Shown: in pieces, positions 1 to 51,831 of the stretch
Layout: every line of letters starts with the position of its first letter
Position numbering within the stretch: the first letter of the stretch is position 1
DNA from: Oscillospiraceae bacterium
GTDB lineage: Bacteria > Bacillota > Clostridia > Oscillospirales > Acutalibacteraceae
Direction of reading: 5' to 3'
NCBI GenBank assembly: GCA_902786285.1
Contig: CADABX010000011.1
Span: forward strand, 1 to 51,831
Length of the DNA: 51,831 bases
Notes under the pieces: generated by a model
What the model was told of the DNA's origin: nothing
What the model saw: the letters and a program-made list of their open reading frames with translations, nothing else
Database searches by the model: none
Made by a program: the position numbers and the translations under genes

Positions 1-435
1 TATCAAATCAAGCGTTGTTCGGCGCCGTGCGTGGGTAAAATCAGCCGCGAAGAATACCATGTGATCCTGTCCAATGCAGACGTGTTCAAAACCTGCGGCT
101 TTCTGATCGAGGACTTCGGCAACAACTGTGTGGTGGCACGGGAATGCCCGATGCTGCTTGACGTCGATGACGTGCAGGACGTTGTGCTGGAAATCGCGGA
201 AAATCTGCTCAAACAAAAGACTGACATCCAGGCTGAAAAGATCAACCGGATCTATGAGACCGCCGCGTGCAAAGCGGCAATTAAAGCCGGAAATAAAAAC
301 TCCACCGCCGAACTCAAGGCCCTTGCAGAACGGGTGTTGTATCACGACGACGTGCGCTATTGTCCGCACGGCAGACCCGTCCTGATCGAAATGAGCCGCT
401 ATGATCTTGAAAAGCAGTTCGGACGTATCCAATAA
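1..435 (+). CDS. mutL: DNA mismatch repair protein MutL, C-terminal part (5' end outside window)
   Basis: The reading frame is open from the first base, so this is the last 144 residues of a longer protein. The fragment matches the C-terminal dimerization/endonuclease domain of MutL: an ACKAAIKAG segment near the middle, CPHGRP at fragment residues 121-126, and a closing FGRIQ. CPHGRP is a conserved metal-site motif in endonuclease-type MutL proteins, which nick the daughter strand during mismatch repair. This fits a Gram-positive organism without MutH. The N-terminal GHKL ATPase half is not in the window. The gene runs straight into miaA, a mutL-miaA order common in Firmicutes. Confidence 0.9.
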   Translation, partial: YQIKRCSAPCVGKISREEYHVILSNADVFKTCGFLIEDFGNNCVVARECPMLLDVDDVQDVVLEIAENLLKQKTDIQAEKINRIYETAACKAAIKAGNKNSTAELKALAERVLYHDDVRYCPHGRPVLIEMSRYDLEKQFGRIQ

Positions 436-457
436 ACGAAAAGAGGTGCCGACATCT

Positions 458-1414
458 TTGAAGCCCGTTGTCATCGCCGTTGTCGGCCCCACAGCCAGCG
501 GCAAAACATCGCTCGGCGTCGCGCTGGCCAAACAGCTCGGCGGCGAAGTGATTTCCGCCGACTCCATGCAAATCTACGAACAAATGGACATTGCCACAGC
601 GAAACCGACGGTTCGGGAGATGGACGGCGTGCCGCATCATTTGATCGGCTTTCTGCCTGTCGGCGCATCGTTCAGTGTGGCGCAGTATAAAAACCTTTGT
701 TACCGCTGCATCGAAGACGTGCTTTCGCGCGGCAAGACGCCGATCCTTGTCGGCGGCACAGGCTTGTATTTTGACGCGGTGCTGCGCAATACCTCTTTTT
801 TTGAAGACGCCAACACCGATGCGCGCGATGCGCTGTCTCAACAGTACGACACAGAGGGCGGGGAAGCAATGCTCGCACGTCTGCGTCAGATCGATCCCGA
901 TGCTGCTGAAAAGCTCCACGTCAAAGATAAAAAACGCATCCTGCGCGCGCTCGAGGTTTATGCATCGACAGGAAAAACACTGACCGAACAAAATGAATTG
1001 TCCCATGCCGAAGATGCGCCGTACCGGTTTTGCGTCATCGGTTTGTGCGCTGAAGACCGCGCATTTCTCTACGACCGGATCAATCGCCGTGTCGATCTGA
1101 TGGTGCAGGACGGTCTGCTGGATGAGGCAAAAAGCTTTTTCTCGCTGCCCTTTGCAGGCACCGTCAGACAGGCCATCGGCTATAAAGAATTGAAGCCGTA
1201 CTTTGACGGCAGCCTGCCGCTCGAAGAAGCACTGGATCATCTTAAAATGGAAACGCGCCGCTATGCCAAGCGTCAGCTGACGTGGTTCCGCCGCTATGCA
1301 TCGATTCATTGGCTGCCGATCGACCGGCTTTCCACGCAGGAGTTGTTGCGCGAAAGTCTTCGCTTTATCCAAAATGAAACCGGACTTTGCCCCGGGAAAG
1401 GAGGAACTTTATGA
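458..1414 (+). CDS. miaA: tRNA dimethylallyltransferase MiaA
   Basis: MiaA transfers a dimethylallyl group to N6 of A37 in tRNAs reading UNN codons. I place the start at TTG 458 (318 aa): AAAGAGGTG lies about 10 bases upstream and the protein then begins two residues before the core VVIAVVGPTASGKT (Walker A). The in-frame ATG at 401 lies inside mutL, has no ribosome binding site and adds a non-conserved extension. Other visible motifs are SADSMQIY (substrate Asp), VGGTGLY, RQAIGYKE and the C-terminal TRRYAKRQLTWFRR. The stop overlaps the next start as ATGA, so translational coupling is likely. Confidence 0.93.
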   Translation: MKPVVIAVVGPTASGKTSLGVALAKQLGGEVISADSMQIYEQMDIATAKPTVREMDGVPHHLIGFLPVGASFSVAQYKNLCYRCIEDVLSRGKTPILVGGTGLYFDAVLRNTSFFEDANTDARDALSQQYDTEGGEAMLARLRQIDPDAAEKLHVKDKKRILRALEVYASTGKTLTEQNELSHAEDAPYRFCVIGLCAEDRAFLYDRINRRVDLMVQDGLLDEAKSFFSLPFAGTVRQAIGYKELKPYFDGSLPLEEALDHLKMETRRYAKRQLTWFRRYASIHWLPIDRLSTQELLRESLRFIQNETGLCPGKGGTL

Positions 1415-2724
1415 AAAAAATGTCCCGCGACATGAAAACCGTAGTGATTATGATCGCCGTGTTTGCTGTGATCGTTCTTGCATATATCGTGCAGGATCTC
1501 TATTTTTCCTCCTCGGGCAAGCTGGAAACGGAATATATTTCGCTCACGAGCGAAAAAGAGGTTGTATCTGTCAATGGGTTTGTGGTCCGTGACGAAAACC
1601 GCACCGACGACGCCGGCAGCTCCACCTCCGTGCTGTATATGCAGAATCAGCGGACCTATATTCCAACCGTCACCGACAGCACAAGCGTGGCGTTCGGCGA
1701 TACGATCGCCGTTTCCTTCGCCAGTGAAACGCAGGCGCAAAGCTATCAGAAATCGCTGGAGCTGCAAAGCAAGATCAGTTATCTGCAGTCGATCCAGGAT
1801 CAGGAGAGCCTGAGCTATGTCAATGTCGTTGCGCTCAATTCCGAGATTGCTACCGCGATCCACGATTATCTGGAGCTGATCGATTCCAATAAGCTTTCCT
1901 CTCTGGAAGACGCTGTCCGCAAGGTCAATTATAAAATTACGACCAAACAGATTGCGACCGGCACCCAGATGAACTTTTCCAAACTGCTTCGGCGCTATGA
2001 AAAGCAACTCGCCGCGCTCGACATCGGTTCGATGAAAGCGATTCCTGTCCGCTCGCCCTACGCAGGCTACTTTGTCAGTCATGTCGACGGCTTTGAAAGC
2101 GCGTTTGATTTCTCCGCGCTTTCGTCCGAACCTGTAACAACCGAGCAGGTTGACGATCTGCTGGCCGGCAAAGCGGAAAAAACCGACGGCGCCTACGGCA
2201 AGATTATCGGTCAGCACACCTGGTATTTGCTCTGTAAAATGCCGCAGAACCGTGCGTCTGTCGTGAAAAAGGGCTATTATGTGACCGTCAGTTTCCCCGA
2301 AAAGGGCCTTTACGATCTGCCGATGCGTGTGCAAAGCGTGTCGAATCGTGCAGACGGCGATGTGGCGGTGGTCTTCAAGTGTACTCTGATGAACGAAGCG
2401 CTTTCTGTGCTGCGCAAGGAGAAAGCCGAGATCACCGTGAAAACGTATGACGGCTTCCGCATCAGCAACGACGCACTGGTGGAAAACGATGAAGGCCTGA
2501 CCGGCGTCTATGTCCTGAGCGGCAAGCGTGTGGTCTTCAAACCGATCAAAATCTTGTATCATGCGGACAACCACGTGATGGCTGCAGCAGCCGTCTATTA
2601 TAAAAGCAACGGCGAGATCGACACCGAAAAAACGCCCGATCTGCCGCAGCTCGAGGCCTACGACCGTGTGATCGTGAAAGGAAAGAATCTGTATGACGGA
2701 AAAGTTATCAATACCATCTCGTAA
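1411..2724 (+). CDS. HlyD-like membrane-anchored adaptor protein
   Basis: The 437-residue protein has a short basic N-terminus, one transmembrane helix at about residues 10-27, and a large extracellular part. AAAGGAGG seven bases before ATG 1411 fixes the start, which overlaps the miaA stop by 4 bp. The outer part contains a helical segment (about residues 100-200) between beta-rich flanks, the layout of HlyD/RND membrane-fusion adaptors. No transporter partner is adjacent. The gene sits directly upstream of yggS-sepF-divIVA, a position where Clostridia often carry such a HlyD-family gene, so a role at the division site or cell envelope is plausible but inferred. Family assignment is moderately sure; function is unknown. 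Confidence 0.7.
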   Translation: MKKMSRDMKTVVIMIAVFAVIVLAYIVQDLYFSSSGKLETEYISLTSEKEVVSVNGFVVRDENRTDDAGSSTSVLYMQNQRTYIPTVTDSTSVAFGDTIAVSFASETQAQSYQKSLELQSKISYLQSIQDQESLSYVNVVALNSEIATAIHDYLELIDSNKLSSLEDAVRKVNYKITTKQIATGTQMNFSKLLRRYEKQLAALDIGSMKAIPVRSPYAGYFVSHVDGFESAFDFSALSSEPVTTEQVDDLLAGKAEKTDGAYGKIIGQHTWYLLCKMPQNRASVVKKGYYVTVSFPEKGLYDLPMRVQSVSNRADGDVAVVFKCTLMNEALSVLRKEKAEITVKTYDGFRISNDALVENDEGLTGVYVLSGKRVVFKPIKILYHADNHVMAAAAVYYKSNGEIDTEKTPDLPQLEAYDRVIVKGKNLYDGKVINTIS

Positions 2725-3418
2725 GCAGACAATTGAAGAAAACCTTCGTTTCATCCGCGCCCGCATCCGGGAAGCTGCTGAAAAAAGCGGCCGCAGTGAA
2801 AAGGACGTTCGTCTGATGGCGGTGACAAAAACAGTGGAGCCGGTTTTCATCAATCATGCAATCGCCTGCGGCATCGATCTGATCGGCGAAAACAAGGTGC
2901 AGGAGTTCCTCGGAAAACAGGAATATCTGAATCTTGACGGCGTTGAGGCTCATCTGATCGGACATCTGCAGACCAATAAAGTGCGCCAGATTGTGCCGCA
3001 CGTCTCCATGATCCAGTCGGTCGACAGCCTGAAGCTTGCTAATGAGATTGAAAAGCAGTGTGCAAAAATCGACAAGGTCATGGATTGTCTTGTGGAGGTC
3101 AATATTGCCGGCGAAGAAAATAAGACCGGACTGCCGCCGGAAGAACTCGAGCCGTTGCTTGCCGAAATGGCCAAAATGGAGCATGTGCATGTGCGCGGAT
3201 TGATGACGGTTCCGCCGATTTGCCCGGAAAAAGAAAAATTATGTGCATATTTTCAAAAAATGCACGCAATGTTTGTTGACATCGGGCATAAAAATATAGA
3301 TAATATAGATATGCAGATTTTGTCGATGGGTATGTCCTCGGATTATGTTGAGGCCATCGAGTGCGGCGCGAACCTTGTTCGTGTCGGCTCGTCCATCTTC
3401 GGACCCAGATTATACTGA
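2693..3418 (+). CDS. yggS: YggS/PLPBP family pyridoxal phosphate homeostasis protein
   Basis: A PLP-binding single-barrel protein of 241 aa that carries PLP without known catalysis and keeps free PLP and amino-acid pools balanced. The PLP lysine is K46 in LMAVTKT. Family landmarks follow: IGENKVQE, HLIGHLQTNK, EVNIAGEENKTGL, MGMSSDY and the phosphate-binding end VRVGSSIFGPR. The start at 2693 lies inside the 3' end of the adaptor gene (32-bp overlap) and is preceded by AAAGGAAAG. Linkage of yggS with sepF is widespread in Gram-positive bacteria (B. subtilis ylmE-sepF), so the gene belongs to the division cluster. Confidence 0.93.
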   Translation: MTEKLSIPSRKQTIEENLRFIRARIREAAEKSGRSEKDVRLMAVTKTVEPVFINHAIACGIDLIGENKVQEFLGKQEYLNLDGVEAHLIGHLQTNKVRQIVPHVSMIQSVDSLKLANEIEKQCAKIDKVMDCLVEVNIAGEENKTGLPPEELEPLLAEMAKMEHVHVRGLMTVPPICPEKEKLCAYFQKMHAMFVDIGHKNIDNIDMQILSMGMSSDYVEAIECGANLVRVGSSIFGPRLY

Positions 3419-3444
3419 AACAAGAAAGCGGAGGATAGAGAAAT

Positions 3445-4041
3445 ATGAAAGACAATTTTTTCAAATCGCTGAAGGACAATGTGAAAAACGCATTTACGTT
3501 CCAGGACGAAGACGACTATTACGATGACGACGAATACCTGGACGAAGAAGACGCCTATGAACAGGAGCAGCCTGCGCCTGCGCCCAAGGCTGCCGCACCG
3601 AAAACCGCGCCCAAGAGCGCCCAGAGCTACCAGAACTACGGTGCGTCTTCCCAGTATCAGGCGGCCGCTTATGAGCCCTACGGCGCCCAGAGCGAAGCCG
3701 GCTCTGCCAAGAGCAAAAAGAGCAACGCCAATATCTATAACATGAACAACGCGAAAGCGGCTCAGAAGCTGAAGGTTGCGCTGTTTGTGCTTGAAGATAT
3801 GGACGATGCGCGCAATGTTGCCGACTGCATGATCGATCGCGGCGTTGTAACAATCTGCGACATGTCCAAGATCTCTGTTGCCGAAGAACGCCGTGTGCTG
3901 GATTTCCTTGACGGCGTCAAATATGTTTGCAATTCCAAGATCGAAAATATCTCCGAACATATTTATCTGATTGTGCCTGAAGCTGCCGAACTGTCCGGAG
4001 ACTTCTTCAGCCAGGTGGATTCCACCTCGTTTTACGGCTGA
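3445..4041 (+). CDS. sepF: Cell division protein SepF
   Basis: SepF anchors and bundles FtsZ filaments at the division septum. The 198-aa product has the expected three parts. An amphipathic membrane-binding N-terminal helix spans about residues 1-18. A long acidic linker rich in Asp/Glu, Pro, Ala and Gln covers residues 25-100. The C-terminal SepF fold follows (residues about 108-190, with VLEDMDDARNVADCMIDRG and VLDFLDGVKYV). It starts at ATG 3445 behind GCGGAGG. The linker is longer and more acidic than in B. subtilis SepF. It lies between yggS and divIVA, as in many Firmicutes. Confidence 0.92.
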   Translation: MKDNFFKSLKDNVKNAFTFQDEDDYYDDDEYLDEEDAYEQEQPAPAPKAAAPKTAPKSAQSYQNYGASSQYQAAAYEPYGAQSEAGSAKSKKSNANIYNMNNAKAAQKLKVALFVLEDMDDARNVADCMIDRGVVTICDMSKISVAEERRVLDFLDGVKYVCNSKIENISEHIYLIVPEAAELSGDFFSQVDSTSFYG

Positions 4042-4080
4042 TCCGACGATTAAAAACAAGGATATCAGGAGGAATGGAAC

Positions 4081-5367
4081 ATGATCTCACCCAATCAGAT
4101 TAAGATGCAGACCTTCACATCGGCAGGTCGCGGCGCCTACCGTGCCGCAGACGTCGATGCGTTTATGCAGGAAATATACATCAGCTATACCGAACTGCTT
4201 TCTGAAAATGCCTCGATGAAAAAGAAGTTTGCGTCGCTTTCTTCCATCATCGACGAATATAACGCCGGTAAAAATGCCATCGCCACCGCGCTGGTTAAGG
4301 CGCAGGCCGTGGCGGATGAAACCATGCGTACAGCGAAAGCCGACGCGCAGTCGATTGTGTCCGACGCGAAAGAGGAGGCAAACAGCATTCTGAACGAATC
4401 GCAGCAGCAGGCCGAAGCTTATGCGCGCGAAAAGAAAGAGACCGCCGACGCCTATTTTGCACGTGCCGAACACGAGCTGCAGCGCGTGATGGCAGAAGCG
4501 AAGGAGCAAAGCGAAAAATATGTGGCCGAAGTCAATGCGCAGGCGAGCGCTGTGATTGCCGACGCCAACGAAAAGGCGGCAACCATTGTTGGCGCGGCCT
4601 ACAAGGATGCAAAGATCGCCAAGGAAAAGACCGCCGAAATTATCGAGCGTGCCAATGTCGAAATCGAAACAACGCGCAACGAGATCCTCGCGTTCAAAAA
4701 ATCCGCACTGCGCATGCTGTCCGCGCTTGTACCGCAGGTGGAGGGCATCGATCCGAACGCGTATGCCGCGTCCGGCCTTGACGCCGAAACGCAGGTGCCC
4801 GTCCTGGAAGCGAATCACGAAACCGCTCCGGTGTTTCAATTGACCGAGGTCGAGGATGCCGCGCCGGCAGCCGAGAAGGAAGAGACGCCGGTTACGCCGG
4901 AAGCACCCGCTGCAGCCGGGGGTGATTTCGATCTTGCCGCGCAGGACGATCTGATTGCAAAGATGAAATCGATCCTGAACGAAGATATTCCAAAAGCGCA
5001 GATGCCCGCACAGCAGTCGCTGTTCGATGCGCCGACCATGCCGTCCTATCAGCCCTATGTTCCTGTTCAGGAGGAGCTTTCGCAGGAAATCTATGACGCT
5101 GATGATGAAGGTGAAGATCTCCCGGACTTTGAAGAGATCGAGCCGGTTGAAGAAGAACCCGCCGTGACGGCAGCCGACGCTGACGATGAGCCGCTGCCGG
5201 ACGACGAAAGCGATGCTGCGGATACCGAGGATGACGATATATACGCAGTTGAAGACGGTGATGATGACGAGGACGATGACGAGGATGAGGACGATGACGA
5301 ACCGCACGAGCCGTTCAAATTCCGTCTGACTAAAAATTTCGACATCTTCGACGACGATAACGATTAA
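4081..5367 (+). CDS. divIVA: DivIVA domain-containing cell division/polarity protein with long acidic tail
   Basis: The N-terminal 60 residues (start MISPNQIKMQTF, then GAYRAADVDAFMQEI) match the lipid-binding DivIVA domain that recognises curved membrane at septa and poles. Residues about 30-220 are an almost continuous Ala/Glu/Lys-rich coiled coil. The remaining half differs from the classical ~160-aa protein: a Pro/Ala linker, then a strongly acidic stretch (about residues 335-410, runs of Asp and Glu encoded by GAY/GAR triplets), closing with KFRLTKNFDIFDDDND. At 428 aa it is much longer than B. subtilis DivIVA. AGGAGGAA precedes ATG 4081. It is likely co-transcribed with sepF and lspA. 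Confidence 0.88.
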   Translation: MISPNQIKMQTFTSAGRGAYRAADVDAFMQEIYISYTELLSENASMKKKFASLSSIIDEYNAGKNAIATALVKAQAVADETMRTAKADAQSIVSDAKEEANSILNESQQQAEAYAREKKETADAYFARAEHELQRVMAEAKEQSEKYVAEVNAQASAVIADANEKAATIVGAAYKDAKIAKEKTAEIIERANVEIETTRNEILAFKKSALRMLSALVPQVEGIDPNAYAASGLDAETQVPVLEANHETAPVFQLTEVEDAAPAAEKEETPVTPEAPAAAGGDFDLAAQDDLIAKMKSILNEDIPKAQMPAQQSLFDAPTMPSYQPYVPVQEELSQEIYDADDEGEDLPDFEEIEPVEEEPAVTAADADDEPLPDDESDAADTEDDDIYAVEDGDDDEDDDEDEDDDEPHEPFKFRLTKNFDIFDDDND

Positions 5368-5377
5368 GAGGCTTTTT

Positions 5378-5863
5378 ATGCTCGCAGGTTTTACTTTGCT
5401 GTCGGTGCTGGTCCTGACCGGTGCCGATCAGCTTTTGAAGGTGCTTGTGGTGCGCCATCTGAAAGGCAGCGATCCGCTGGTGCTGATCCCGAAGGTGCTG
5501 CAGTTGCATTATACCGAAAACGACGGCGCCATGATGGGCATGCTGCAGGGAAGGACCACGCTGATGGTCTTGCTTGCGCTTGCCGTTTTTGTTGTTTTGC
5601 TGTATGTGATCTTTTCCAAAAAGATCCGCTTCGGCCTGGTCTATTGTGCGCTGGTCGGCGTGTTGGCCGGAGGCCTGGGCAATTTAATTGACCGTATCTT
5701 CCGCGGATTCGTCGTGGACTATATCGAAGTGCTGTTCGTCCGGTTTTATATTTTCAACTTTGCGGATTGCCTGATCACGGTCGGCGCCTTTGCGATCATC
5801 ATCTACGAACTCTATGATCTGGTGCGCCAGCGCAAAACGCAGAAGGAACAGACCGATGGTTGA
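5378..5863 (+). CDS. lspA: Lipoprotein signal peptidase (signal peptidase II)
   Basis: An integral membrane aspartyl protease that removes signal peptides from diacylglyceryl-modified prolipoproteins. The 161-aa length and four hydrophobic helices are typical. The catalytic pair is visible as D114 in FVVDYI and D130 in FNFADC; GNLIDR and the early ADQLLK and ENDGAMMGML stretches are family landmarks. ENDGAMMG differs slightly from the usual ENxGAAFG. The gene starts 10 bp after divIVA and overlaps the next gene by 8 bp. The lspA-rluD order is common in Firmicutes. A DUF4358 lipoprotein later in the window is a potential substrate. Confidence 0.93.
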   Translation: MLAGFTLLSVLVLTGADQLLKVLVVRHLKGSDPLVLIPKVLQLHYTENDGAMMGMLQGRTTLMVLLALAVFVVLLYVIFSKKIRFGLVYCALVGVLAGGLGNLIDRIFRGFVVDYIEVLFVRFYIFNFADCLITVGAFAIIIYELYDLVRQRKTQKEQTDG

Positions 5864-6776
5864 CGCTTTTATTTTTACTGTTGACGATACGCAGGCAGGG
5901 GAGAGAATCGACAAATTCCTGTGTGCCAACATCACAACGCTGACGCGCTCCGCCGTACAAAAGGTGATCGATTCCGGCACCGTGACCGTCGGCGGCATTG
6001 CTGTAACCAAGAATTATAAGGTCCGCCCCGACGACAAGATCGCCGTGCAGATGCCGCAGAACCGTGAGCTCGATGTGGAACCACAGAATATTCCGCTGGA
6101 TATCCGGTATGAAGACGACGATTTGCTTGTTGTCAACAAGCCAAAGGGCATGGTCGTCCATCCGGCGCCCGGCAACCCGGACGGCACACTTGTCAATGCG
6201 CTGCTGTATCACTGCAAAGGCTCCCTGTCCGGCATCAACGGTGTGATACGTCCGGGCATCGTGCACCGGATCGACAAGGACACAAGCGGTCTGCTGATTG
6301 TGGCGAAGACCGATTTCGCCCACCTTTCCCTTGCCGAACAGATTGCGGCGCATTCCTTTTCGCGTGAGTATCAGACCGTTGTCTACGGCCGTATGAACAC
6401 CGAATCCGGCACGGTCGACGCGCCGATCGGCCGCCACCCGACCGACCGCAAAAAGATGGCGGTCACCCAAAAGAATTCCAAACACGCGGTCACGCACTTT
6501 TTCGTGGAAACACAATACCGAGATTTCACCCATTTGCGCGTGCAGCTGGAAACCGGACGCACCCATCAAATCCGCGTCCACATGGCCTATATCGGTCATC
6601 CGGTTGCCGGCGACCCGGTCTACGGCCCGAAAAAGGTCATTACGTCGCTCGGCGGCCAGTGTCTGCATGCCGGTCATATCGGCTTCAAACACCCGCGTAC
6701 CAGACAAAAAATTGAAATTGACAGCGAACTGCCCGAATACTTCGAGGCTTTTTTAAAGGGGTTGCGCTATGAATAA
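5856..6776 (+). CDS. rluD: RluA/RluD family 23S rRNA pseudouridine synthase
   Basis: The 306-aa protein combines an N-terminal S4 RNA-binding domain (about residues 15-62) with a pseudouridine synthase domain. The catalytic aspartate is D140 in HRIDKDTSG. NKPKGMVVHP and LETGRTHQIRVHMA are further family motifs. It isomerises uridines in large-subunit rRNA; the exact target cannot be read from sequence, so the rluD symbol reflects family membership. ATG 5856 is chosen because AGAAGGAA precedes it and the S4 domain follows immediately. An upstream in-frame start would lie deep inside lspA. The 8-bp overlap with lspA suggests coupling. Confidence 0.9.
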   Translation: MVDAFIFTVDDTQAGERIDKFLCANITTLTRSAVQKVIDSGTVTVGGIAVTKNYKVRPDDKIAVQMPQNRELDVEPQNIPLDIRYEDDDLLVVNKPKGMVVHPAPGNPDGTLVNALLYHCKGSLSGINGVIRPGIVHRIDKDTSGLLIVAKTDFAHLSLAEQIAAHSFSREYQTVVYGRMNTESGTVDAPIGRHPTDRKKMAVTQKNSKHAVTHFFVETQYRDFTHLRVQLETGRTHQIRVHMAYIGHPVAGDPVYGPKKVITSLGGQCLHAGHIGFKHPRTRQKIEIDSELPEYFEAFLKGLRYE

Positions 6777-7611
6777 ACCACAGTCCTTATCCGGGTGGCT
6801 TCTGGCGTCCGATATTGACGGAACGCTCAACGATAAACGCCGCCATCTGCCGTCGCGCAACCGCCATGCCATCCGGCGGTTCGTCTATGACTGCGGCGGC
6901 ACCATGATCCTCGCGTCCGGTCGCTCGATCGCTTCGATGCGGCGGCACTTTGAAAAATTGCATCTCAACAGCGGCTATGCCGTGTTTTTGAACGGCGCCG
7001 GTGTATATGATTATAAAAACGAACAGATCCTATGGAAGCATTGTATTGACAGAGAAACCGAACAGATCATCCGCGACGCTGTCAAAAAGTATTCCTCCGT
7101 GCGCGTGCAGATTGTCACCTGCACGCAGGTGCGCATGGTACGGCCGGATATTGCCGCGCTGATTCTGGCGTTGTCCAGCAGACTGGAGCGCAAGTATTAT
7201 AAAAAGATCGACGATCTGCCGGGCGGCGACTGGTGCAAGGTGATCTTCACCGGCCCGACGCCGATGATCAACCGCGTGCAGGAATATGTGACCAAACGAA
7301 ACAACGGCGAAACGAGCAATCTGATGCGTTCGTCCGTCGCGTCGTTTGAAGTGGTCGGCCGCGGCACCAACAAGGGCGTTGCCGTCATGAAAGTGGCCGA
7401 ACTGCTGAACATCGACCCGGCGCACACCGCCGCGATCGGCGATTATTTCAACGACTGGGAAATGCTCAAAGCCGTCGGCGTTTCCGCCTGCTGCGGACAG
7501 GCGCCGAAAAAAATCAAAGAGATCGTCGACCTTGTCACCTGCCATTGCGACCGCGGGGCTGTGGCGGATCTGATCGAATATCTGATTGCAAAATACGCGG
7601 TGGACACATGA
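6769..7611 (+). CDS. Cof-type HAD-IIB family phosphatase
   Basis: This 280-aa protein is a haloacid dehalogenase-superfamily hydrolase of the Cof/IIB type. Motif I is SDIDGTLND with nucleophile D15 and acid/base D17; motif II is ILASGRS; motif III/IV is the KGVAVMKV lysine followed by AIGDYFNDWEMLK. The large cap lies between motifs II and III. Such enzymes dephosphorylate sugar phosphates, FMN or other small metabolites; the substrate is not predictable here. The start overlaps the rluD stop by 8 bp. The near-contiguous placement before the transketolase genes hints at sugar-phosphate metabolism but is no proof. Confidence 0.85.
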   Translation: MNKPQSLSGWLLASDIDGTLNDKRRHLPSRNRHAIRRFVYDCGGTMILASGRSIASMRRHFEKLHLNSGYAVFLNGAGVYDYKNEQILWKHCIDRETEQIIRDAVKKYSSVRVQIVTCTQVRMVRPDIAALILALSSRLERKYYKKIDDLPGGDWCKVIFTGPTPMINRVQEYVTKRNNGETSNLMRSSVASFEVVGRGTNKGVAVMKVAELLNIDPAHTAAIGDYFNDWEMLKAVGVSACCGQAPKKIKEIVDLVTCHCDRGAVADLIEYLIAKYAVDT

Positions 7612-7646
7612 TCGCCGCGCTTTGAATAGAAACAAGGAGGCTTGTT

Positions 7647-8489
7647 ATGGATACGAAAGAAAAACGCGAACTGCAAAAGCTCGCTATCCAGGTCAGAAAA
7701 GGTGTCATTGAAGGCACAGGACACGCCAAAAGCGGCCATCCCGGTGGCTCGCTGTCCATCGCCGACATTGTGACCTATCTGTATTTTCACGAAATGAACG
7801 TGGATCCGAAGAACCCGAAATGGGAAGACCGCGACCGTTTTGTCCTCTCCAAGGGCCACACCGCGCCGGCGCTGTATGCTGCGCTCTCGCTCAAGGGCTT
7901 TTTCCCGTGGGAACACATCGCAACGCTTCGTCAGCCCGATTCCATCCTGCAGGGTCACCCGTCGATGAAATATACCCCGGGCGTGGATATGAGCACCGGC
8001 TCTCTCGGTCAGGGCATCTCCACGGCGGTCGGTATGGCGCTCGGCGCCAAGCTGCAGGGCAAATCCTTCCGCGTCTATGCGCCGCTTGGCGACGGTGAAA
8101 TCGAAGAAGGGCAGGTCTGGGAAGCGGCCATGCTTGCCGGTAACCGCAAGCTCGACAACCTTGTTGCGATTGTGGACTGGAACAATCTGCAGATCGACGG
8201 CACGCTCGACGATGTCAACTCGCCGTGCCCGATCGATAAAAAATTTGAAGCGTTCGGTTGGAATGTGATCACCATCGACGGCCACGATTTCGACCAGATC
8301 GACGACGCGTTCACCGCGGCCAAAGCCTGCAAAGGCAAGCCGACCTGCATCATCGCAAAGACGATCAAGGGCAAGGGCGTTTCCTATATGGAAGACAAAT
8401 GCGAATGGCACGGCGCCGCGCCGAATGCCGAACAATATGAACAGGCAATGGCCGAACTGGATGCGGCACTTGCCGGATTGGAGGCGTAA
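7647..8489 (+). CDS. Transketolase, N-terminal subunit
   Basis: The 280-aa product is the thiamine-diphosphate-binding half of a split transketolase, which moves two-carbon ketol units between sugar phosphates in the non-oxidative pentose phosphate pathway. The GHAKSGHPGGSLS start, FVLSKGHTAPALYAAL, GSLGQGIS and the ThDP motif (GDGEIEEGQVWEAAM through DWNN) are clear. AAGGAGG sits just upstream of ATG 7647. The partner subunit follows after 2 bp, so the two chains are made together and should assemble as a heterotetramer. Split transketolases are common in Clostridia and archaea. Confidence 0.94.
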   Translation: MDTKEKRELQKLAIQVRKGVIEGTGHAKSGHPGGSLSIADIVTYLYFHEMNVDPKNPKWEDRDRFVLSKGHTAPALYAALSLKGFFPWEHIATLRQPDSILQGHPSMKYTPGVDMSTGSLGQGISTAVGMALGAKLQGKSFRVYAPLGDGEIEEGQVWEAAMLAGNRKLDNLVAIVDWNNLQIDGTLDDVNSPCPIDKKFEAFGWNVITIDGHDFDQIDDAFTAAKACKGKPTCIIAKTIKGKGVSYMEDKCEWHGAAPNAEQYEQAMAELDAALAGLEA

Positions 8490-8491
8490 TT

Positions 8492-9436
8492 ATGGCAGAC
8501 GTGATCAAATGTGCAACCAGAGACGCATACGGCAACGCGCTCAAAGCGCTCGGTCAGCGTGACGATATCCTCGTGCTTGACGCCGACCTTGCCAAAGCAA
8601 CCAAAACCGGCGTCTTCAAAAAGGAATATCCCGACAGATTCATCGACTGCGGCATCGCGGAATGCAACATGATGGGTGTTGCCGCCGGTCTTGCCACCAC
8701 AGGCTACACTGTGTTTGCCTCTTCCTTCGCCATGTTTACGGCGGGCAGAGCCTATGAGCAGGTGCGCAACTCCATCGCATACCCGAATCTCAACGTCAAG
8801 ATCGGCGCAACTCACGCCGGCATCTCCGTTGGTGAAGACGGCGCAAGCCACCAGTGCTGCGAAGATATCGCACTCATGCGCGTGGTGCCGAATATGACGA
8901 TCATCAACCCGGCCGACGACATCGAAGCCTATCAGGCTGTGCTGGCCGCTGCGGATCATCCGGGTCCGGTATATATGCGTTTCGGCCGGCTGGCTGTGCC
9001 GCGTGTGAATGCGGACGATTATCAGTTCGAGCTCGGCAAGGGCGTCACCCTTAAAGACGGCAAAGACGTCACCATCGTCGCCACCGGTCTGATGGTCAGC
9101 GAAGCGCTGGACGCCGCCGAAGCGCTCAAAGCGGACGGCATCGACGCGCGCGTGATCAACATCCACACAATCAAGCCGATCGACAAAGATCTGCTGATCA
9201 AGGCAGCAAAAGAAACCGGCGCCATCGTTACCGCGGAAGAACACAGCATCATCGGCGGCCTCGGCGGCGCAGTGGCGGAAGTGCTGAGTGAATCCTGCCC
9301 GGTGCCCGTGCTGCGTCTCGGCGTGGAGGACACCTTCGGCCGTTCCGGCCCGGCGGTCAAGCTTCTGCACCTGTTCGGTCTCGACGCCGAACATATCGCC
9401 GCAAAAGCGAAAAAGGCTGTTGCCCTCAAAAAATAA
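8492..9436 (+). CDS. Transketolase, C-terminal subunit
   Basis: The 314-aa partner carries the pyrimidine-binding and C-terminal transketolase domains. Visible features are FIDCGIAECNMMGVAAGLA (with the ThDP-activating glutamate), the FASSFAMF and THAGISVGEDGASHQ segments, and a C-terminal domain from about residue 180 (VTIVATGLMVSEALDAA, then TAEEHSIIGGLGGAVAE). It begins 2 bp after the N-terminal subunit and ends just before a strong hairpin terminator, so the pair closes the upstream operon. Confidence 0.94.
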   Translation: MADVIKCATRDAYGNALKALGQRDDILVLDADLAKATKTGVFKKEYPDRFIDCGIAECNMMGVAAGLATTGYTVFASSFAMFTAGRAYEQVRNSIAYPNLNVKIGATHAGISVGEDGASHQCCEDIALMRVVPNMTIINPADDIEAYQAVLAAADHPGPVYMRFGRLAVPRVNADDYQFELGKGVTLKDGKDVTIVATGLMVSEALDAAEALKADGIDARVINIHTIKPIDKDLLIKAAKETGAIVTAEEHSIIGGLGGAVAEVLSESCPVPVLRLGVEDTFGRSGPAVKLLHLFGLDAEHIAAKAKKAVALKK

Positions 9437-9450
9437 GCGTTCTGTATCGA

Positions 9451-9482
9451 CCCGTTCTGCAAATCTGCAGGGCGGGTTTTTC
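9451..9482 (+). terminator. Rho-independent terminator after transketolase genes
   Basis: A 12-bp stem (ACCCGTTCTGCA pairing with TGCAGGGCGGGT through two G-U pairs, loop AATC) is followed by TTTTT. It begins 14 bp after the transketolase stop. Confidence 0.85.
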
Positions 9483-9522
9483 ATTGCTCGAATATTTGTT
9501 CGGCAAACTTTCCCGAAACACT

Positions 9523-9550
9523 TGATTTTTTTTGAAAAATGTGTAAAATA
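9523..9550 (+). promoter_or_regulatory. Predicted SigA promoter for the topoisomerase pair
   Basis: TTGATT (9523-9528), a 16-bp spacer, then TAAAAT (9545-9550). It lies between the transketolase terminator and ATG 9631, leaving a 5' leader of roughly 75 bases that contains an imperfect ATTTGG/CCAAAT hairpin of unknown meaning. Confidence 0.6.
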
Positions 9551-9630
9551 GAATAGCTATACAATATTTGGTGGCGCAGTGCGGCATTTTTCGCCAAATC
9601 TTGCGCCTGTATCTGAAAGGAAAGAAACGC

Positions 9631-11616
9631 ATGGCAAAGAAAAGCGGATACGGCGACCAGAGCATTGAAGTGCTGGAAGGCGCCGACAAAGTGCGCAAAC
9701 GCCCGGCAGTCATCTTCGGTTCCGATGGTATCGAGGGTTGCGAGCATTCTATGTTCGAAATCCTCACCAACTCCATCGACGAAGCGCGCGAAGGCTACGG
9801 CGACAAGATCTATGTGACGCGTTATCTCGACGGTTCTGTGGAGGTGCAGGACTTCGGACGCGGCATTCCGGTCGGCTATAATGAAAAATATGAGCGTTAC
9901 AACTGGGAACTGGTGTTCTGCGAAATGTACGCCGGCGGCAAATATCAGACCAACGCAGGCGGCAGCTATGAATATTCGCTCGGCCTCAACGGTCTCGGTC
10001 TTTGCGCCACCCAGTACGCGAGCGAATACATGGACGCGGAGATCCGCCGCGACGGCCAGAGATACACCCTGCATTTTGAAAAAGGGGAAAACGTCGGCGG
10101 TCTGCAGTCCGAGCCGTACAGTAAGCGCGACACCGGCACCCGCATCCGCTGGAAACCGGATCTGGAGGTATTCACCGACATCGATATTCCCGTCGAGTAC
10201 TATCAGGAAATCATCCGTCGGCAGGCAATCGTCAACGACCGCGTGCATTTCATTTTAAAGGTGGAGACAAAAGGCGGCTTTGAAACGAGCGAATACTACT
10301 ATGAAAACGGCATCACGGACTATGTCAAGGAAGTCGTCGGCGAAGACGCCATGACCTCGGTGCAGACCTGGTCCGCCGACCGCGTGGGCCGTGACCGCGA
10401 AGATCTGCCGGATTACAAAGTCAAGCTCAACGTGGCGTTCACGTTTTCCAACAAGCAGCAATTGCTCGAATACTACCACAACTCAAGCTGGCTCGAATTC
10501 GGCGGTGCACCGGACAAGGCTGTCAACAGCGCCTTCACGTCGTTCATCGACAGCTATCTTAAGCAAAACGGCAAATACGCGAAATCCGACCCAAAAGTCA
10601 AGTTTCAGGATATTGCTGACTGTCTGGTTTTTGTCTCGTCTTCGTTTTCCACAGTCGCGTCTTATCTAAACCAGACCAAAAAGGCGATTACGAATAAGTT
10701 TATCCAAAAGGCGATGACGGAGTTTTTGCGCCATCAGCTCGAGGTCTACTTCATCGAAAACAAGATGGAGGCGGACAAGATCTGCAACCAGATTCTCATC
10801 AACATGCGCTCGCGTGTGCGCGCCGAAGTGACGCGTCAGAATTTGCAAAAGACGCTTTCGCAGTCCACTGACATGACCAACCGTGTGCAGAAGTTCGTCG
10901 ACTGCCGCAGCCGCGACGTGGAAAAGCGCGAGCTGTTCATCGTGGAGGGCGATTCCGCGCTCGGCGCGTGCAAACAGGCGCGCGATTCCGAATTCCAGGC
11001 GCTCATCCCGGTCCGCGGCAAGATCCTCAACTGCCTCAAATCCGAATATGAAAAAATCTTTAAAAGCGAGATCATCGTCGATCTGATCCGTGTGCTCGGC
11101 TGCGGCGTTGAGGTCAAAACCAAGGCCGCGTCCGGTAAAAACATGGTCTACTTCAGCCTCGACAATCTGCGGTGGAGCAAGATCATCATCTGCACCGACG
11201 CCGACGTAGACGGCTATCAGATCCGCACGCTGATTCTCACCATGCTCTATCGCCTGTGCCCCACGCTGATCGCCGCCGGCAAGGTGTTCATCGCGGAATC
11301 GCCGCTGTATGAAATCACCTGCGGCAAAGAGACGTGGTTTGCCTATACGGAAAAAGAAAAGGCGGACGCACTGCAGCAGATCGGCAAAAAAAAATATACC
11401 GTTCGGCGCTCTAAGGGTCTCGGTGAAAACGACGCGGAGATGCTGAACCTCACAACGATGAATCCCGCCACGCGCCGGTTGATCAAGATCGATCCCGACG
11501 ACGCTGCGCTGACAGCGGATAAGTTCGATTTGCTGCTCGGCGACAATTTGCAGGGCCGCAAAGACTATATCGCCGCGAACGGTCATTTGTATATCGATAT
11601 GACCGACGTGAGCTGA
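9631..11616 (+). CDS. Divergent type IIA DNA topoisomerase subunit B (GyrB/ParE-like)
   Basis: A 661-aa ATPase subunit. The GHKL ATP site is visible as EILTNSIDEA (residues 43-52), DFGRG (74-78) and GLNGLG. The toprim metal site is EGDSALG plus DADVDG. The usual GyrB/ParE motif is EGDSAGG, so the glycine-to-leucine change and the following ACKQARDSEFQALIPVRG mark a divergent paralogue rather than the housekeeping gyrase. Similar extra pairs occur in Clostridia, as far as I recall. ATG 9631 follows AAAGGAAAG; an upstream in-frame start at 9568 adds non-conserved residues. It has its own promoter and is followed after 13 bp by the A subunit. Whether it relaxes, decatenates or supercoils cannot be told from sequence. 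Confidence 0.85.
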   Translation: MAKKSGYGDQSIEVLEGADKVRKRPAVIFGSDGIEGCEHSMFEILTNSIDEAREGYGDKIYVTRYLDGSVEVQDFGRGIPVGYNEKYERYNWELVFCEMYAGGKYQTNAGGSYEYSLGLNGLGLCATQYASEYMDAEIRRDGQRYTLHFEKGENVGGLQSEPYSKRDTGTRIRWKPDLEVFTDIDIPVEYYQEIIRRQAIVNDRVHFILKVETKGGFETSEYYYENGITDYVKEVVGEDAMTSVQTWSADRVGRDREDLPDYKVKLNVAFTFSNKQQLLEYYHNSSWLEFGGAPDKAVNSAFTSFIDSYLKQNGKYAKSDPKVKFQDIADCLVFVSSSFSTVASYLNQTKKAITNKFIQKAMTEFLRHQLEVYFIENKMEADKICNQILINMRSRVRAEVTRQNLQKTLSQSTDMTNRVQKFVDCRSRDVEKRELFIVEGDSALGACKQARDSEFQALIPVRGKILNCLKSEYEKIFKSEIIVDLIRVLGCGVEVKTKAASGKNMVYFSLDNLRWSKIIICTDADVDGYQIRTLILTMLYRLCPTLIAAGKVFIAESPLYEITCGKETWFAYTEKEKADALQQIGKKKYTVRRSKGLGENDAEMLNLTTMNPATRRLIKIDPDDAALTADKFDLLLGDNLQGRKDYIAANGHLYIDMTDVS

Positions 11617-11629
11617 AAGGAGGACGCAA

Positions 11630-11764
11630 ATGGCACGCAAAAAGAAACCGGAAACGCCGGACGTTTCGGACGTTTTGGCCAACACCCACATTGCCGATGC
11701 CGGCGACATTATCGAACAGCGCATCGTCGACACCGCAAGCTGCTGTATACGATGTATAAAATGA
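11630..11764 (+). pseudogene. 5' fragment of the type IIA topoisomerase A-subunit gene (frameshifted)
   Basis: ATG 11630 has an excellent ribosome binding site (AAAGGAGG, 11616-11623) and encodes a 44-residue peptide. Its start (MARKKKPETPDVSDVLANTH, then a GDIIEQRIVDT segment) looks like the N-terminus of the ParC/GyrA-like partner of the upstream gene. After IVDT the frame runs into ASCCIRCIK and a stop. The expected continuation resumes in another frame at 11731 as HRKLLYTMYKM. The intervening conserved segment (in relatives, a YMPYAMSVI-type stretch through FKPS) is absent. A frame-shifting deletion of about 80 bases between short matching sequences (CACC) explains this. Confidence 0.65.
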
Positions 11765-13806
11765 ACCTGCTCTCCGGCGCACGCACTAAATCCGCCAACA
11801 TCGTCGGCCAGACTATGCGCCTCAATCCCCACGGCGACGCGTCGATCTATGAGACAATGGTGCGTCTGGCCCGCGGCAACGAAACGCTGCTTTGTCCCTT
11901 TGTTGATTCCAAGGGCAACTTCGGCAAAGCCTATTCGCGCGACATGCACTACGCCGCGCCGCGTTATACCGAAGCAAAGCTCGAGCCCGTCTGCGGCGAG
12001 CTGTTCGGCGAAATCGACAAGGATACCGTCGATTTTGTGGATAACTACGACAGCACGATGAAAGAACCGGTTCTGCTGCCGGTCACGTTTCCCACGATTC
12101 TGTCCAACGTCAGCCTCGGCATCGCCGTCGGCATGGCGAGTTCCATCTGCTCGTTCAATCTGAACGAGCTGTGCGACACGACGGTCGCCCTCATTCAGGA
12201 TCAGAGCCATCACGTGATCGACACGCTTCCGGCGCCGGATTTCATCGGCGGCGGCACCATCCTGTATGACCGCGCCCAGATGGAGGAGATTTACCGCACC
12301 GGCCGCGGCAGCATCAAGGTGCGCGCGAACTATACTTATGACAAGTCCGCCAACTGCATCGATGTCACCGAGATTCCGCCGACCACAACTGCCGAAGCGA
12401 TCATCGACAAGATCATCGAACGCATCAAGGCCGGCACTTTTAAAGAGATTTCCGATATCCGCGACGAGACCGACAAAAAGGGTCTCAAGATCACCATCGA
12501 CCTCAAACGCGGCACCGATCCCGACAAGCTGATGCAAAAGCTGTATAAATCCACGCCGCTGGAAGATGCCTTTTCCTGCAACTTCAACGTGCTGATCGAC
12601 GGCAGCCCGCGCGTGCTCGGCGTGCGCGATCTGCTGCTCGAATGGATCCGCTTCCGCGGCCGCTGTGTGTTCCGCCGCATCAGCTTCGATCTGCAAAAGG
12701 CGCAGGACAAGCTGCATCTGCTCAAGGGACTTGAAAAGATTTTGCTCGATATCGACAAGGCGATCGCCATCATCCGCAAAACGGAGGAGGAGAGCGAGGT
12801 CGTGCCGAATCTCATGATCGGCTTTTCCATCGACCGCACGCAGGCCGAATATGTGGCGGAGATCAAGCTGCGCCATCTGAACCGCGAATATATTCTCAAA
12901 CGTCTGAAGGATATCGAACAGCTTGAGGCGGATATCGCCAAGATGAAGGATACGCTTTCCAGCAAAGCGAAGCTGCGCCGTGTGATTATCGATGAGCTGC
13001 GCGCCGTTGCCAAAAAGTACGGCCAAGAGAGAAAGAGCAAGCTGCTGTATCTCAGTGAGATCGACGACGCCGAAGAGGAGCAGCAGGTGCCGGACTATGC
13101 GGTCAACGTGTTCTTCACGAAAGAAGGCTATTTCAAAAAGATCACGCCCTTGTCGCTGCGCATGAGCGGCGAACAAAAACTCAAGGAAGGCGACGAGATC
13201 ATCCTCTCGCTCGAAACGACCAACGACAAAGAGCTGCTGTTCTTCACCGACCGCATGCAGGTCTATAAAGCAAAGCTCAACGATTTTGCCGATACAAAGG
13301 CCAGTGTGCTCGGCGACTATGTGCCGTCCAAGCTCAACATGGAAGATGGCGAGACCACTGTTTTCTGCGCCGTCACGGATGCGTCTTATCAGGGCTTCAT
13401 GCTGTTCTTCTATCAGAACGGCAAGATTGCGAAGGTCAACCTCAATTCCTACGCGACCAAGGCAAACCGCAAAAAGCTGATCAAGGCCTACTGCGACAAA
13501 TCGCCCCTCGGTGCGATCATGCAGATCAAAGAAGACACCGACGTCGTGATTGAAACAACGGCCGGACGCTGCCTGCTGTTTAACACCTCCATTGTCTCAC
13601 CGAAAGCGATGAAGGACACGCAGGGTGTTTCCTGCTTCACGCTGAAAAAGAACAATTCTATCACGAAGGCGCGGCCGTATGTCGAGGGCGAATTTGTCAA
13701 GCCCTCGCGTTACCGCACCAAAACGCTGCCCTCCACCGGCGCACTTTTGAGTACAGAGGACATCGCCAAAAAGACGAACCTCACACTCGAAGGCTTCGAC
13801 GCATAA
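11752..13806 (+). CDS. Divergent type IIA DNA topoisomerase subunit A (ParC/GyrA-like), N-terminus lost by frameshift
   Basis: The 684-codon frame holds nearly all of a DNA breakage-reunion subunit. The catalytic tyrosine is Y72 in PRYTEAKL; GARTKSANIVGQTMRLNPHGDA precedes it; a coiled-coil gate lies around residues 300-440; and a beta-pinwheel-like C-terminal domain ends near residue 680. Homology extends upstream of ATG 11752 in this frame as HRKLLYT (11731-11751), but the real start with a ribosome binding site is at 11630 in another frame. ATG 11752 has no Shine-Dalgarno sequence. As read, the subunit lacks its first ~70 residues and may not be made. Alternatives are an assembly error or programmed frameshifting; a deletion is most likely. 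Confidence 0.75.
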   Translation: MYKMNLLSGARTKSANIVGQTMRLNPHGDASIYETMVRLARGNETLLCPFVDSKGNFGKAYSRDMHYAAPRYTEAKLEPVCGELFGEIDKDTVDFVDNYDSTMKEPVLLPVTFPTILSNVSLGIAVGMASSICSFNLNELCDTTVALIQDQSHHVIDTLPAPDFIGGGTILYDRAQMEEIYRTGRGSIKVRANYTYDKSANCIDVTEIPPTTTAEAIIDKIIERIKAGTFKEISDIRDETDKKGLKITIDLKRGTDPDKLMQKLYKSTPLEDAFSCNFNVLIDGSPRVLGVRDLLLEWIRFRGRCVFRRISFDLQKAQDKLHLLKGLEKILLDIDKAIAIIRKTEEESEVVPNLMIGFSIDRTQAEYVAEIKLRHLNREYILKRLKDIEQLEADIAKMKDTLSSKAKLRRVIIDELRAVAKKYGQERKSKLLYLSEIDDAEEEQQVPDYAVNVFFTKEGYFKKITPLSLRMSGEQKLKEGDEIILSLETTNDKELLFFTDRMQVYKAKLNDFADTKASVLGDYVPSKLNMEDGETTVFCAVTDASYQGFMLFFYQNGKIAKVNLNSYATKANRKKLIKAYCDKSPLGAIMQIKEDTDVVIETTAGRCLLFNTSIVSPKAMKDTQGVSCFTLKKNNSITKARPYVEGEFVKPSRYRTKTLPSTGALLSTEDIAKKTNLTLEGFDA

Positions 13807-13811
13807 GCTTG

Positions 13812-13833
13812 AGACCCCGAACGGGGTCTTTTT
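13812..13833 (+). terminator. Rho-independent terminator after topoisomerase pair
   Basis: A perfect 8-bp stem AGACCCCG/CGGGGTCT with a two-base AA loop is followed by TTTTTCTTTT, starting six bases after the stop codon. Confidence 0.9.
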
Positions 13834-13881
13834 CTTTTCCGGAATATTGTATAAAAAGACGCGGCACAATTGAAAAATCAC

Positions 13882-13910
13882 TTGACGGAAAGTCGAAGGC
13901 ATGCTAAAAT
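13882..13910 (+). promoter_or_regulatory. SigA promoter for the lipase gene
   Basis: TTGACG (13882-13887), a 17-bp spacer and TAAAAT (13905-13910), with an extended -10 TGC directly before the -10 box. It lies between the preceding terminator and the lipase start. Confidence 0.8.
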
Positions 13911-13946
13911 AAAAATGAACAAACAATGAATAAAGGAGAGAGACCC

Positions 13947-15110
13947 ATGCTGAAACGCATCTGTGCATTTTTCCTGTCAGTTTTGATGTGGCTGATGCCA
14001 TGGCTGCATTTGCCGCAGCAGCCGGTTGAGGAAGACCCGAAGACAAAGTATACCAACGTGTTTGTCCACGGCCTCGGCGGATGGGGCGAAGAAGCGCCGT
14101 ATTATGATATTATGCCGTACTGGGGCATGTTCGGCGGCGATCTGATGAAGTATCTCAACAATCAGGGCTATCCCTGTGTCTCCGCCGACGTCACGCCGGG
14201 CGCCGGCTGCTGGGACCGTGCGTGCGAGCTTTATGCCCAATTGACCGGTACGCGCGTCGATTACGGCGCCGCGCATGCCGCACGCTGCCACCACGCGCGC
14301 TACGGTAAAAACTATAAGCTGAAGCCGATCATGACGAAATTCGACAAGGACCATCCGATCAATTTATTCGGCCATTCCTTCGGCGGCGCCACGATCCTGC
14401 AGTTTTTGCAACTGATGCACGCCGGCAGCGAAGCGGAACGGGCAGCCACAACCGACGGCAGTCTATCCGAACTGTTCAAGGGCGGCAAAGGGGAGTGGAT
14501 CCACGCGATCGTCACGCTCTCCGCGCCGATGAACGGCACCACAGCCTATCTCGTGCGCGACGATATCAATGTGGATCCGGATGCCACCGCGGAGGAAAAG
14601 CAGGTCGTGTTTATCCTCACCAACGGCACCGCCGCGCCGCGGGACGGCCGGATCAAAGAGGACAGCGCCGAATATGATATGTATGTCGACAACGCTATGG
14701 CGCTGTGCCGCAGCTTCGAAACGCTCAATCACGTCTATTATTTCTCCCTGCCGTGCCAGTTTGTGACGCAGAATCCCGACGGCACCTATTCGCCGCGCGA
14801 AAAAGATATGGAGCCGCTCTTCCGCGCCGCGTCGCGCCGAATCGGCCGCTATACAGGCGTGACGCCGAACGGCTATGTGATTGACGAAAGCTGGCAGATG
14901 AACGATGGCTTGGTCAACACCAAGTCCGCGCTGGCGCCGCTCAACGCACCGAAGAAGGAGCTTGACCGCAGCAACATTGAGCCGGGTGTGTGGCAGGTAT
15001 TGCCGACGATCGAGGGCGACCACATGTATCTGATGGGCGGGCTGCTCAAAAACCATCCGGTGCGCGACATCTATCTGGATCTGCTGGGGCTTGTGTATGC
15101 AAAAGACTAA
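13947..15110 (+). CDS. Secreted triacylglycerol lipase-like alpha/beta hydrolase
   Basis: The 387-aa product begins with a signal peptide (MLKR, then a hydrophobic stretch to about residue 23). It resembles the staphylococcal/Geobacillus lipase group (family I.5/I.6). VFVHGLGGWG forms the oxyanion region, DYGAAHAARCHHARYG resembles the Zn-site segment of those lipases, and GHSFGG carries the nucleophile S144. EGDHMYLMG probably holds the catalytic histidine; the aspartate is less obvious. ATG 13947 follows TAAAGGAGA; ATG 13926 lies upstream of that site and is rejected. The gene is monocistronic with its own promoter, an accessory insertion between housekeeping genes. It probably hydrolyses external lipid esters. 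Confidence 0.85.
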   Translation: MLKRICAFFLSVLMWLMPWLHLPQQPVEEDPKTKYTNVFVHGLGGWGEEAPYYDIMPYWGMFGGDLMKYLNNQGYPCVSADVTPGAGCWDRACELYAQLTGTRVDYGAAHAARCHHARYGKNYKLKPIMTKFDKDHPINLFGHSFGGATILQFLQLMHAGSEAERAATTDGSLSELFKGGKGEWIHAIVTLSAPMNGTTAYLVRDDINVDPDATAEEKQVVFILTNGTAAPRDGRIKEDSAEYDMYVDNAMALCRSFETLNHVYYFSLPCQFVTQNPDGTYSPREKDMEPLFRAASRRIGRYTGVTPNGYVIDESWQMNDGLVNTKSALAPLNAPKKELDRSNIEPGVWQVLPTIEGDHMYLMGGLLKNHPVRDIYLDLLGLVYAKD

Positions 15111-15117
15111 ATGTTCC

Positions 15118-15146
15118 TTGCATTTTTCTCATCTTTATGTTAAGAT
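15118..15146 (+). promoter_or_regulatory. SigA promoter for the 68-residue small protein
   Basis: TTGCAT (15118-15123), a 17-bp spacer, TAAGAT (15141-15146), with an extended -10 TGT. It begins 8 bp after the lipase stop. Confidence 0.75.
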
Positions 15147-15179
15147 ATTTTAGACATCTTACAGAAAGGAGGCGTCAGT

Positions 15180-15386
15180 ATGGGTGATCTATTATCCGGC
15201 GGCAACGGCGGTGCGCTTGATCTTTCCGGCGGTCTGAATTCGGAGATGGGTTTGTCTTTGGTTTTCAATCTGATCTGGAAACTGATGTTTGCAATCATGC
15301 AGAAAGTCGGACTCTATGAGGAACTGGCCGGTTACGGGATTGATTTGACCAAATACATCAACACGGACGTCAATCTTCTCGGTTAA
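15180..15386 (+). CDS. Small hypothetical protein (68 aa), possibly membrane-associated
   Basis: I do not recognise this protein. Translation signals are excellent: GAAAGGAGG lies about eight bases before ATG 15180. The gene has a private promoter and an ideal terminator, so it is a self-contained, probably well expressed unit. Residues 1-22 are rich in Gly and Ser (SGGNGGALDLSGGL). Residues about 24-45 (MGLSLVFNLIWKLMFAIMQK) form a hydrophobic helix with amphipathic character, followed by a short acidic tail with paired Tyr/Asp residues. There is no cleavable signal or lipobox. It could be a small membrane protein, a secreted peptide or a toxin-like peptide; none is proven. Confidence 0.7.
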   Translation: MGDLLSGGNGGALDLSGGLNSEMGLSLVFNLIWKLMFAIMQKVGLYEELAGYGIDLTKYINTDVNLLG

Positions 15387-15393
15387 TAAAAAT

Positions 15394-15424
15394 AATCCTT
15401 GTCGCACAGCGATGAGGATTTTTT
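15394..15424 (+). terminator. Rho-independent terminator after the small protein gene
   Basis: A 12-bp stem AATCCTTGTCGC/GCGATGAGGATT (two G-U pairs), loop ACA, followed by TTTT. Confidence 0.9.
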
Positions 15425-15426
15425 CA

Positions 15427-15455
15427 TTGACGAACGGCAAAATTCGTGCTATACT
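15427..15455 (+). promoter_or_regulatory. SigA promoter for guaA
   Basis: TTGACG (15427-15432), a 17-bp spacer and TATACT (15450-15455) with an extended -10 TGC. The leader to ATG 15498 is only about 36 bases, too short for a purine riboswitch. Confidence 0.85.
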
Positions 15456-15497
15456 GTTAAAAATTCCAAGCATTCTATTTTGTCAGGAGGAATTCTT

Positions 15498-16481
15498 ATG
15501 TCATTACTCAACCGTCCCGCAAACATGGAACGCATCACAACACCGGCGCTTGCCAACGCGTTTATCGACGAGCAGATCGCCGACATGCGTGCCCAGATTG
15601 GCGACAAAAAAGTGCTGCTGGCACTGTCCGGCGGTGTGGATTCATCGGTTGTTGCCGCGCTGCTGATCAAAGCGATCGGCCAGAACCTCGTCTGCGTTCA
15701 TGTCAACCACGGTCTGCTGCGCAAGGGAGAACCCGAGCAGGTGATCAAGGTCTTCCGCGAAGAGCTCGGCGCAAACCTCATTTATGTAGACGCGACCGAC
15801 CGCTTCCTCGACAAGCTCGCCGGTGTGGAAGATCCGGAAACCAAACGCAAGATCATCGGCGGTGAGTTTATCGAAGTATTTGCCGAAGAAGCCCGCAAAC
15901 TCGACGGCATCGAATTCCTCGCCCAGGGCACCATCTGGCCGGATATTCTCGAAAGCGAGGCCGGCATCAAGGCGCACCACAACGCCGGCGGTCTGCCGGA
16001 CGATCTGCAGTTTGAACTGGTCGAACCGGTCCGCATCCTGTTTAAGGACGAAGTGCGCGTGGTCGGCAAAGCGCTCGGCCTGCCCGACAATATGGTCTAC
16101 CGTCAGCCGTTCCCGGGCCCCGGTCTCGGCGTGCGCTGTGTCGGCGCCATTACCCGCGACAGACTGGAAGCCGTGCGCGAATCCGACGCGATTCTGCGTG
16201 AAGAATTCGCCAAAAACGGCTTGGAGGGCAAGGTGTGGCAATACTTCACCGTCGTGCCCGATTTCAAATCCACCGGCGTCAAGGACGGCAAGCGCACCTT
16301 CAGCTGGCCGTGCGTCATCCGCGCCATCAACACCACCGACGTGATGGAAGTCACCACAGAGCATCTGCCGCCCGAACTGATCGATCATCTTGTCAAGCGC
16401 ATTACAAGCGAAGTGGAAGGCATCAACCGTGTCTTGATCGACTACACGCCGAAGCCGCCAGCCACGGTGGAGTGGGAATAA
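15498..16481 (+). CDS. guaA: GMP synthase, ATP-pyrophosphatase (synthetase) subunit
   Basis: The product converts XMP to GMP using ATP and ammonia. Only the synthetase part is present: the PP-loop SGGVDSS (residues 44-50), HVNHGLLRKGE, and the C-terminal dimerization domain (QPFPGPGLGVR through INRVLIDYTPKPPATVEWE). At 327 aa it lacks the ~190-aa class I glutaminase domain of standard GuaA, and no glutaminase gene lies nearby. This resembles the two-subunit arrangement of archaea (GuaAA + GuaAB). CAGGAGGAA fixes ATG 15498. Ammonia must come from a glutaminase elsewhere or free in the cell. Confidence 0.9.
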   Translation: MSLLNRPANMERITTPALANAFIDEQIADMRAQIGDKKVLLALSGGVDSSVVAALLIKAIGQNLVCVHVNHGLLRKGEPEQVIKVFREELGANLIYVDATDRFLDKLAGVEDPETKRKIIGGEFIEVFAEEARKLDGIEFLAQGTIWPDILESEAGIKAHHNAGGLPDDLQFELVEPVRILFKDEVRVVGKALGLPDNMVYRQPFPGPGLGVRCVGAITRDRLEAVRESDAILREEFAKNGLEGKVWQYFTVVPDFKSTGVKDGKRTFSWPCVIRAINTTDVMEVTTEHLPPELIDHLVKRITSEVEGINRVLIDYTPKPPATVEWE

Positions 16482-16500
16482 TCCATATTATACAGCATTC

Positions 16501-16533
16501 AACGGAAGATAGTATTCGCTATCTTCCGTTTCA
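16501..16533 (+). terminator. Hairpin terminator after guaA
   Basis: A perfect 12-bp inverted repeat AACGGAAGATAG/CTATCTTCCGTT with loop TATTCG. The T tract is short (TTTC), so termination may be partial and allow read-through into the SGNH hydrolase gene 16 bases downstream. Confidence 0.65.
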
Positions 16534-16548
16534 GCAAGGAGCGATCGT

Positions 16549-17190
16549 ATGAAAACGATATTATTTCAGGGTGATTCCATCACCGATTGTTATCGCAACC
16601 GTGATGATGACGAAAACCTCGGCAACGGCTATCCGCGGCTGCTGGAGGCGGATCTCGGGTTTCGTTTTCCGGGGCAGTACCGCTTTTTAAACCGCGGCAA
16701 CAGCGGCAACCGGATTCCAGATCTGTATGCGCGGATCGTCCGGGATATGATCAACCTGCAGCCGGATTATCTGAGCATCCTGATCGGCATCAACGACGTC
16801 TGGCGCGGGATCGATTCCAATTACGCCACCGGCGCCAAGCGTTTTGAAAAGCTGTACCATCTGCTTATAGAGGATCTGCGGGAATCTTTGCCGGATTGTA
16901 AGCTGATGCTGCTCGAGCCGTTTGTGCTGGAAGGTACCGCCACTGTCGACCGTGAAGACCGTCCGGACAGTCTGCGGCGGTTTCGTACCGAGGTTGCCGA
17001 ACTGTCGCAGATTACGCGCAGCGTTGCCGAAGCATACGGCGCTGTATTTGTGCCGCTGCAGCAGGCGTTTAACGACGCGCTGGAGTTTGCACCGGCCGAC
17101 TACTGGCTGATTGACGGTGTGCATCCGACGGCCACAGGCCATGCGTTGATTGCGCGTGAATGGCTCAAAGCGTTTCGCACGCTGGACTAA
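16549..17190 (+). CDS. SGNH/GDSL-family esterase/lipase
   Basis: The 213-aa enzyme has all four SGNH blocks: FQGDSIT with nucleophile S10, the glycine/asparagine block RGNSGN (49-54), LIGINDVW with the block III asparagine (82), and DGVHPTATGH with catalytic D189 and H192. There is no signal peptide, so it acts in the cytoplasm, probably on acetylated sugars or other short-chain esters. It follows AAGGAGCGATCGT and precedes tcdA by 15 bp. Confidence 0.88.
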   Translation: MKTILFQGDSITDCYRNRDDDENLGNGYPRLLEADLGFRFPGQYRFLNRGNSGNRIPDLYARIVRDMINLQPDYLSILIGINDVWRGIDSNYATGAKRFEKLYHLLIEDLRESLPDCKLMLLEPFVLEGTATVDREDRPDSLRRFRTEVAELSQITRSVAEAYGAVFVPLQQAFNDALEFAPADYWLIDGVHPTATGHALIAREWLKAFRTLD

Positions 17191-17205
17191 AAGGGGAGCG
17201 TAACC

Positions 17206-17934
17206 ATGGACGACCAATTTTCACGCACCCGTCTGCTGCTCGGTGACGACGGAATCGAAAAGCTGAAAAACGCGCGTGTGGCCGTGTTCGGCGTCGGCGG
17301 CGTCGGCGGCTACGCGGTGGAGGCGCTGGCCCGTGCCGGCGTCGGGTCGCTCGACCTGATTGATAACGATACGGTCGCATGCAGCAACCTCAACCGTCAG
17401 ATTATCGCCACGCATGACACGATCGGCAAGCTGAAGGTTGACGTGGCAGCCGACCGCGTGCATGCCATCAACCCGGATTGTACCGTGCGCGTATATCGCA
17501 CGTTTTATCTGCCGGAGAACAAAGATCAGTTCGACTTCTCGCAGTACGACTACGTGGTCGACGCGATCGACACCGTCAGCGGCAAAATTTCGCTTGTGCT
17601 GCAGGCGAAGGAGACCGGCGTGCCGATCATCAGCGCCATGGGTGCGGGCAACAAGCTTGACCCGTCCCGGTTCGAGGTTGCCGACCTTTATAAAACCAGC
17701 GTCTGTCCGCTCGCGCGCGTCATGCGCACCGAGTGCCGCAAACGCGGGATCAAGCACTTAAAGGTGGTCTATTCCAAAGAGCCGCCCGTCACACCCTTGG
17801 AATCGGCGGAGGATATGGCACCGGGCAAACGCAGTGTGCCCGGCTCCGTGTCGTTCGTCCCTGCGGCGGCTGGGCTGATCCTTGCCGGAGAGGTCGTCCG
17901 CGACCTTGTCGGATTGTCTCGGAAACAGGGCTGA
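17206..17934 (+). CDS. tcdA: tRNA threonylcarbamoyladenosine dehydratase TcdA
   Basis: An E1-like enzyme of 242 aa that cyclises t6A37 of tRNA to ct6A using ATP. The nucleotide-binding GVGGVGG lies at residues 29-35. DNDTVACSNLNRQ is the E1-family metal/adenylation segment, and a Cys-containing DLYKTSVCPLARVMR block is typical of TcdA. It lacks the ThiF CXXC zinc motifs, which separates it from ThiF/MoeB. AAGGGGAGCG precedes ATG 17206. It is probably co-transcribed with the upstream SGNH hydrolase. Confidence 0.88.
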   Translation: MDDQFSRTRLLLGDDGIEKLKNARVAVFGVGGVGGYAVEALARAGVGSLDLIDNDTVACSNLNRQIIATHDTIGKLKVDVAADRVHAINPDCTVRVYRTFYLPENKDQFDFSQYDYVVDAIDTVSGKISLVLQAKETGVPIISAMGAGNKLDPSRFEVADLYKTSVCPLARVMRTECRKRGIKHLKVVYSKEPPVTPLESAEDMAPGKRSVPGSVSFVPAAAGLILAGEVVRDLVGLSRKQG

Positions 17935-17962
17935 CGAAAGCTAAAAAAGTTTGAAAATAGGC

Positions 17963-17991
17963 TTGACAAACGGGACGAACCGTGATAATAT
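17963..17991 (+). promoter_or_regulatory. Strong SigA promoter for infC-rpmI-rplT
   Basis: TTGACA (17963-17968), a 17-bp spacer and TAATAT (17986-17991) with extended -10 TGA. Only one position departs from the consensus in each of the -10 and extended elements. Confidence 0.9.
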
Positions 17992-17997
17992 AACTGC

Positions 17998-18131
17998 ACA
18001 ACAAAGAAGAGCAGCTATGCGTCTCACCTTGCCGAATCTCGTTTTGGCGGGTCAATAACCTCAAAAGGCTTATTGTGCGTGAACGGATAGACCCTGTTCA
18101 CGCTTTGATTTTGTCAATATTTTGGAGGTGT
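17998..18131 (+). promoter_or_regulatory. Structured infC leader with terminator-like hairpin (candidate L20-type autoregulatory leader)
   Basis: About 135 bases separate the predicted transcription start from the infC start codon. They contain a GCCGAA/TTTGGC hairpin near 18032-18050 and a perfect 8-bp stem GCGTGAAC/GTTCACGC (18077-18103) followed by TTTGATTTT, which looks like an intrinsic terminator ahead of the gene. In Firmicutes the infC-rpmI-rplT leader is regulated by binding of ribosomal protein L20 with premature termination. I infer a comparable device here from position and shape; I cannot confirm the L20-site fold by eye. Confidence 0.55.
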
Positions 18132-18656
18132 ATGAACATCGCTATCAAAGAAATGCAGATCAATGAGGCTATCCGTGACAGTGAGCTGCGCGTCATCGCC
18201 GGCGACGGCGAGATGCTCGGTATCATGTCTGCAGCCGAAGCGCTGAAGATCGCAGAAGAAAAGAACCTCGATCTTGTCAAGATCGCTCCGCAGGCAAAGC
18301 CACCCGTGTGTAAGATCATGGACTACAGCAAGTATCGTTTCGAGCAGGCCAAGCGCGAAAAGGAAGCCAGAAAGAACCAGCATGTCATCGAAATCAAAGA
18401 GATTCGTCTTTCTTTGAACATCGACAAGCACGACTTCGAAACCAAGGTCAACCATGCCAAACGCTTCTTGACCGACGGCAACAAAGTCAAGGTTTCCATC
18501 CGGTTCCGCGGCCGCGAAATGGCACATCCCGAAAACGGCCTTGTCACCATGAGCAATTTCGCTGAGGCTTGTCAGGAGTTCTGCGTTGTAGAAAAAAGCG
18601 CAAAGCTTGAAGGCAGATCTATGATGATGTTCCTGGCGCCGAAAACCAAAAAGTAA
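18132..18656 (+). CDS. infC: Translation initiation factor IF-3
   Basis: IF-3 binds the 30S subunit and enforces start-codon and initiator-tRNA selection. The 174-aa protein shows the N-domain [18 protein letters not shown], the linker [24 protein letters not shown], and the C-domain [17 protein letters not shown] through [15 protein letters not shown] 18132 is chosen because TTGGAGGTG lies directly upstream. An upstream in-frame GTG at 18075 would fall inside the leader hairpin. It is first gene of infC-rpmI-rplT. Confidence 0.95.
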
Positions 18657-18673
18657 TAACAGGAGGAATTCAA

Positions 18674-18871
18674 ATGCCTAAAATTAAGACCCACAGCGGT
18701 GCAAAAAAGCGCTTTAAGCTTTCCAAGAACGGAAAACCCATCCGCGCCCATGCGTACAAATCGCACATCCTGACCAAGAAGAACACCAAGCGCAAGAGAA
18801 ATCTGCGCAAGACAGAAGTTGCCGACGTGACGAATCAGAAGCAGATCAAGCGTCTTGTTCCTTATAAATAA
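18674..18871 (+). CDS. rpmI: 50S ribosomal protein L35
   Basis: A 65-aa, very basic protein with the L35 start [15 protein letters not shown] and end [10 protein letters not shown], normal length for the family. AGGAGGAATTCAA precedes it. It lies 17 bp after infC and 51 bp before rplT, the universal bacterial order. Confidence 0.97.
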
Positions 18872-18922
18872 GAAACGGCTCTTTCTGAAAAACACTGAAT
18901 GTAACAACGGAGGTAATGACTC

Positions 18923-19276
18923 ATGGCTCGTATTAAAGGCGCAATGATGACGCGCAAGAGAAGAAATAAAGTCCTCAAGCTTGCGAAGGGCTACTACGGC
19001 TCCAAGCACAGCCTGTTTAAAACAGCGAAGCAGGCCGTAATGAAATCCGGCAACTACGCTTATATCGGCAGAAAGCAGAAAAAGCGCGACTTCCGCCGTC
19101 TGTGGATCACCCGCATTTCCGCTGCCTGCAAGCTCAACGGCATCAACTATTCGACGTTTATGAACGGTCTCAAGAAAGCCGGCGTCACGCTGAACAGAAA
19201 GATGCTGTCCGAAATCGCGATCGCCGATCCCGCTGCGTTCACCGCGCTTGTGGAACAGGCGAAGGCTGCGCTGTAA
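18923..19276 (+). CDS. rplT: 50S ribosomal protein L20
   Basis: A 117-aa basic 23S rRNA-binding protein essential for early 50S assembly, and in Firmicutes the repressor of its own operon. Landmarks are the [29 protein letters not shown]-type start and the [16 protein letters not shown] segment. GGAGGTAATGACTC precedes ATG 18923. A hairpin follows the stop codon. Confidence 0.97.
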
Positions 19277-19287
19277 GACAACGAATC

Positions 19288-19326
19288 ATACGTCAGAGTT
19301 ACGGCTCTGGCGTATTTGTCATTTTA
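19288..19326 (+). terminator. Hairpin terminator after rplT
   Basis: An 11-bp stem ATACGTCAGAG/CTCTGGCGTAT (one G-U pair), loop TTACGG, then TTGTCATTTT. The U tract is interrupted, so termination may be incomplete. Confidence 0.7.
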
Positions 19327-19350
19327 TGTTTCATTGAAGGATACTCCATT

Positions 19351-20136
19351 ATGATGGTGAAAATCGAAAGTTTGCAAAACGAAAGCGTCAAACACGCCCG
19401 GAAGCTGGCTGATTCCGCGTCGTTTCGCCGGGCCGAAAACGCCTTCTTTCTGGAGGGCCTGCGCCTGTGCTGCGACGCTGCAGAAACCGGTATTTCCGTT
19501 AAACAGTGCTTTGTGACGCAGCAGGCGTTGGACAAAGACGAAGCACGGCTGACTTCGCTGCTTTCCGCGGCCGGACAATTCTTTCTGGTTTCGTCTTCTG
19601 TGGCGCAAAAGCTGTCGCAGACCCAGTCACCGCAGGGCGTGTTCTGTGTGTGTGAAATGCCGCAAAAGCAAGCGTCGCTGCAGCCCGGCGGCGTCTATGT
19701 GGCGCTCGATCATATTCAGGATCCGGCGAACCTCGGCGCAATCATCCGCACGGCGGAGGCGCTCGGAATCGACGGCGCGGTGCTGTGCGGCTGCTGTGAT
19801 GTGTATAACCCGAAGGCGCAGCGCGCGGCAATGGGTTCGCTTTTGCGTTTACCGCTGATTGCAACGGATGATCTGCCCACGTTTTTACTGGAACAGCAAT
19901 CGAAAAACGGCTTTCGTCTGCTGGCAACAACGCCCGACGCCGGCGCACAAAAGCTGACAACGCTCGATCTTTCCGGCGGCGTGATCGCCGTGATCGGCAA
20001 CGAGGGCAACGGTGTGACACAGCAAGTGCTTTCAATCTGCAATCGGGTGACAATCCCGATGAACGGCCGCGCTGAATCGCTCAACGCGTCGATGGCTGCG
20101 GCAATCACCATGTGGGAGCTGGTGCGTAAACGATGA
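19351..20136 (+). CDS. TrmH/SpoU-family RNA 2'-O-methyltransferase
   Basis: A 261-aa SPOUT methyltransferase. An N-terminal substrate-binding domain (about residues 5-85) is followed by the knotted catalytic domain, with motif 1 DHIQDPANLGAIIRTAEALG, motif 2 AVIGNEGNGV and motif 3 IPMNGRAESLNASMAAAI. It methylates ribose 2'-OH in rRNA or tRNA; the target is not predictable. The start ATGATG 19351 follows GAAGGA; either ATG may be used. It ends in ATGA overlap with dprA. A TrmH-type gene after infC-rpmI-rplT is common in Firmicutes. Confidence 0.87.
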   Translation: MMVKIESLQNESVKHARKLADSASFRRAENAFFLEGLRLCCDAAETGISVKQCFVTQQALDKDEARLTSLLSAAGQFFLVSSSVAQKLSQTQSPQGVFCVCEMPQKQASLQPGGVYVALDHIQDPANLGAIIRTAEALGIDGAVLCGCCDVYNPKAQRAAMGSLLRLPLIATDDLPTFLLEQQSKNGFRLLATTPDAGAQKLTTLDLSGGVIAVIGNEGNGVTQQVLSICNRVTIPMNGRAESLNASMAAAITMWELVRKR

Positions 20137-21401
20137 TCGGGGATACGGAAAACACGGTTTATTGGCTCTGGCTGCAAAACCGACTCGGCGCCGGCGCCAG
20201 GATTGCCGATATATTGCGCTATTTTGAATCTGCGCGCGTCTTCTGGGCCGCGGGCGAAAATGCCTATCGCCAATGCGACTGCTTTGGTACGCTGCGTTCC
20301 TTTTCACAAAAACGTCTGCCGCTGCTGCTCGACAAATCGCTCGACGACTGCCGCGAGATTCAGGCGCTGTGTGAAAAGCAGCATATCACTGTCCTGACTC
20401 CGGATGATCCGCGTTATCCTGCTCGGTTACGTGCTTTGCGTGATCTGCCTGCGGTACTCTATGTGCGCGGCGATCCGGCGTGTTTGGATGCTGAAAAATC
20501 GTTTGCTGTCATCGGCGCCCGTGCGCCGACCGACTATGCGAAGGACGCAGCGGCTGAAATATCGTCTGTTCTGGCGGAAAACGGCTGTACCGTCGTTTCC
20601 GGCGGCGCAATCGGCATCGACACCGTTGCGCACGAAGGCGCGTTGAAACATCAAAAACCGACCGTGCTCGTCATGGGCTGCGGTCACGGCGCAAACTATC
20701 TGCATGAAAACGCCGGACTGCGAAAACGCGTGGCGTCCTGCGGCGCACTTGTGACAGAATATCCGCCGCTGCAAAATCCGGAGCGCGGATCGTTTCCGCT
20801 GCGCAACCGGCTGATTGCGGGTTTGTCCGATGCAGTGGTCATCGTGCAGGCAGGCGCCGGCAGCGGAACGCTGAACACGGCAACCCATGCCGTCAGGCAG
20901 GGGAAGGATCTGTTTGTGCTGCCCGGCAGCCGCGACAGTCTGAGCTTTGCCGGCTCTAACCAGCTGCTGCTCGACGGCGCCCATGCGGTCACCCATGGCG
21001 CGGACGTGTTGGCGTATTACGACACTGTTTTCAGCGCAAAAATCGCGCTGAAGGAACTGAAAAGAGGAGAGCCGTTCGGCGATCTGTTTGATTTGCCGCC
21101 GGCAAAAACCAAGGCGGAACAGCCGTCGAAGCCTGCCGCACAGCAGCATGTGCGGCAGACACAATCCAAACAGGAAATCCCTGCATCTTCCGGCAAAGAA
21201 AAAATTTACAATTTTGTGCCGGAAAATGTTTCTAAAAACGCGCAAATCGTGTATAATATACTGCAAACGCAGCCCTGCGTGCTGGACGAGCTTGTACGCC
21301 GAAGCGGCCTTTTGGTGCCGCAGGTGCTCTCGTCTCTGACAGAACTCGAGCTGCTCGGCGCCGTTGCGCGCGATGAAAACGCGGTTTATACCTGCGTGTG
21401 A
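20133..21401 (+). CDS. dprA: DNA-processing protein DprA (DNA uptake / recombination mediator)
   Basis: DprA loads RecA onto incoming single-stranded DNA during transformation. The 422-aa protein has a helical N-terminus, a Rossmann-like SMF domain (residues about 85-300; VVSGGAIGIDTVAHEGAL, PLRNRLIAGLSDAVVIVQAGAGSGTLNTA, FVLPGS), a Pro/Lys/Gln-rich linker and a winged-helix C-terminal domain (about 355-422). SGGAIGID deviates from the usual SGxAxGID. It overlaps the methyltransferase by 4 bp and precedes topA, the dprA-topA-trmFO order of B. subtilis and relatives. No other competence genes are in view. Confidence 0.92.
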   Translation: MIGDTENTVYWLWLQNRLGAGARIADILRYFESARVFWAAGENAYRQCDCFGTLRSFSQKRLPLLLDKSLDDCREIQALCEKQHITVLTPDDPRYPARLRALRDLPAVLYVRGDPACLDAEKSFAVIGARAPTDYAKDAAAEISSVLAENGCTVVSGGAIGIDTVAHEGALKHQKPTVLVMGCGHGANYLHENAGLRKRVASCGALVTEYPPLQNPERGSFPLRNRLIAGLSDAVVIVQAGAGSGTLNTATHAVRQGKDLFVLPGSRDSLSFAGSNQLLLDGAHAVTHGADVLAYYDTVFSAKIALKELKRGEPFGDLFDLPPAKTKAEQPSKPAAQQHVRQTQSKQEIPASSGKEKIYNFVPENVSKNAQIVYNILQTQPCVLDELVRRSGLLVPQVLSSLTELELLGAVARDENAVYTCV

Positions 21402-21428
21402 TATATCATAGGAATTAAAGGTGAATCT

Positions 21429-23522
21429 ATGTCTGATTTAATTATCGTTGAGTCGCCCTCCAAGGCGAAAACACTCAAAAACTATCTCGGCAAAGGCTAT
21501 GACGTCATCGCTTCCAAGGGCCATGTCCGCGATCTGCCGGCGGCCCGTCTGAGCGTGGATATCCAACACGACTTTGCGCCGAAATATGCCGTTGTCAAGG
21601 GCAAGGAAAAGCTCGTCAAGGAGCTGCAGGAAGCGGTCAAAAAGAGCGACAAGGTCTATCTTGCAACCGACCCGGACCGCGAGGGCGAAGCGATCTCGTG
21701 GCATCTGGCGTCGCTGCTGGGTCTCGATCTGTCGGAAAAAAACCGCGTGACGTTTAACGAGATCACAAAAACCGGCGTCAAAAACGGCATGGCCGCGCCG
21801 CGCAAGGTCGATCTCGATCTGGTCAACGCGCAGCAGGCACGCCGCATTCTGGACCGTCTGGTGGGCTATAAGCTGTCGCCCTTTGTCTCGCAAAAGATCC
21901 GCCGCGGTCTTTCCGCCGGCCGGGTGCAAAGCGTAGCCGTGCGCATGATCTGCGACCGGGAGGAGGAGATCCGCGCATTCGTGCCGCAGGAATATTGGAC
22001 GATCGAAGGCAAGTTTCTCGACGGCCGCCGCGTGATCAACGCGACACTGCACGAGGACGAAAACGGCAAACTCGAGATTCATAATGAGCAGGAGGCCGAC
22101 GCGCTGCTGCAGCGCATGGCGGCGTATACATTTTCCGTCAGCGCACTCAAAAAGGGCACCCGCAAGATCAACCCCTTGCCGCCGTTTATCACATCGACCA
22201 TGCAGCAGGAGGCCGCCAAAAAGCTCGGCTTCCGCACGGAGCGCACCATGCAGATCGCGCAGCAGCTGTATGAAGGCGTCGATCTCGGCAATCGCGGCGC
22301 TGTGGGTCTCATCACCTACATGCGTACCGACTCCATGCGTGTGTCAGACGAAGCGAGAAGCGCCGCTGCGGCGCTGATCTCCGCCGTGTACGGCGCACAG
22401 TATGTACCCGAAAAACCCAATGTTTATAAATCCCGCGCCAACGCACAGGACGGCCACGAAGCCATCCGTCCGTCCGATGTGAACCTCACGCCGGAATCGG
22501 TCAAGAGCTTTCTGACAAGCGAGCAGTTTAAACTCTATGATCTCATCTGGAAACGCTTTATCGCGTCGCAGATGGCTGCCGGTGTGCAAAGTACGGTCAA
22601 GCTTGACATCCGCGGCAATGCGGAAGGCGACAGCAAGCATTTCGTTCTTTTCCGCGCCAACGGCCACTCCATGAAATTCGACGGCTGCACGCGTGTGTAT
22701 GACCTCGGCGAAGGCAAGGATGCGTTGCTGCCGGTAGATCTGAAACCGGGCGATCCGCTGAAAACGCGGGAAATCAGCAAGAGCCAGCATTTCACCCAGC
22801 CGCCGGCGCGCTACAGCGAGCAGTCGCTGATCAAGGCGCTTGAAGAAAACGGCGTGGGCCGTCCGAGCACCTATGCGACAATCATCTCCACCATCGTTAA
22901 ACGCGAGTATGTCCAGCGCAAAAACAAGCAGCTGATCCCGACCGAGCTCGGCGAAGCGATCTCCAAGCTGTTGAAAGAGACCTTCCCGAAGATCGTCAAC
23001 ACCAAATTCACCGCGCAGATGGAAACCGGCCTTGACCGCGTCGGCGACGGCGAAGAGGACTATGTGGCGTTGCTGCACAGCTTCTATGACGATTTTGAAA
23101 AGACGCTCAAAAAAGTCAAGGATGACATGAAGGACGTCAAGATCCAGCTTCAGGAGGATCAGACGGACATCCCGTGCGAAAAGTGCGGGCGTATGATGGT
23201 CGTCAAGGTCGGGCGCTTCGGCAAATTCCTTGCCTGCCCGGGCTATCCCGCCTGCAAGAACACAAAGCCTTATGTGGTCGACACGGCGGCGCGCTGTCCG
23301 AAATGTGGTGGCAAGGTCGTGGAAAAAAAGAGCAAGCGCGGCTACACTTTCTTCGGCTGCGAAAAATGGCCGGAATGCGATTTCGTCACCTGGGACAAGC
23401 CGACCAAAGAAACCTGCCCCAACTGCGGCAGCGCCCTGTTTAAGGGCAAGGGCGGCATGCTTTCCTGCTTAAAGGAAGGCTGCGGCTATTCGCGCAGGGA
23501 CAAAAAGAAAAAAGAAGACTGA
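21429..23522 (+). CDS. topA: DNA topoisomerase I
   Basis: A type IA topoisomerase that relaxes negative supercoils. The 697-aa protein opens with a toprim domain (IVESPSKAKTL, and the acidic DPDREGE triad at residues 81-87). The active-site tyrosine is Y297 in LITYMRTDS. SAGRVQSVAVR and the KALEENGVGRPSTYATII motif follow. The C-terminus from about residue 583 carries three four-cysteine zinc ribbons (CEKC...C...C, CPKC...C...C, CPNC...C...C) that bind ssDNA. Length and architecture are typical of Firmicutes TopA. Confidence 0.96.
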   Translation: MSDLIIVESPSKAKTLKNYLGKGYDVIASKGHVRDLPAARLSVDIQHDFAPKYAVVKGKEKLVKELQEAVKKSDKVYLATDPDREGEAISWHLASLLGLDLSEKNRVTFNEITKTGVKNGMAAPRKVDLDLVNAQQARRILDRLVGYKLSPFVSQKIRRGLSAGRVQSVAVRMICDREEEIRAFVPQEYWTIEGKFLDGRRVINATLHEDENGKLEIHNEQEADALLQRMAAYTFSVSALKKGTRKINPLPPFITSTMQQEAAKKLGFRTERTMQIAQQLYEGVDLGNRGAVGLITYMRTDSMRVSDEARSAAAALISAVYGAQYVPEKPNVYKSRANAQDGHEAIRPSDVNLTPESVKSFLTSEQFKLYDLIWKRFIASQMAAGVQSTVKLDIRGNAEGDSKHFVLFRANGHSMKFDGCTRVYDLGEGKDALLPVDLKPGDPLKTREISKSQHFTQPPARYSEQSLIKALEENGVGRPSTYATIISTIVKREYVQRKNKQLIPTELGEAISKLLKETFPKIVNTKFTAQMETGLDRVGDGEEDYVALLHSFYDDFEKTLKKVKDDMKDVKIQLQEDQTDIPCEKCGRMMVVKVGRFGKFLACPGYPACKNTKPYVVDTAARCPKCGGKVVEKKSKRGYTFFGCEKWPECDFVTWDKPTKETCPNCGSALFKGKGGMLSCLKEGCGYSRRDKKKKED

Positions 23523-23536
23523 AAAGGAGGACAGAC

Positions 23537-24856
23537 ATGAACGAGCAGATCATCGTGATCGGCGGCGGCCTGGCCGGTGTGGAGGCCGCGTGGACAGCGG
23601 CAAACCTCGGCGCGAGCGTGACGCTGTTTGAAATGAAAGGCGAACGCTTTTCGCCGGCGCATCACTCGATGGATCTTGCCGAGCTTGTCTGTTCCAATTC
23701 GCTCAAAGCCAAGCGCCTTGCGTCTGCGGCGGGTCTGATGAAAGAGGAGATGCGCCGCATGGGCTCGCTGTGTGTGCGCTGCGCCGAACGGTGTGAAGTC
23801 CCTGCCGGCGGCGCGCTGGCGGTGGATCGCGACGCGTTTTCACGTTTGGTTACCGAAAAAATCACAGCGCATCCGAACATCACCCTTGTGCGCAAAGAGG
23901 TCACCGAGATTCCCGACGTGCCGTGCATTATTGCCGCAGGGCCGCTCGCGAGCGACGCGATCAGCGCAAGAATCAGCGAGCTGTGCGGCAGCGGGCTGTC
24001 ATTTTTCGACGCGGCAGCGCCGATCGTGACCAAAGAAAGTCTCGACCCCGATCATTATTTCACCGCGTCGCGCTATGAGCGCGGCGGCGAGGACGATTAC
24101 CTCAACTGCCCGATGAACAAGGAGGAATACGAAGCGTTTTATGAAGCGCTCATTTCCGCCGAATCCGCGCCGCTGCACAGCTTTGACCGCCGCAAGGACG
24201 TCTATGAAGGTTGTATGCCGATCGAAGTGATGGCGTCCCGCGGTAAAGACACCATCCGCTACGGTCCGCTCAAGCCCGTGGGTCTGCGCGACCCGAAGAC
24301 CGGCCACCGGCCGTGGGCGGTGCTGCAGTTGCGGCGGGAAACCAAAGAGGGCGATCTGCTCAACCTTGTGGGCTTTCAGACGAATCTCAAATTCAGCGAA
24401 CAAAAGCGGGTGTTCTCCATGATCCCGGCGCTCAAAAACGCCGAATTCATGCGCTACGGCGTAATGCACCGCAACACGTTTCTGGATGCACCGCGCCATC
24501 TGTGCGCCGATTACAGTCTCAAAACAAGGCCGGACCTCTTCTTTGCCGGGCAGATCACCGGTGTGGAGGGCTATATGGAATCGGCGCAAAGCGGCATATT
24601 GGCCGGCGCCAATCTGGTGCGCCGTTTGCGCAAAGAAAGCACACTGGTGTTGCCGCAAACGACCATCATGGGCGCTTTGGCGCATTATATCAGCGACGAA
24701 AGCGTCAAGGACTTTCAGCCTATGGGCGCGAACTTCGGTGTGTTGCCGCCGATCGAACCGCATATCCGCGACAAAAAAGCGCGTTATGAAGCGCTCTCCG
24801 TTCGCAGCTTACAAGACCTTGCAACTTATCTGGAACAGGAGGGATGGCATGTTTGA
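23537..24856 (+). CDS. trmFO: Methylenetetrahydrofolate-tRNA-(uracil-5-)-methyltransferase TrmFO
   Basis: An FAD- and folate-dependent enzyme that makes m5U54 in the T-loop of tRNA. The 439-aa protein has the FAD dinucleotide-binding start IIVIGGGLAGVEAAW, the family hallmark HHSMDLAELVCSNSLK, GGALAVDRDAFS, the central PWAVLQLR and the C-terminal FAD-site GQITGVEGYMESAQSG. GGAGGACAGAC precedes ATG 23537. It follows topA by 14 bp, as in B. subtilis. Its last 8 bp overlap rnc. Confidence 0.95.
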   Translation: MNEQIIVIGGGLAGVEAAWTAANLGASVTLFEMKGERFSPAHHSMDLAELVCSNSLKAKRLASAAGLMKEEMRRMGSLCVRCAERCEVPAGGALAVDRDAFSRLVTEKITAHPNITLVRKEVTEIPDVPCIIAAGPLASDAISARISELCGSGLSFFDAAAPIVTKESLDPDHYFTASRYERGGEDDYLNCPMNKEEYEAFYEALISAESAPLHSFDRRKDVYEGCMPIEVMASRGKDTIRYGPLKPVGLRDPKTGHRPWAVLQLRRETKEGDLLNLVGFQTNLKFSEQKRVFSMIPALKNAEFMRYGVMHRNTFLDAPRHLCADYSLKTRPDLFFAGQITGVEGYMESAQSGILAGANLVRRLRKESTLVLPQTTIMGALAHYISDESVKDFQPMGANFGVLPPIEPHIRDKKARYEALSVRSLQDLATYLEQEGWHV

Positions 24857-25526
24857 AGCCTTCCAGCAAACCATCGGATACACGTTTCGAAACGAAGCGT
24901 ATCTGGAAACCGCGTTTACACATTCCTCGTTCAAAAACGAACGCGGCCTGCACCGGGACTGCAACGAGCGGCTCGAATTTTTGGGCGACAGTGTGCTCGG
25001 CATGATCTCGGCCGACTATTTTTACCATAATCTGAGTCATCTGCCCGAGGGTGAGATGACCAAGCGTCGTGCAGCGTGCGTTTGCGAAAAATCGCTTTTC
25101 GGCTTTGCGCAGGAGATCGATCTTGGCAAATACATACTGCTCGGCAAAGGCGAAGAACGCACCGGCGGACGCAAACGCACGTCCATTCTGGCCGACGCGT
25201 TCGAAGCGGTCATCGCCGCCATCTATCTCGACGGCGGTATCGACGCGGCCCGTGATTTCGTGTTGCCGTTTCTCAAAAAGGCCGCCATGCAGGAACCGTC
25301 GTTCAGCGATTATAAAACGGCGCTGCAGGAGATTATCCAAAAGAATCCGGACGAGCATCTGAGCTATGTGCTTGTCGGCGAAAGCGGTCCGGATCACCAA
25401 AAGAGCTTTGAGGTGGAAGTCCATCTCAATTCCAACGTGATCGGCTCCGGCGTCGGCAGAAGCAAAAAGATTGCCGAGCAGGCCGCCGCCAAAGCCGCGC
25501 TGGAGCTGATGGGCATCCATTCATGA
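24849..25526 (+). CDS. rnc: Ribonuclease III
   Basis: A double-strand-specific endoribonuclease for rRNA and mRNA processing. The 225-aa protein has the RIII signature NERLEFLGDSVLG (from residue 39), a second acidic cluster ILADAFEAVIAAIYLDGG with the catalytic Asp/Glu, and a C-terminal dsRBD (about 153-222, ending IAEQAAAKAALELMG). ATG 24849 sits inside the end of trmFO behind CAGGAGGG. It heads the rnc - radical SAM - smc - ftsY cluster. Confidence 0.95.
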   Translation: MFEAFQQTIGYTFRNEAYLETAFTHSSFKNERGLHRDCNERLEFLGDSVLGMISADYFYHNLSHLPEGEMTKRRAACVCEKSLFGFAQEIDLGKYILLGKGEERTGGRKRTSILADAFEAVIAAIYLDGGIDAARDFVLPFLKKAAMQEPSFSDYKTALQEIIQKNPDEHLSYVLVGESGPDHQKSFEVEVHLNSNVIGSGVGRSKKIAEQAAAKAALELMGIHS

Positions 25527-26509
25527 AACACGTCAACGTGTCGTTGTTCGTGCCGTTTCTCGGCTGTCCGCACCGCTGCTCGTTTTGCGATCAAAACGCG
25601 ATCACGGGGCAGGAGACAACTGTGACGCCCGCCGATGTGCAACGCGCCGCACAGACAGCCATTGCCTCGGGCGCCGATACCGCCCACGGACAGATCGCCT
25701 TTTTCGGCGGCAGCTTTACGATGCTGCAAAAAGAAACGATGTGCAGCCTGCTCCGGGCGGCACAGCCGTTTATCGAAAACGGCTCGTTCAGCGGTATTCG
25801 CATCTCCACGCGGCCGGATGCCATTGATCCCGACATTCTGTCTCTTTTGAAACACTATCATGTCACGTCGATTGAACTCGGCTGCCAAAGCACCGACGAC
25901 CGTGTATTGGCGATTAACGAACGCGGCCACACAAAAGCCGATATTGCATCTGCTTGTCAGCTCATCCGGGATTTTGGTATCGAGCTCGGCGTGCAGATGA
26001 TGACCGGCCTGCCCGGCGACACCGACAGTGGCGCGATCCAAACAGCGAACGATCTGATTGCCTTTGGTGCACAGACGGCGCGGATCTATCCGACGCTCGT
26101 TCTGCGCGGTACACGGCTGGCGCAGTGGTGGCAAAACGGCGACTATCAGCCGCAAACGCTCGACGAGGCGGTCGAGCTTTGCGCAAAGCTGCTGCGGCTG
26201 TTTGAAACTGCAAACGTCCCGGTGATCCGGCTGGGACTGCACGCGCAAAGCGATCTGCAGCAAAATCTGCTGGCAGGACCGTTTCATCCGGCGTTTCGGG
26301 AGCTGTGCGAAGGCAAACGCTATCTCGACGCCATGCACGCGGCGCTGAAGGGCCGAAAACCCGGCGTATACACGCTATTTGTTGGCAGCCGGTTTCTTTC
26401 CAAAGCAGCCGGACAGCACCGCAGAAACTTAAAAACACTCGAACAAGAGGGCTATCTCATTCACCTGCGCGGCGACGATACGCTCGCGCGCTATGAAATT
26501 CAAGGATAA
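25523..26509 (+). CDS. Radical SAM protein (Elp3-like, no acetyltransferase domain)
   Basis: The 4Fe-4S cluster motif is C15, C19, C22 (CPHRCSFC), followed by FFGGSFT, RISTRPDAI and IELGCQSTDD, the pattern of Elp3/HemN-like radical SAM enzymes. It is 328 aa and lacks the C-terminal GNAT domain of true Elp3, so tRNA uridine acetylation is not implied. A gene of this type lies between rnc and smc in many Clostridia. Its reaction is unknown to me. The start overlaps rnc by 4 bp. Confidence 0.85.
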   Translation: MKHVNVSLFVPFLGCPHRCSFCDQNAITGQETTVTPADVQRAAQTAIASGADTAHGQIAFFGGSFTMLQKETMCSLLRAAQPFIENGSFSGIRISTRPDAIDPDILSLLKHYHVTSIELGCQSTDDRVLAINERGHTKADIASACQLIRDFGIELGVQMMTGLPGDTDSGAIQTANDLIAFGAQTARIYPTLVLRGTRLAQWWQNGDYQPQTLDEAVELCAKLLRLFETANVPVIRLGLHAQSDLQQNLLAGPFHPAFRELCEGKRYLDAMHAALKGRKPGVYTLFVGSRFLSKAAGQHRRNLKTLEQEGYLIHLRGDDTLARYEIQG

Positions 26510-26520
26510 GGAACAAACGT

Positions 26521-29500
26521 ATGATTCTCAAAGCGATTGAAATGCAGGGCTTCAAGTCCTTCCCGGAAAAGACCGTGCTCAGTTTTGACCGCGGGATCAC
26601 GGCGGTCGTGGGCCCCAACGGCAGCGGCAAAAGCAATATTTCCGACGCTGTGCGCTGGGTGCTCGGTGAACAGTCGACCAAATCGCTGCGTTCGTCCAAA
26701 ATGGAAGACGTGATTTTTGACGGCACCGGTACGCGCAAAGCCCATACCTTCGCGTCCGTCACCTTGCGGCTCGACAATTCCGACCGCTCCATGCCCGATG
26801 TGGACGACGATGAAGTGGCGGTGACGCGGCGGTTTTTCCGCTCGGGCGAAAGTGAATATAAAATCAACGGCAAAGCGGTGCGTCTGAAAGATGTGCACGC
26901 GCTGTTTATGGATACAGGCCTCGGCCGCGACGGCTATTCGTTGGTCAGCCAGGGCAAGATCGCGGACATGATCTCCGGCAAAGGCCGCGAGTGCCGCGAT
27001 ATGCTCGAGGAGGCGTGCGGCATCTCCGCCTATCGCTACCGCCGGCAGGATTCGCTCAAACGGCTGGCGCAGGCAGAGGAAAATCTGCTGCGTCTGCGCG
27101 ATATTTTGACCGAACTCGAAGAACGGATCGGCCCGCTCAAAACACAGAGCGAAAAGGCCGAAAAGTTCCTCGTGCTCTCTGAAGAACGCAAAGGACTCGA
27201 AATCGGCCTGTGGCTTTACGCGATCGAAAAACTCAAAGACGATCTGCGTGCGCAGGAGGATGCACTCGCCATCGCCGCGCAGCAGTATGAAGATTCCGAA
27301 GCGACGCTGCACGCGCTCGAGCAGCAAAGCGAACAGGCGCTTTTGAAAGCGCAGCAGATCACCGTCACGATCGACGAGATCCGCACGCATATCGCGTCGC
27401 TCGAGGAGGAGGCGGCGCAGCTTGACGCACAGAGCGCCGTGCTGCAAAACTCCGTGCAGCACAATGAAGAAACGATTGCGCGCATCGAACGCGACAAACA
27501 GGCGGCAGGCGAAAGCCGCGAACAGCTGCAAAAGGAGATCGACGCCGAAAACACCCTGATCGCGCAAATCAAGAGTATTCAATCCGAAAAGCAGCAAACG
27601 CTCGACGCCGTGAAGCTTTCACTGTCCGACCTCGGAACCTCCGGCGGCTCTCTGGACGAAGAAGCGGACAAGATCAACGCGCGGCTGTCCGCACTCGCGC
27701 AGCAGGCAGCGGACGCCAAAGTGGCCGCCTGGTCGGCGCAGACCGCCATGCGCGAAATGGAGGAGCGCAAAGCCTCTATCACCACCGTGCTTTCGCAGCA
27801 AACCGACACGCTTACGCAGCTGCAAGCGCAAAAGCAGACGGCTGACAAAGCGCTTTCCGACGCCGAAACCCGGTTGCAGGAAGCCGGCAACGTGGTCTCC
27901 GCGCTGCAGATGAAAGCCGATCTGCGCACAGAAAAAGCGGACAAGCTCAAACTCGAACTCGACGATCTCTCGTTCGATCTGCAGCGTGCGCTTGCGAAGC
28001 TGAAGATGCTCGAGGATCTTGAAAAAAATATGGACGGCTATTCCGGCGCGGTTAAGGCCGTGATTCTGGAAGCCGAAAAAGGGCATTTGCACGGCATCCA
28101 CGCCACTGTGGCAAAGCTGCTGTCGATGGATCCCGCACATGCAGTGGCGATTGAAACGGCACTCGGCAACGCGGTGCAGCACATCGTCTGCGACACCCAG
28201 TCCGACGCGAAGGCAGCGATCCGCTATCTGAAACACGGGTCGCTCGGCCGCGCCACATTCCAGCCGATCGACGCTGTCAAAGCGAAACCGCTCACGGAAA
28301 CCGGATTGGATGATGCGATCGGCTTTGTCGGGCTTGCCCATGAACTGGTGCAGTGTGAACCGCAATACCGCGAAGTGATCGCGGCGCTGCTGGGGCGGAC
28401 GGTCGTTGCCGAAGATCTCGACTGCGCCGTCTCCATTGCACGACAGTACGCCTACCGCTTTAAAATCGTTACGCTCGACGGCCAGGTCGTCAATCCCGGC
28501 GGCTCCATGACCGGCGGTTCGCAGTCGAAAACCGCAGGCTTTTTGACGCGTAACAGCGAAATCGAACGTCTGCGCGAAAAGAGCAACGCGCTGCAAACAA
28601 AGACCGACGCTGCCGGTGAAGCCCATACCGCCGCGCTGAGCGCTGCGCAGAAGACCGCCGACGAGCTGACCGCAGCCAAGGACACGATGCTCACGCTTTC
28701 GCAGGAGCAGATCCGGCTTGCAGGCGAACAGCGGCTGTTTGACGAACAGGTGAACTCCGCTGCGGACGCGCTGGAAACGCTGCAAAACGAACTGTCGTCA
28801 TTTGACACCCGGCTAAAGGAATTGCAGGCCGACGCCGATGCAGCGGCAGAATCGAGCAAAGCGATCGAAACAGAAGCCGCATCCCTTACCGCAGCATTGC
28901 AGACGCTGGACGAACAAAAGCAGAACCTGTCCGCAAAGCGCGAAGATCTCGCGTCGCAGCTCTCCAAATTATCGCTCGAGCTTCACGACGCGCAAAAGGA
29001 TCTGTCCGTGCGCACCGAATCGCTCCATCTGCTGCTCTCACGTCTGGTATCGCAGGAGGACCGCGACAAGCAGCTGCAGGAGGAGATCGACGAAATCCGT
29101 CAAAGAAGCGCCGAACTGCTTGAAACGATCGCACAGCTTGGCGACACGGCAAAACAGCGCCGTGCTGACGTCGAAAACGAAAAGCAGCGTATTGAAGAGC
29201 TGCGCCAATCGCGCACCAAAGCCGAAGAGGAAAGTGCCGCGCTGCGTGTTAAAGAGCGCGAACAGACCGCGGAACGCGAACGCATCGGCGGCGAAAAGGC
29301 GAGGCTTGAAGCGAAAAAAGAGACGATGCAAAAGGACTATGACGACACCGTCAGCCGTTTGTTCGACGATTATCAGCTTACCTTGCGCGAAGCCCAGCAG
29401 ACCCACGAAAAAACCGCTGAGCCCGGTCCCGCGCGCCGCAGACTGGGCGAAATCAAAAATAAGATCCGCGCCCTCGGCAACGTCAATGTCGGTGCGATCG

Positions 29501-30096
29501 ATGAATACAAGGAAGTCAACGAACGCTACACGTTCATGCGCGACCAGCTCGAAGATGTGGAACGCTCCAAGGCCGAGCTGCAAAAGCTGATTTCCGAGCT
29601 GACCGATAAGATGTCTAACCGCTTCCGCGAACAGTTCAGCAAGATCAACAGCTACTTCGACGAAACGTTTCGCGAACTGTTTGACGGCGGCCGCGCCGAA
29701 CTGCAGCTGACCGATCCGGCGGACGTGCTCGAAAGCGAGATCGACATCCGTCTGCAGCCGCCGGGCAAAAACGTCAAGCGGCTCGACGCGCTGTCGGGCG
29801 GCGAAAAGGGCCTTTCGGCCATCGCGCTGCTGTTCGCCATCCTCAAGGTCAATCCCGCGCCGTTCTGTATCTTTGACGAAGTGGAAGCCGCGCTGGACGA
29901 AGCCAACGTCTCGCGCTATGCGCAGTATGTGCGCCGCATGACGAAAAACACGCAGTTCATTCTGATCACGCACCGCCGCGGCACGATGGAGGAAGCGGAT
30001 GTGCTTTACGGCATCACCATGCAGGAGCAGGGTGTGAGCAAGCTGCTCGAACTCAAAACCGCCGAGATCGCCAAACGCCTCGGCATCACCGGATAA
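26521..30096 (+). CDS. smc: Chromosome segregation protein SMC
   Basis: The 1191-aa ATPase condenses and segregates chromosomes with ScpA/ScpB. Walker A GPNGSGKSN (about residues 32-40) starts the N-terminal head. Long heptad coiled coils (about 165-495 and 680-1010) flank a globular hinge (about 505-666, GYSGAVKAV through MTGGSQSKTAGF). The C-terminal head has the signature LSGGEKG (about 1088) and Walker B FCIFDEVEAALDEAN. Length is typical. It starts 11 bp after the radical SAM gene and precedes ftsY, as in most Firmicutes. Confidence 0.97.
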   Translation: MILKAIEMQGFKSFPEKTVLSFDRGITAVVGPNGSGKSNISDAVRWVLGEQSTKSLRSSKMEDVIFDGTGTRKAHTFASVTLRLDNSDRSMPDVDDDEVAVTRRFFRSGESEYKINGKAVRLKDVHALFMDTGLGRDGYSLVSQGKIADMISGKGRECRDMLEEACGISAYRYRRQDSLKRLAQAEENLLRLRDILTELEERIGPLKTQSEKAEKFLVLSEERKGLEIGLWLYAIEKLKDDLRAQEDALAIAAQQYEDSEATLHALEQQSEQALLKAQQITVTIDEIRTHIASLEEEAAQLDAQSAVLQNSVQHNEETIARIERDKQAAGESREQLQKEIDAENTLIAQIKSIQSEKQQTLDAVKLSLSDLGTSGGSLDEEADKINARLSALAQQAADAKVAAWSAQTAMREMEERKASITTVLSQQTDTLTQLQAQKQTADKALSDAETRLQEAGNVVSALQMKADLRTEKADKLKLELDDLSFDLQRALAKLKMLEDLEKNMDGYSGAVKAVILEAEKGHLHGIHATVAKLLSMDPAHAVAIETALGNAVQHIVCDTQSDAKAAIRYLKHGSLGRATFQPIDAVKAKPLTETGLDDAIGFVGLAHELVQCEPQYREVIAALLGRTVVAEDLDCAVSIARQYAYRFKIVTLDGQVVNPGGSMTGGSQSKTAGFLTRNSEIERLREKSNALQTKTDAAGEAHTAALSAAQKTADELTAAKDTMLTLSQEQIRLAGEQRLFDEQVNSAADALETLQNELSSFDTRLKELQADADAAAESSKAIETEAASLTAALQTLDEQKQNLSAKREDLASQLSKLSLELHDAQKDLSVRTESLHLLLSRLVSQEDRDKQLQEEIDEIRQRSAELLETIAQLGDTAKQRRADVENEKQRIEELRQSRTKAEEESAALRVKEREQTAERERIGGEKARLEAKKETMQKDYDDTVSRLFDDYQLTLREAQQTHEKTAEPGPARRRLGEIKNKIRALGNVNVGAIDEYKEVNERYTFMRDQLEDVERSKAELQKLISELTDKMSNRFREQFSKINSYFDETFRELFDGGRAELQLTDPADVLESEIDIRLQPPGKNVKRLDALSGGEKGLSAIALLFAILKVNPAPFCIFDEVEAALDEANVSRYAQYVRRMTKNTQFILITHRRGTMEEADVLYGITMQEQGVSKLLELKTAEIAKRLGITG

Positions 30097-30111
30097 AGGA
30101 GCAAACCATAC

Positions 30112-31047
30112 ATGGGTATTTTCAAAAAATTCGGCTTCGGCCTGAAAAAGACCAGAGAAGGTCTGGATAAAAAACTCGAAGACGTGCTCGGCGCGTATGA
30201 GGAGATCACCGACGATCTGTATGACGATCTCGAAGAAGCGCTGATTATGGCCGACGTCGGCGTACAGACCGCGACGGACGTGGTGGAGGAACTGCGCAAA
30301 CGTGTCCGCCAGGGCGACGTGCGCAACCCGAAGCACGCAAAAATGATCATCGCCGACATCATTGCCGGCATGCTGGACGGCGGCGAGGACATGGGACTCA
30401 TCACGATTCCGTCCGTCATCTTGATGATCGGCGTCAACGGCGTCGGCAAAACGACCACCATCGGCAAGCTCGCGGCGCATTATAAGGCAGAGGGCAAAAA
30501 GGTGCTGCTCGGCGCGGCGGATACGTTCCGTGCGGCGGCGATCGAACAGCTCGAAGTCTGGGCCGAGCGCGCCGGTGTGGACATTATCAAGCAAAAAGAA
30601 GGCTCCGACCCGGCCGCTGTGGTCTACGACACGATTCAGGCCGGCATCGCCCGCGACAGCGATATTATCATCATTGACACGGCAGGCCGGCTGCACAACA
30701 AAAAGAACCTCATGGACGAGCTGGCCAAGATCTACCGTGTGGTCGACAAGGAGCTGCCCTATGCCGACCGCGAAATCTTCCTCGTGCTGGACGCCACAAC
30801 CGGCCAGAACGCCGTCAGCCAGGCGAAGGAATTCATGCAGGTGGCAGAGCTGACCGGCATTGTGCTTACAAAGCTCGACGGCACCGCCCGCGGCGGCGTT
30901 GTGCTGGCGATCAAAAACGAGTTGAAGCTGCCGATCAAATTCATCGGCGTCGGCGAACAGATCGACGATCTGCAGCCGTTTAACCAAAAGGTTTTTGCCA
31001 AAGCGCTGTTTGAAAACACCGCAGAGACCCACGCGGACGAGGACTGA
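30112..31047 (+). CDS. ftsY: Signal recognition particle receptor FtsY
   Basis: The SRP receptor GTPase that docks ribosome-nascent chains at the translocon. The 311-aa protein consists of the NG domain alone, as usual in Gram-positives without the acidic A domain. Visible are the N-domain helices ([19 protein letters not shown]), G1 [15 protein letters not shown] (about 107), [34 protein letters not shown] and the closing [22 protein letters not shown] precedes ATG 30112. Confidence 0.97.
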
Positions 31048-31049
31048 GT

Positions 31050-31646
31050 ATGCGGTTTTTACTTGCCACCCATAACATGAAAAAACAGGCCGAGATGCAG
31101 CGCATTTTGTCTCCGCTTGGCATCGAAGTTCTGACCGCCGACATGGCAGGCGTTGCACTGACCGACGTTGACGAAACAGGGGAGACCTTCCGCGAAAACG
31201 CCTTTCTCAAAGCGTACAGCGGCTGCCGTGAAAGCGGTCTGCCGTGCATCGCGGACGACAGCGGCCTTTGTGTCGATGCCCTCGGCGGCGCGCCGGGCGT
31301 CTATTCCGCGCGCTTCAGCGGCGTCCACGGGGACGACGACGCCAATATCGCAAAGCTGCTGGATGCGCTCAGAGACGTGCCCGAAGCAAAGCGCACGGCG
31401 TACTTCGCGTGCGCGGTCTGTGTCTGTTTCCCCGACGGACGCAAGCTCGAACTGGAGGGTCGCTGCAACGGTAAAATCGGCTATGAAAAGCGCGGGAACG
31501 ACGGCTTCGGCTATGACCCCGTCTTTTTGGTCGGCGACCGCAGCTTTGCCCAGTTTACGGCGGATGAAAAAGACGCCGTGTCCCATCGCGGCAACGCTTT
31601 GCGTAAGCTCTGCAAAGCATTGCCGGACTATCTCAATAAGGAGTAA
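31050..31646 (+). CDS. rdgB: RdgB/HAM1 family non-canonical purine NTP pyrophosphatase
   Basis: The enzyme hydrolyses ITP, dITP and XTP to monophosphates and keeps damaged purines out of nucleic acids. The 198-aa product has the family start LLATHNMKKQAEM, TFRENAFLKA, ADDSGLCVDALGGAPGVYSARF and the C-terminal GNDGFGYDPVF and SHRGNALRKL. It starts 2 bp after ftsY and lies before yhbY; the chain onward to rsfS is tightly packed. Confidence 0.94.
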   Translation: MRFLLATHNMKKQAEMQRILSPLGIEVLTADMAGVALTDVDETGETFRENAFLKAYSGCRESGLPCIADDSGLCVDALGGAPGVYSARFSGVHGDDDANIAKLLDALRDVPEAKRTAYFACAVCVCFPDGRKLELEGRCNGKIGYEKRGNDGFGYDPVFLVGDRSFAQFTADEKDAVSHRGNALRKLCKALPDYLNKE

Positions 31647-31650
31647 CACT

Positions 31651-32043
31651 ATGACAGGAAAAGAACGCGCGGCCTTTCGCGCACAGGCCAATGCTCTGGA
31701 ACCGCTGTTTCACATCGGCAAAAGCGGCATGAACGAAGGCGTGATCCGCCAGACGGACGACGCGCTGCGTGCCCGCGAACTCATTAAAGTGAAGGTGCTG
31801 CTGGAATCGTCGCCCATCACGCCGCGTCAGGCGGCCGACGAGCTGGCTGCTGCGGTCGGCGCCGAAGTGATCCAGGTGATCGGCGGCGTAATCGTGCTCT
31901 ATCGCGAAAGCCCGGAGCTCAAGGAAAAAGCTGCGCAAAAGGAAAAGAACAAAAAGCTCGCTGCCAAACGAGCGCGCGAAAAAGCGCTTCGCGACAGCCG
32001 CGACAACAAGCGTGTGAAAGTGCGCGTGATCAAAAAACGATGA
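31651..32043 (+). CDS. yhbY: YhbY-family CRM-domain RNA-binding protein
   Basis: A CRM-domain protein of 130 aa, linked in other bacteria to 50S ribosome assembly. Residues 1-95 show the CRM fold with the GKSGMNEG loop (GxxG type) and a VIGGVIVLYRES strand. The last ~35 residues form a Lys/Arg-rich extension that could add RNA affinity; it is longer than in the E. coli protein. ATG 31651 follows AATAAGGAG. It shares an ATGA overlap with nadD. Confidence 0.9.
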   Translation: MTGKERAAFRAQANALEPLFHIGKSGMNEGVIRQTDDALRARELIKVKVLLESSPITPRQAADELAAAVGAEVIQVIGGVIVLYRESPELKEKAAQKEKNKKLAAKRAREKALRDSRDNKRVKVRVIKKR

Positions 32044-32645
32044 GCCGCATCGGTGTATTCGGCGGCACATTCAATCCGCCGCATCTGGGACATCTGCGGC
32101 TGGCGCAGGCGGCAAAGGCGCAGTGTGCGCTTGACACGGTGCTTATCATGCCGGCGAATATCCCGCCCCACAAGCAAGCGCACGATCTCGTTGCCGGCGA
32201 CGACCGGCTGGCGCTGTGCCGGCTGACGTTTGCGGACGACGGGTTTGTCGTCTCCGAGCTTGAGCTGCACCGCACAGGCAAAAGCTATACCGTGGACACC
32301 ATGCAAGCGCTGCGCGACGCGTATCCCGGCGATGAACTGTTTTTGATCATCGGGTCGGACATGCTGCTCTCGTTTGACCGGTGGTATCAGTGGCAGGAGA
32401 TTTTGTCGCTGTGCACACTGATCGTGCTCTCACGCGACGACGCCATTTCACCTGAAACGCTGCGTATGTATGCGAACGAGACGCTCGGACTGACAGAAGG
32501 CGAAGGCTACCATGTCCTTTTGCTTGAACCGATGGAGTTGTCGTCCACCATGATTCGTGAAACCATCCGGCTCGGCGGCGACGTATCCGGTTATCTCACC
32601 GCACCGGCGAACGCATATCTCAAAGAAAAGGGTCTGTACCGATGA
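32040..32645 (+). CDS. nadD: Nicotinate-nucleotide adenylyltransferase
   Basis: NadD adenylates nicotinate mononucleotide in NAD biosynthesis. The 201-aa protein begins with GVFGGTFNPPHLGHL, in which the HLGH pair is the nucleotidyltransferase (T/H)xGH motif. IPPHK, SYTVDTMQAL and FLIIGSDML are NadD hallmarks, and SSTMIRETI near the C-terminus is the ISSTxIR-type ATP motif. ATGA overlaps on both sides couple it to yhbY and yqeK. Confidence 0.95.
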   Translation: MSRIGVFGGTFNPPHLGHLRLAQAAKAQCALDTVLIMPANIPPHKQAHDLVAGDDRLALCRLTFADDGFVVSELELHRTGKSYTVDTMQALRDAYPGDELFLIIGSDMLLSFDRWYQWQEILSLCTLIVLSRDDAISPETLRMYANETLGLTEGEGYHVLLLEPMELSSTMIRETIRLGGDVSGYLTAPANAYLKEKGLYR

Positions 32646-33235
32646 TCGACGAAAAACTGAAGGAAACCTATATCGAACTGCTGCGTGGTCGCCTTAAGGA
32701 AAAGCGGTTTCTCCATTCCCTTAACGTGGCGGCGTCCGCTGTTGAACTGGCAAAACGCTTTGGCGCGAACGAAGACAAAGCCTATATCGCCGGACTGCTG
32801 CACGATATTACGAAAAATGAAACCGATGAAAACCAGTTGCAAATCATGGAAAGCGGTGGTATAATACTCACCGAAACGCAAAAAAACAACCCCAAGCTCT
32901 GGCACGCCATGAGCGGCAGCGTCTATCTCAAACAAACGCTTGGCATCACGGACGAAGAGATCCTCGGCGCGGTGCGCTGGCACACGACCGGCAAAGCGGG
33001 GATGTCGCTGCTGGAAAAAGTCGTCTTTATCGCGGACTACATCTCCGCCGAACGCGACTATCCGGATGTGGACGTGATGCGGCATCTTGCCGAAACAAGT
33101 CTTGACGCCGCCGCGCTCTATGCGCTCAAGTTTTCGATGCGCAATCTCAGCGAAAAAGAAAAGCCCATCTGTGAAGACAGTGTGGCCTATTATAACGAAC
33201 TTATCATTCGTAAAGGAAAGGATCGATCCGAATGA
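32642..33235 (+). CDS. yqeK: YqeK family HD-domain hydrolase (Ap4A hydrolase)
   Basis: The 197-aa protein is an HD-domain metal phosphohydrolase. H25 in RFLHSLNVA, the HD pair at residues 54-55 in AGLLHDITK, and the later ADYISAERDYPDV give the metal-ligand pattern. YqeK proteins of Firmicutes split diadenosine tetraphosphate symmetrically to ADP and always sit next to nadD, as here. It is coupled to nadD and rsfS by 4-bp overlaps. Confidence 0.92.
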   Translation: MIDEKLKETYIELLRGRLKEKRFLHSLNVAASAVELAKRFGANEDKAYIAGLLHDITKNETDENQLQIMESGGIILTETQKNNPKLWHAMSGSVYLKQTLGITDEEILGAVRWHTTGKAGMSLLEKVVFIADYISAERDYPDVDVMRHLAETSLDAAALYALKFSMRNLSEKEKPICEDSVAYYNELIIRKGKDRSE

Positions 33236-33588
33236 ACGAACTGGAACTGACCAAAGCCATCGCTTCTGTGCTCGACAAGAAAAAAGCCATCGACATCAAA
33301 GCGATCCATATCACCGAATACTCCATCGTCGCCGATTATTTTCTGGTGGCGTCCGGCACAAGCAACACCCACGTCAAATCCCTTGCGGACGACGTGGAAT
33401 ATGAGCTCAAGCAGCGCGGCGTGGAGCCCGATCATATTGAAGGCCGCGCAACTGGCTGGATCTTGCTGGATTACGGCAGCGTGATCGTCCATGTGTTCAC
33501 GCCCGAAAGCCGCGATTATTACAACCTCGAACGCCTTTGGTCCGACGCACAGCTCGTTGACCTTTCCGACGTTGTGAGCGGCAACTAA
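33232..33588 (+). CDS. rsfS: Ribosomal silencing factor RsfS
   Basis: RsfS binds L14 on the 50S subunit and blocks subunit joining during starvation. The 118-aa length and motifs IVADYFLVASGTSNTHVKSLADDVE, EGRATGWILLDYGSVIVHVF and YYNLERLW are diagnostic. It ends the nadD-yqeK-rsfS trio and is followed after 31 bp by leuS. Confidence 0.95.
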   Translation: MNELELTKAIASVLDKKKAIDIKAIHITEYSIVADYFLVASGTSNTHVKSLADDVEYELKQRGVEPDHIEGRATGWILLDYGSVIVHVFTPESRDYYNLERLWSDAQLVDLSDVVSGN

Positions 33589-33619
33589 GTATTTGATCTT
33601 CAATCTGGAGGTATCATAG

Positions 33620-36025
33620 ATGCAGTACGATTTTAAAAAGAACGAAGCAAAATGGCAGCAGAAATGGGAAGACGCCGGTGTGTTCCACGCGGTGGATGGC
33701 TCCGACAAACCCAAGTTCTATGCCCTTGTCGAATTCCCGTATCCTTCCGGCGCCGGTATGCATGTGGGCCATATCAAGGCCTATTCCGGCCTGGAGGTCG
33801 TGTCGCGCAAACGCCGCATGGAGGGCTACAACGTGCTCTTTCCGATCGGCTTTGACGCCTACGGTCTGCCCACGGAGAACTACGCCATCAAAACCGGCAT
33901 CCATCCGCGTCAGGTGACGGACCAGAACATTGCGAAATTCTCCTCCCAGCTCAAGCGCGTCGGCTTTTCGTTCGACTGGAACCGCGTGATCGACACCACC
34001 GATATCCATTACTATAAATGGACGCAGTGGATCTTCCTCAAAATGTTTGAGCACGGCCTCGCGTTCCGCGACAAAACGCTCGTCAACTACTGCCCGTCGT
34101 GCAAGGTCGTGCTGTCCAACGAAGACTCCCAGGGCGGCAAATGCGACATCTGCCACAGCGATATCGTGCAAAAGAGCAAGGACGTGTGGTATCTGCGCAT
34201 CACGCAATACGCCGACAAGCTGCTCGAAGGGCTCGACACCGTGGATTATCTGCCGAACGTCCGGCTGCAGCAGGAAAACTGGATCGGAAAATCTACCGGC
34301 GCGTTTGTCAACTTCACGGTGAAAGATACCGACGAAACGCTGCGCATCTATACGACCCGTCCCGACACCTTGTTTGGCGTGACCTTTATGGTCATGGCGC
34401 CGGAGCATCCGCTGCTTGACAAATATCAGGCGCAGATCAAAAACTTTGACGCTGTGGTGGACTACCGTGCCCAGTGCGCCAAAAAGACCGAATTCGAGCG
34501 TACCCAGCTTGTCAAGGATAAAACCGGTGTAAAGCTCGACGGCTTTACAGCAATCAACCCCGTCAACGGCAAGGAGATCCCGATCTTCATCTCCGACTAT
34601 GTCATGATGGGTTACGGTACCGGCGCCATTATGGCGGTGCCTGCGCACGACCAGCGCGACTACGATTTTGCCAAAACCTTCGGCGTCGATATCATCGAGG
34701 TCATCAAGGGCGGCGATATCGAAAAGGAAGCCTATACCGGCGACGGCGAAATGATCAACTCCGGCTTCCTCAACGGGCTGACCAATAAAAAGGACTCTAT
34801 CGCAAAGATGCTCGAATACCTCACTGAAAAGGGCATCGGCGAAAAGGGCGTTCAGTATAAGATGAAGGACTGGGCGTTCAACCGCCAGCGTTACTGGGGC
34901 GAACCGATCCCGATCGTCCACTGTCCCAACTGCGGCATGGTCGCCGTGCCGTATGACGAGCTGCCGCTCAAGCTGCCCGACGTCAAAAACTTTGAGCCGG
35001 GCTCCGACGGCGAAAGCCCGCTGGCGAAGATTGATTCCTTTGTCAACTGCAAATGCCCGAAGTGCGGCGGCGACGCCAAACGCGAGACCGACACCATGCC
35101 GCAATGGGCAGGCTCTTCCTGGTATTTCCTGCGCTACATCGACCCGCACAACGACGAACATTTTGCCGATATGGAAAAACTCAAGTACTGGGGTATGGTC
35201 GACTGGTACAACGGCGGCATGGAGCACGTCACGCGCCACATGATCTATTCGCGTTTCTGGCACCGGTTCCTGTATGACATCGGTGAAGTGCCGTTCCCCG
35301 AACCGTATGCCAAGCGGACCGCCCAGGGTCTGATCCTCGGCCCGGACGGCGACAAAATGAGCAAATCCAAGGGCAATGTTGTGGACCCGAACGACGTTGT
35401 CGATGTGTTCGGCGCCGACGTGCTGCGCACCTATGTGCTGTTTATGGGCGACTATGAAAAGGCTTCCCCATGGAGCGAAAACTCCGTCAAGGGCTGCAAG
35501 CGCTTCATCGACCGCACCTGGAACCTGCAGACGATCATGTCGGACGAAAAAGGCTATTCCAAAAAGCTGGAAACGTCGTTCCACAAAACGATCAAGAAAG
35601 TGTCTGAGGATATCGAAACGCTCAAATACAACACCGCCATTGCCACGCTCATGGCGCTGCTCAACGAGATCTATGACGCCGGCTCCATCACCAAAGACGA
35701 GCTGAAAACCTTCATCACGTTGCTCAATCCCTTTGCGCCGCATGTGACCGAAGAGATCAACGAGCGTCTGGGCTATGACACCATGCTGGCCGTGACGCCG
35801 TGGCCGCAGTATGACGAAAAGAAATGTGTCGACAACGAAATTGAGATCGCCGTGCAGGTCAACGGCAAGATCAAGGCGCGTCTGATGATCCCGGCCGACG
35901 CCGACAGCGAGACTGCGATTGCCGCAGCCAAAGCGAACGAAGCCGTTGCCGCCGCGATCGACGGCAAAACGAGCGTAAAGGAAATCTATGTTAAGGGCAG
36001 ACTGGTCAATCTTGTGGTTCGCTAA
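33620..36025 (+). CDS. leuS: Leucyl-tRNA synthetase
   Basis: A class I synthetase of 801 aa that charges tRNA-Leu. The HIGH motif appears as HVGH (about residue 47) in FPYPSGAGMHVGH; KMSKS is DKMSKSKGN (about 578). The CP1 editing domain spans about 220-420 (TTRPDTLFG, GYGTGAIMAVPAHDQRD). Two CxxC pairs lie within about 155-175 and near 480. The anticodon-binding and C-terminal domains are complete. TGGAGGTATCATAG precedes ATG 33620. The short gap from rsfS leaves no room for a T-box leader, so any such control would be upstream of the whole operon. Confidence 0.97.
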   Translation: MQYDFKKNEAKWQQKWEDAGVFHAVDGSDKPKFYALVEFPYPSGAGMHVGHIKAYSGLEVVSRKRRMEGYNVLFPIGFDAYGLPTENYAIKTGIHPRQVTDQNIAKFSSQLKRVGFSFDWNRVIDTTDIHYYKWTQWIFLKMFEHGLAFRDKTLVNYCPSCKVVLSNEDSQGGKCDICHSDIVQKSKDVWYLRITQYADKLLEGLDTVDYLPNVRLQQENWIGKSTGAFVNFTVKDTDETLRIYTTRPDTLFGVTFMVMAPEHPLLDKYQAQIKNFDAVVDYRAQCAKKTEFERTQLVKDKTGVKLDGFTAINPVNGKEIPIFISDYVMMGYGTGAIMAVPAHDQRDYDFAKTFGVDIIEVIKGGDIEKEAYTGDGEMINSGFLNGLTNKKDSIAKMLEYLTEKGIGEKGVQYKMKDWAFNRQRYWGEPIPIVHCPNCGMVAVPYDELPLKLPDVKNFEPGSDGESPLAKIDSFVNCKCPKCGGDAKRETDTMPQWAGSSWYFLRYIDPHNDEHFADMEKLKYWGMVDWYNGGMEHVTRHMIYSRFWHRFLYDIGEVPFPEPYAKRTAQGLILGPDGDKMSKSKGNVVDPNDVVDVFGADVLRTYVLFMGDYEKASPWSENSVKGCKRFIDRTWNLQTIMSDEKGYSKKLETSFHKTIKKVSEDIETLKYNTAIATLMALLNEIYDAGSITKDELKTFITLLNPFAPHVTEEINERLGYDTMLAVTPWPQYDEKKCVDNEIEIAVQVNGKIKARLMIPADADSETAIAAAKANEAVAAAIDGKTSVKEIYVKGRLVNLVVR

Positions 36026-36078
36026 AGGAAATATGCACAATTTCCAACAAAAAGATTGAGAAAAATGAATCAGAACTC

Positions 36079-36107
36079 TTGACATGCGCTTTTGATTCCT
36101 GTATAAT
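36079..36107 (+). promoter_or_regulatory. Consensus SigA promoter for rpsU
   Basis: Exact TTGACA (36079-36084), a 17-bp spacer, exact TATAAT (36102-36107). This is the strongest promoter in the window. It leaves a leader of about 55 bases with a very strong Shine-Dalgarno site (GGCGGAGGGAGGG). Confidence 0.93.
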
Positions 36108-36168
36108 ATTGCACGTATCCTTGAGTGGAAATATACCCCTGCTAACAGGCGGAGGGAGGGAATTATAG

Positions 36169-36345
36169 ATGAGTCAGGTTAAAGTGAAAGAAAACGAATC
36201 TCTGGACAGTGCTCTGAGACGTTTTAAAAGACAGACTTCTCGTGACGGAATCATCCAGGAGGTTCGTAAAAGAGAACATTACGAAAAGCCTTCCGTTGCC
36301 AGAAAAAAGAAGTCTGAGGCCGCTCGTAAGCGCAAGTTTAAGTAA
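36169..36345 (+). CDS. rpsU: 30S ribosomal protein S21
   Basis: A 58-aa, highly basic protein starting [20 protein letters not shown] and ending AARKRKFK, typical S21. It joins the 30S subunit late and influences initiation. The gene is monocistronic: a perfect promoter upstream, GGAGGGAGGG before ATG 36169, and a terminator 10 bp after the stop codon. Its AGA/AAA-rich codon use differs from the GC-rich neighbours, as expected for a small highly expressed ribosomal gene. Confidence 0.96.
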
Positions 36346-36355
36346 GTAAGAACAA

Positions 36356-36385
36356 AGGGCTGTCTTCGACAGCTCTTTTCTTTTG
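36356..36385 (+). terminator. Rho-independent terminator after rpsU
   Basis: A 9-bp stem AGGGCTGTC/GACAGCTCT (one G-U pair), loop TTC, followed by TTTCTTTT. Confidence 0.88.
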
Positions 36386-36406
36386 TATTTGAAAGAAGGA
36401 TCTCTC

Positions 36407-37471
36407 ATGTCAATGCAAGCATTCAAAGACGCGCTGCGTGCTGAATCTGCCGCCGCGCTCATTTTCAGCGAAGAAAACGGCTTTTACTTTACCGGGTTCC
36501 ATTCCACCAACGCCATCATTTTTGCCACCGGCAGCACTGCCGTCTATTTCACCGACAGCCGCTATCTCGAAGCGGCAAAACAGCAGATCAAAGGCTTCGA
36601 CGATATATGCGATCTGCAAAGCTTTGCCCAAAGCGTTAAACCGGTGATCGACAAAAGCGACGTCAAGACCATCCTTGTCGAGGGTGAACGGCTGAGCGTC
36701 AGCCGGTTTGAAACTGTGAAACAGGCACTGCCGGATTACGACCTTTCGTTTGACAAACTCGACGAAATTATCAACAACATCCGCGCTGTGAAAACGAAGG
36801 ACGAAATCGAAAACATCGTCCGCGCCCAGCGTATTGCCGAAGAGGCGCTCGATTTGCTGCGGCCCGAGATCAAAGTCGGCGCCGTGGAAAAAGACCTTGC
36901 GCTCACGCTCGACTTTACCATGCGAAAGCTCGGCGCCGAGGACGTCAGCTTTGAAACGATCCTCATCTCCGGCAAAGAGACCAGCAAGCCCCACGGCGTG
37001 CCGTCCGACAAGAAAATCGAACGCGGCGATTTCGTCACGATCGACTTCGGCGCGCTTTATCACGGCTATCACAGCGACATGACCCGCACCTTCGCCGTCG
37101 GCGAAGTGAGCGACAAAATGAAAGAAATCTATGATACCGTGCTGACCGCCCAACTGGCCGGCCTTGCCGCGCTGCAGCCGGGCAAGGTCTGCAAAGAGAT
37201 CGACGCCGTGTCGCGCAAGGTGATTGCCGACGCCGGCTACGGCGATTGCTTCGGTCATGGTCTGGGGCATAGTGTAGGTGTGGAAATCCACGAATTTCCG
37301 TATCTCAATCTGCGCTGCAACGCAAAGCTCGAAGTCGGCAATGTCGTCACCGTGGAGCCGGGCATTTACATCCCGGAATTTTGCGGTGTGCGGATCGAGG
37401 ATATGGCATTGATTACCGCAACCGGCCATGATAACCTCGCTGTTTATCCGAAAGAACTGATCGTATTATAA
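36407..37471 (+). CDS. M24-family Xaa-Pro aminopeptidase/dipeptidase
   Basis: The 354-aa enzyme has a creatinase-like N-domain (residues 1-125) and a pita-bread catalytic domain. The dinuclear metal ligands are visible: Asp in TIDFGALYHG, Asp in HSDMTRTF, His in FGHGLGHSVG, Glu in TVEPGIYIPE and Glu in RIEDMALI. It removes N-terminal residues preceding proline, or cleaves Xaa-Pro dipeptides; the two activities cannot be separated here. ATG 36407 is preceded by GAAAGAAGGA. An in-frame ATG at 36413 is also possible. Confidence 0.92.
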   Translation: MSMQAFKDALRAESAAALIFSEENGFYFTGFHSTNAIIFATGSTAVYFTDSRYLEAAKQQIKGFDDICDLQSFAQSVKPVIDKSDVKTILVEGERLSVSRFETVKQALPDYDLSFDKLDEIINNIRAVKTKDEIENIVRAQRIAEEALDLLRPEIKVGAVEKDLALTLDFTMRKLGAEDVSFETILISGKETSKPHGVPSDKKIERGDFVTIDFGALYHGYHSDMTRTFAVGEVSDKMKEIYDTVLTAQLAGLAALQPGKVCKEIDAVSRKVIADAGYGDCFGHGLGHSVGVEIHEFPYLNLRCNAKLEVGNVVTVEPGIYIPEFCGVRIEDMALITATGHDNLAVYPKELIVL

Positions 37472-37483
37472 AAGGAGCGTGCC

Positions 37484-38737
37484 ATGCAGCTGCACGAAAA
37501 CCGTACCGAAACCGAAAAAGCGTTGCTCGTGTCGGTCGACACGGGTGAATTTGACGCGGAAACGTCCATCGACGAACTCGAGGAGTTGGCACACACCGCC
37601 GGGGCCGAAGTGCTGGGTAAGCTGATCCAGCGCCGCGAGCGGATCGAAGCCGCAACCTTTGTGGGCTACGGCAAGCTGGCGGAGATTATCTTTTTCTGCG
37701 AAAACAACGACGTGGATCTTCTGATCTTTGACAGTGAACTGACGCCCTCGCAGCAGCGCAATCTGGAAAAGCTGACCAACGTGCGCGTCATTGACCGCAC
37801 CATGCTGATCCTCGACATTTTTGCCGCGCGTGCCCGCACGAGTGAAGGCAAGCTCCAGGTGGAGCTGGCGCAGCTCAAATATTCGCTGCCGCGCCTGATG
37901 GGGCAGGGACAGCAGCTTTCGCGGCTCGGCGGCGGCATCGGTACCCGCGGCCCGGGCGAAACGAAGCTGGAAAGCGACCGCCGCCACATCCGCCGGCGGA
38001 TCCAGAAGCTCGAAGAGGAGCTGCGCCAGTTGGAAAAACGCCGTGCCATGCTGCGCAATCGCCGGGAAAAGGACGGTGTGATTTCCGTGGCAATCGTTGG
38101 CTATACCAACGCCGGTAAATCTACGCTGATGAACGCACTGACCGACGCGGGCGTTTTAACGGAAAACAAGCTGTTTGCAACACTCGACCCCACGTCGCGG
38201 GCGCTGATTTTGCCCGACGGCCGGCAGGTGATGCTGGTCGACACCGTGGGACTGATCCGCAGGCTGCCGCATAAACTGGTGGAGGCGTTTAAATCCACGC
38301 TTGAGGAAGCCGCCACAGCTACCGTGATCCTCAACGTCTGCGACGCTTCGGACGAACACGCAAGCGAGCATCTGGAGGTCACAAAAAAGCTTTTGGAAGA
38401 GCTCGGCTGCGAAGGCAAGCCCATCATCTCCGTGATGAACAAATGCGACAAGGTGGGCGATTTATACGCTATGCCGACCTTCCGCGGCACAGTGATGATC
38501 TCCGCGCTCGAGCAAAAGGGACTTGACAATCTGCTGCAGGCGATTTGCGACGCATTGCCGCAGACGGTACGCGAAGTGAAGCTGCTGATCCCGTTTCAAA
38601 ACGGCGGCGACGCGGCTCGACTGCGCGAAGACGGCGTGGTACTCGAAGAAGAATACCGCCCCGAAGGGCTCTATATGCATGTGCGCGCCGAAGGGCGATT
38701 GCTCGATCCGATGCAGCAGTGGATCATTCCCGATTGA
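37484..38737 (+). CDS. hflX: GTPase HflX (ribosome-splitting factor)
   Basis: HflX binds 50S subunits and rescues or splits stalled ribosomes. The 417-aa protein has the HflX N-domain (VGYGKLAEI, DSELTPSQQRNLE), a Gly-rich GGGIGTRGPGETKLE loop, a short coiled coil, then the G domain: G1 VGYTNAGKST (about 205-214), G3 LVDTVGLIR, G4 NKCDKV. A C-terminal domain of ~60 residues follows. AAAAGGAGCG precedes ATG 37484. It runs convergent to the DUF4830 gene, overlapping it by 14 bp at their 3' ends. Confidence 0.94.
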   Translation: MQLHENRTETEKALLVSVDTGEFDAETSIDELEELAHTAGAEVLGKLIQRRERIEAATFVGYGKLAEIIFFCENNDVDLLIFDSELTPSQQRNLEKLTNVRVIDRTMLILDIFAARARTSEGKLQVELAQLKYSLPRLMGQGQQLSRLGGGIGTRGPGETKLESDRRHIRRRIQKLEEELRQLEKRRAMLRNRREKDGVISVAIVGYTNAGKSTLMNALTDAGVLTENKLFATLDPTSRALILPDGRQVMLVDTVGLIRRLPHKLVEAFKSTLEEAATATVILNVCDASDEHASEHLEVTKKLLEELGCEGKPIISVMNKCDKVGDLYAMPTFRGTVMISALEQKGLDNLLQAICDALPQTVREVKLLIPFQNGGDAARLREDGVVLEEEYRPEGLYMHVRAEGRLLDPMQQWIIPD

Positions 38738-39209
38738 CCGGATCGCCGAGCGTTTCCATAAACCCGTCGAGCGCCGCCGAAGCGACGTCACCGGCAATCA
38801 CTTTGCCGCGATAGACAAGAATCGTGCCGCGCACGGTTTCGCTCTTTGACGGGTGGTTCAGCACATCATAGCTGTAGCATTTCACTCGTTTGCCGTAATA
38901 CGGCATCAGATCAAATCCCTGCGAGAGCTGCAGCTCGTTGTAGCTTTTATAAACATCATCCGGCTCCTCGGGCAAAATGACCTCCTTGACCGCTTTGCTG
39001 TCGGGGTCCACAGACCAGCCAAACTGGGAAAAGAAACTGAGCCGCTGCTCCTCTGTGCCGGCGCGCAGATCAAACCCTGTGGAGCCGAGCACCTGCGCGG
39101 TCTCGGTCGTCGATACCAGATAGACGCCGCCCAGTACGGCAAGCAGAAATACCGCTGCCGCTGCGCCGATATATTTCAGCTTTTTTGCTGTTACGGAAAA
39201 AACAAACAT
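38724..39209 (-). CDS. DUF4830 domain-containing membrane-anchored protein
   Basis: The 161-aa protein has a basic start, one transmembrane helix (about residues 13-33) and an extracytoplasmic domain. The outer part (LSFFSQFGWSVDP, VILPEEPDDVYKSYNELQLSQGFDL, GTILVYRGKVIAGDVASAALDGFM) matches DUF4830, a domain of unknown function common in Clostridia. I choose the ATG whose first base is at 39209 because AAAGGCGG is spaced seven bases from it; the ATG two codons earlier touches that site. It is divergent from the alpha-amylase gene. Confidence 0.8.
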   Translation of the reverse strand: MFVFSVTAKKLKYIGAAAAVFLLAVLGGVYLVSTTETAQVLGSTGFDLRAGTEEQRLSFFSQFGWSVDPDSKAVKEVILPEEPDDVYKSYNELQLSQGFDLMPYYGKRVKCYSYDVLNHPSKSETVRGTILVYRGKVIAGDVASAALDGFMETLGDPVNRE

Positions 39210-39293
39210 CACCATCCGCCTTTCATCATTTCTGCAATTCATTCTATGCACGCCGTTTTCAAAACAGAACGGCTGGGAGAGGAAGCATTTTCC

Positions 39294-41156
39294 ATGGAAC
39301 ACATTGCCTACCGCTCACGAAGCGAGCTGTTTAAATATCCGTTTTCCGCGGTCAAGGCCGGCGAAAAGATCACGTTTAAAGTGGTGCTGCCGCGTGCGAT
39401 TCAGTGCAGCGGGGTGCAGCTTTGTTTGCACCGCGACAACTGCGACGAACAGAAATTTGACCTGTTCTGGCTGCGGATGGAGGGTACCAACGAGGAGTGG
39501 TGGTGCATCGATTATATCCCGCAGGACAGCGGCCTATATTATTATCACTTTGATTACACAACACCGTTCGGCGTGCTGTCCATCCGCCACAACGGCGACA
39601 CCTGCGGCGTGCTTTCCGGCGGGGTGCACGACTGGCAGCTCACAGTCTATGACCGCGATTTCAAAGCCGTGGACTGGCTTAAGGGCGGCCTCATTTATCA
39701 GATCTTTCCGGATCGGTTTTACAATTCCGGCAACAAAAAACAAAACGTCCCCGCCGACCGTGTGCTGCGCGATGACTGGGGCGGCGAGCCCGATTGGAAA
39801 CCGACCAAAGAGGGCCGCGTGCTCAACAACGATTATTTCGGCGGCGACCTTGAGGGCATCCGGCAAAAGCTCGACTATCTTTCGTCGCTGGGCGTGACTT
39901 GTTTGTATCTCAACCCGATCTTTGAAGCGCAGTCCAACCACCGCTATGACACCGGCGACTATGAAAAAATCGACCCGGTTCTCGGCACCGAGGACGATCT
40001 GAAACACCTTTGCGCCGACGCAAAGGAACACGGCATCCGCGTGATCCTCGACGGTGTGTTCAGCCATACGGGCGACGACAGCCGCTATTTTAACAAATAC
40101 GGCCGCTATGATTCGCTCGGCGCGTTTCAATCAAAACAGAGTCCGTACTACCCGTGGTACAAATTCCAGTCCTGGCCGAAGAAATACACCGCCTGGTGGG
40201 GCATCGACATCCTCCCGGAGGTGCGGGAGGAAACGCCGTCGTTCATCGACTACATTGCCGGCGAAAACGGCGTGGCTGCAAAATGGCTGCGCTGCGGCAT
40301 CTCCGGCTGGCGTCTGGACGTGGCGGACGAGCTGCCCGACGCGTTTTTAGATGCATTCCGCAAGCGTGTGAAAGCCGAAAACCCCGAAGCGCTGATCCTC
40401 GGTGAAGTGTGGGAGGATGCCTCCAACAAATCGAGCTACGGCCACCGGCGGCGCTATCTGCAGGGCAGACAGCTCGATTCCGTGATGAACTATCCGTTTG
40501 CGGACGCGATATTGTCGTTTATCCGCACCGGCAAAGCCGAAGGCTTTGCCGATAGTATCCTGATGATCCTCGAAAACTACCCGAAGTGCGTGACGGATAT
40601 TCTGATGAACCATATCGGCACCCACGACACCATGCGTGCCATCACCGCGCTGGCAGGGGAGAGCTGCGAAGGCCGCGACCGCCCGTGGCAAAGCAAGCAT
40701 CATCTGAGCAAAGTGGACTACAAAAAAGGCGTGCTGCTTTTAAAACTTGCAGCCGTGCTGCAATACACGCTGCCCGGGGTGCCGTCGCTGTATTACGGCG
40801 ACGAAGCCGGGATGGAAGGCTACAAGGATCCGTTTAACCGCGGCTGCTACCCGTGGGGCAGGGAAAACGCCGACCTGCTCGCGTTTTACCGCGCGCTCGG
40901 GCAGGTACGTAAACGCTGCGACTGCCTCAAAGACGGCTCGTTTTTCACTGTGAGCGAAATGCTCTCGTGCCTCGCGTTTGAACGTGAAAACGCCACCGAC
41001 GCGATCCTTGTCATCATCAACCGCAACGAACACCCAATCACCTATCATCTGCCGGAACGCTGGCAATTCAAGACAAGCGTTTTCGGCGAAACCAACGTTA
41101 CCGACTGCGTGTCGCTCGGCGCGCTGGACGCGGTGATTCTCAAAAAGGAGAAATAA
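39294..41156 (+). CDS. GH13 alpha-amylase family glycosidase (neopullulanase/cyclomaltodextrinase-like)
   Basis: The 620-aa protein has an N-terminal beta-sandwich domain (about 1-125) of the type seen in neopullulanases, then a GH13 TIM barrel. The catalytic residues are nucleophile D342 in GWRLDVADE, acid/base E371 in LGEVWED, and D445 in HIGTHDT. GLIYQIFPDRF and DGVFSHTG are family blocks. There is no signal peptide, so it acts in the cytoplasm on imported maltodextrins or cyclodextrins. GGGAGAGGAAGC precedes ATG 39294; longer in-frame starts would overlap the divergent DUF4830 gene. No sugar transporter is adjacent. Confidence 0.9.
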   Translation: MEHIAYRSRSELFKYPFSAVKAGEKITFKVVLPRAIQCSGVQLCLHRDNCDEQKFDLFWLRMEGTNEEWWCIDYIPQDSGLYYYHFDYTTPFGVLSIRHNGDTCGVLSGGVHDWQLTVYDRDFKAVDWLKGGLIYQIFPDRFYNSGNKKQNVPADRVLRDDWGGEPDWKPTKEGRVLNNDYFGGDLEGIRQKLDYLSSLGVTCLYLNPIFEAQSNHRYDTGDYEKIDPVLGTEDDLKHLCADAKEHGIRVILDGVFSHTGDDSRYFNKYGRYDSLGAFQSKQSPYYPWYKFQSWPKKYTAWWGIDILPEVREETPSFIDYIAGENGVAAKWLRCGISGWRLDVADELPDAFLDAFRKRVKAENPEALILGEVWEDASNKSSYGHRRRYLQGRQLDSVMNYPFADAILSFIRTGKAEGFADSILMILENYPKCVTDILMNHIGTHDTMRAITALAGESCEGRDRPWQSKHHLSKVDYKKGVLLLKLAAVLQYTLPGVPSLYYGDEAGMEGYKDPFNRGCYPWGRENADLLAFYRALGQVRKRCDCLKDGSFFTVSEMLSCLAFERENATDAILVIINRNEHPITYHLPERWQFKTSVFGETNVTDCVSLGALDAVILKKEK

Positions 41157-41157
41157 C

Positions 41158-42084
41158 ATGGACGCCTGGACCGAAGTAAAAATTGCTGTCAACGCCGCCG
41201 ACGTGGACACCGCGGCGGATATCGCCATGATGGTGGTGCCCTACGGGATCTATATCGAAGACTACCGCGACCTCGAGCAGCAGGCGAAGGAGATCGCGCA
41301 TATTGACCTGATCGATGAAGACCTGCTCAAAAAAGACCGCACCAAAGCCTTTGTGCACGTTTATATTTCGCCCGAGGAAAACCCGCTGGAAGCGGTGGCA
41401 TACCTCGGCGAACGGTTGCAGGCTGCAGGCATCGGTTATGAGATCGACCAGAACGCCTGCTATAAGGAAGAATGGGAAAACAACTGGAAGCAGTATTTCC
41501 ACACGATGGAGATCGGCGACCGGCTGGTGATCAAACCGAAGTGGGAGGATTACGACAACCAGGGCGGCCGCAAGGTGCTTTCGATCGAGCCGGGGCTCGC
41601 GTTCGGTTCGGGCACCCATGAAACGACCAGACTGTGCCTCGAGACGCTCGAACCGTTTATCACGCCGGACACCACCGTCCTCGACATCGGCTGCGGCAGC
41701 GGCATCCTTTCCATCGCCGCGCTGCTGCTGGGCGCTAAGCGCGCCACAGGCGTGGACATCGACCCGCTGGCGGTCAAAACCGCGCGCGAAAACGGGCTGG
41801 AAAACGGCTTTTCCGCGCCGCAGTATGAAGTTTTGTGCGGCAATCTCGCAACGGACGTGAAGGGCAAATTTGACGTTGTGGTGGCAAATATCGTGGCCGA
41901 CGTCATCATCCTGTTTTGCAAAGACGTCGGCAGATTTCTCAACGACGGCGGTGTGTTTATCACGTCCGGCATCATCGACACCCGCGAACAGGATGTGCTG
42001 GACGCGTTCCGGCAATACGGCTTTACGGTGACCGCCCGCCACACGAAAAACGGCTGGGTGTGCTTCACCTGCGAAAGGAAGTAA
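41158..42084 (+). CDS. prmA: Ribosomal protein L11 methyltransferase
   Basis: PrmA trimethylates ribosomal protein L11. The 308-aa length is typical. An N-terminal L11-recognition domain (about 1-110, ending EEWENNWKQYF) precedes the SAM-dependent domain with EPGLAFGSGTHETT, LDIGCGSGILSIAA (about 176), GVDIDPLAV and VVVANIVADVI. It starts 1 bp after the amylase stop and 3 bp before the next gene, so these form one transcript. Confidence 0.93.
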   Translation: MDAWTEVKIAVNAADVDTAADIAMMVVPYGIYIEDYRDLEQQAKEIAHIDLIDEDLLKKDRTKAFVHVYISPEENPLEAVAYLGERLQAAGIGYEIDQNACYKEEWENNWKQYFHTMEIGDRLVIKPKWEDYDNQGGRKVLSIEPGLAFGSGTHETTRLCLETLEPFITPDTTVLDIGCGSGILSIAALLLGAKRATGVDIDPLAVKTARENGLENGFSAPQYEVLCGNLATDVKGKFDVVVANIVADVIILFCKDVGRFLNDGGVFITSGIIDTREQDVLDAFRQYGFTVTARHTKNGWVCFTCERK

Positions 42085-42087
42085 CCG

Positions 42088-42807
42088 ATGAAAATTTTGA
42101 TCATCCGCCACGGCGAACCGGATTATAAGCACGACTCTCTGACCAAAAAAGGCTGCAAGGAAGCAAAGCTCCTCGCGCAGAAGATGGATAATTACAATGT
42201 AAAGGCGTTTTACTTGTCGCCGCTCGGCCGGGCGCAAAAGACCGCCGCCTATACGCTCAAACGCCAAAAACGCACCGGCGAAACGCTCGACTGGCTGCAG
42301 GAATTCCGCGGCGCTGTGCCGCGCGCGGACGGCAGTATGACCTGCTGCTGGGACCGGCTGCCGTCGACGTTTTGCGAAGACGATATCTATTATACGAACC
42401 GCTGGCACGCCGGGGATCTGTTTCGCGGCACCAATGTCAAAGCGGAATACGACAAGGTCTGCAGCGGGCTGGACGATCTGCTCAAAAAGCACGGCTACGT
42501 CCACGAAGGGAGGCACTTCCGCGTGGTGCAGGGCAACCACGACACGATTGCGCTGTTTTGCCATTTCGGGGTGGAATCCGTGATTTTGTCGCACCTGTTC
42601 GGCATCTCGCCGATGGTGCTCTGGCACAACACCGTTGCGCTGACAAGCTCTGTCACCACGCTGATTACAGAGGAGCGGCAAAAGGGGATTGCCATCTTCC
42701 GTATGTGCGGCTTTTCCGATATCGGCCATCTGTATGCCAGGGGAGAACCGGCGTCGTTTCAGGCGCGGTTTTGCGAATGTTTTGAAGACGATACCAGACA
42801 TGATTGA
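42088..42807 (+). CDS. Histidine phosphatase superfamily protein
   Basis: The 239-aa protein begins with the phosphoglycerate-mutase-like RHG motif (IIRHGEPDYKHDSLTKKG), whose histidine is the phospho-acceptor. SPLGRAQKTA supplies the second arginine and VVQGNHDT the distal catalytic histidine. Relatives dephosphorylate metabolites or proteins; the substrate is unknown. It is the last gene of the amylase-prmA transcript, and its stop codon overlaps a terminator hairpin. Confidence 0.87.
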   Translation: MKILIIRHGEPDYKHDSLTKKGCKEAKLLAQKMDNYNVKAFYLSPLGRAQKTAAYTLKRQKRTGETLDWLQEFRGAVPRADGSMTCCWDRLPSTFCEDDIYYTNRWHAGDLFRGTNVKAEYDKVCSGLDDLLKKHGYVHEGRHFRVVQGNHDTIALFCHFGVESVILSHLFGISPMVLWHNTVALTSSVTTLITEERQKGIAIFRMCGFSDIGHLYARGEPASFQARFCECFEDDTRHD

Positions 42808-42829
42808 GCAGTTGATACTGCTCTTTTTT
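42806..42829 (+). terminator. Rho-independent terminator after histidine phosphatase gene
   Basis: A perfect 7-bp stem GAGCAGT/ACTGCTC with loop TGAT and TTTTTT. Its first two bases belong to the stop codon. Confidence 0.9.
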
Positions 42830-42900
42830 ATTTCTGAAATCAAATTATTAAGGAACTTCGCAAGAATTATTAATTTATTCTGAATTTGAACGGTAACCCC

Positions 42901-42929
42901 TTGCAAACCGCAATTGAAAGTGCTATCAT
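42901..42929 (+). promoter_or_regulatory. SigA promoter for the transglutaminase-like gene
   Basis: TTGCAA (42901-42906), a 17-bp spacer and TATCAT (42924-42929), with an extended -10 TGC. Confidence 0.75.
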
Positions 42930-42961
42930 GCATTCACAAAAAACCGAAAGAGGCGATTCAA

Positions 42962-44116
42962 ATGAACGAAACATCCACCCAAAAGAAATCCCCAATGTCC
43001 GCAATCCTGTGCGTGCTGCTGGTCTGCAGCATTCTGCTCTCATGCGTCACGATGATCAGCGGCCTGCAGGTCAAAAAGTCTGTGGTCGAACTCAAGGACG
43101 CGGTCGGCAAGCAGGTTGACACCGGCGAAGAGGACGACGTGACGATCTTTGACGAATACGTCATCCGTTCCACGAAGCACATCTCCGACGCCTATTTAAA
43201 CGGCACCGAGGACACGCTCAACGACCGCGACAAGGAAACGCTGTCGATGGCGAAAGACGTGCTTGACAAGATTATCAAGGACGACATGAGCGATTATGAA
43301 AAAGAAGAGGCCGTCTATCTGTGGCTGACAAAGTCGATGAAAAACGACACGAGCATGCTCACGGTGATCCACGAAAGCAACGCCGACGTTGACAACCCCT
43401 ACGGCGTGCTCAAAAACCACAACGCGGTCTGCGTGGGCTACGCGACAACCATGCGTCTGCTGCTGCAGATGATGGGCATCGAATGCAAGGTCATCCACTC
43501 GAGCGATCTGGTTCATTCGTGGAATCTGGTCAAACTGGACGACGAATGGTACCATGTGGACTGCTACTCCGACGCGGACGGCACGCTGTACCGCAACTTC
43601 AACCTGAACGACGAACAGGCTGAAGAAAACCACGACTGGAACAACGAATTCTTCCCGGCGGCCACAGGCACCAAGTATTCCTATGCGTCGCAGCACGCCG
43701 TGGAGATCAAAAACATCTACGCTATCCCGAAGTGGGTCAAGGGTCTGTTGAAGGAAAAGGCTCCGATCGGCGCTTGCACCTTCAAAGAGAAGATCACCCC
43801 CGACACCGAAAATGTTGCCGCCGTGATGGTCGACACGCTGGAAGAATCGCTCGGTTCGATGGAACAGTACAGTGAAAAATGCTATTTCGAACATCAATGG
43901 AGCAAAAACACCGACGGCGACTTTGTACTCACATTCAATATCATCAACTATAACGAAGACAAGCCGCAGGTTGACGACGACGTGATGGCAAAGATTGAAC
44001 AAGCGATCACCGCGTCCTTTGCCGACGCCGAGTTTTATCACGACGACAGCGACATGGGCGGCTATGAAGAGGGCAACAACAAAATGATGAGTGCCGAAAA
44101 CGACATCGCCGGATAA
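42962..44116 (+). CDS. Membrane-anchored transglutaminase-like domain protein
   Basis: The 384-aa protein has an N-terminal transmembrane segment (about residues 12-34) and an outer transglutaminase-like domain with the papain-type triad C157 (HNAVCVGYA), H185 (DLVHSWNLV) and D200 (YHVDCYSD). Such bacterial proteins act as cysteine proteases or protein crosslinkers at the cell surface; some are inactive scaffolds, but all three residues are present here. The ~180 C-terminal residues are unrecognised. ATG 42962 follows AAAGAGGCG and an own promoter. A lipoprotein gene follows after 12 bp, likely in one operon. Confidence 0.85.
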   Translation: MNETSTQKKSPMSAILCVLLVCSILLSCVTMISGLQVKKSVVELKDAVGKQVDTGEEDDVTIFDEYVIRSTKHISDAYLNGTEDTLNDRDKETLSMAKDVLDKIIKDDMSDYEKEEAVYLWLTKSMKNDTSMLTVIHESNADVDNPYGVLKNHNAVCVGYATTMRLLLQMMGIECKVIHSSDLVHSWNLVKLDDEWYHVDCYSDADGTLYRNFNLNDEQAEENHDWNNEFFPAATGTKYSYASQHAVEIKNIYAIPKWVKGLLKEKAPIGACTFKEKITPDTENVAAVMVDTLEESLGSMEQYSEKCYFEHQWSKNTDGDFVLTFNIINYNEDKPQVDDDVMAKIEQAITASFADAEFYHDDSDMGGYEEGNNKMMSAENDIAG

Positions 44117-44128
44117 GGAGAGCGTATC

Positions 44129-44635
44129 ATGAAAAAAGCAATTGCAATCCTGATGTGTGCGCTGAGCGTCGTAACACTGTTTTGCGCCTGCGGCGGCGGG
44201 GAAAACAACACGCCGGCAAAATCCGACGTGAGTCTGTTCGATCTCAAGGAAGCGATGCTTTCCGCCGCGCCGTTCGGCGATATGGCGTATGTCAGCTCCA
44301 ACGACGCCGACGCCGAAACCTATCTGTCCGCCGTGTCGGATATCGCGTTTGACAAGGTGGACGCGTTCTCGATCTGCTATGCCAAGGACGGCAAGGGCAA
44401 CTCCGACGAAGTGGTCGTGATCCGCGTCAAGGACGCCGCCGACACCGGTGAAGCGCTCGCATCGCTGCAAAAGCACCTGCAGACGCGCCAAAGCCTGTAT
44501 GCCACCTATGATCCGACGCAAAGTCAGAAGGTCGGCAATGGCATCACGTTTTCCGACGGTCTGTATGCCGTTTTGATCGTGAGCGAAGACAACGCGAAGG
44601 TGAAGCAGGCGTTTGGGGATTTTATGGCGAAATAA
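44129..44635 (+). CDS. DUF4358 domain-containing lipoprotein
   Basis: The 168-aa product has a lipoprotein signal: KKA start, hydrophobic core, and a lipobox-like LFCAC with the lipidated cysteine at residue 21, then GGGENN. The mature part (about 35-165, LKEAMLSAAPFGDM, DEVVVIRVKDAADTGEAL, GLYAVLIVS) matches DUF4358, a domain of unknown function common in gut Clostridia. Processing by the LspA encoded earlier is expected. It is likely co-transcribed with the transglutaminase-like gene and is followed directly by a repeat element. Confidence 0.83.
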   Translation: MKKAIAILMCALSVVTLFCACGGGENNTPAKSDVSLFDLKEAMLSAAPFGDMAYVSSNDADAETYLSAVSDIAFDKVDAFSICYAKDGKGNSDEVVVIRVKDAADTGEALASLQKHLQTRQSLYATYDPTQSQKVGNGITFSDGLYAVLIVSEDNAKVKQAFGDFMAK

Positions 44636-44651
44636 ACCGGTAAGCAGGATC

Positions 44652-44981
44652 TTTTAATTCGGAATTCGGAATGCGGAATTCGGAATGATGGTCGCGCTTT
44701 TACCGATTGTAAACCGCACATGTCAAACCGCGGCGTGAACCACTCGCCGGTAGGTACTGTGTAAAAATAAAAGCCGCCGTTTGGCGGCTTTTGTTGTTTC
44801 TGTCCGAATTCTTTCAACAGCGGGTGAGAGGTTCGATTTGTGACATTGACGAGCGGATAGAATCAAAGCGTTCTGTGTAGCCTATCTGCAATGACGCGGT
44901 GAATCGATTGCGGCCGGGCGCTGCTGTCCCGCGACCGCAATTCCGCATTCCGAATTCCGCATTCCGAATTCCGAATTAAAA
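44652..44981. repeat. 330-bp MITE-like element with perfect 36-bp terminal inverted repeats built of 7-bp units
   Basis: Positions 44652-44687 and 44946-44981 are exact reverse complements over 36 bp. Each arm reads inward TTTTAATTC and then heptads alternating GGAATTC and GGAATGC. Just inside both arms a GGTCGCG word recurs. The interior has no convincing gene; it contains a terminator-like hairpin (44769-44792). I see no clear target-site duplication. The right end abuts the exonuclease-gene terminator. No transposase is present, so mobility would need one in trans. The 366-bp gap between the flanking genes holds nothing else. Confidence 0.8.
44769..44796 (+). terminator. Terminator-like hairpin inside the 330-bp repeat element
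   Basis: A perfect 10-bp stem AAAAGCCGCC/GGCGGCTTTT with loop GTTT, then TGTTGTTT. It could end the transglutaminase/lipoprotein transcript about 130 bases after its last stop codon, or be part of the inserted element. Confidence 0.7.
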
Positions 44982-45003
44982 AAGGCGCATCTGCGCCTTT
45001 TTT
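44978..45003. terminator. Bidirectional terminator between lipoprotein and exonuclease genes
   Basis: AAAAAAGGCGCA/TGCGCCTTTTTT, a 12-bp inverted repeat with A and T tracts on both sides. It overlaps the exonuclease stop codon (minus strand) and the last four bases of the right repeat arm. Confidence 0.85.
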
Positions 45004-45790
45004 ATTTGCAGCTCCACTTGCACCCTTGATAGTTCTTTTTCTGCGTGGCGGCCTTTCTGATCCGGCGCTCCACCTTGAATTTTGTCATCTCGTTGGAGGA
45101 CGGGGAGTGCTTGAGATAGGTGCGCATCACCCAATCGGCGGCCTGGCTGTAGGAGGTGAACTCCATCTGTTTTTCGCCGCTGCGGGCCACGATCTGCCGC
45201 GACGCGTCCACCTTGGGCGGAGCGGCTTTGGGCTTGACCTTTTTCACTGTCACATATTCCGGGAACGGACAAACGTCCACTGTACCGGTTTTCACGTGTT
45301 CATAAACGAACCGAAGACTTTCGGCGTCGGCCAGCGCTTCGTGCGACACCTCGGGCAGCTCTCCGGCAAAGTATTCCACGGCGTGCTTGAGCGACAGGGT
45401 GTTGTCAATGCGAAAATATTTGCGGGCAATCATCGACGCGTCGGTGAGCTTCGAGAGAATCAGACCCAGCGCGCACTGGGCACGGAACGAGCGGATATAG
45501 CGCATGGTGCGATAGACAAACAGCCGGTCGCAGTCGCCGTAGCAAAAGAAATGCGCGGTGTGGTTGGGGTCGATCCAGTCGTAAAACGCCGAAAACGCTT
45601 CGTCCGCCGTGGGTGCTTCCTCCAGCTGTTCGCGCGTGATACCGGTCAGCTCCGTGATGAAATCGCTCATTTTGTTCATATTGTGCGGACGGATCAGAGT
45701 GGAAAAGGTGCGTCCGTTTTCGTCCACGCAGCCGACGGAGATGATCTCCATGGAATACTGCGTCGCTTCAAAGTCGATAAAATAGTGCAT
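45002..45790 (-). CDS. DEDDh-type 3'-5' exonuclease (RNase T/DnaQ fold) with C-terminal extension
   Basis: Residues 1-175 are an exonuclease domain: DFEAT with the first Asp/Glu pair (D6, E8), a central Asp in CYGDCDRLF, and HEALADAE with the distal His and Asp of the DEDDh class. KapD/ERI-like proteins of this type trim RNA or DNA 3' ends. The following ~85 residues are unusual: a Pro/Lys linker, then FTSYSQAADWVMRTYL and a basic tail ending GCKWSCK, which I do not recognise. It may bind nucleic acid. AAAGGAAGC precedes the ATG. The gene lies downstream of the DUF1508 gene on the same strand, behind a terminator. Confidence 0.83.
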   Translation of the reverse strand: MHYFIDFEATQYSMEIISVGCVDENGRTFSTLIRPHNMNKMSDFITELTGITREQLEEAPTADEAFSAFYDWIDPNHTAHFFCYGDCDRLFVYRTMRYIRSFRAQCALGLILSKLTDASMIARKYFRIDNTLSLKHAVEYFAGELPEVSHEALADAESLRFVYEHVKTGTVDVCPFPEYVTVKKVKPKAAPPKVDASRQIVARSGEKQMEFTSYSQAADWVMRTYLKHSPSSNEMTKFKVERRIRKAATQKKNYQGCKWSCK

Positions 45791-45819
45791 GGGTGCTGAT
45801 GCTTCCTTTGATTTTATAA

Positions 45820-45848
45820 TAAAAAACCGGAAGCCGAAACCTCCGGTT
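45820..45848 (-). terminator. Rho-independent terminator after the DUF1508 gene
   Basis: On the minus strand AACCGGAGG/CTTCCGGTT (9 bp, one G-U pair), loop TTTCGG, followed by TTTT. It lies between the DUF1508 stop codon and the exonuclease start. Confidence 0.82.
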
Positions 45849-45858
45849 GCATGGTGCT

Positions 45859-46227
45859 TTATTCGATTTCCTCGGTCGGGGCGTCGGGTGCGTTTTTCTT
45901 AACGGATTCGATCCCGTTCAGGCAGGAGGCCTTGGCTTTGTAACCTTCGCTGGTGGCAATCACTTCGCCGTTTCTCGCTTTCAGACGGAAACGGTATTCA
46001 CCGGCTTTGTCGAGATACACTTCAAACTTCGGGTGCTTTTCGGTTGCGAAGCCTTCCACGGTTTGGTCTTCGATCGCGCCGGCGCAGCAGGCTTTGACAG
46101 ATGCGATGCCGTTCAGGCAGCTCGCTTTGCTCGCATACACTTCGCTCGTTGCAATCACTTCGCCGTTGCCGGCCTTGAGGTCGAACTTGATGCCTGTGTT
46201 CGTCTGTTTTACGATAAATTTGCCCAT
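45859..46227 (-). CDS. DUF1508 (YegP-like) tandem-repeat protein
   Basis: The 122-aa protein consists of two copies of the ~50-residue DUF1508 unit. Each has a FxLKAxNGEVIATSExY core and a KASCLNGIxSVK helix (residues about 13-46 and 69-108). YegP-like proteins are small soluble proteins of unknown function. GAAAGGAAGG precedes the ATG at 46227. It has its own promoter and a terminator, so it is monocistronic. A short acidic tail (PDAPTEEIE) ends it. Confidence 0.92.
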   Translation of the reverse strand: MGKFIVKQTNTGIKFDLKAGNGEVIATSEVYASKASCLNGIASVKACCAGAIEDQTVEGFATEKHPKFEVYLDKAGEYRFRLKARNGEVIATSEGYKAKASCLNGIESVKKNAPDAPTEEIE

Positions 46228-46274
46228 GGGGATTCCTTCCTTTCTCCCGGCCGAAACGGCCTTATTTCCTATTT

Positions 46275-46303
46275 ATGATAGCACACGCGCGCTCTCTTGT
46301 CAA
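46275..46303 (-). promoter_or_regulatory. SigA promoter for the DUF1508 gene
   Basis: On the minus strand TTGACA (46303-46298), a 17-bp spacer and TATCAT (46280-46275), with an extended -10 TGC. It begins 8 bp downstream of the carboxypeptidase stop, leaving no space for a terminator there. Confidence 0.85.
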
Positions 46304-46310
46304 GCGCGGC

Positions 46311-47198
46311 TTAATAGGCGACGCCGATGGAATCAAGGTATTCTTCGAGGCAAAGACCCGAATTTTTGATCTTTTCGGCGTATTCCACACCCACATACCG
46401 CCAGTGCCACGGCTCGGGGATGATGCCCGTGATCGGCTGTTTTTCGGCCGTATAGCGCAAAATAAAGCCGTATTCGTGGGCGTGCTGCTGCAGCCAGGCG
46501 TATTCCTTCGTGTCCTTGAAGCTCGATTCCGTGCCGCAGATGTCCATCGCGTAGCCGAGGTTGTGTTCGCTGGTGCCGGGCGGCAAGATCACCGTTGCGG
46601 CCTTTTTGCGTGCATCGGCTTCGCTCAGATTATAATCGTGCATATACGTTTCGGTCAGATGGTTATAGTTGTTCTTCTGCCGTTCATAGGAGCGGTAGGC
46701 GGAGTAGGGCGTGAGTGTGATGCCGTCCTGCTTTGCCGCGTAGTACATCTCCTCGTAATGCGGGGCGACGCGGTAGTCGAGATATTTGCCGCAGCCGAGA
46801 ATCTCCTTGAGCTCGGGCACATACCCTTCGGGCAGCTCGCGTCCGGCGTTGACGACGATCAGATTCCAGTCGGCGCGGTTCGTGTCCACGATGATCCGCC
46901 CGGTGTCGGGGTTGACGGACGTTGTAAGCGGTTTGGTTTCGCCGGTGGTGGCGGTCTTGTCGCTTTCGGACGTGTCGCTTTCGGGCACGCTTTCCGTGGT
47001 GATGCTGTTGTCAATCGTCAGCGGCTGCTCAGTCGTGTCGTCAATCGACGCGGACGGCGCAATCGTTGTGCCCGGCGCCGAGGAATCGTTCATGGGCGCC
47101 GGCGTTTTCGGACGCAGCGCGATCACAACGGCAAGGGAGATGACAACGGCAATCGCAATCACGATCACGACTGGCAGATATTGATGTTTCTTTTTCAT
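46311..47198 (-). CDS. VanY-type D,D-carboxypeptidase, membrane-anchored
   Basis: An M15B zinc peptidase that trims terminal D-Ala from peptidoglycan precursors. The 295-aa protein has one transmembrane helix (about 6-28), a Ser/Thr/Asp-rich outer linker to about residue 105, and the catalytic domain. The zinc ligands are seen in TSEHNLGYAMDI (His and Asp) and PWHWRYVG (His, with the preceding Glu as base). SAYRSYERQ is the substrate-binding segment. The ATG at 47198 is spaced seven bases from GAAGGAGC; an upstream TTG overlaps that site. No vancomycin-resistance genes are near, so it is probably general wall metabolism. It follows the M28 gene by 30 bp. Confidence 0.88.
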   Translation of the reverse strand: MKKKHQYLPVVIVIAIAVVISLAVVIALRPKTPAPMNDSSAPGTTIAPSASIDDTTEQPLTIDNSITTESVPESDTSESDKTATTGETKPLTTSVNPDTGRIIVDTNRADWNLIVVNAGRELPEGYVPELKEILGCGKYLDYRVAPHYEEMYYAAKQDGITLTPYSAYRSYERQKNNYNHLTETYMHDYNLSEADARKKAATVILPPGTSEHNLGYAMDICGTESSFKDTKEYAWLQQHAHEYGFILRYTAEKQPITGIIPEPWHWRYVGVEYAEKIKNSGLCLEEYLDSIGVAY

Positions 47199-47228
47199 AA
47201 GGGAATGCTCCTTCAATGGGGGATATGC

Positions 47229-48479
47229 TTAATCGTAGTTTTCCTTGAGACCCTGCTCGTCAAACATAAACAGCGCGTGCAAACAGATGTCCAGCGACTT
47301 TTCGATCGTTTTCGGCACCAGGATTTCTTCGGTGTCGCGGCGCGTGTGATAGTAACGCGGGCCGGTGGGATCCATCGCGGCCAAACACGCGGCAGGTACG
47401 CCGAGCTTGGTCACCGCGGCTGCGTCGGACGCACCGAGATAGACCGAGTGATAGGGGAGATCCACACCGCAGTCGGCGCCGGCTTTTTTCATCAGCGCGC
47501 ACACACGCGGATCGTTTTTGACCGTGCCGGTCATGTCGCGCGCATAGATCGCCATATCGTCATAGTCGCGCAGCGTGTCCATGCAAAAGAACACCGTTGG
47601 CACCGCGTCAAGCTCAGCCTTGTGGGCTTTGATATACGCTTCGGCGCCGCGCAGACCGCACTCCTCGCAGCCGACCGTTGCGGCCACGACTTCGGTATTT
47701 TCAAACCGGATGTTGTTGTCCTCGAGATATTTGAGAATCGCGATCGACGTCACGGAGCCGGTCAGATTGTCGTTGGCGCCGGGCACGGGATGCTTGAAAT
47801 CGGAGAAGAACATGATGAGGATAAACGCGGGCACAAACGCCAGCTCCGCCCAGCGGAAACCGGAAAACACCGCGCCGACCTCGCCGCCGGCCGGGCCGTA
47901 GAGCGCCGTCTGGACAATGGAGATCACAAACATGTAAAGCAGACCGACGATTGCGTAGCCGCTGCCGCCGAAGAACAGCGCCTTTCCGCCCAGATGCATA
48001 AACCGCCATTCAAACGCGGAGTCCACATGGCCCGAGAAGATGATGCGCTGCTTCACTTCGCCGGTGGGCTTGCGCGTACCGATTACGTTGGCGCTCGTCT
48101 TTTTGGGGAAGAACGGGTCGAGGAATTTCCAATACATCAGAAACTCCGTGAACAAGCATAAAAACGCAACCAGCGTCAGGCACAGCGAGACGATCGGCAG
48201 ATTGAGAAACGAGAACAACACGGCCAGCAGCAGCGCAATGCCGTCGACCACGACCCACGCCATAAATGCCACGGGCGACACTTTGAACTCTTCGAGCTTG
48301 ACGTCGTCGGCGCCGGTCTTCATTTCTTCCACAAAATGCTCCTGCGCGGCGCGCTCGGCCTCACTGCCGGAACCGCGCGGGCCGATGGTCTTGCAGACCT
48401 TCTTGATTTCACGCGTGGTATAGTTCGTATACATACGCAGCGTGGACGGATAGTTTTTGACGCTTTCTTCAGCTTTCAA
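47229..48479 (-). CDS. M28-family zinc peptidase with internal transmembrane segments
   Basis: The 416-aa protein carries M28 aminopeptidase motifs: HVD in IIFSGHVDSA, Asp in GANDNLTGS, the catalytic EE in VGCEECG, Asp in FFCMDT and His in RYYHTRRD. Unlike soluble M28 enzymes it has two hydrophobic helices at about residues 70-118, and two more (about 172-190 and 213-228) lying between the first and second metal ligands. So the active site is built around a membrane-embedded body. The start is a TTG (first base 48479) with AAGGGAG eight bases upstream; no ATG lies closer than residue 16. It is probably co-transcribed with the downstream VanY-type gene. Confidence 0.82.
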   Translation of the reverse strand: MKAEESVKNYPSTLRMYTNYTTREIKKVCKTIGPRGSGSEAERAAQEHFVEEMKTGADDVKLEEFKVSPVAFMAWVVVDGIALLLAVLFSFLNLPIVSLCLTLVAFLCLFTEFLMYWKFLDPFFPKKTSANVIGTRKPTGEVKQRIIFSGHVDSAFEWRFMHLGGKALFFGGSGYAIVGLLYMFVISIVQTALYGPAGGEVGAVFSGFRWAELAFVPAFILIMFFSDFKHPVPGANDNLTGSVTSIAILKYLEDNNIRFENTEVVAATVGCEECGLRGAEAYIKAHKAELDAVPTVFFCMDTLRDYDDMAIYARDMTGTVKNDPRVCALMKKAGADCGVDLPYHSVYLGASDAAAVTKLGVPAACLAAMDPTGPRYYHTRRDTEEILVPKTIEKSLDICLHALFMFDEQGLKENYD

Positions 48480-48540
48480 AATAAAAACTCCCTTCGGGGT
48501 AAGATTAACGTGAGTGATAGACTTGCGTGGATGGTTTCAA

Positions 48541-48758
48541 TGCGGAATTCGGAATTCGGAATTCGGAATTGCGGTCGCGGGGAAACGGTGCAGAAATCTG
48601 ACACCTTGTGCCGCGGCAGAAACAATGTGCTGTTGAAACCGCGCAAATAATTGATTGACGATCTCTTGTGGCACAGGAATCACCTTGCAGGTACATTTTG
48701 GCGCATCGCCGAAGGCGGCGCCCTTCCATTCCGAATTCCGAATTCCAAATTCCGAATT
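48541..48758. repeat. Second GGAATTC-heptad inverted-array element (about 218 bp)
   Basis: The left arm (48544-48570) is three GGAATTC heptads plus GGAATT. The right arm (48728-48758) is the same unit reverse-complemented with one variant. Inside the left arm, GGAATTGCGGTCGCGGG (48565-48581) is identical over 17 bp to the reverse complement of 44928-44944 in the first element, so the two share more than the simple repeat. The 302-bp gap between the M28 and Dabb genes contains this element and a hairpin, and no gene that I can support. Confidence 0.72.
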
Positions 48759-48760
48759 AT

Positions 48761-48790
48761 GAAATCTGATTTCCCGGAAAATCAGATTTC
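48761..48790. repeat. Perfect 12-bp hairpin overlapping the Dabb stop codon
   Basis: GAAATCTGATTT/AAATCAGATTTC with a six-base loop CCCGGA. The minus-strand stop codon of the Dabb gene lies within the stem. No T tract follows, so it is a weak terminator or an mRNA 3'-end stabiliser. Confidence 0.7.
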
Positions 48791-49084
48791 ATAGTCCACG
48801 CTTGCCCGTCCGCAGCGGCACAGCGCAATATACTCGGAGATCATCTTGTGATCCGGGTGCTTGCGATAGGTGAACAGATCGTCGAGCGAATTGAACTCGC
48901 TTTCAAGCACGGCGTCATACATGCCGGGCTTGTCGTTGCAATTGAGGTGCACCTCCATCTTTTTGAGGCAGGGGATCACCTTGGGCAGCGCTTCCAGCTG
49001 TGCCTTGGCCCATTCCATGTTTTCCTGCTTGGTTTTTCCCTGGGCATATTCCTTGAATTGCCACATGACGATGTGTTTGATCAT
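48782..49084 (-). CDS. Dabb (stress-responsive alpha/beta-barrel) domain protein
   Basis: A 100-aa ferredoxin-like single-domain protein. The start MIKHIVMWQFKEYA, the central LKKMEVHLN and the closing HPDHKMISEYIA are typical of Dabb proteins, which form dimeric barrels. Some are enzymes, many have no known function. GAAAGGAG precedes the ATG at 49084. A heptad-repeat array begins only 22 bp upstream of the start, where the promoter would be expected. Confidence 0.9.
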   Translation of the reverse strand: MIKHIVMWQFKEYAQGKTKQENMEWAKAQLEALPKVIPCLKKMEVHLNCNDKPGMYDAVLESEFNSLDDLFTYRKHPDHKMISEYIALCRCGRASVDYEI

Positions 49085-49105
49085 TGGTATTTTCTCCTTT
49101 CAATA

Positions 49106-49204
49106 GGGACAAGGGACTAGCGACTAGGGACTAGGGACTAGTCAAGGATTGAATCGAACCACTGATGCCTGATCGCTGGTCGCTGGTCGCTTGTCGCTTG
49201 TCCC
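49106..49204. repeat. Facing arrays of five GGGACTA-type heptads (inverted pair)
   Basis: Left array 49106-49140: GGGACAA, GGGACTA, GCGACTA, GGGACTA, GGGACTA with no interruption. Right array 49170-49204 read on the minus strand: GGGACAA, GCGACAA, GCGACCA, GCGACCA, GCGATCA. The 29-bp spacer is unremarkable. The arms could fold into a long imperfect stem. The array fills the whole gap between the Dabb and YbaK-domain genes. Confidence 0.85.
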
Positions 49205-49211
49205 TCGTTCC

Positions 49212-49706
49212 TTACATCTCAATAAAATACACGTCGTTTCCCATCGCCTTGAGAAACCGCATCAGACCGTCGAACTCCAGCCAGACGAACGAGGTGTTCA
49301 CATTCGGGTGAAAACCGAGCAGGCCTTTATGCGTTTTGAAATCCTTGTCCAGCACGACCACAACGTCGTGGTCATCGTCATTGACAACGCCAAACGGAGA
49401 TACCGCGCCGGGCAGCAGACCGAGCTGCTTTTGCAGCCGTTCGTCCGAACCGAAGGATAGCCGGCTGCAGCCGAGCTGGGCGCGGATACCGTTTTGGATG
49501 TCGGGGTGCTTGTTTTTCATCATCGACACCACGTAGTGCGTTTTGCCGTTGGCGTTGCGTAAAAAGAGGTTTTTGCAAACTTCACCTGCGGTGAACACGC
49601 CGAGCGCGTCCATGTCCTCGATGGTGTGCACCGGGGGATGATCGATAACGCTGTATACGATGCCGAGGCGGTCGAGCGTGTCGAGGACTTTTTGTCTGTT
49701 ATCCAT
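49212..49706 (-). CDS. YbaK/ProX-type prolyl-tRNA editing domain protein
   Basis: The 164-aa protein is a stand-alone copy of the editing domain inserted in bacterial prolyl-tRNA synthetase (YbaK/ProXp/PrdX group), which hydrolyses mischarged Ala- or Cys-tRNAs. Landmarks are HPPVHTIEDMD, CKNLFLRNANGKTHYVV with the conserved lysine, GSDERLQKQLGLLPGAVSPFG and LGFHPNVNTSFVWL. The ATG at 49706 is spaced six bases from GAAGGTG; an upstream in-frame GTG overlaps that site. Which tRNA it edits cannot be read from sequence. Confidence 0.9.
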   Translation of the reverse strand: MDNRQKVLDTLDRLGIVYSVIDHPPVHTIEDMDALGVFTAGEVCKNLFLRNANGKTHYVVSMMKNKHPDIQNGIRAQLGCSRLSFGSDERLQKQLGLLPGAVSPFGVVNDDDHDVVVVLDKDFKTHKGLLGFHPNVNTSFVWLEFDGLMRFLKAMGNDVYFIEM

Positions 49707-49724
49707 GGGAATCACCTTCGTTCA

Positions 49725-49782
49725 GGGATTAAGGGACTAGGGGCTAAGGAATTAAGAATTATGAATTAAGAATTGATAATTG
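49725..49782. repeat. Degenerate heptad array drifting from GGGACTA to GAATTA units
   Basis: Reading + strand: GGGATTA, A, GGGACTA, GGGGCTA, A, GGAATTA, A, GAATTAT, GAATTAA, GAATTGA. The seven-base period holds with single-base slips. It lies directly upstream of the YbaK-domain gene start region and runs into the next element. Confidence 0.7.
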
Positions 49783-49854
49783 TAGCGGCAGCCCCGCGGG
49801 CTGCTATGGAACTTCACCTTGGCACCCAGTCGGCCACGGGCCGACCGCTACAAT
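49779..49854. repeat. 76-bp three-hairpin palindromic element
   Basis: The outer arms ATTGTAGCGG (49779-49788) and CCGCTACAAT (49845-49854) are exact reverse complements. Two perfect inner hairpins lie between them: GCAGCCC/GGGCTGC with loop CGC (49788-49804) and TCGGCC/GGCCGA with loop ACG (49830-49844). The whole can fold as a three-way junction, like a small REP/MITE-type unit. No coding potential. Confidence 0.78.
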
Positions 49855-49860
49855 AAAAGA

Positions 49861-49911
49861 TCACTATCCACTATGCACTGTGCACTATGCACTGCGCGCC
49901 GCGCGGCGCGC
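49861..49911. repeat. GCACTAT-type heptad array plus 18-bp GC palindrome
   Basis: Five seamless heptads TCACTAT, CCACTAT, GCACTGT, GCACTAT, GCACTGC (49861-49895) run into the perfect palindrome GCGCGCCGCGCGGCGCGC (49894-49911), which ends three bases before the stop codon of the DUF5640-type gene on the minus strand. The palindrome could form a hairpin at the end of that gene's transcript, without a T tract. Confidence 0.78.
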
Positions 49912-49913
49912 GC

Positions 49914-51065
49914 TCACCGCATATACGTCGAAATCTTGCCGTTCTCCACGTTGGTCAGAACAAGCGAATTGTCCTCCACCGAAAACGTATACACGTCCGT
50001 CACGGCTTTGCCGAACACGGAGTAGCGGATGGTCAGCCTGTCGCCGTCCACACTGTATGTGCCGGAGTAGGTGCCGTTGATGGGCATATTGATCACGGGC
50101 ACGGTGAAGTTCACGAGCGTCAGATCGACAATACCGCCCTCTTTAAACGTAAAGCCGTTGGTACCGGTGGAATCCTGCCATTTGCCCAGCAGATCGTCGG
50201 CCGTGGCGTAGGACTGGCTGCCGGTGCCGGCACGCACAAACAGGGTGGTCTCGTTGTTTTTGTCGGTCAGCGACAGCGAATTGCGCGAGACGGAGAACGT
50301 GTATTCCAGCGTGACTTTGTCTCCGTCGAGCATAAACTGGATCGTGACGAAGTTGCCCTGCGTCATATACAGGCCGGTATACGAGCCGCTGAGCTCCTTG
50401 CGGGAGATGCTCTTGTCCTTGTAGCCGACGAAGGTGATATTCACCGTGGCGTCTTCGTTGAAGATATAGCGCACGCTCGCGTCGCCGTTGACCCAGGTGC
50501 CGGTCAGATCGTCGTCGGCCTTGGCCGGAACGGTGGAAAACTCGGCGTTGGCGGCGGCGTGGCGATAGGTGCTCACTTCGCCGTCCTCGAGATCCTTGAG
50601 GCTCAGCTCACTGCCGCTGACGGACGCGAAAAAGCGCTTGGTGATCGTTTTCGTGTAGATGGAATATTTCGTTGTCAGTTCGTTCCCGTTGAGGCTGTAG
50701 GTGCCGGTTGCGGTGCCGTTGATCGGCAGATTGATAAACGGGATCGTCAGATTGACATAGGTGACCGCGCAGGTGCCGTCGTTGAAAAACTCATAGCCGC
50801 TCATATTGGCGGAGTCCATCCATTTGCCGAGGATGGCAAGGCCGAGATCGGCGGGGACGGTGGCGGAATCGGACACCGCGGGGTTGGTGATCGTCGGCTG
50901 CGTGGCCGTGGTGTCGAGGTCAAAATAGGTCGTGTTCGTCGGATCGGAAAGCGTTGGTTCCGGTTCCGACGGCTTTTTGTTGCGGGACGCGATGACAACG
51001 ATCAGAATGCACACAACGAGAGTGGCCGCGACCGCGCCGATGAGGATCTTTGTGCTTTTCTTCAT
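49914..51065 (-). CDS. Membrane-anchored protein with three lipocalin-like (DUF5640-type) repeats
   Basis: The 383-aa protein has a KK-rich start, one transmembrane helix (about 7-25), a Thr/Pro/Ser linker, then three beta-rich repeats of ~90 residues (from about residues 78, 184 and 286). Repeats 1 and 3 share LGKWxDS, VNxTxPxIN, PINGTxxGTYS and an xEDGEVSTY/xENGKISTY end; repeat 2 is more diverged. This is the DUF5640/lipocalin-like pattern of exported Clostridial proteins, function unknown. AAGGAGG lies 10 bases before the ATG at 51065. The linker resembles that of the VanY-type protein nearby, suggesting similar surface display. Confidence 0.8.
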   Translation of the reverse strand: MKKSTKILIGAVAATLVVCILIVVIASRNKKPSEPEPTLSDPTNTTYFDLDTTATQPTITNPAVSDSATVPADLGLAILGKWMDSANMSGYEFFNDGTCAVTYVNLTIPFINLPINGTATGTYSLNGNELTTKYSIYTKTITKRFFASVSGSELSLKDLEDGEVSTYRHAAANAEFSTVPAKADDDLTGTWVNGDASVRYIFNEDATVNITFVGYKDKSISRKELSGSYTGLYMTQGNFVTIQFMLDGDKVTLEYTFSVSRNSLSLTDKNNETTLFVRAGTGSQSYATADDLLGKWQDSTGTNGFTFKEGGIVDLTLVNFTVPVINMPINGTYSGTYSVDGDRLTIRYSVFGKAVTDVYTFSVEDNSLVLTNVENGKISTYMR

Positions 51066-51119
51066 TTGGAAAAAGCCTCCTTGCTTTTGCATACCGGCTG
51101 CCGTAGGCAGCGAGGCGGA

Positions 51120-51240
51120 TTATTCGGACACCGGTTCGCTCGCGTTGTCGGTCGCGGGGGCGGTGTCGGATTCGACGACGCGGGTCATCGTGTAGGAAAG
51201 GCCGGTTTCGTGATTCAGGCGCAGGATGTCGCCGTCCACG
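51120..51240 (-). pseudogene. 3' end of a truncated host-like gene (unrecognised)
   Basis: Read on the minus strand the last ~40 codons encode VDGDILRLNHETGLSYTMTR, then an acidic Ser/Ala/Pro/Thr-rich tail, with CTG, CGC and ACC codons like the surrounding genes. Upstream, near 51229-51245, this frame enters sequence that is better explained as recombinase coding on the other strand. The gene has therefore lost its 5' part at that junction. I do not recognise the product. The exact break is uncertain by about 20 bp. Confidence 0.5.
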
Positions 51241-51480
51241 GGGAGGCACATGTACGGCAGGTATATGAGGTCGCACCCAGAGCTGCCGCAGGTGACGCTC
51301 GAGAACATGAGGCACTCGTTCGCGACGGCGTGCCTCCATGCAGGGATGAACGTGGAGGACGTGTCCAAGATGCTCGGTCACTCCGACATCAACACGACGT
51401 TCAGGCGCTACGTGAAGCCCGACTTGGAGGACATGCGGGTCGCGTTCCGAAAGATTCCTTGGTCACATGAGGACGAATAA
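51226..51480 (+). pseudogene. C-terminal fragment of a tyrosine recombinase/phage-type integrase
   Basis: The 84-residue frame holds the end of an integrase catalytic domain: MRHSFAT with the HxxR-type block (His-Ser in place of the more common HT), LGHSDINTTFRRYV with the third histidine and nucleophile tyrosine. The first catalytic arginine, the core-binding and arm-binding domains are missing, so it cannot be active as seen. Arginines are largely AGG (GGG AGG, GGC AGG, ATG AGG), unlike the CGC/CGT of the host genes, which indicates a different source. No ribosome binding site precedes ATG 51226; the true protein was longer. Confidence 0.75.
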
Positions 51481-51613
51481 CCGCAGGTCACAGGCTTAAG
51501 GACTGACCTTCGATTCTCCGCGCCTCCACCATCAAAAACGCGCATTCACCTGCGCTTTCGCCGATTTTCCATGTGACCGAGACGGCTATTCTGGTCACGT
51601 AACGGTCACATGG
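51461..51613. repeat. Cluster of GGTCAC repeats flanking a candidate att core
   Basis: GGTCACATG (51461), GGTCACAGG (51486), GGTCACGT (51593) and GGTCACATGG (51604) on the + strand, and CATGTGACC (51570-51578) in reverse. CCATGTGACCG (51569-51579) and CGGTCACATGG (51603-51613) are a perfect 11-bp inverted pair. Short repeats on both sides of a core next to an integrase gene look like recombinase arm sites; this is inference. Confidence 0.55.
51509..51531 (+). other. Candidate attachment-site core: 23-bp tRNA-Ala/tmRNA 3'-end identity
   Basis: The segment starts with a T-loop (TTCGATT), followed by five bases for the 3' T-stem (CTCCG), seven for the 3' acceptor strand (CGCCTCC), discriminator A and CCA. 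The C-C-U order below A73 is typical of tRNA-Ala and tmRNA. The upstream bases (CTGACC) do not pair with the T-stem strand, so there is no intact RNA gene. Such 3'-end copies are the usual crossover cores of tyrosine-recombinase elements, and the recombinase fragment ends 28 bp upstream. Confidence 0.6.
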
Positions 51614-51637
51614 GTCGGGCGATTCTAAGCCGATTTA

Positions 51638-51692
51638 AGACCCCGATTTCTAGCGCATGAATAAGTTATCGTGCGAAGGTCTAACGGGGTCT
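51638..51692. repeat. Inverted repeat AGACCCCG/CGGGGTCT with 39-bp loop
   Basis: AGACCCCG (51638-51645) and CGGGGTCT (51685-51692) are exact reverse complements. No T tract on the + strand; it may be a protein-binding or stem structure of the mobile fragment. Nothing else recognised between 51614 and 51717. Confidence 0.4.
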
Positions 51693-51717
51693 CATACGGC
51701 GTTCTGTGGCTTCGTGA

Positions 51718-51831
51718 TTACCATATCACGCGCAGCCTGCCCTCGATGTCGTTGGAGTTGACGTATTCGAGCTCCAGACATTGAGGGGCGCTCGTGGCTG
51801 CGGGCTTGTAGAGGGCCGCGGCGGCATAACC
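51718..51831 (-). CDS. 3' end of an unrecognised gene entering from the window edge
   Basis: On the minus strand the frame is open from the window edge to a TAA at 51720-51718 and encodes 37 residues ending ECOLOGICALLY plain but protein-like: LYKPAATSAP, LELEYVNSNDIEGRLRVIW. AAG, GAG, AGC and AGG codons resemble the recombinase fragment rather than the host genes. I cannot assign a function; being short and partial, it may be chance. Confidence 0.35.
   Translation of the reverse strand, partial: GYAAAALYKPAATSAPQCLELEYVNSNDIEGRLRVIW

Follow-up and report, generated by a model that had tools for sequence, protein, structure and literature searches.

Seven-base repeat arrays in an Oscillospiraceae genome as probable ends of small mobile elements associated with S23 genes

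The window, a 51,831-nucleotide stretch of contig CADABX010000011.1 (assembly GCA_902786285.1) from an Oscillospiraceae bacterium, carries arrays of period 7 between its protein genes at 44.6–49.9 kb. Tandem Repeats Finder places them at 44656–44686, 44939–44977, 48539–48570, 48728–48758, 49104–49141, 49169–49202, 49749–49774 and 49862–49893 (scores 45–64), with an additional GC-rich array at 49894–49913 (score 33). An earlier note, made from the sequence alone, had described these arrays as constant in period and absent from the first 42 kb; both descriptions hold, the sole period-7 row in those 42 kb being 2.1 copies of AAAAAGA at 23502. Its count of five separate gaps does not, as there are four gaps with two arrays each, nor are its unit families all independent: in three gaps both arrays are reverse complements, so that some ‘different’ units are the two strands of one unit. 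The arrays are the terminal inverted repeats of elements and do not stand alone as tandem repeats. None of these elements carries a gene for S23 (23S-rRNA-IVP), a four-helix-bundle protein (PF05635). The window holds four such S23-less members, three complete inverted pairs (E1–E3) and one composite (E4):

44652–44687, plus strand: E1 left arm, AATTCGG/AATGCGG heptads, five tetramers
44688–44938, unstranded: E1 interior, without S23 gene; GGTCGCG-type start at both ends, found in other copies
44939–44981, minus strand: E1 right arm, reverse complement of the left arm, with 36 nt fully complementary at 44946–44981
48539–48570, plus strand: E2 left arm, AATTCGG heptads
48571–48727, unstranded: E2 interior, without S23 gene
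48728–48758, minus strand: E2 right arm, from Tandem Repeats Finder and complementarity to the left arm
48758–48793, unstranded: hairpin adjoining E2, its gene-side arm being the neighbouring gene’s end including the stop codon (by eye)
49105–49144, plus strand: E3 left arm, GGGACTA/GCGACTA heptads
49162–49212, minus strand: E3 right arm, TGGTCGC/TTGTCGC heptads, about 20 nt from the left arm
49725–49748, plus strand: E4 imperfect heptads, GGGATTA/GGGACTA
49749–49782, plus strand: E4 array, GAATTAA; similar units lie beside clade-1 S23 genes
49779–49854, unstranded: separate inverted repeat within E4, ATTGTAGCGGCAGCC..CCGCTACAAT
49862–49893, minus strand: E4 right arm, CACTATG heptads

The inverted pairs in three gaps bracket an element of about 110–330 bp. 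Arm complementarity is 100% between 44652–44687 and 44946–44981, 94% between 48539–48569 and 48728–48758, and 78% between 49105–49144 and 49166–49205. RNA folding indicated that the complementary ends of E1–E3 can form long, strong stems (z −10.6 for the E1 region, 44640–45010), while E4 lacked a strong stem (z −1.9); its complementary left arm, made of GTGCATA units, is present in the related genome G424 and absent here. Rfam at gathering score gave no match in the window, so the elements do not lie within 23S rRNA; a tRNA search of the window found nothing, and PF05635 had no match on its contig.

Elsewhere in the genome, GGAATTCGGAATTCGGAAT with at most one mismatch had 71 + 67 = 138 matches (reversed control, 0). 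In the window plus 20 stretches of the same genome (434.5 kb; 12 of the 20 with AATTCGG arrays, picked on contigs with matches, and 8 without), period 7 accounted for 47 arrays, and periods 6, 8, 9, 10, 11 and 12 for 2, 4, 1, 0, 2 and 2, giving the strong excess over periods 6, 8 and 9 that the earlier note had named as support. The converse possibilities, a period like that of other short repeats or confinement to one contig, failed when tested: arrays lie on many contigs and in 16 of the 34 genomes of the genus, this one included. Copy number also varies between relatives, the element at 49105–49212 having 5 left and 5–6 right units here and 8 + 8 in G424 (by eye). The arrays form the ends of multicopy elements resembling miniature inverted-repeat elements (MITEs), with common interiors, and one copy in this genome carries S23. 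A 62-bp end of E2 (48697–48758, interior end plus arm) matches an end of the S23-carrying G424 element at 92% identity. Three intact PF05635 genes are present in the genome, all off the window’s contig and two of them between heptad arms. In related genomes the corresponding sites are empty or filled by an element whose heptad differs. No target-site duplication was visible beside the arms by eye.

Beside S23 genes such arrays are frequent. Among 80 named loci, the best 80 of 584 confirmed candidates, tandem arrays occurred at 105 of 158 flanks (2 of 160 were left out as too short), 87 of them with period 7. Controls were far lower: 6 of 790 shuffled flanks (2 with period 7), 67 of 1,207 distant blocks (40) and, for other ORFs, 54 of 385 flanks (35). 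An array lay on at least one side of 160 of 196 distinct S23 genes and on both sides of 104, with none found at 36 (168 and 109 of 205 before removal of nine genes fetched twice). Loci taken from genome searches were the best-scoring ones, up to 30 per search, so that weaker S23 relatives are under-represented. Over those 205 loci, duplicates included, 248 of 277 arrays had period 7 and 29 had periods 8–12. Within the genus, 22 of 23 full-length S23 loci had heptad arms (6 of 29 loci were left out). S23 genes with unrelated heptad units occur in many phyla, their arrays at most 200 bp from the S23 match, in three sets of which 28 of 29, 23 of 29 and 29 of 30 loci were used (loci below 3,200 bp left out). 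The earlier note’s proposal of one mechanism rather than spread of one sequence thus stands in its first part, since unrelated heptads of predominantly period 7 accompany S23 across phyla; the second part fails within this genome, where dozens of sites have acquired the one sequence AATTCGG. The two arms of a locus were complementary at 59 of 77 loci, against 5 of 231 cross-locus pairings, and at equal score the left and right flanks were direct instead of inverted in 10 of 77. The 5′ arm closely precedes the S23 gene and occupies a leader position, and in Azospirillum a heptad-armed S23 gene sits inside 23S rRNA. Away from S23 genes we found 5 arrays in 640 kb of eight other S23-positive genomes (in three of the eight) and none in 477 kb of ten S23-negative ones, a weak basis for supposing that heptads abound wherever a genome has S23.

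The sequence of the heptad tracks the S23 clade. Across 145 distinct proteins with a period-7 arm, protein and motif similarity correlated at r = 0.27 (as high in 0 of 2,000 permutations; 0.20 for pairs below 60% identity). Distant flank sequence correlated weakly with S23 identity (r = 0.13), and the partial test still gave 0.27; the protein–motif correlation can nevertheless stem from co-inheritance. Clade-specific heptad cores exceeded the maximum of 20 column-permuted nulls. The window’s main family, AATTCGG, has five tetramers three bases apart, a number seen in 35 of 59 AATTCGG arrays; column identity for tetramer versus spacer (0.95 versus 0.77) carries a bias, the phase having been selected to maximize it. 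Exactly five units is not the rule everywhere: across the full set of S23 loci, exact-ended runs peaked at 4 units (110 of 248), then 5 (65), reaching 35, while another counting rule peaked at 5 (38 of 87; named loci, best 80 of 584), and short arrays are censored by the detector in these counts. The solved S23 relatives 2rld, from Bacteroides, and 2gsc, the Xanthomonas S23 (XCC0516), have five chains each, and the match of five units to a pentamer is loose. The arms show an inward G-rich polarity, which does not discriminate between DNA and RNA recognition.

These observations suggest, in our view with fair probability, a family of small mobile elements that have the arrays as terminal inverted repeats, with S23 encoded by the larger members and binding the arrays as a pentamer. 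An S23 pentamer would bind the array at each end, each subunit taking about one conserved tetramer and successive tetramers following at seven-base steps, and would pair both element ends, either at the DNA level or within a transcript as its stem; copies without S23 would be moved in trans. Such recognition would rely on spacing plus a short core (AG, AAT or AGT) and require no fixed word, so that the heptad could drift while period and arm match persist.

Other readings account for part of the data. An unrelated enzyme might move the heptad-armed element, with S23 as cargo or as a regulator binding the arms in its own mRNA. The 138 arm matches for only three intact S23 genes and the leader position of the 5′ arm would suit this, and S23 is not known to have a catalytic domain, which also counts against the S23-based reading; we nevertheless think it unlikely, as arms and S23 occur together across many phyla, the heptad core tracks the S23 clade, and the arrays lie so close to the S23 match (within 200 bp) that another gene would have little space. 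It is improbable that the arms persist solely for a double-stranded RNA stem of the sort found in rRNA intervening sequences that RNase III cleaves, with the seven-base step arising from repeat expansion: any complementary arms would then suffice, and a stem needs neither period seven nor clade-specific cores. The strong stems of E1–E3, the unit number of E3 altered on both arms in a relative, the Azospirillum gene inside 23S rRNA and the stem and RNase III cleavage of the Coxiella intervening sequence (IVS), according to the available text of PMC4990558, speak for it.

Polymerase slippage generating simple repeats, with period 7 favoured by the polymerase, is the explanation given for the bacterial heptamer excess in the accessible part of PMC4692102, and some arrays are tens of units long. 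As sole cause it is contradicted by the inverted pairing, the S23 association and the empty sites; the defined interiors and the five-tetramer peak of the AATTCGG family count against it as well, making it very improbable, though slippage may change array copy number. An assembly or binning artefact could be suspected in one contig of a 67-contig, 90% complete genome, but its probability is negligible because arrays lie on many contigs and in 16 of 34 genus genomes, as well as beside S23 genes of named isolates.

Like MITEs, the elements favoured here as S23-related are short, multicopy and without ORF, with inverted ends common to a larger gene-carrying copy; they differ in having iterated heptads as ends, with no transposase identified and no target-site duplication seen by eye. 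Unlike microsatellites, their arms are paired, and 35 of 59 AATTCGG arrays have five tetramers. Short tandemly repeated repetitive (STRR) sequences of cyanobacteria are likewise seven-base tandem repeats in intergenic DNA, and the earlier note’s comparison with them was apt: S23 copies of Sphaerospermopsis and Trichormus have heptad arms. Avd of diversity-generating retroelements is a four-helix-bundle protein related to S23 (tblastn hits), but its gene adjoins a reverse transcriptase, and the 6 Avd loci have no heptad arms (period-7 array at 0 of 12 flanks, period-12 array at one; loci L089 and L408 encode the same Avd protein).

In the literature searched, as far as its available text goes, heptameric repeats beside S23 are described once, in the Coxiella burnetii IVS, a 23S rRNA intervening sequence with an S23p ORF, a stem and RNase III cleavage (PMC4990558). 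The complementary ends of E1–E3 could likewise form a long stem, whereas the present elements are located between protein genes and in many cases have no S23; their heptad word varies by locus and they are multicopy in this genome. The heptads of Xanthomonas, Nostoc and Beggiatoaceae appear there with no link to S23. Those of Xanthomonas (GGGAATC) and Nostoc (GGGGATT) are described in the available text of PMC4692102 as intergenic, mostly of four units with the first four bases conserved, and forming 70 and 75 convergent close pairs; the intergenic position, conserved tetramer and convergent pairing resemble our arrays. That text reads them as G-quadruplexes, has no mention of S23, and states that Xanthomonas heptamers are generally not found with mobile elements, which counts against a mobile-element reading. 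An exact three-unit GGGAATC match was found in 0 of 274 genomes from the class of the Deefgea genome. The TAACTGA heptads of Beggiatoaceae, also seven-base intergenic tandem repeats, are reported as direct repeats near start codons in PMC4679880, whose available text lacks the terms S23, intervening and four helix.

Over-representation of heptamers in bacteria has been noted since 2007 (as cited in the available part of PMC4692102), and the literature searched, as far as its text was available, gave no settled cause; heptad ends flanking S23 offer an explanation for this long-noticed excess. The available text of PMC4990558 describes the S23/IVP proteins as lacking a known function, and linking them with heptads would assign both a role open to testing, the one as a ring protein and the other as the repeat whose spacing it reads. 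If this is right, the annotation ‘four helix bundle protein’ will in many cases point to a mobile element, and the fragmentation of rRNA by IVS becomes one particular instance. A broader version, which we hold only tentatively and regard as doubtful taken whole, would make S23 pentamers the proteins that bind the ends of a whole class of mobile elements found throughout bacteria; these ends would be iterated and free to drift, and would be recognized by their spacing, with one tetramer for each subunit at seven-base steps. The rRNA intervening sequences would be one habitat of this class, its S23-less offspring would explain the heptanucleotide excess, and in this genus insertion would also duplicate the neighbouring gene’s end as a fold-back hairpin. 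Strict same-strand insertion was dropped: neighbours lay on the same strand in 58 of 73 cases upstream and 59 of 71 downstream, just a slight rise over the background of 134 of 187. Arm-side hairpins are not a general trait of S23 loci: scores of at least 8 occurred at 4 of 245 arms, all from this genus, and at 5 of 1,922 random positions. The empty sites of relatives G429 and G415 have no hairpin like that at 48758–48793 (by eye). In this genome, hairpins adjoined 13 of 44 AATTCGG arms; among random positions, most of them coding, the figure was 42 of 880. For one of the 13, beside E2, scoring had used a misplaced boundary, and its true hairpin lies one unit further out.

Between 44.6 and 49.9 kb of the window, Tandem Repeats Finder placed eight period-7 arrays that scored 45-64, and a ninth with a score of 33. 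The earlier note was right that 7-bp arrays occupy the gaps here, but the eight main arrays lie in four gaps, two each, not five. Its claim that the first 42 kb lack them held, the sole period-7 row there being a 2.1-copy AAAAAGA. The elements bounded by these arrays (arms) are:

E1, window 44652-44981
E2, window 48539-48758
E3, window 49105-49212
E4, window 49725-49893

In three gaps the paired arrays are reverse complements (31-40 nt, 78-100%), and the RNA of each of these gaps folded far more stably than shuffles (z = -10.6, -6.6 and -6.5); the fourth, E4, did not outfold shuffles as the others did (z = -1.9). E4 contains an inverted repeat, ATTGTAGCGGCAGCCCCGCGG..CCACGGGCCGACCGCTACAAT (49779-49854), probably a member of another repeat family. 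Close to the contig end, an ORF with ENMRHSFATACLHAGMNVEDVSKMLGHSDINTTFRRYV (51226-51480) looks like the C terminus of a tyrosine recombinase.

The anticipated excess of period 7 was borne out in the own genome. Across the window and 20 further stretches (434.5 kb of 2.39 Mb), 47 arrays had period 7, against 2, 4, 1, 0, 2 and 2 for periods 6, 8, 9, 10, 11 and 12. AATTCGG arrays occurred in 12 of the 20 stretches and, genome-wide with at most one mismatch, gave 71 forward and 67 reverse matches (overlapping registers of a single array counted separately), against 0 for a reversed control. The copies inspected were mostly inverted pairs of ~220-390 bp, many with one end of GCGGTCGCGG type and the other of TTTGGCGCATCGCCGCAGGCGGCGCC type. 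Among arrays with at least two tetramers (AATT/AATG-like, with three-base spacers), 35 of 59 had five, 16 two, 3 four, 4 three and 1 six. One copy (L048 11238-11520) pairs an AATTCGG arm on the left with period-8 CATTTCTT units on the right, and seems to have exchanged one arm.

One AATTCGG copy (121892-122439 of C2, another stretch of this genome) encloses a 118-aa ORF matching PF05635 (23S_rRNA_IVP, hereafter S23; 2.8e-30) and the solved protein 2rld (8e-39). Five chains are present in each of 2rld and 2gsc, and the Xanthomonas S23 protein is described as a homopentamer in PMC4990558. A second intact S23 gene lies between other heptads, with TAGC and CAGC tetramers; a third has no heptads alongside, and short hairpins instead. 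At L053 1800-2020 and L054 1270-1510, short-hairpin runs free of heptads neighbour an S23 gene and a remnant of one, the L053 run using GAAAT-like words as joints.

PF05635 was present in 73/398 genomes drawn from the window's phylum, 57/274 from the Deefgea genome's class and 32/34 of the genus. Around 80 named loci spread broadly over the phyla (the best 80 of at least 584 confirmed candidates; flanks of ~200 bp), 105/158 S23 flanks carried a tandem array, 87 of them of period 7, compared with 6/790 shuffled flanks, 67/1207 blocks >700 bp from S23 (40 of period 7) and 54/385 flanks of other ORFs from those records (35 of period 7), a control that may itself include further such elements. An array stood on at least one side of S23 in 21/28 own-phylum loci, 19/23 Deefgea-class loci, 24/29 copies in nine named genomes and 22/23 genus loci (both sides in 21); over all fetched loci this held for 160/196 distinct S23 genes, 104 with arrays on both. 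At 205 loci, with nine S23 genes counted twice, 248 of the 277 arrays were of period 7, the rest having periods of 8 (20), 9 (4), 10 (2), 11 (2) and 12 (1). Arms of other periods occur at L062 (8), L082 (11), L127 (10), L168 and L169 (both 9), whose S23 proteins may differ in ring size or spacing, and a very long, 388-bp array of TCTCCTN-like units lies on one side of the S23 gene at L069 (1832-2219).

PMC4990558 describes heptameric GACAGAT repeats upstream of S23p in the Coxiella IVS, their number varying by strain. In PMC4692102, Xanthomonas GGGAATC heptamers, mostly of four units and in 70 and 75 convergent pairs, are treated as G-quadruplex formers and reported as generally not occurring with mobile elements, and detailed literature on heptameric repeats is stated to be absent. 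Beggiatoaceae TAACTGA heptads are proposed as post-transcriptional regulator sites in PMC4679880. Among the top matches listed for the open PubMed Central library, with few subscription papers or bioRxiv preprints covered, no paper gave a general heptad-S23 link.

The two arms of an element match each other: left flank and reverse-complemented right flank scored >=24 in 59/77 S23 loci, compared with 10/77 in direct orientation and 5/231 for arms paired across different loci. Mean heptad 4-mer cosine rose with S23 identity, from 0.07 (<25%) through 0.14 (45-55%) to 0.40 (65-80%; Mantel r = 0.27, 0/2000 permutations), also among pairs of <60% identity (r = 0.20, 0/1000). Distant flank sequence correlated with S23 identity at r = 0.13, and controlling for it left r = 0.27 (0/1000). 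Three S23 clusters had distinct heptad cores, namely AG (n = 103; A 0.79, G 0.87), xAAT/xAGT (n = 25; A 0.93, T 0.91) and AGT (n = 15; A 0.77, G 0.96, T 0.77), each exceeding the highest value from 20 column-permuted nulls. Judged by eye, the GGAATTC and GAATTAA units in the window belong to the xAAT/xAGT type, and GGGACTA and AGTGCAT to the AG type. This covariation is compatible with recognition of heptads by S23; co-inheritance could also produce it.

Genomes of the same genus (G-numbers) offered empty sites. G429 and G415, collinear with window 47.2-49.3 kb, both lack E2 and E3, with gaps of 53 and 13 bp (G429) and 42 and 12 bp (G415) against 307 and 123 in the window; G429 also lacks E4 (54 bp against 220, with one GGGACTA). 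In G424, E3 has 8 + 8 units and the E4 site a GTGCATA/CACTATG pair, the left arm of which the window's E4 lacks. The C2:121892 site holds a solo left arm in G424, a solo right arm in G425, AATTCGG followed by GGGAATA-type heptads in G427 and G408, AGATGTT heptads in G405 and, in G415, a GTTAGCA element whose interior shares a GGCGCATCGCCGCAGGCGGCGCC hairpin with the own-genome copy. At C3:16357, on another own-genome stretch, G424 has AGTCAAC heptads and G408 different ones; G415 and G405 have none within the 240 bp inspected. Thus, a single site carries different heptads in different species.

From the arms, their S23 association, the covariation and the empty sites, we infer that each element end is most likely bound by an S23 pentamer, through an array of some five tetramers set in steps of seven bases. 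The paired ends would then be mobilised by some enzyme, in cis for S23-bearing copies and in trans for S23-less copies. A ring protein reading a repeat in this way, with one repeat for each subunit, would resemble TRAP and its triplets, a likeness of mechanism, not family.

Hairpins (score >=8) abut 13/44 AATTCGG arms compared with 42/880 random positions. Hairpins of this kind were noted at:

Window 48758-48793, and loci L041, L042 and L048: arm-abutting hairpins
Loci L345, L355, L356 and L375 of relatives: arm-abutting hairpins

By eye, several combine the final codons of the adjacent gene, stop codon included, with the reverse complement of that stretch, the stem varying between species along with the gene end. 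One reading is fold-back synthesis during insertion; another is that they are co-opted terminators. No such hairpin was found at the element-free sites of G415 (C3, E2) and G429 (E2), and heptads stand without one in G425 at C2 and G408 at C3; nor is it general among S23 loci.

Three S23 loci serve as examples. In a type III-B CRISPR operon on a Picosynechococcus plasmid, cas10 and cmr3 flank one of them (L085 1983-2339), which has imperfect arrays, detected on one side at period 8. A Riemerella locus with arrays adjoins sufB, and an Azospirillum locus lies inside a 23S rRNA gene, its left array scored as period 14.
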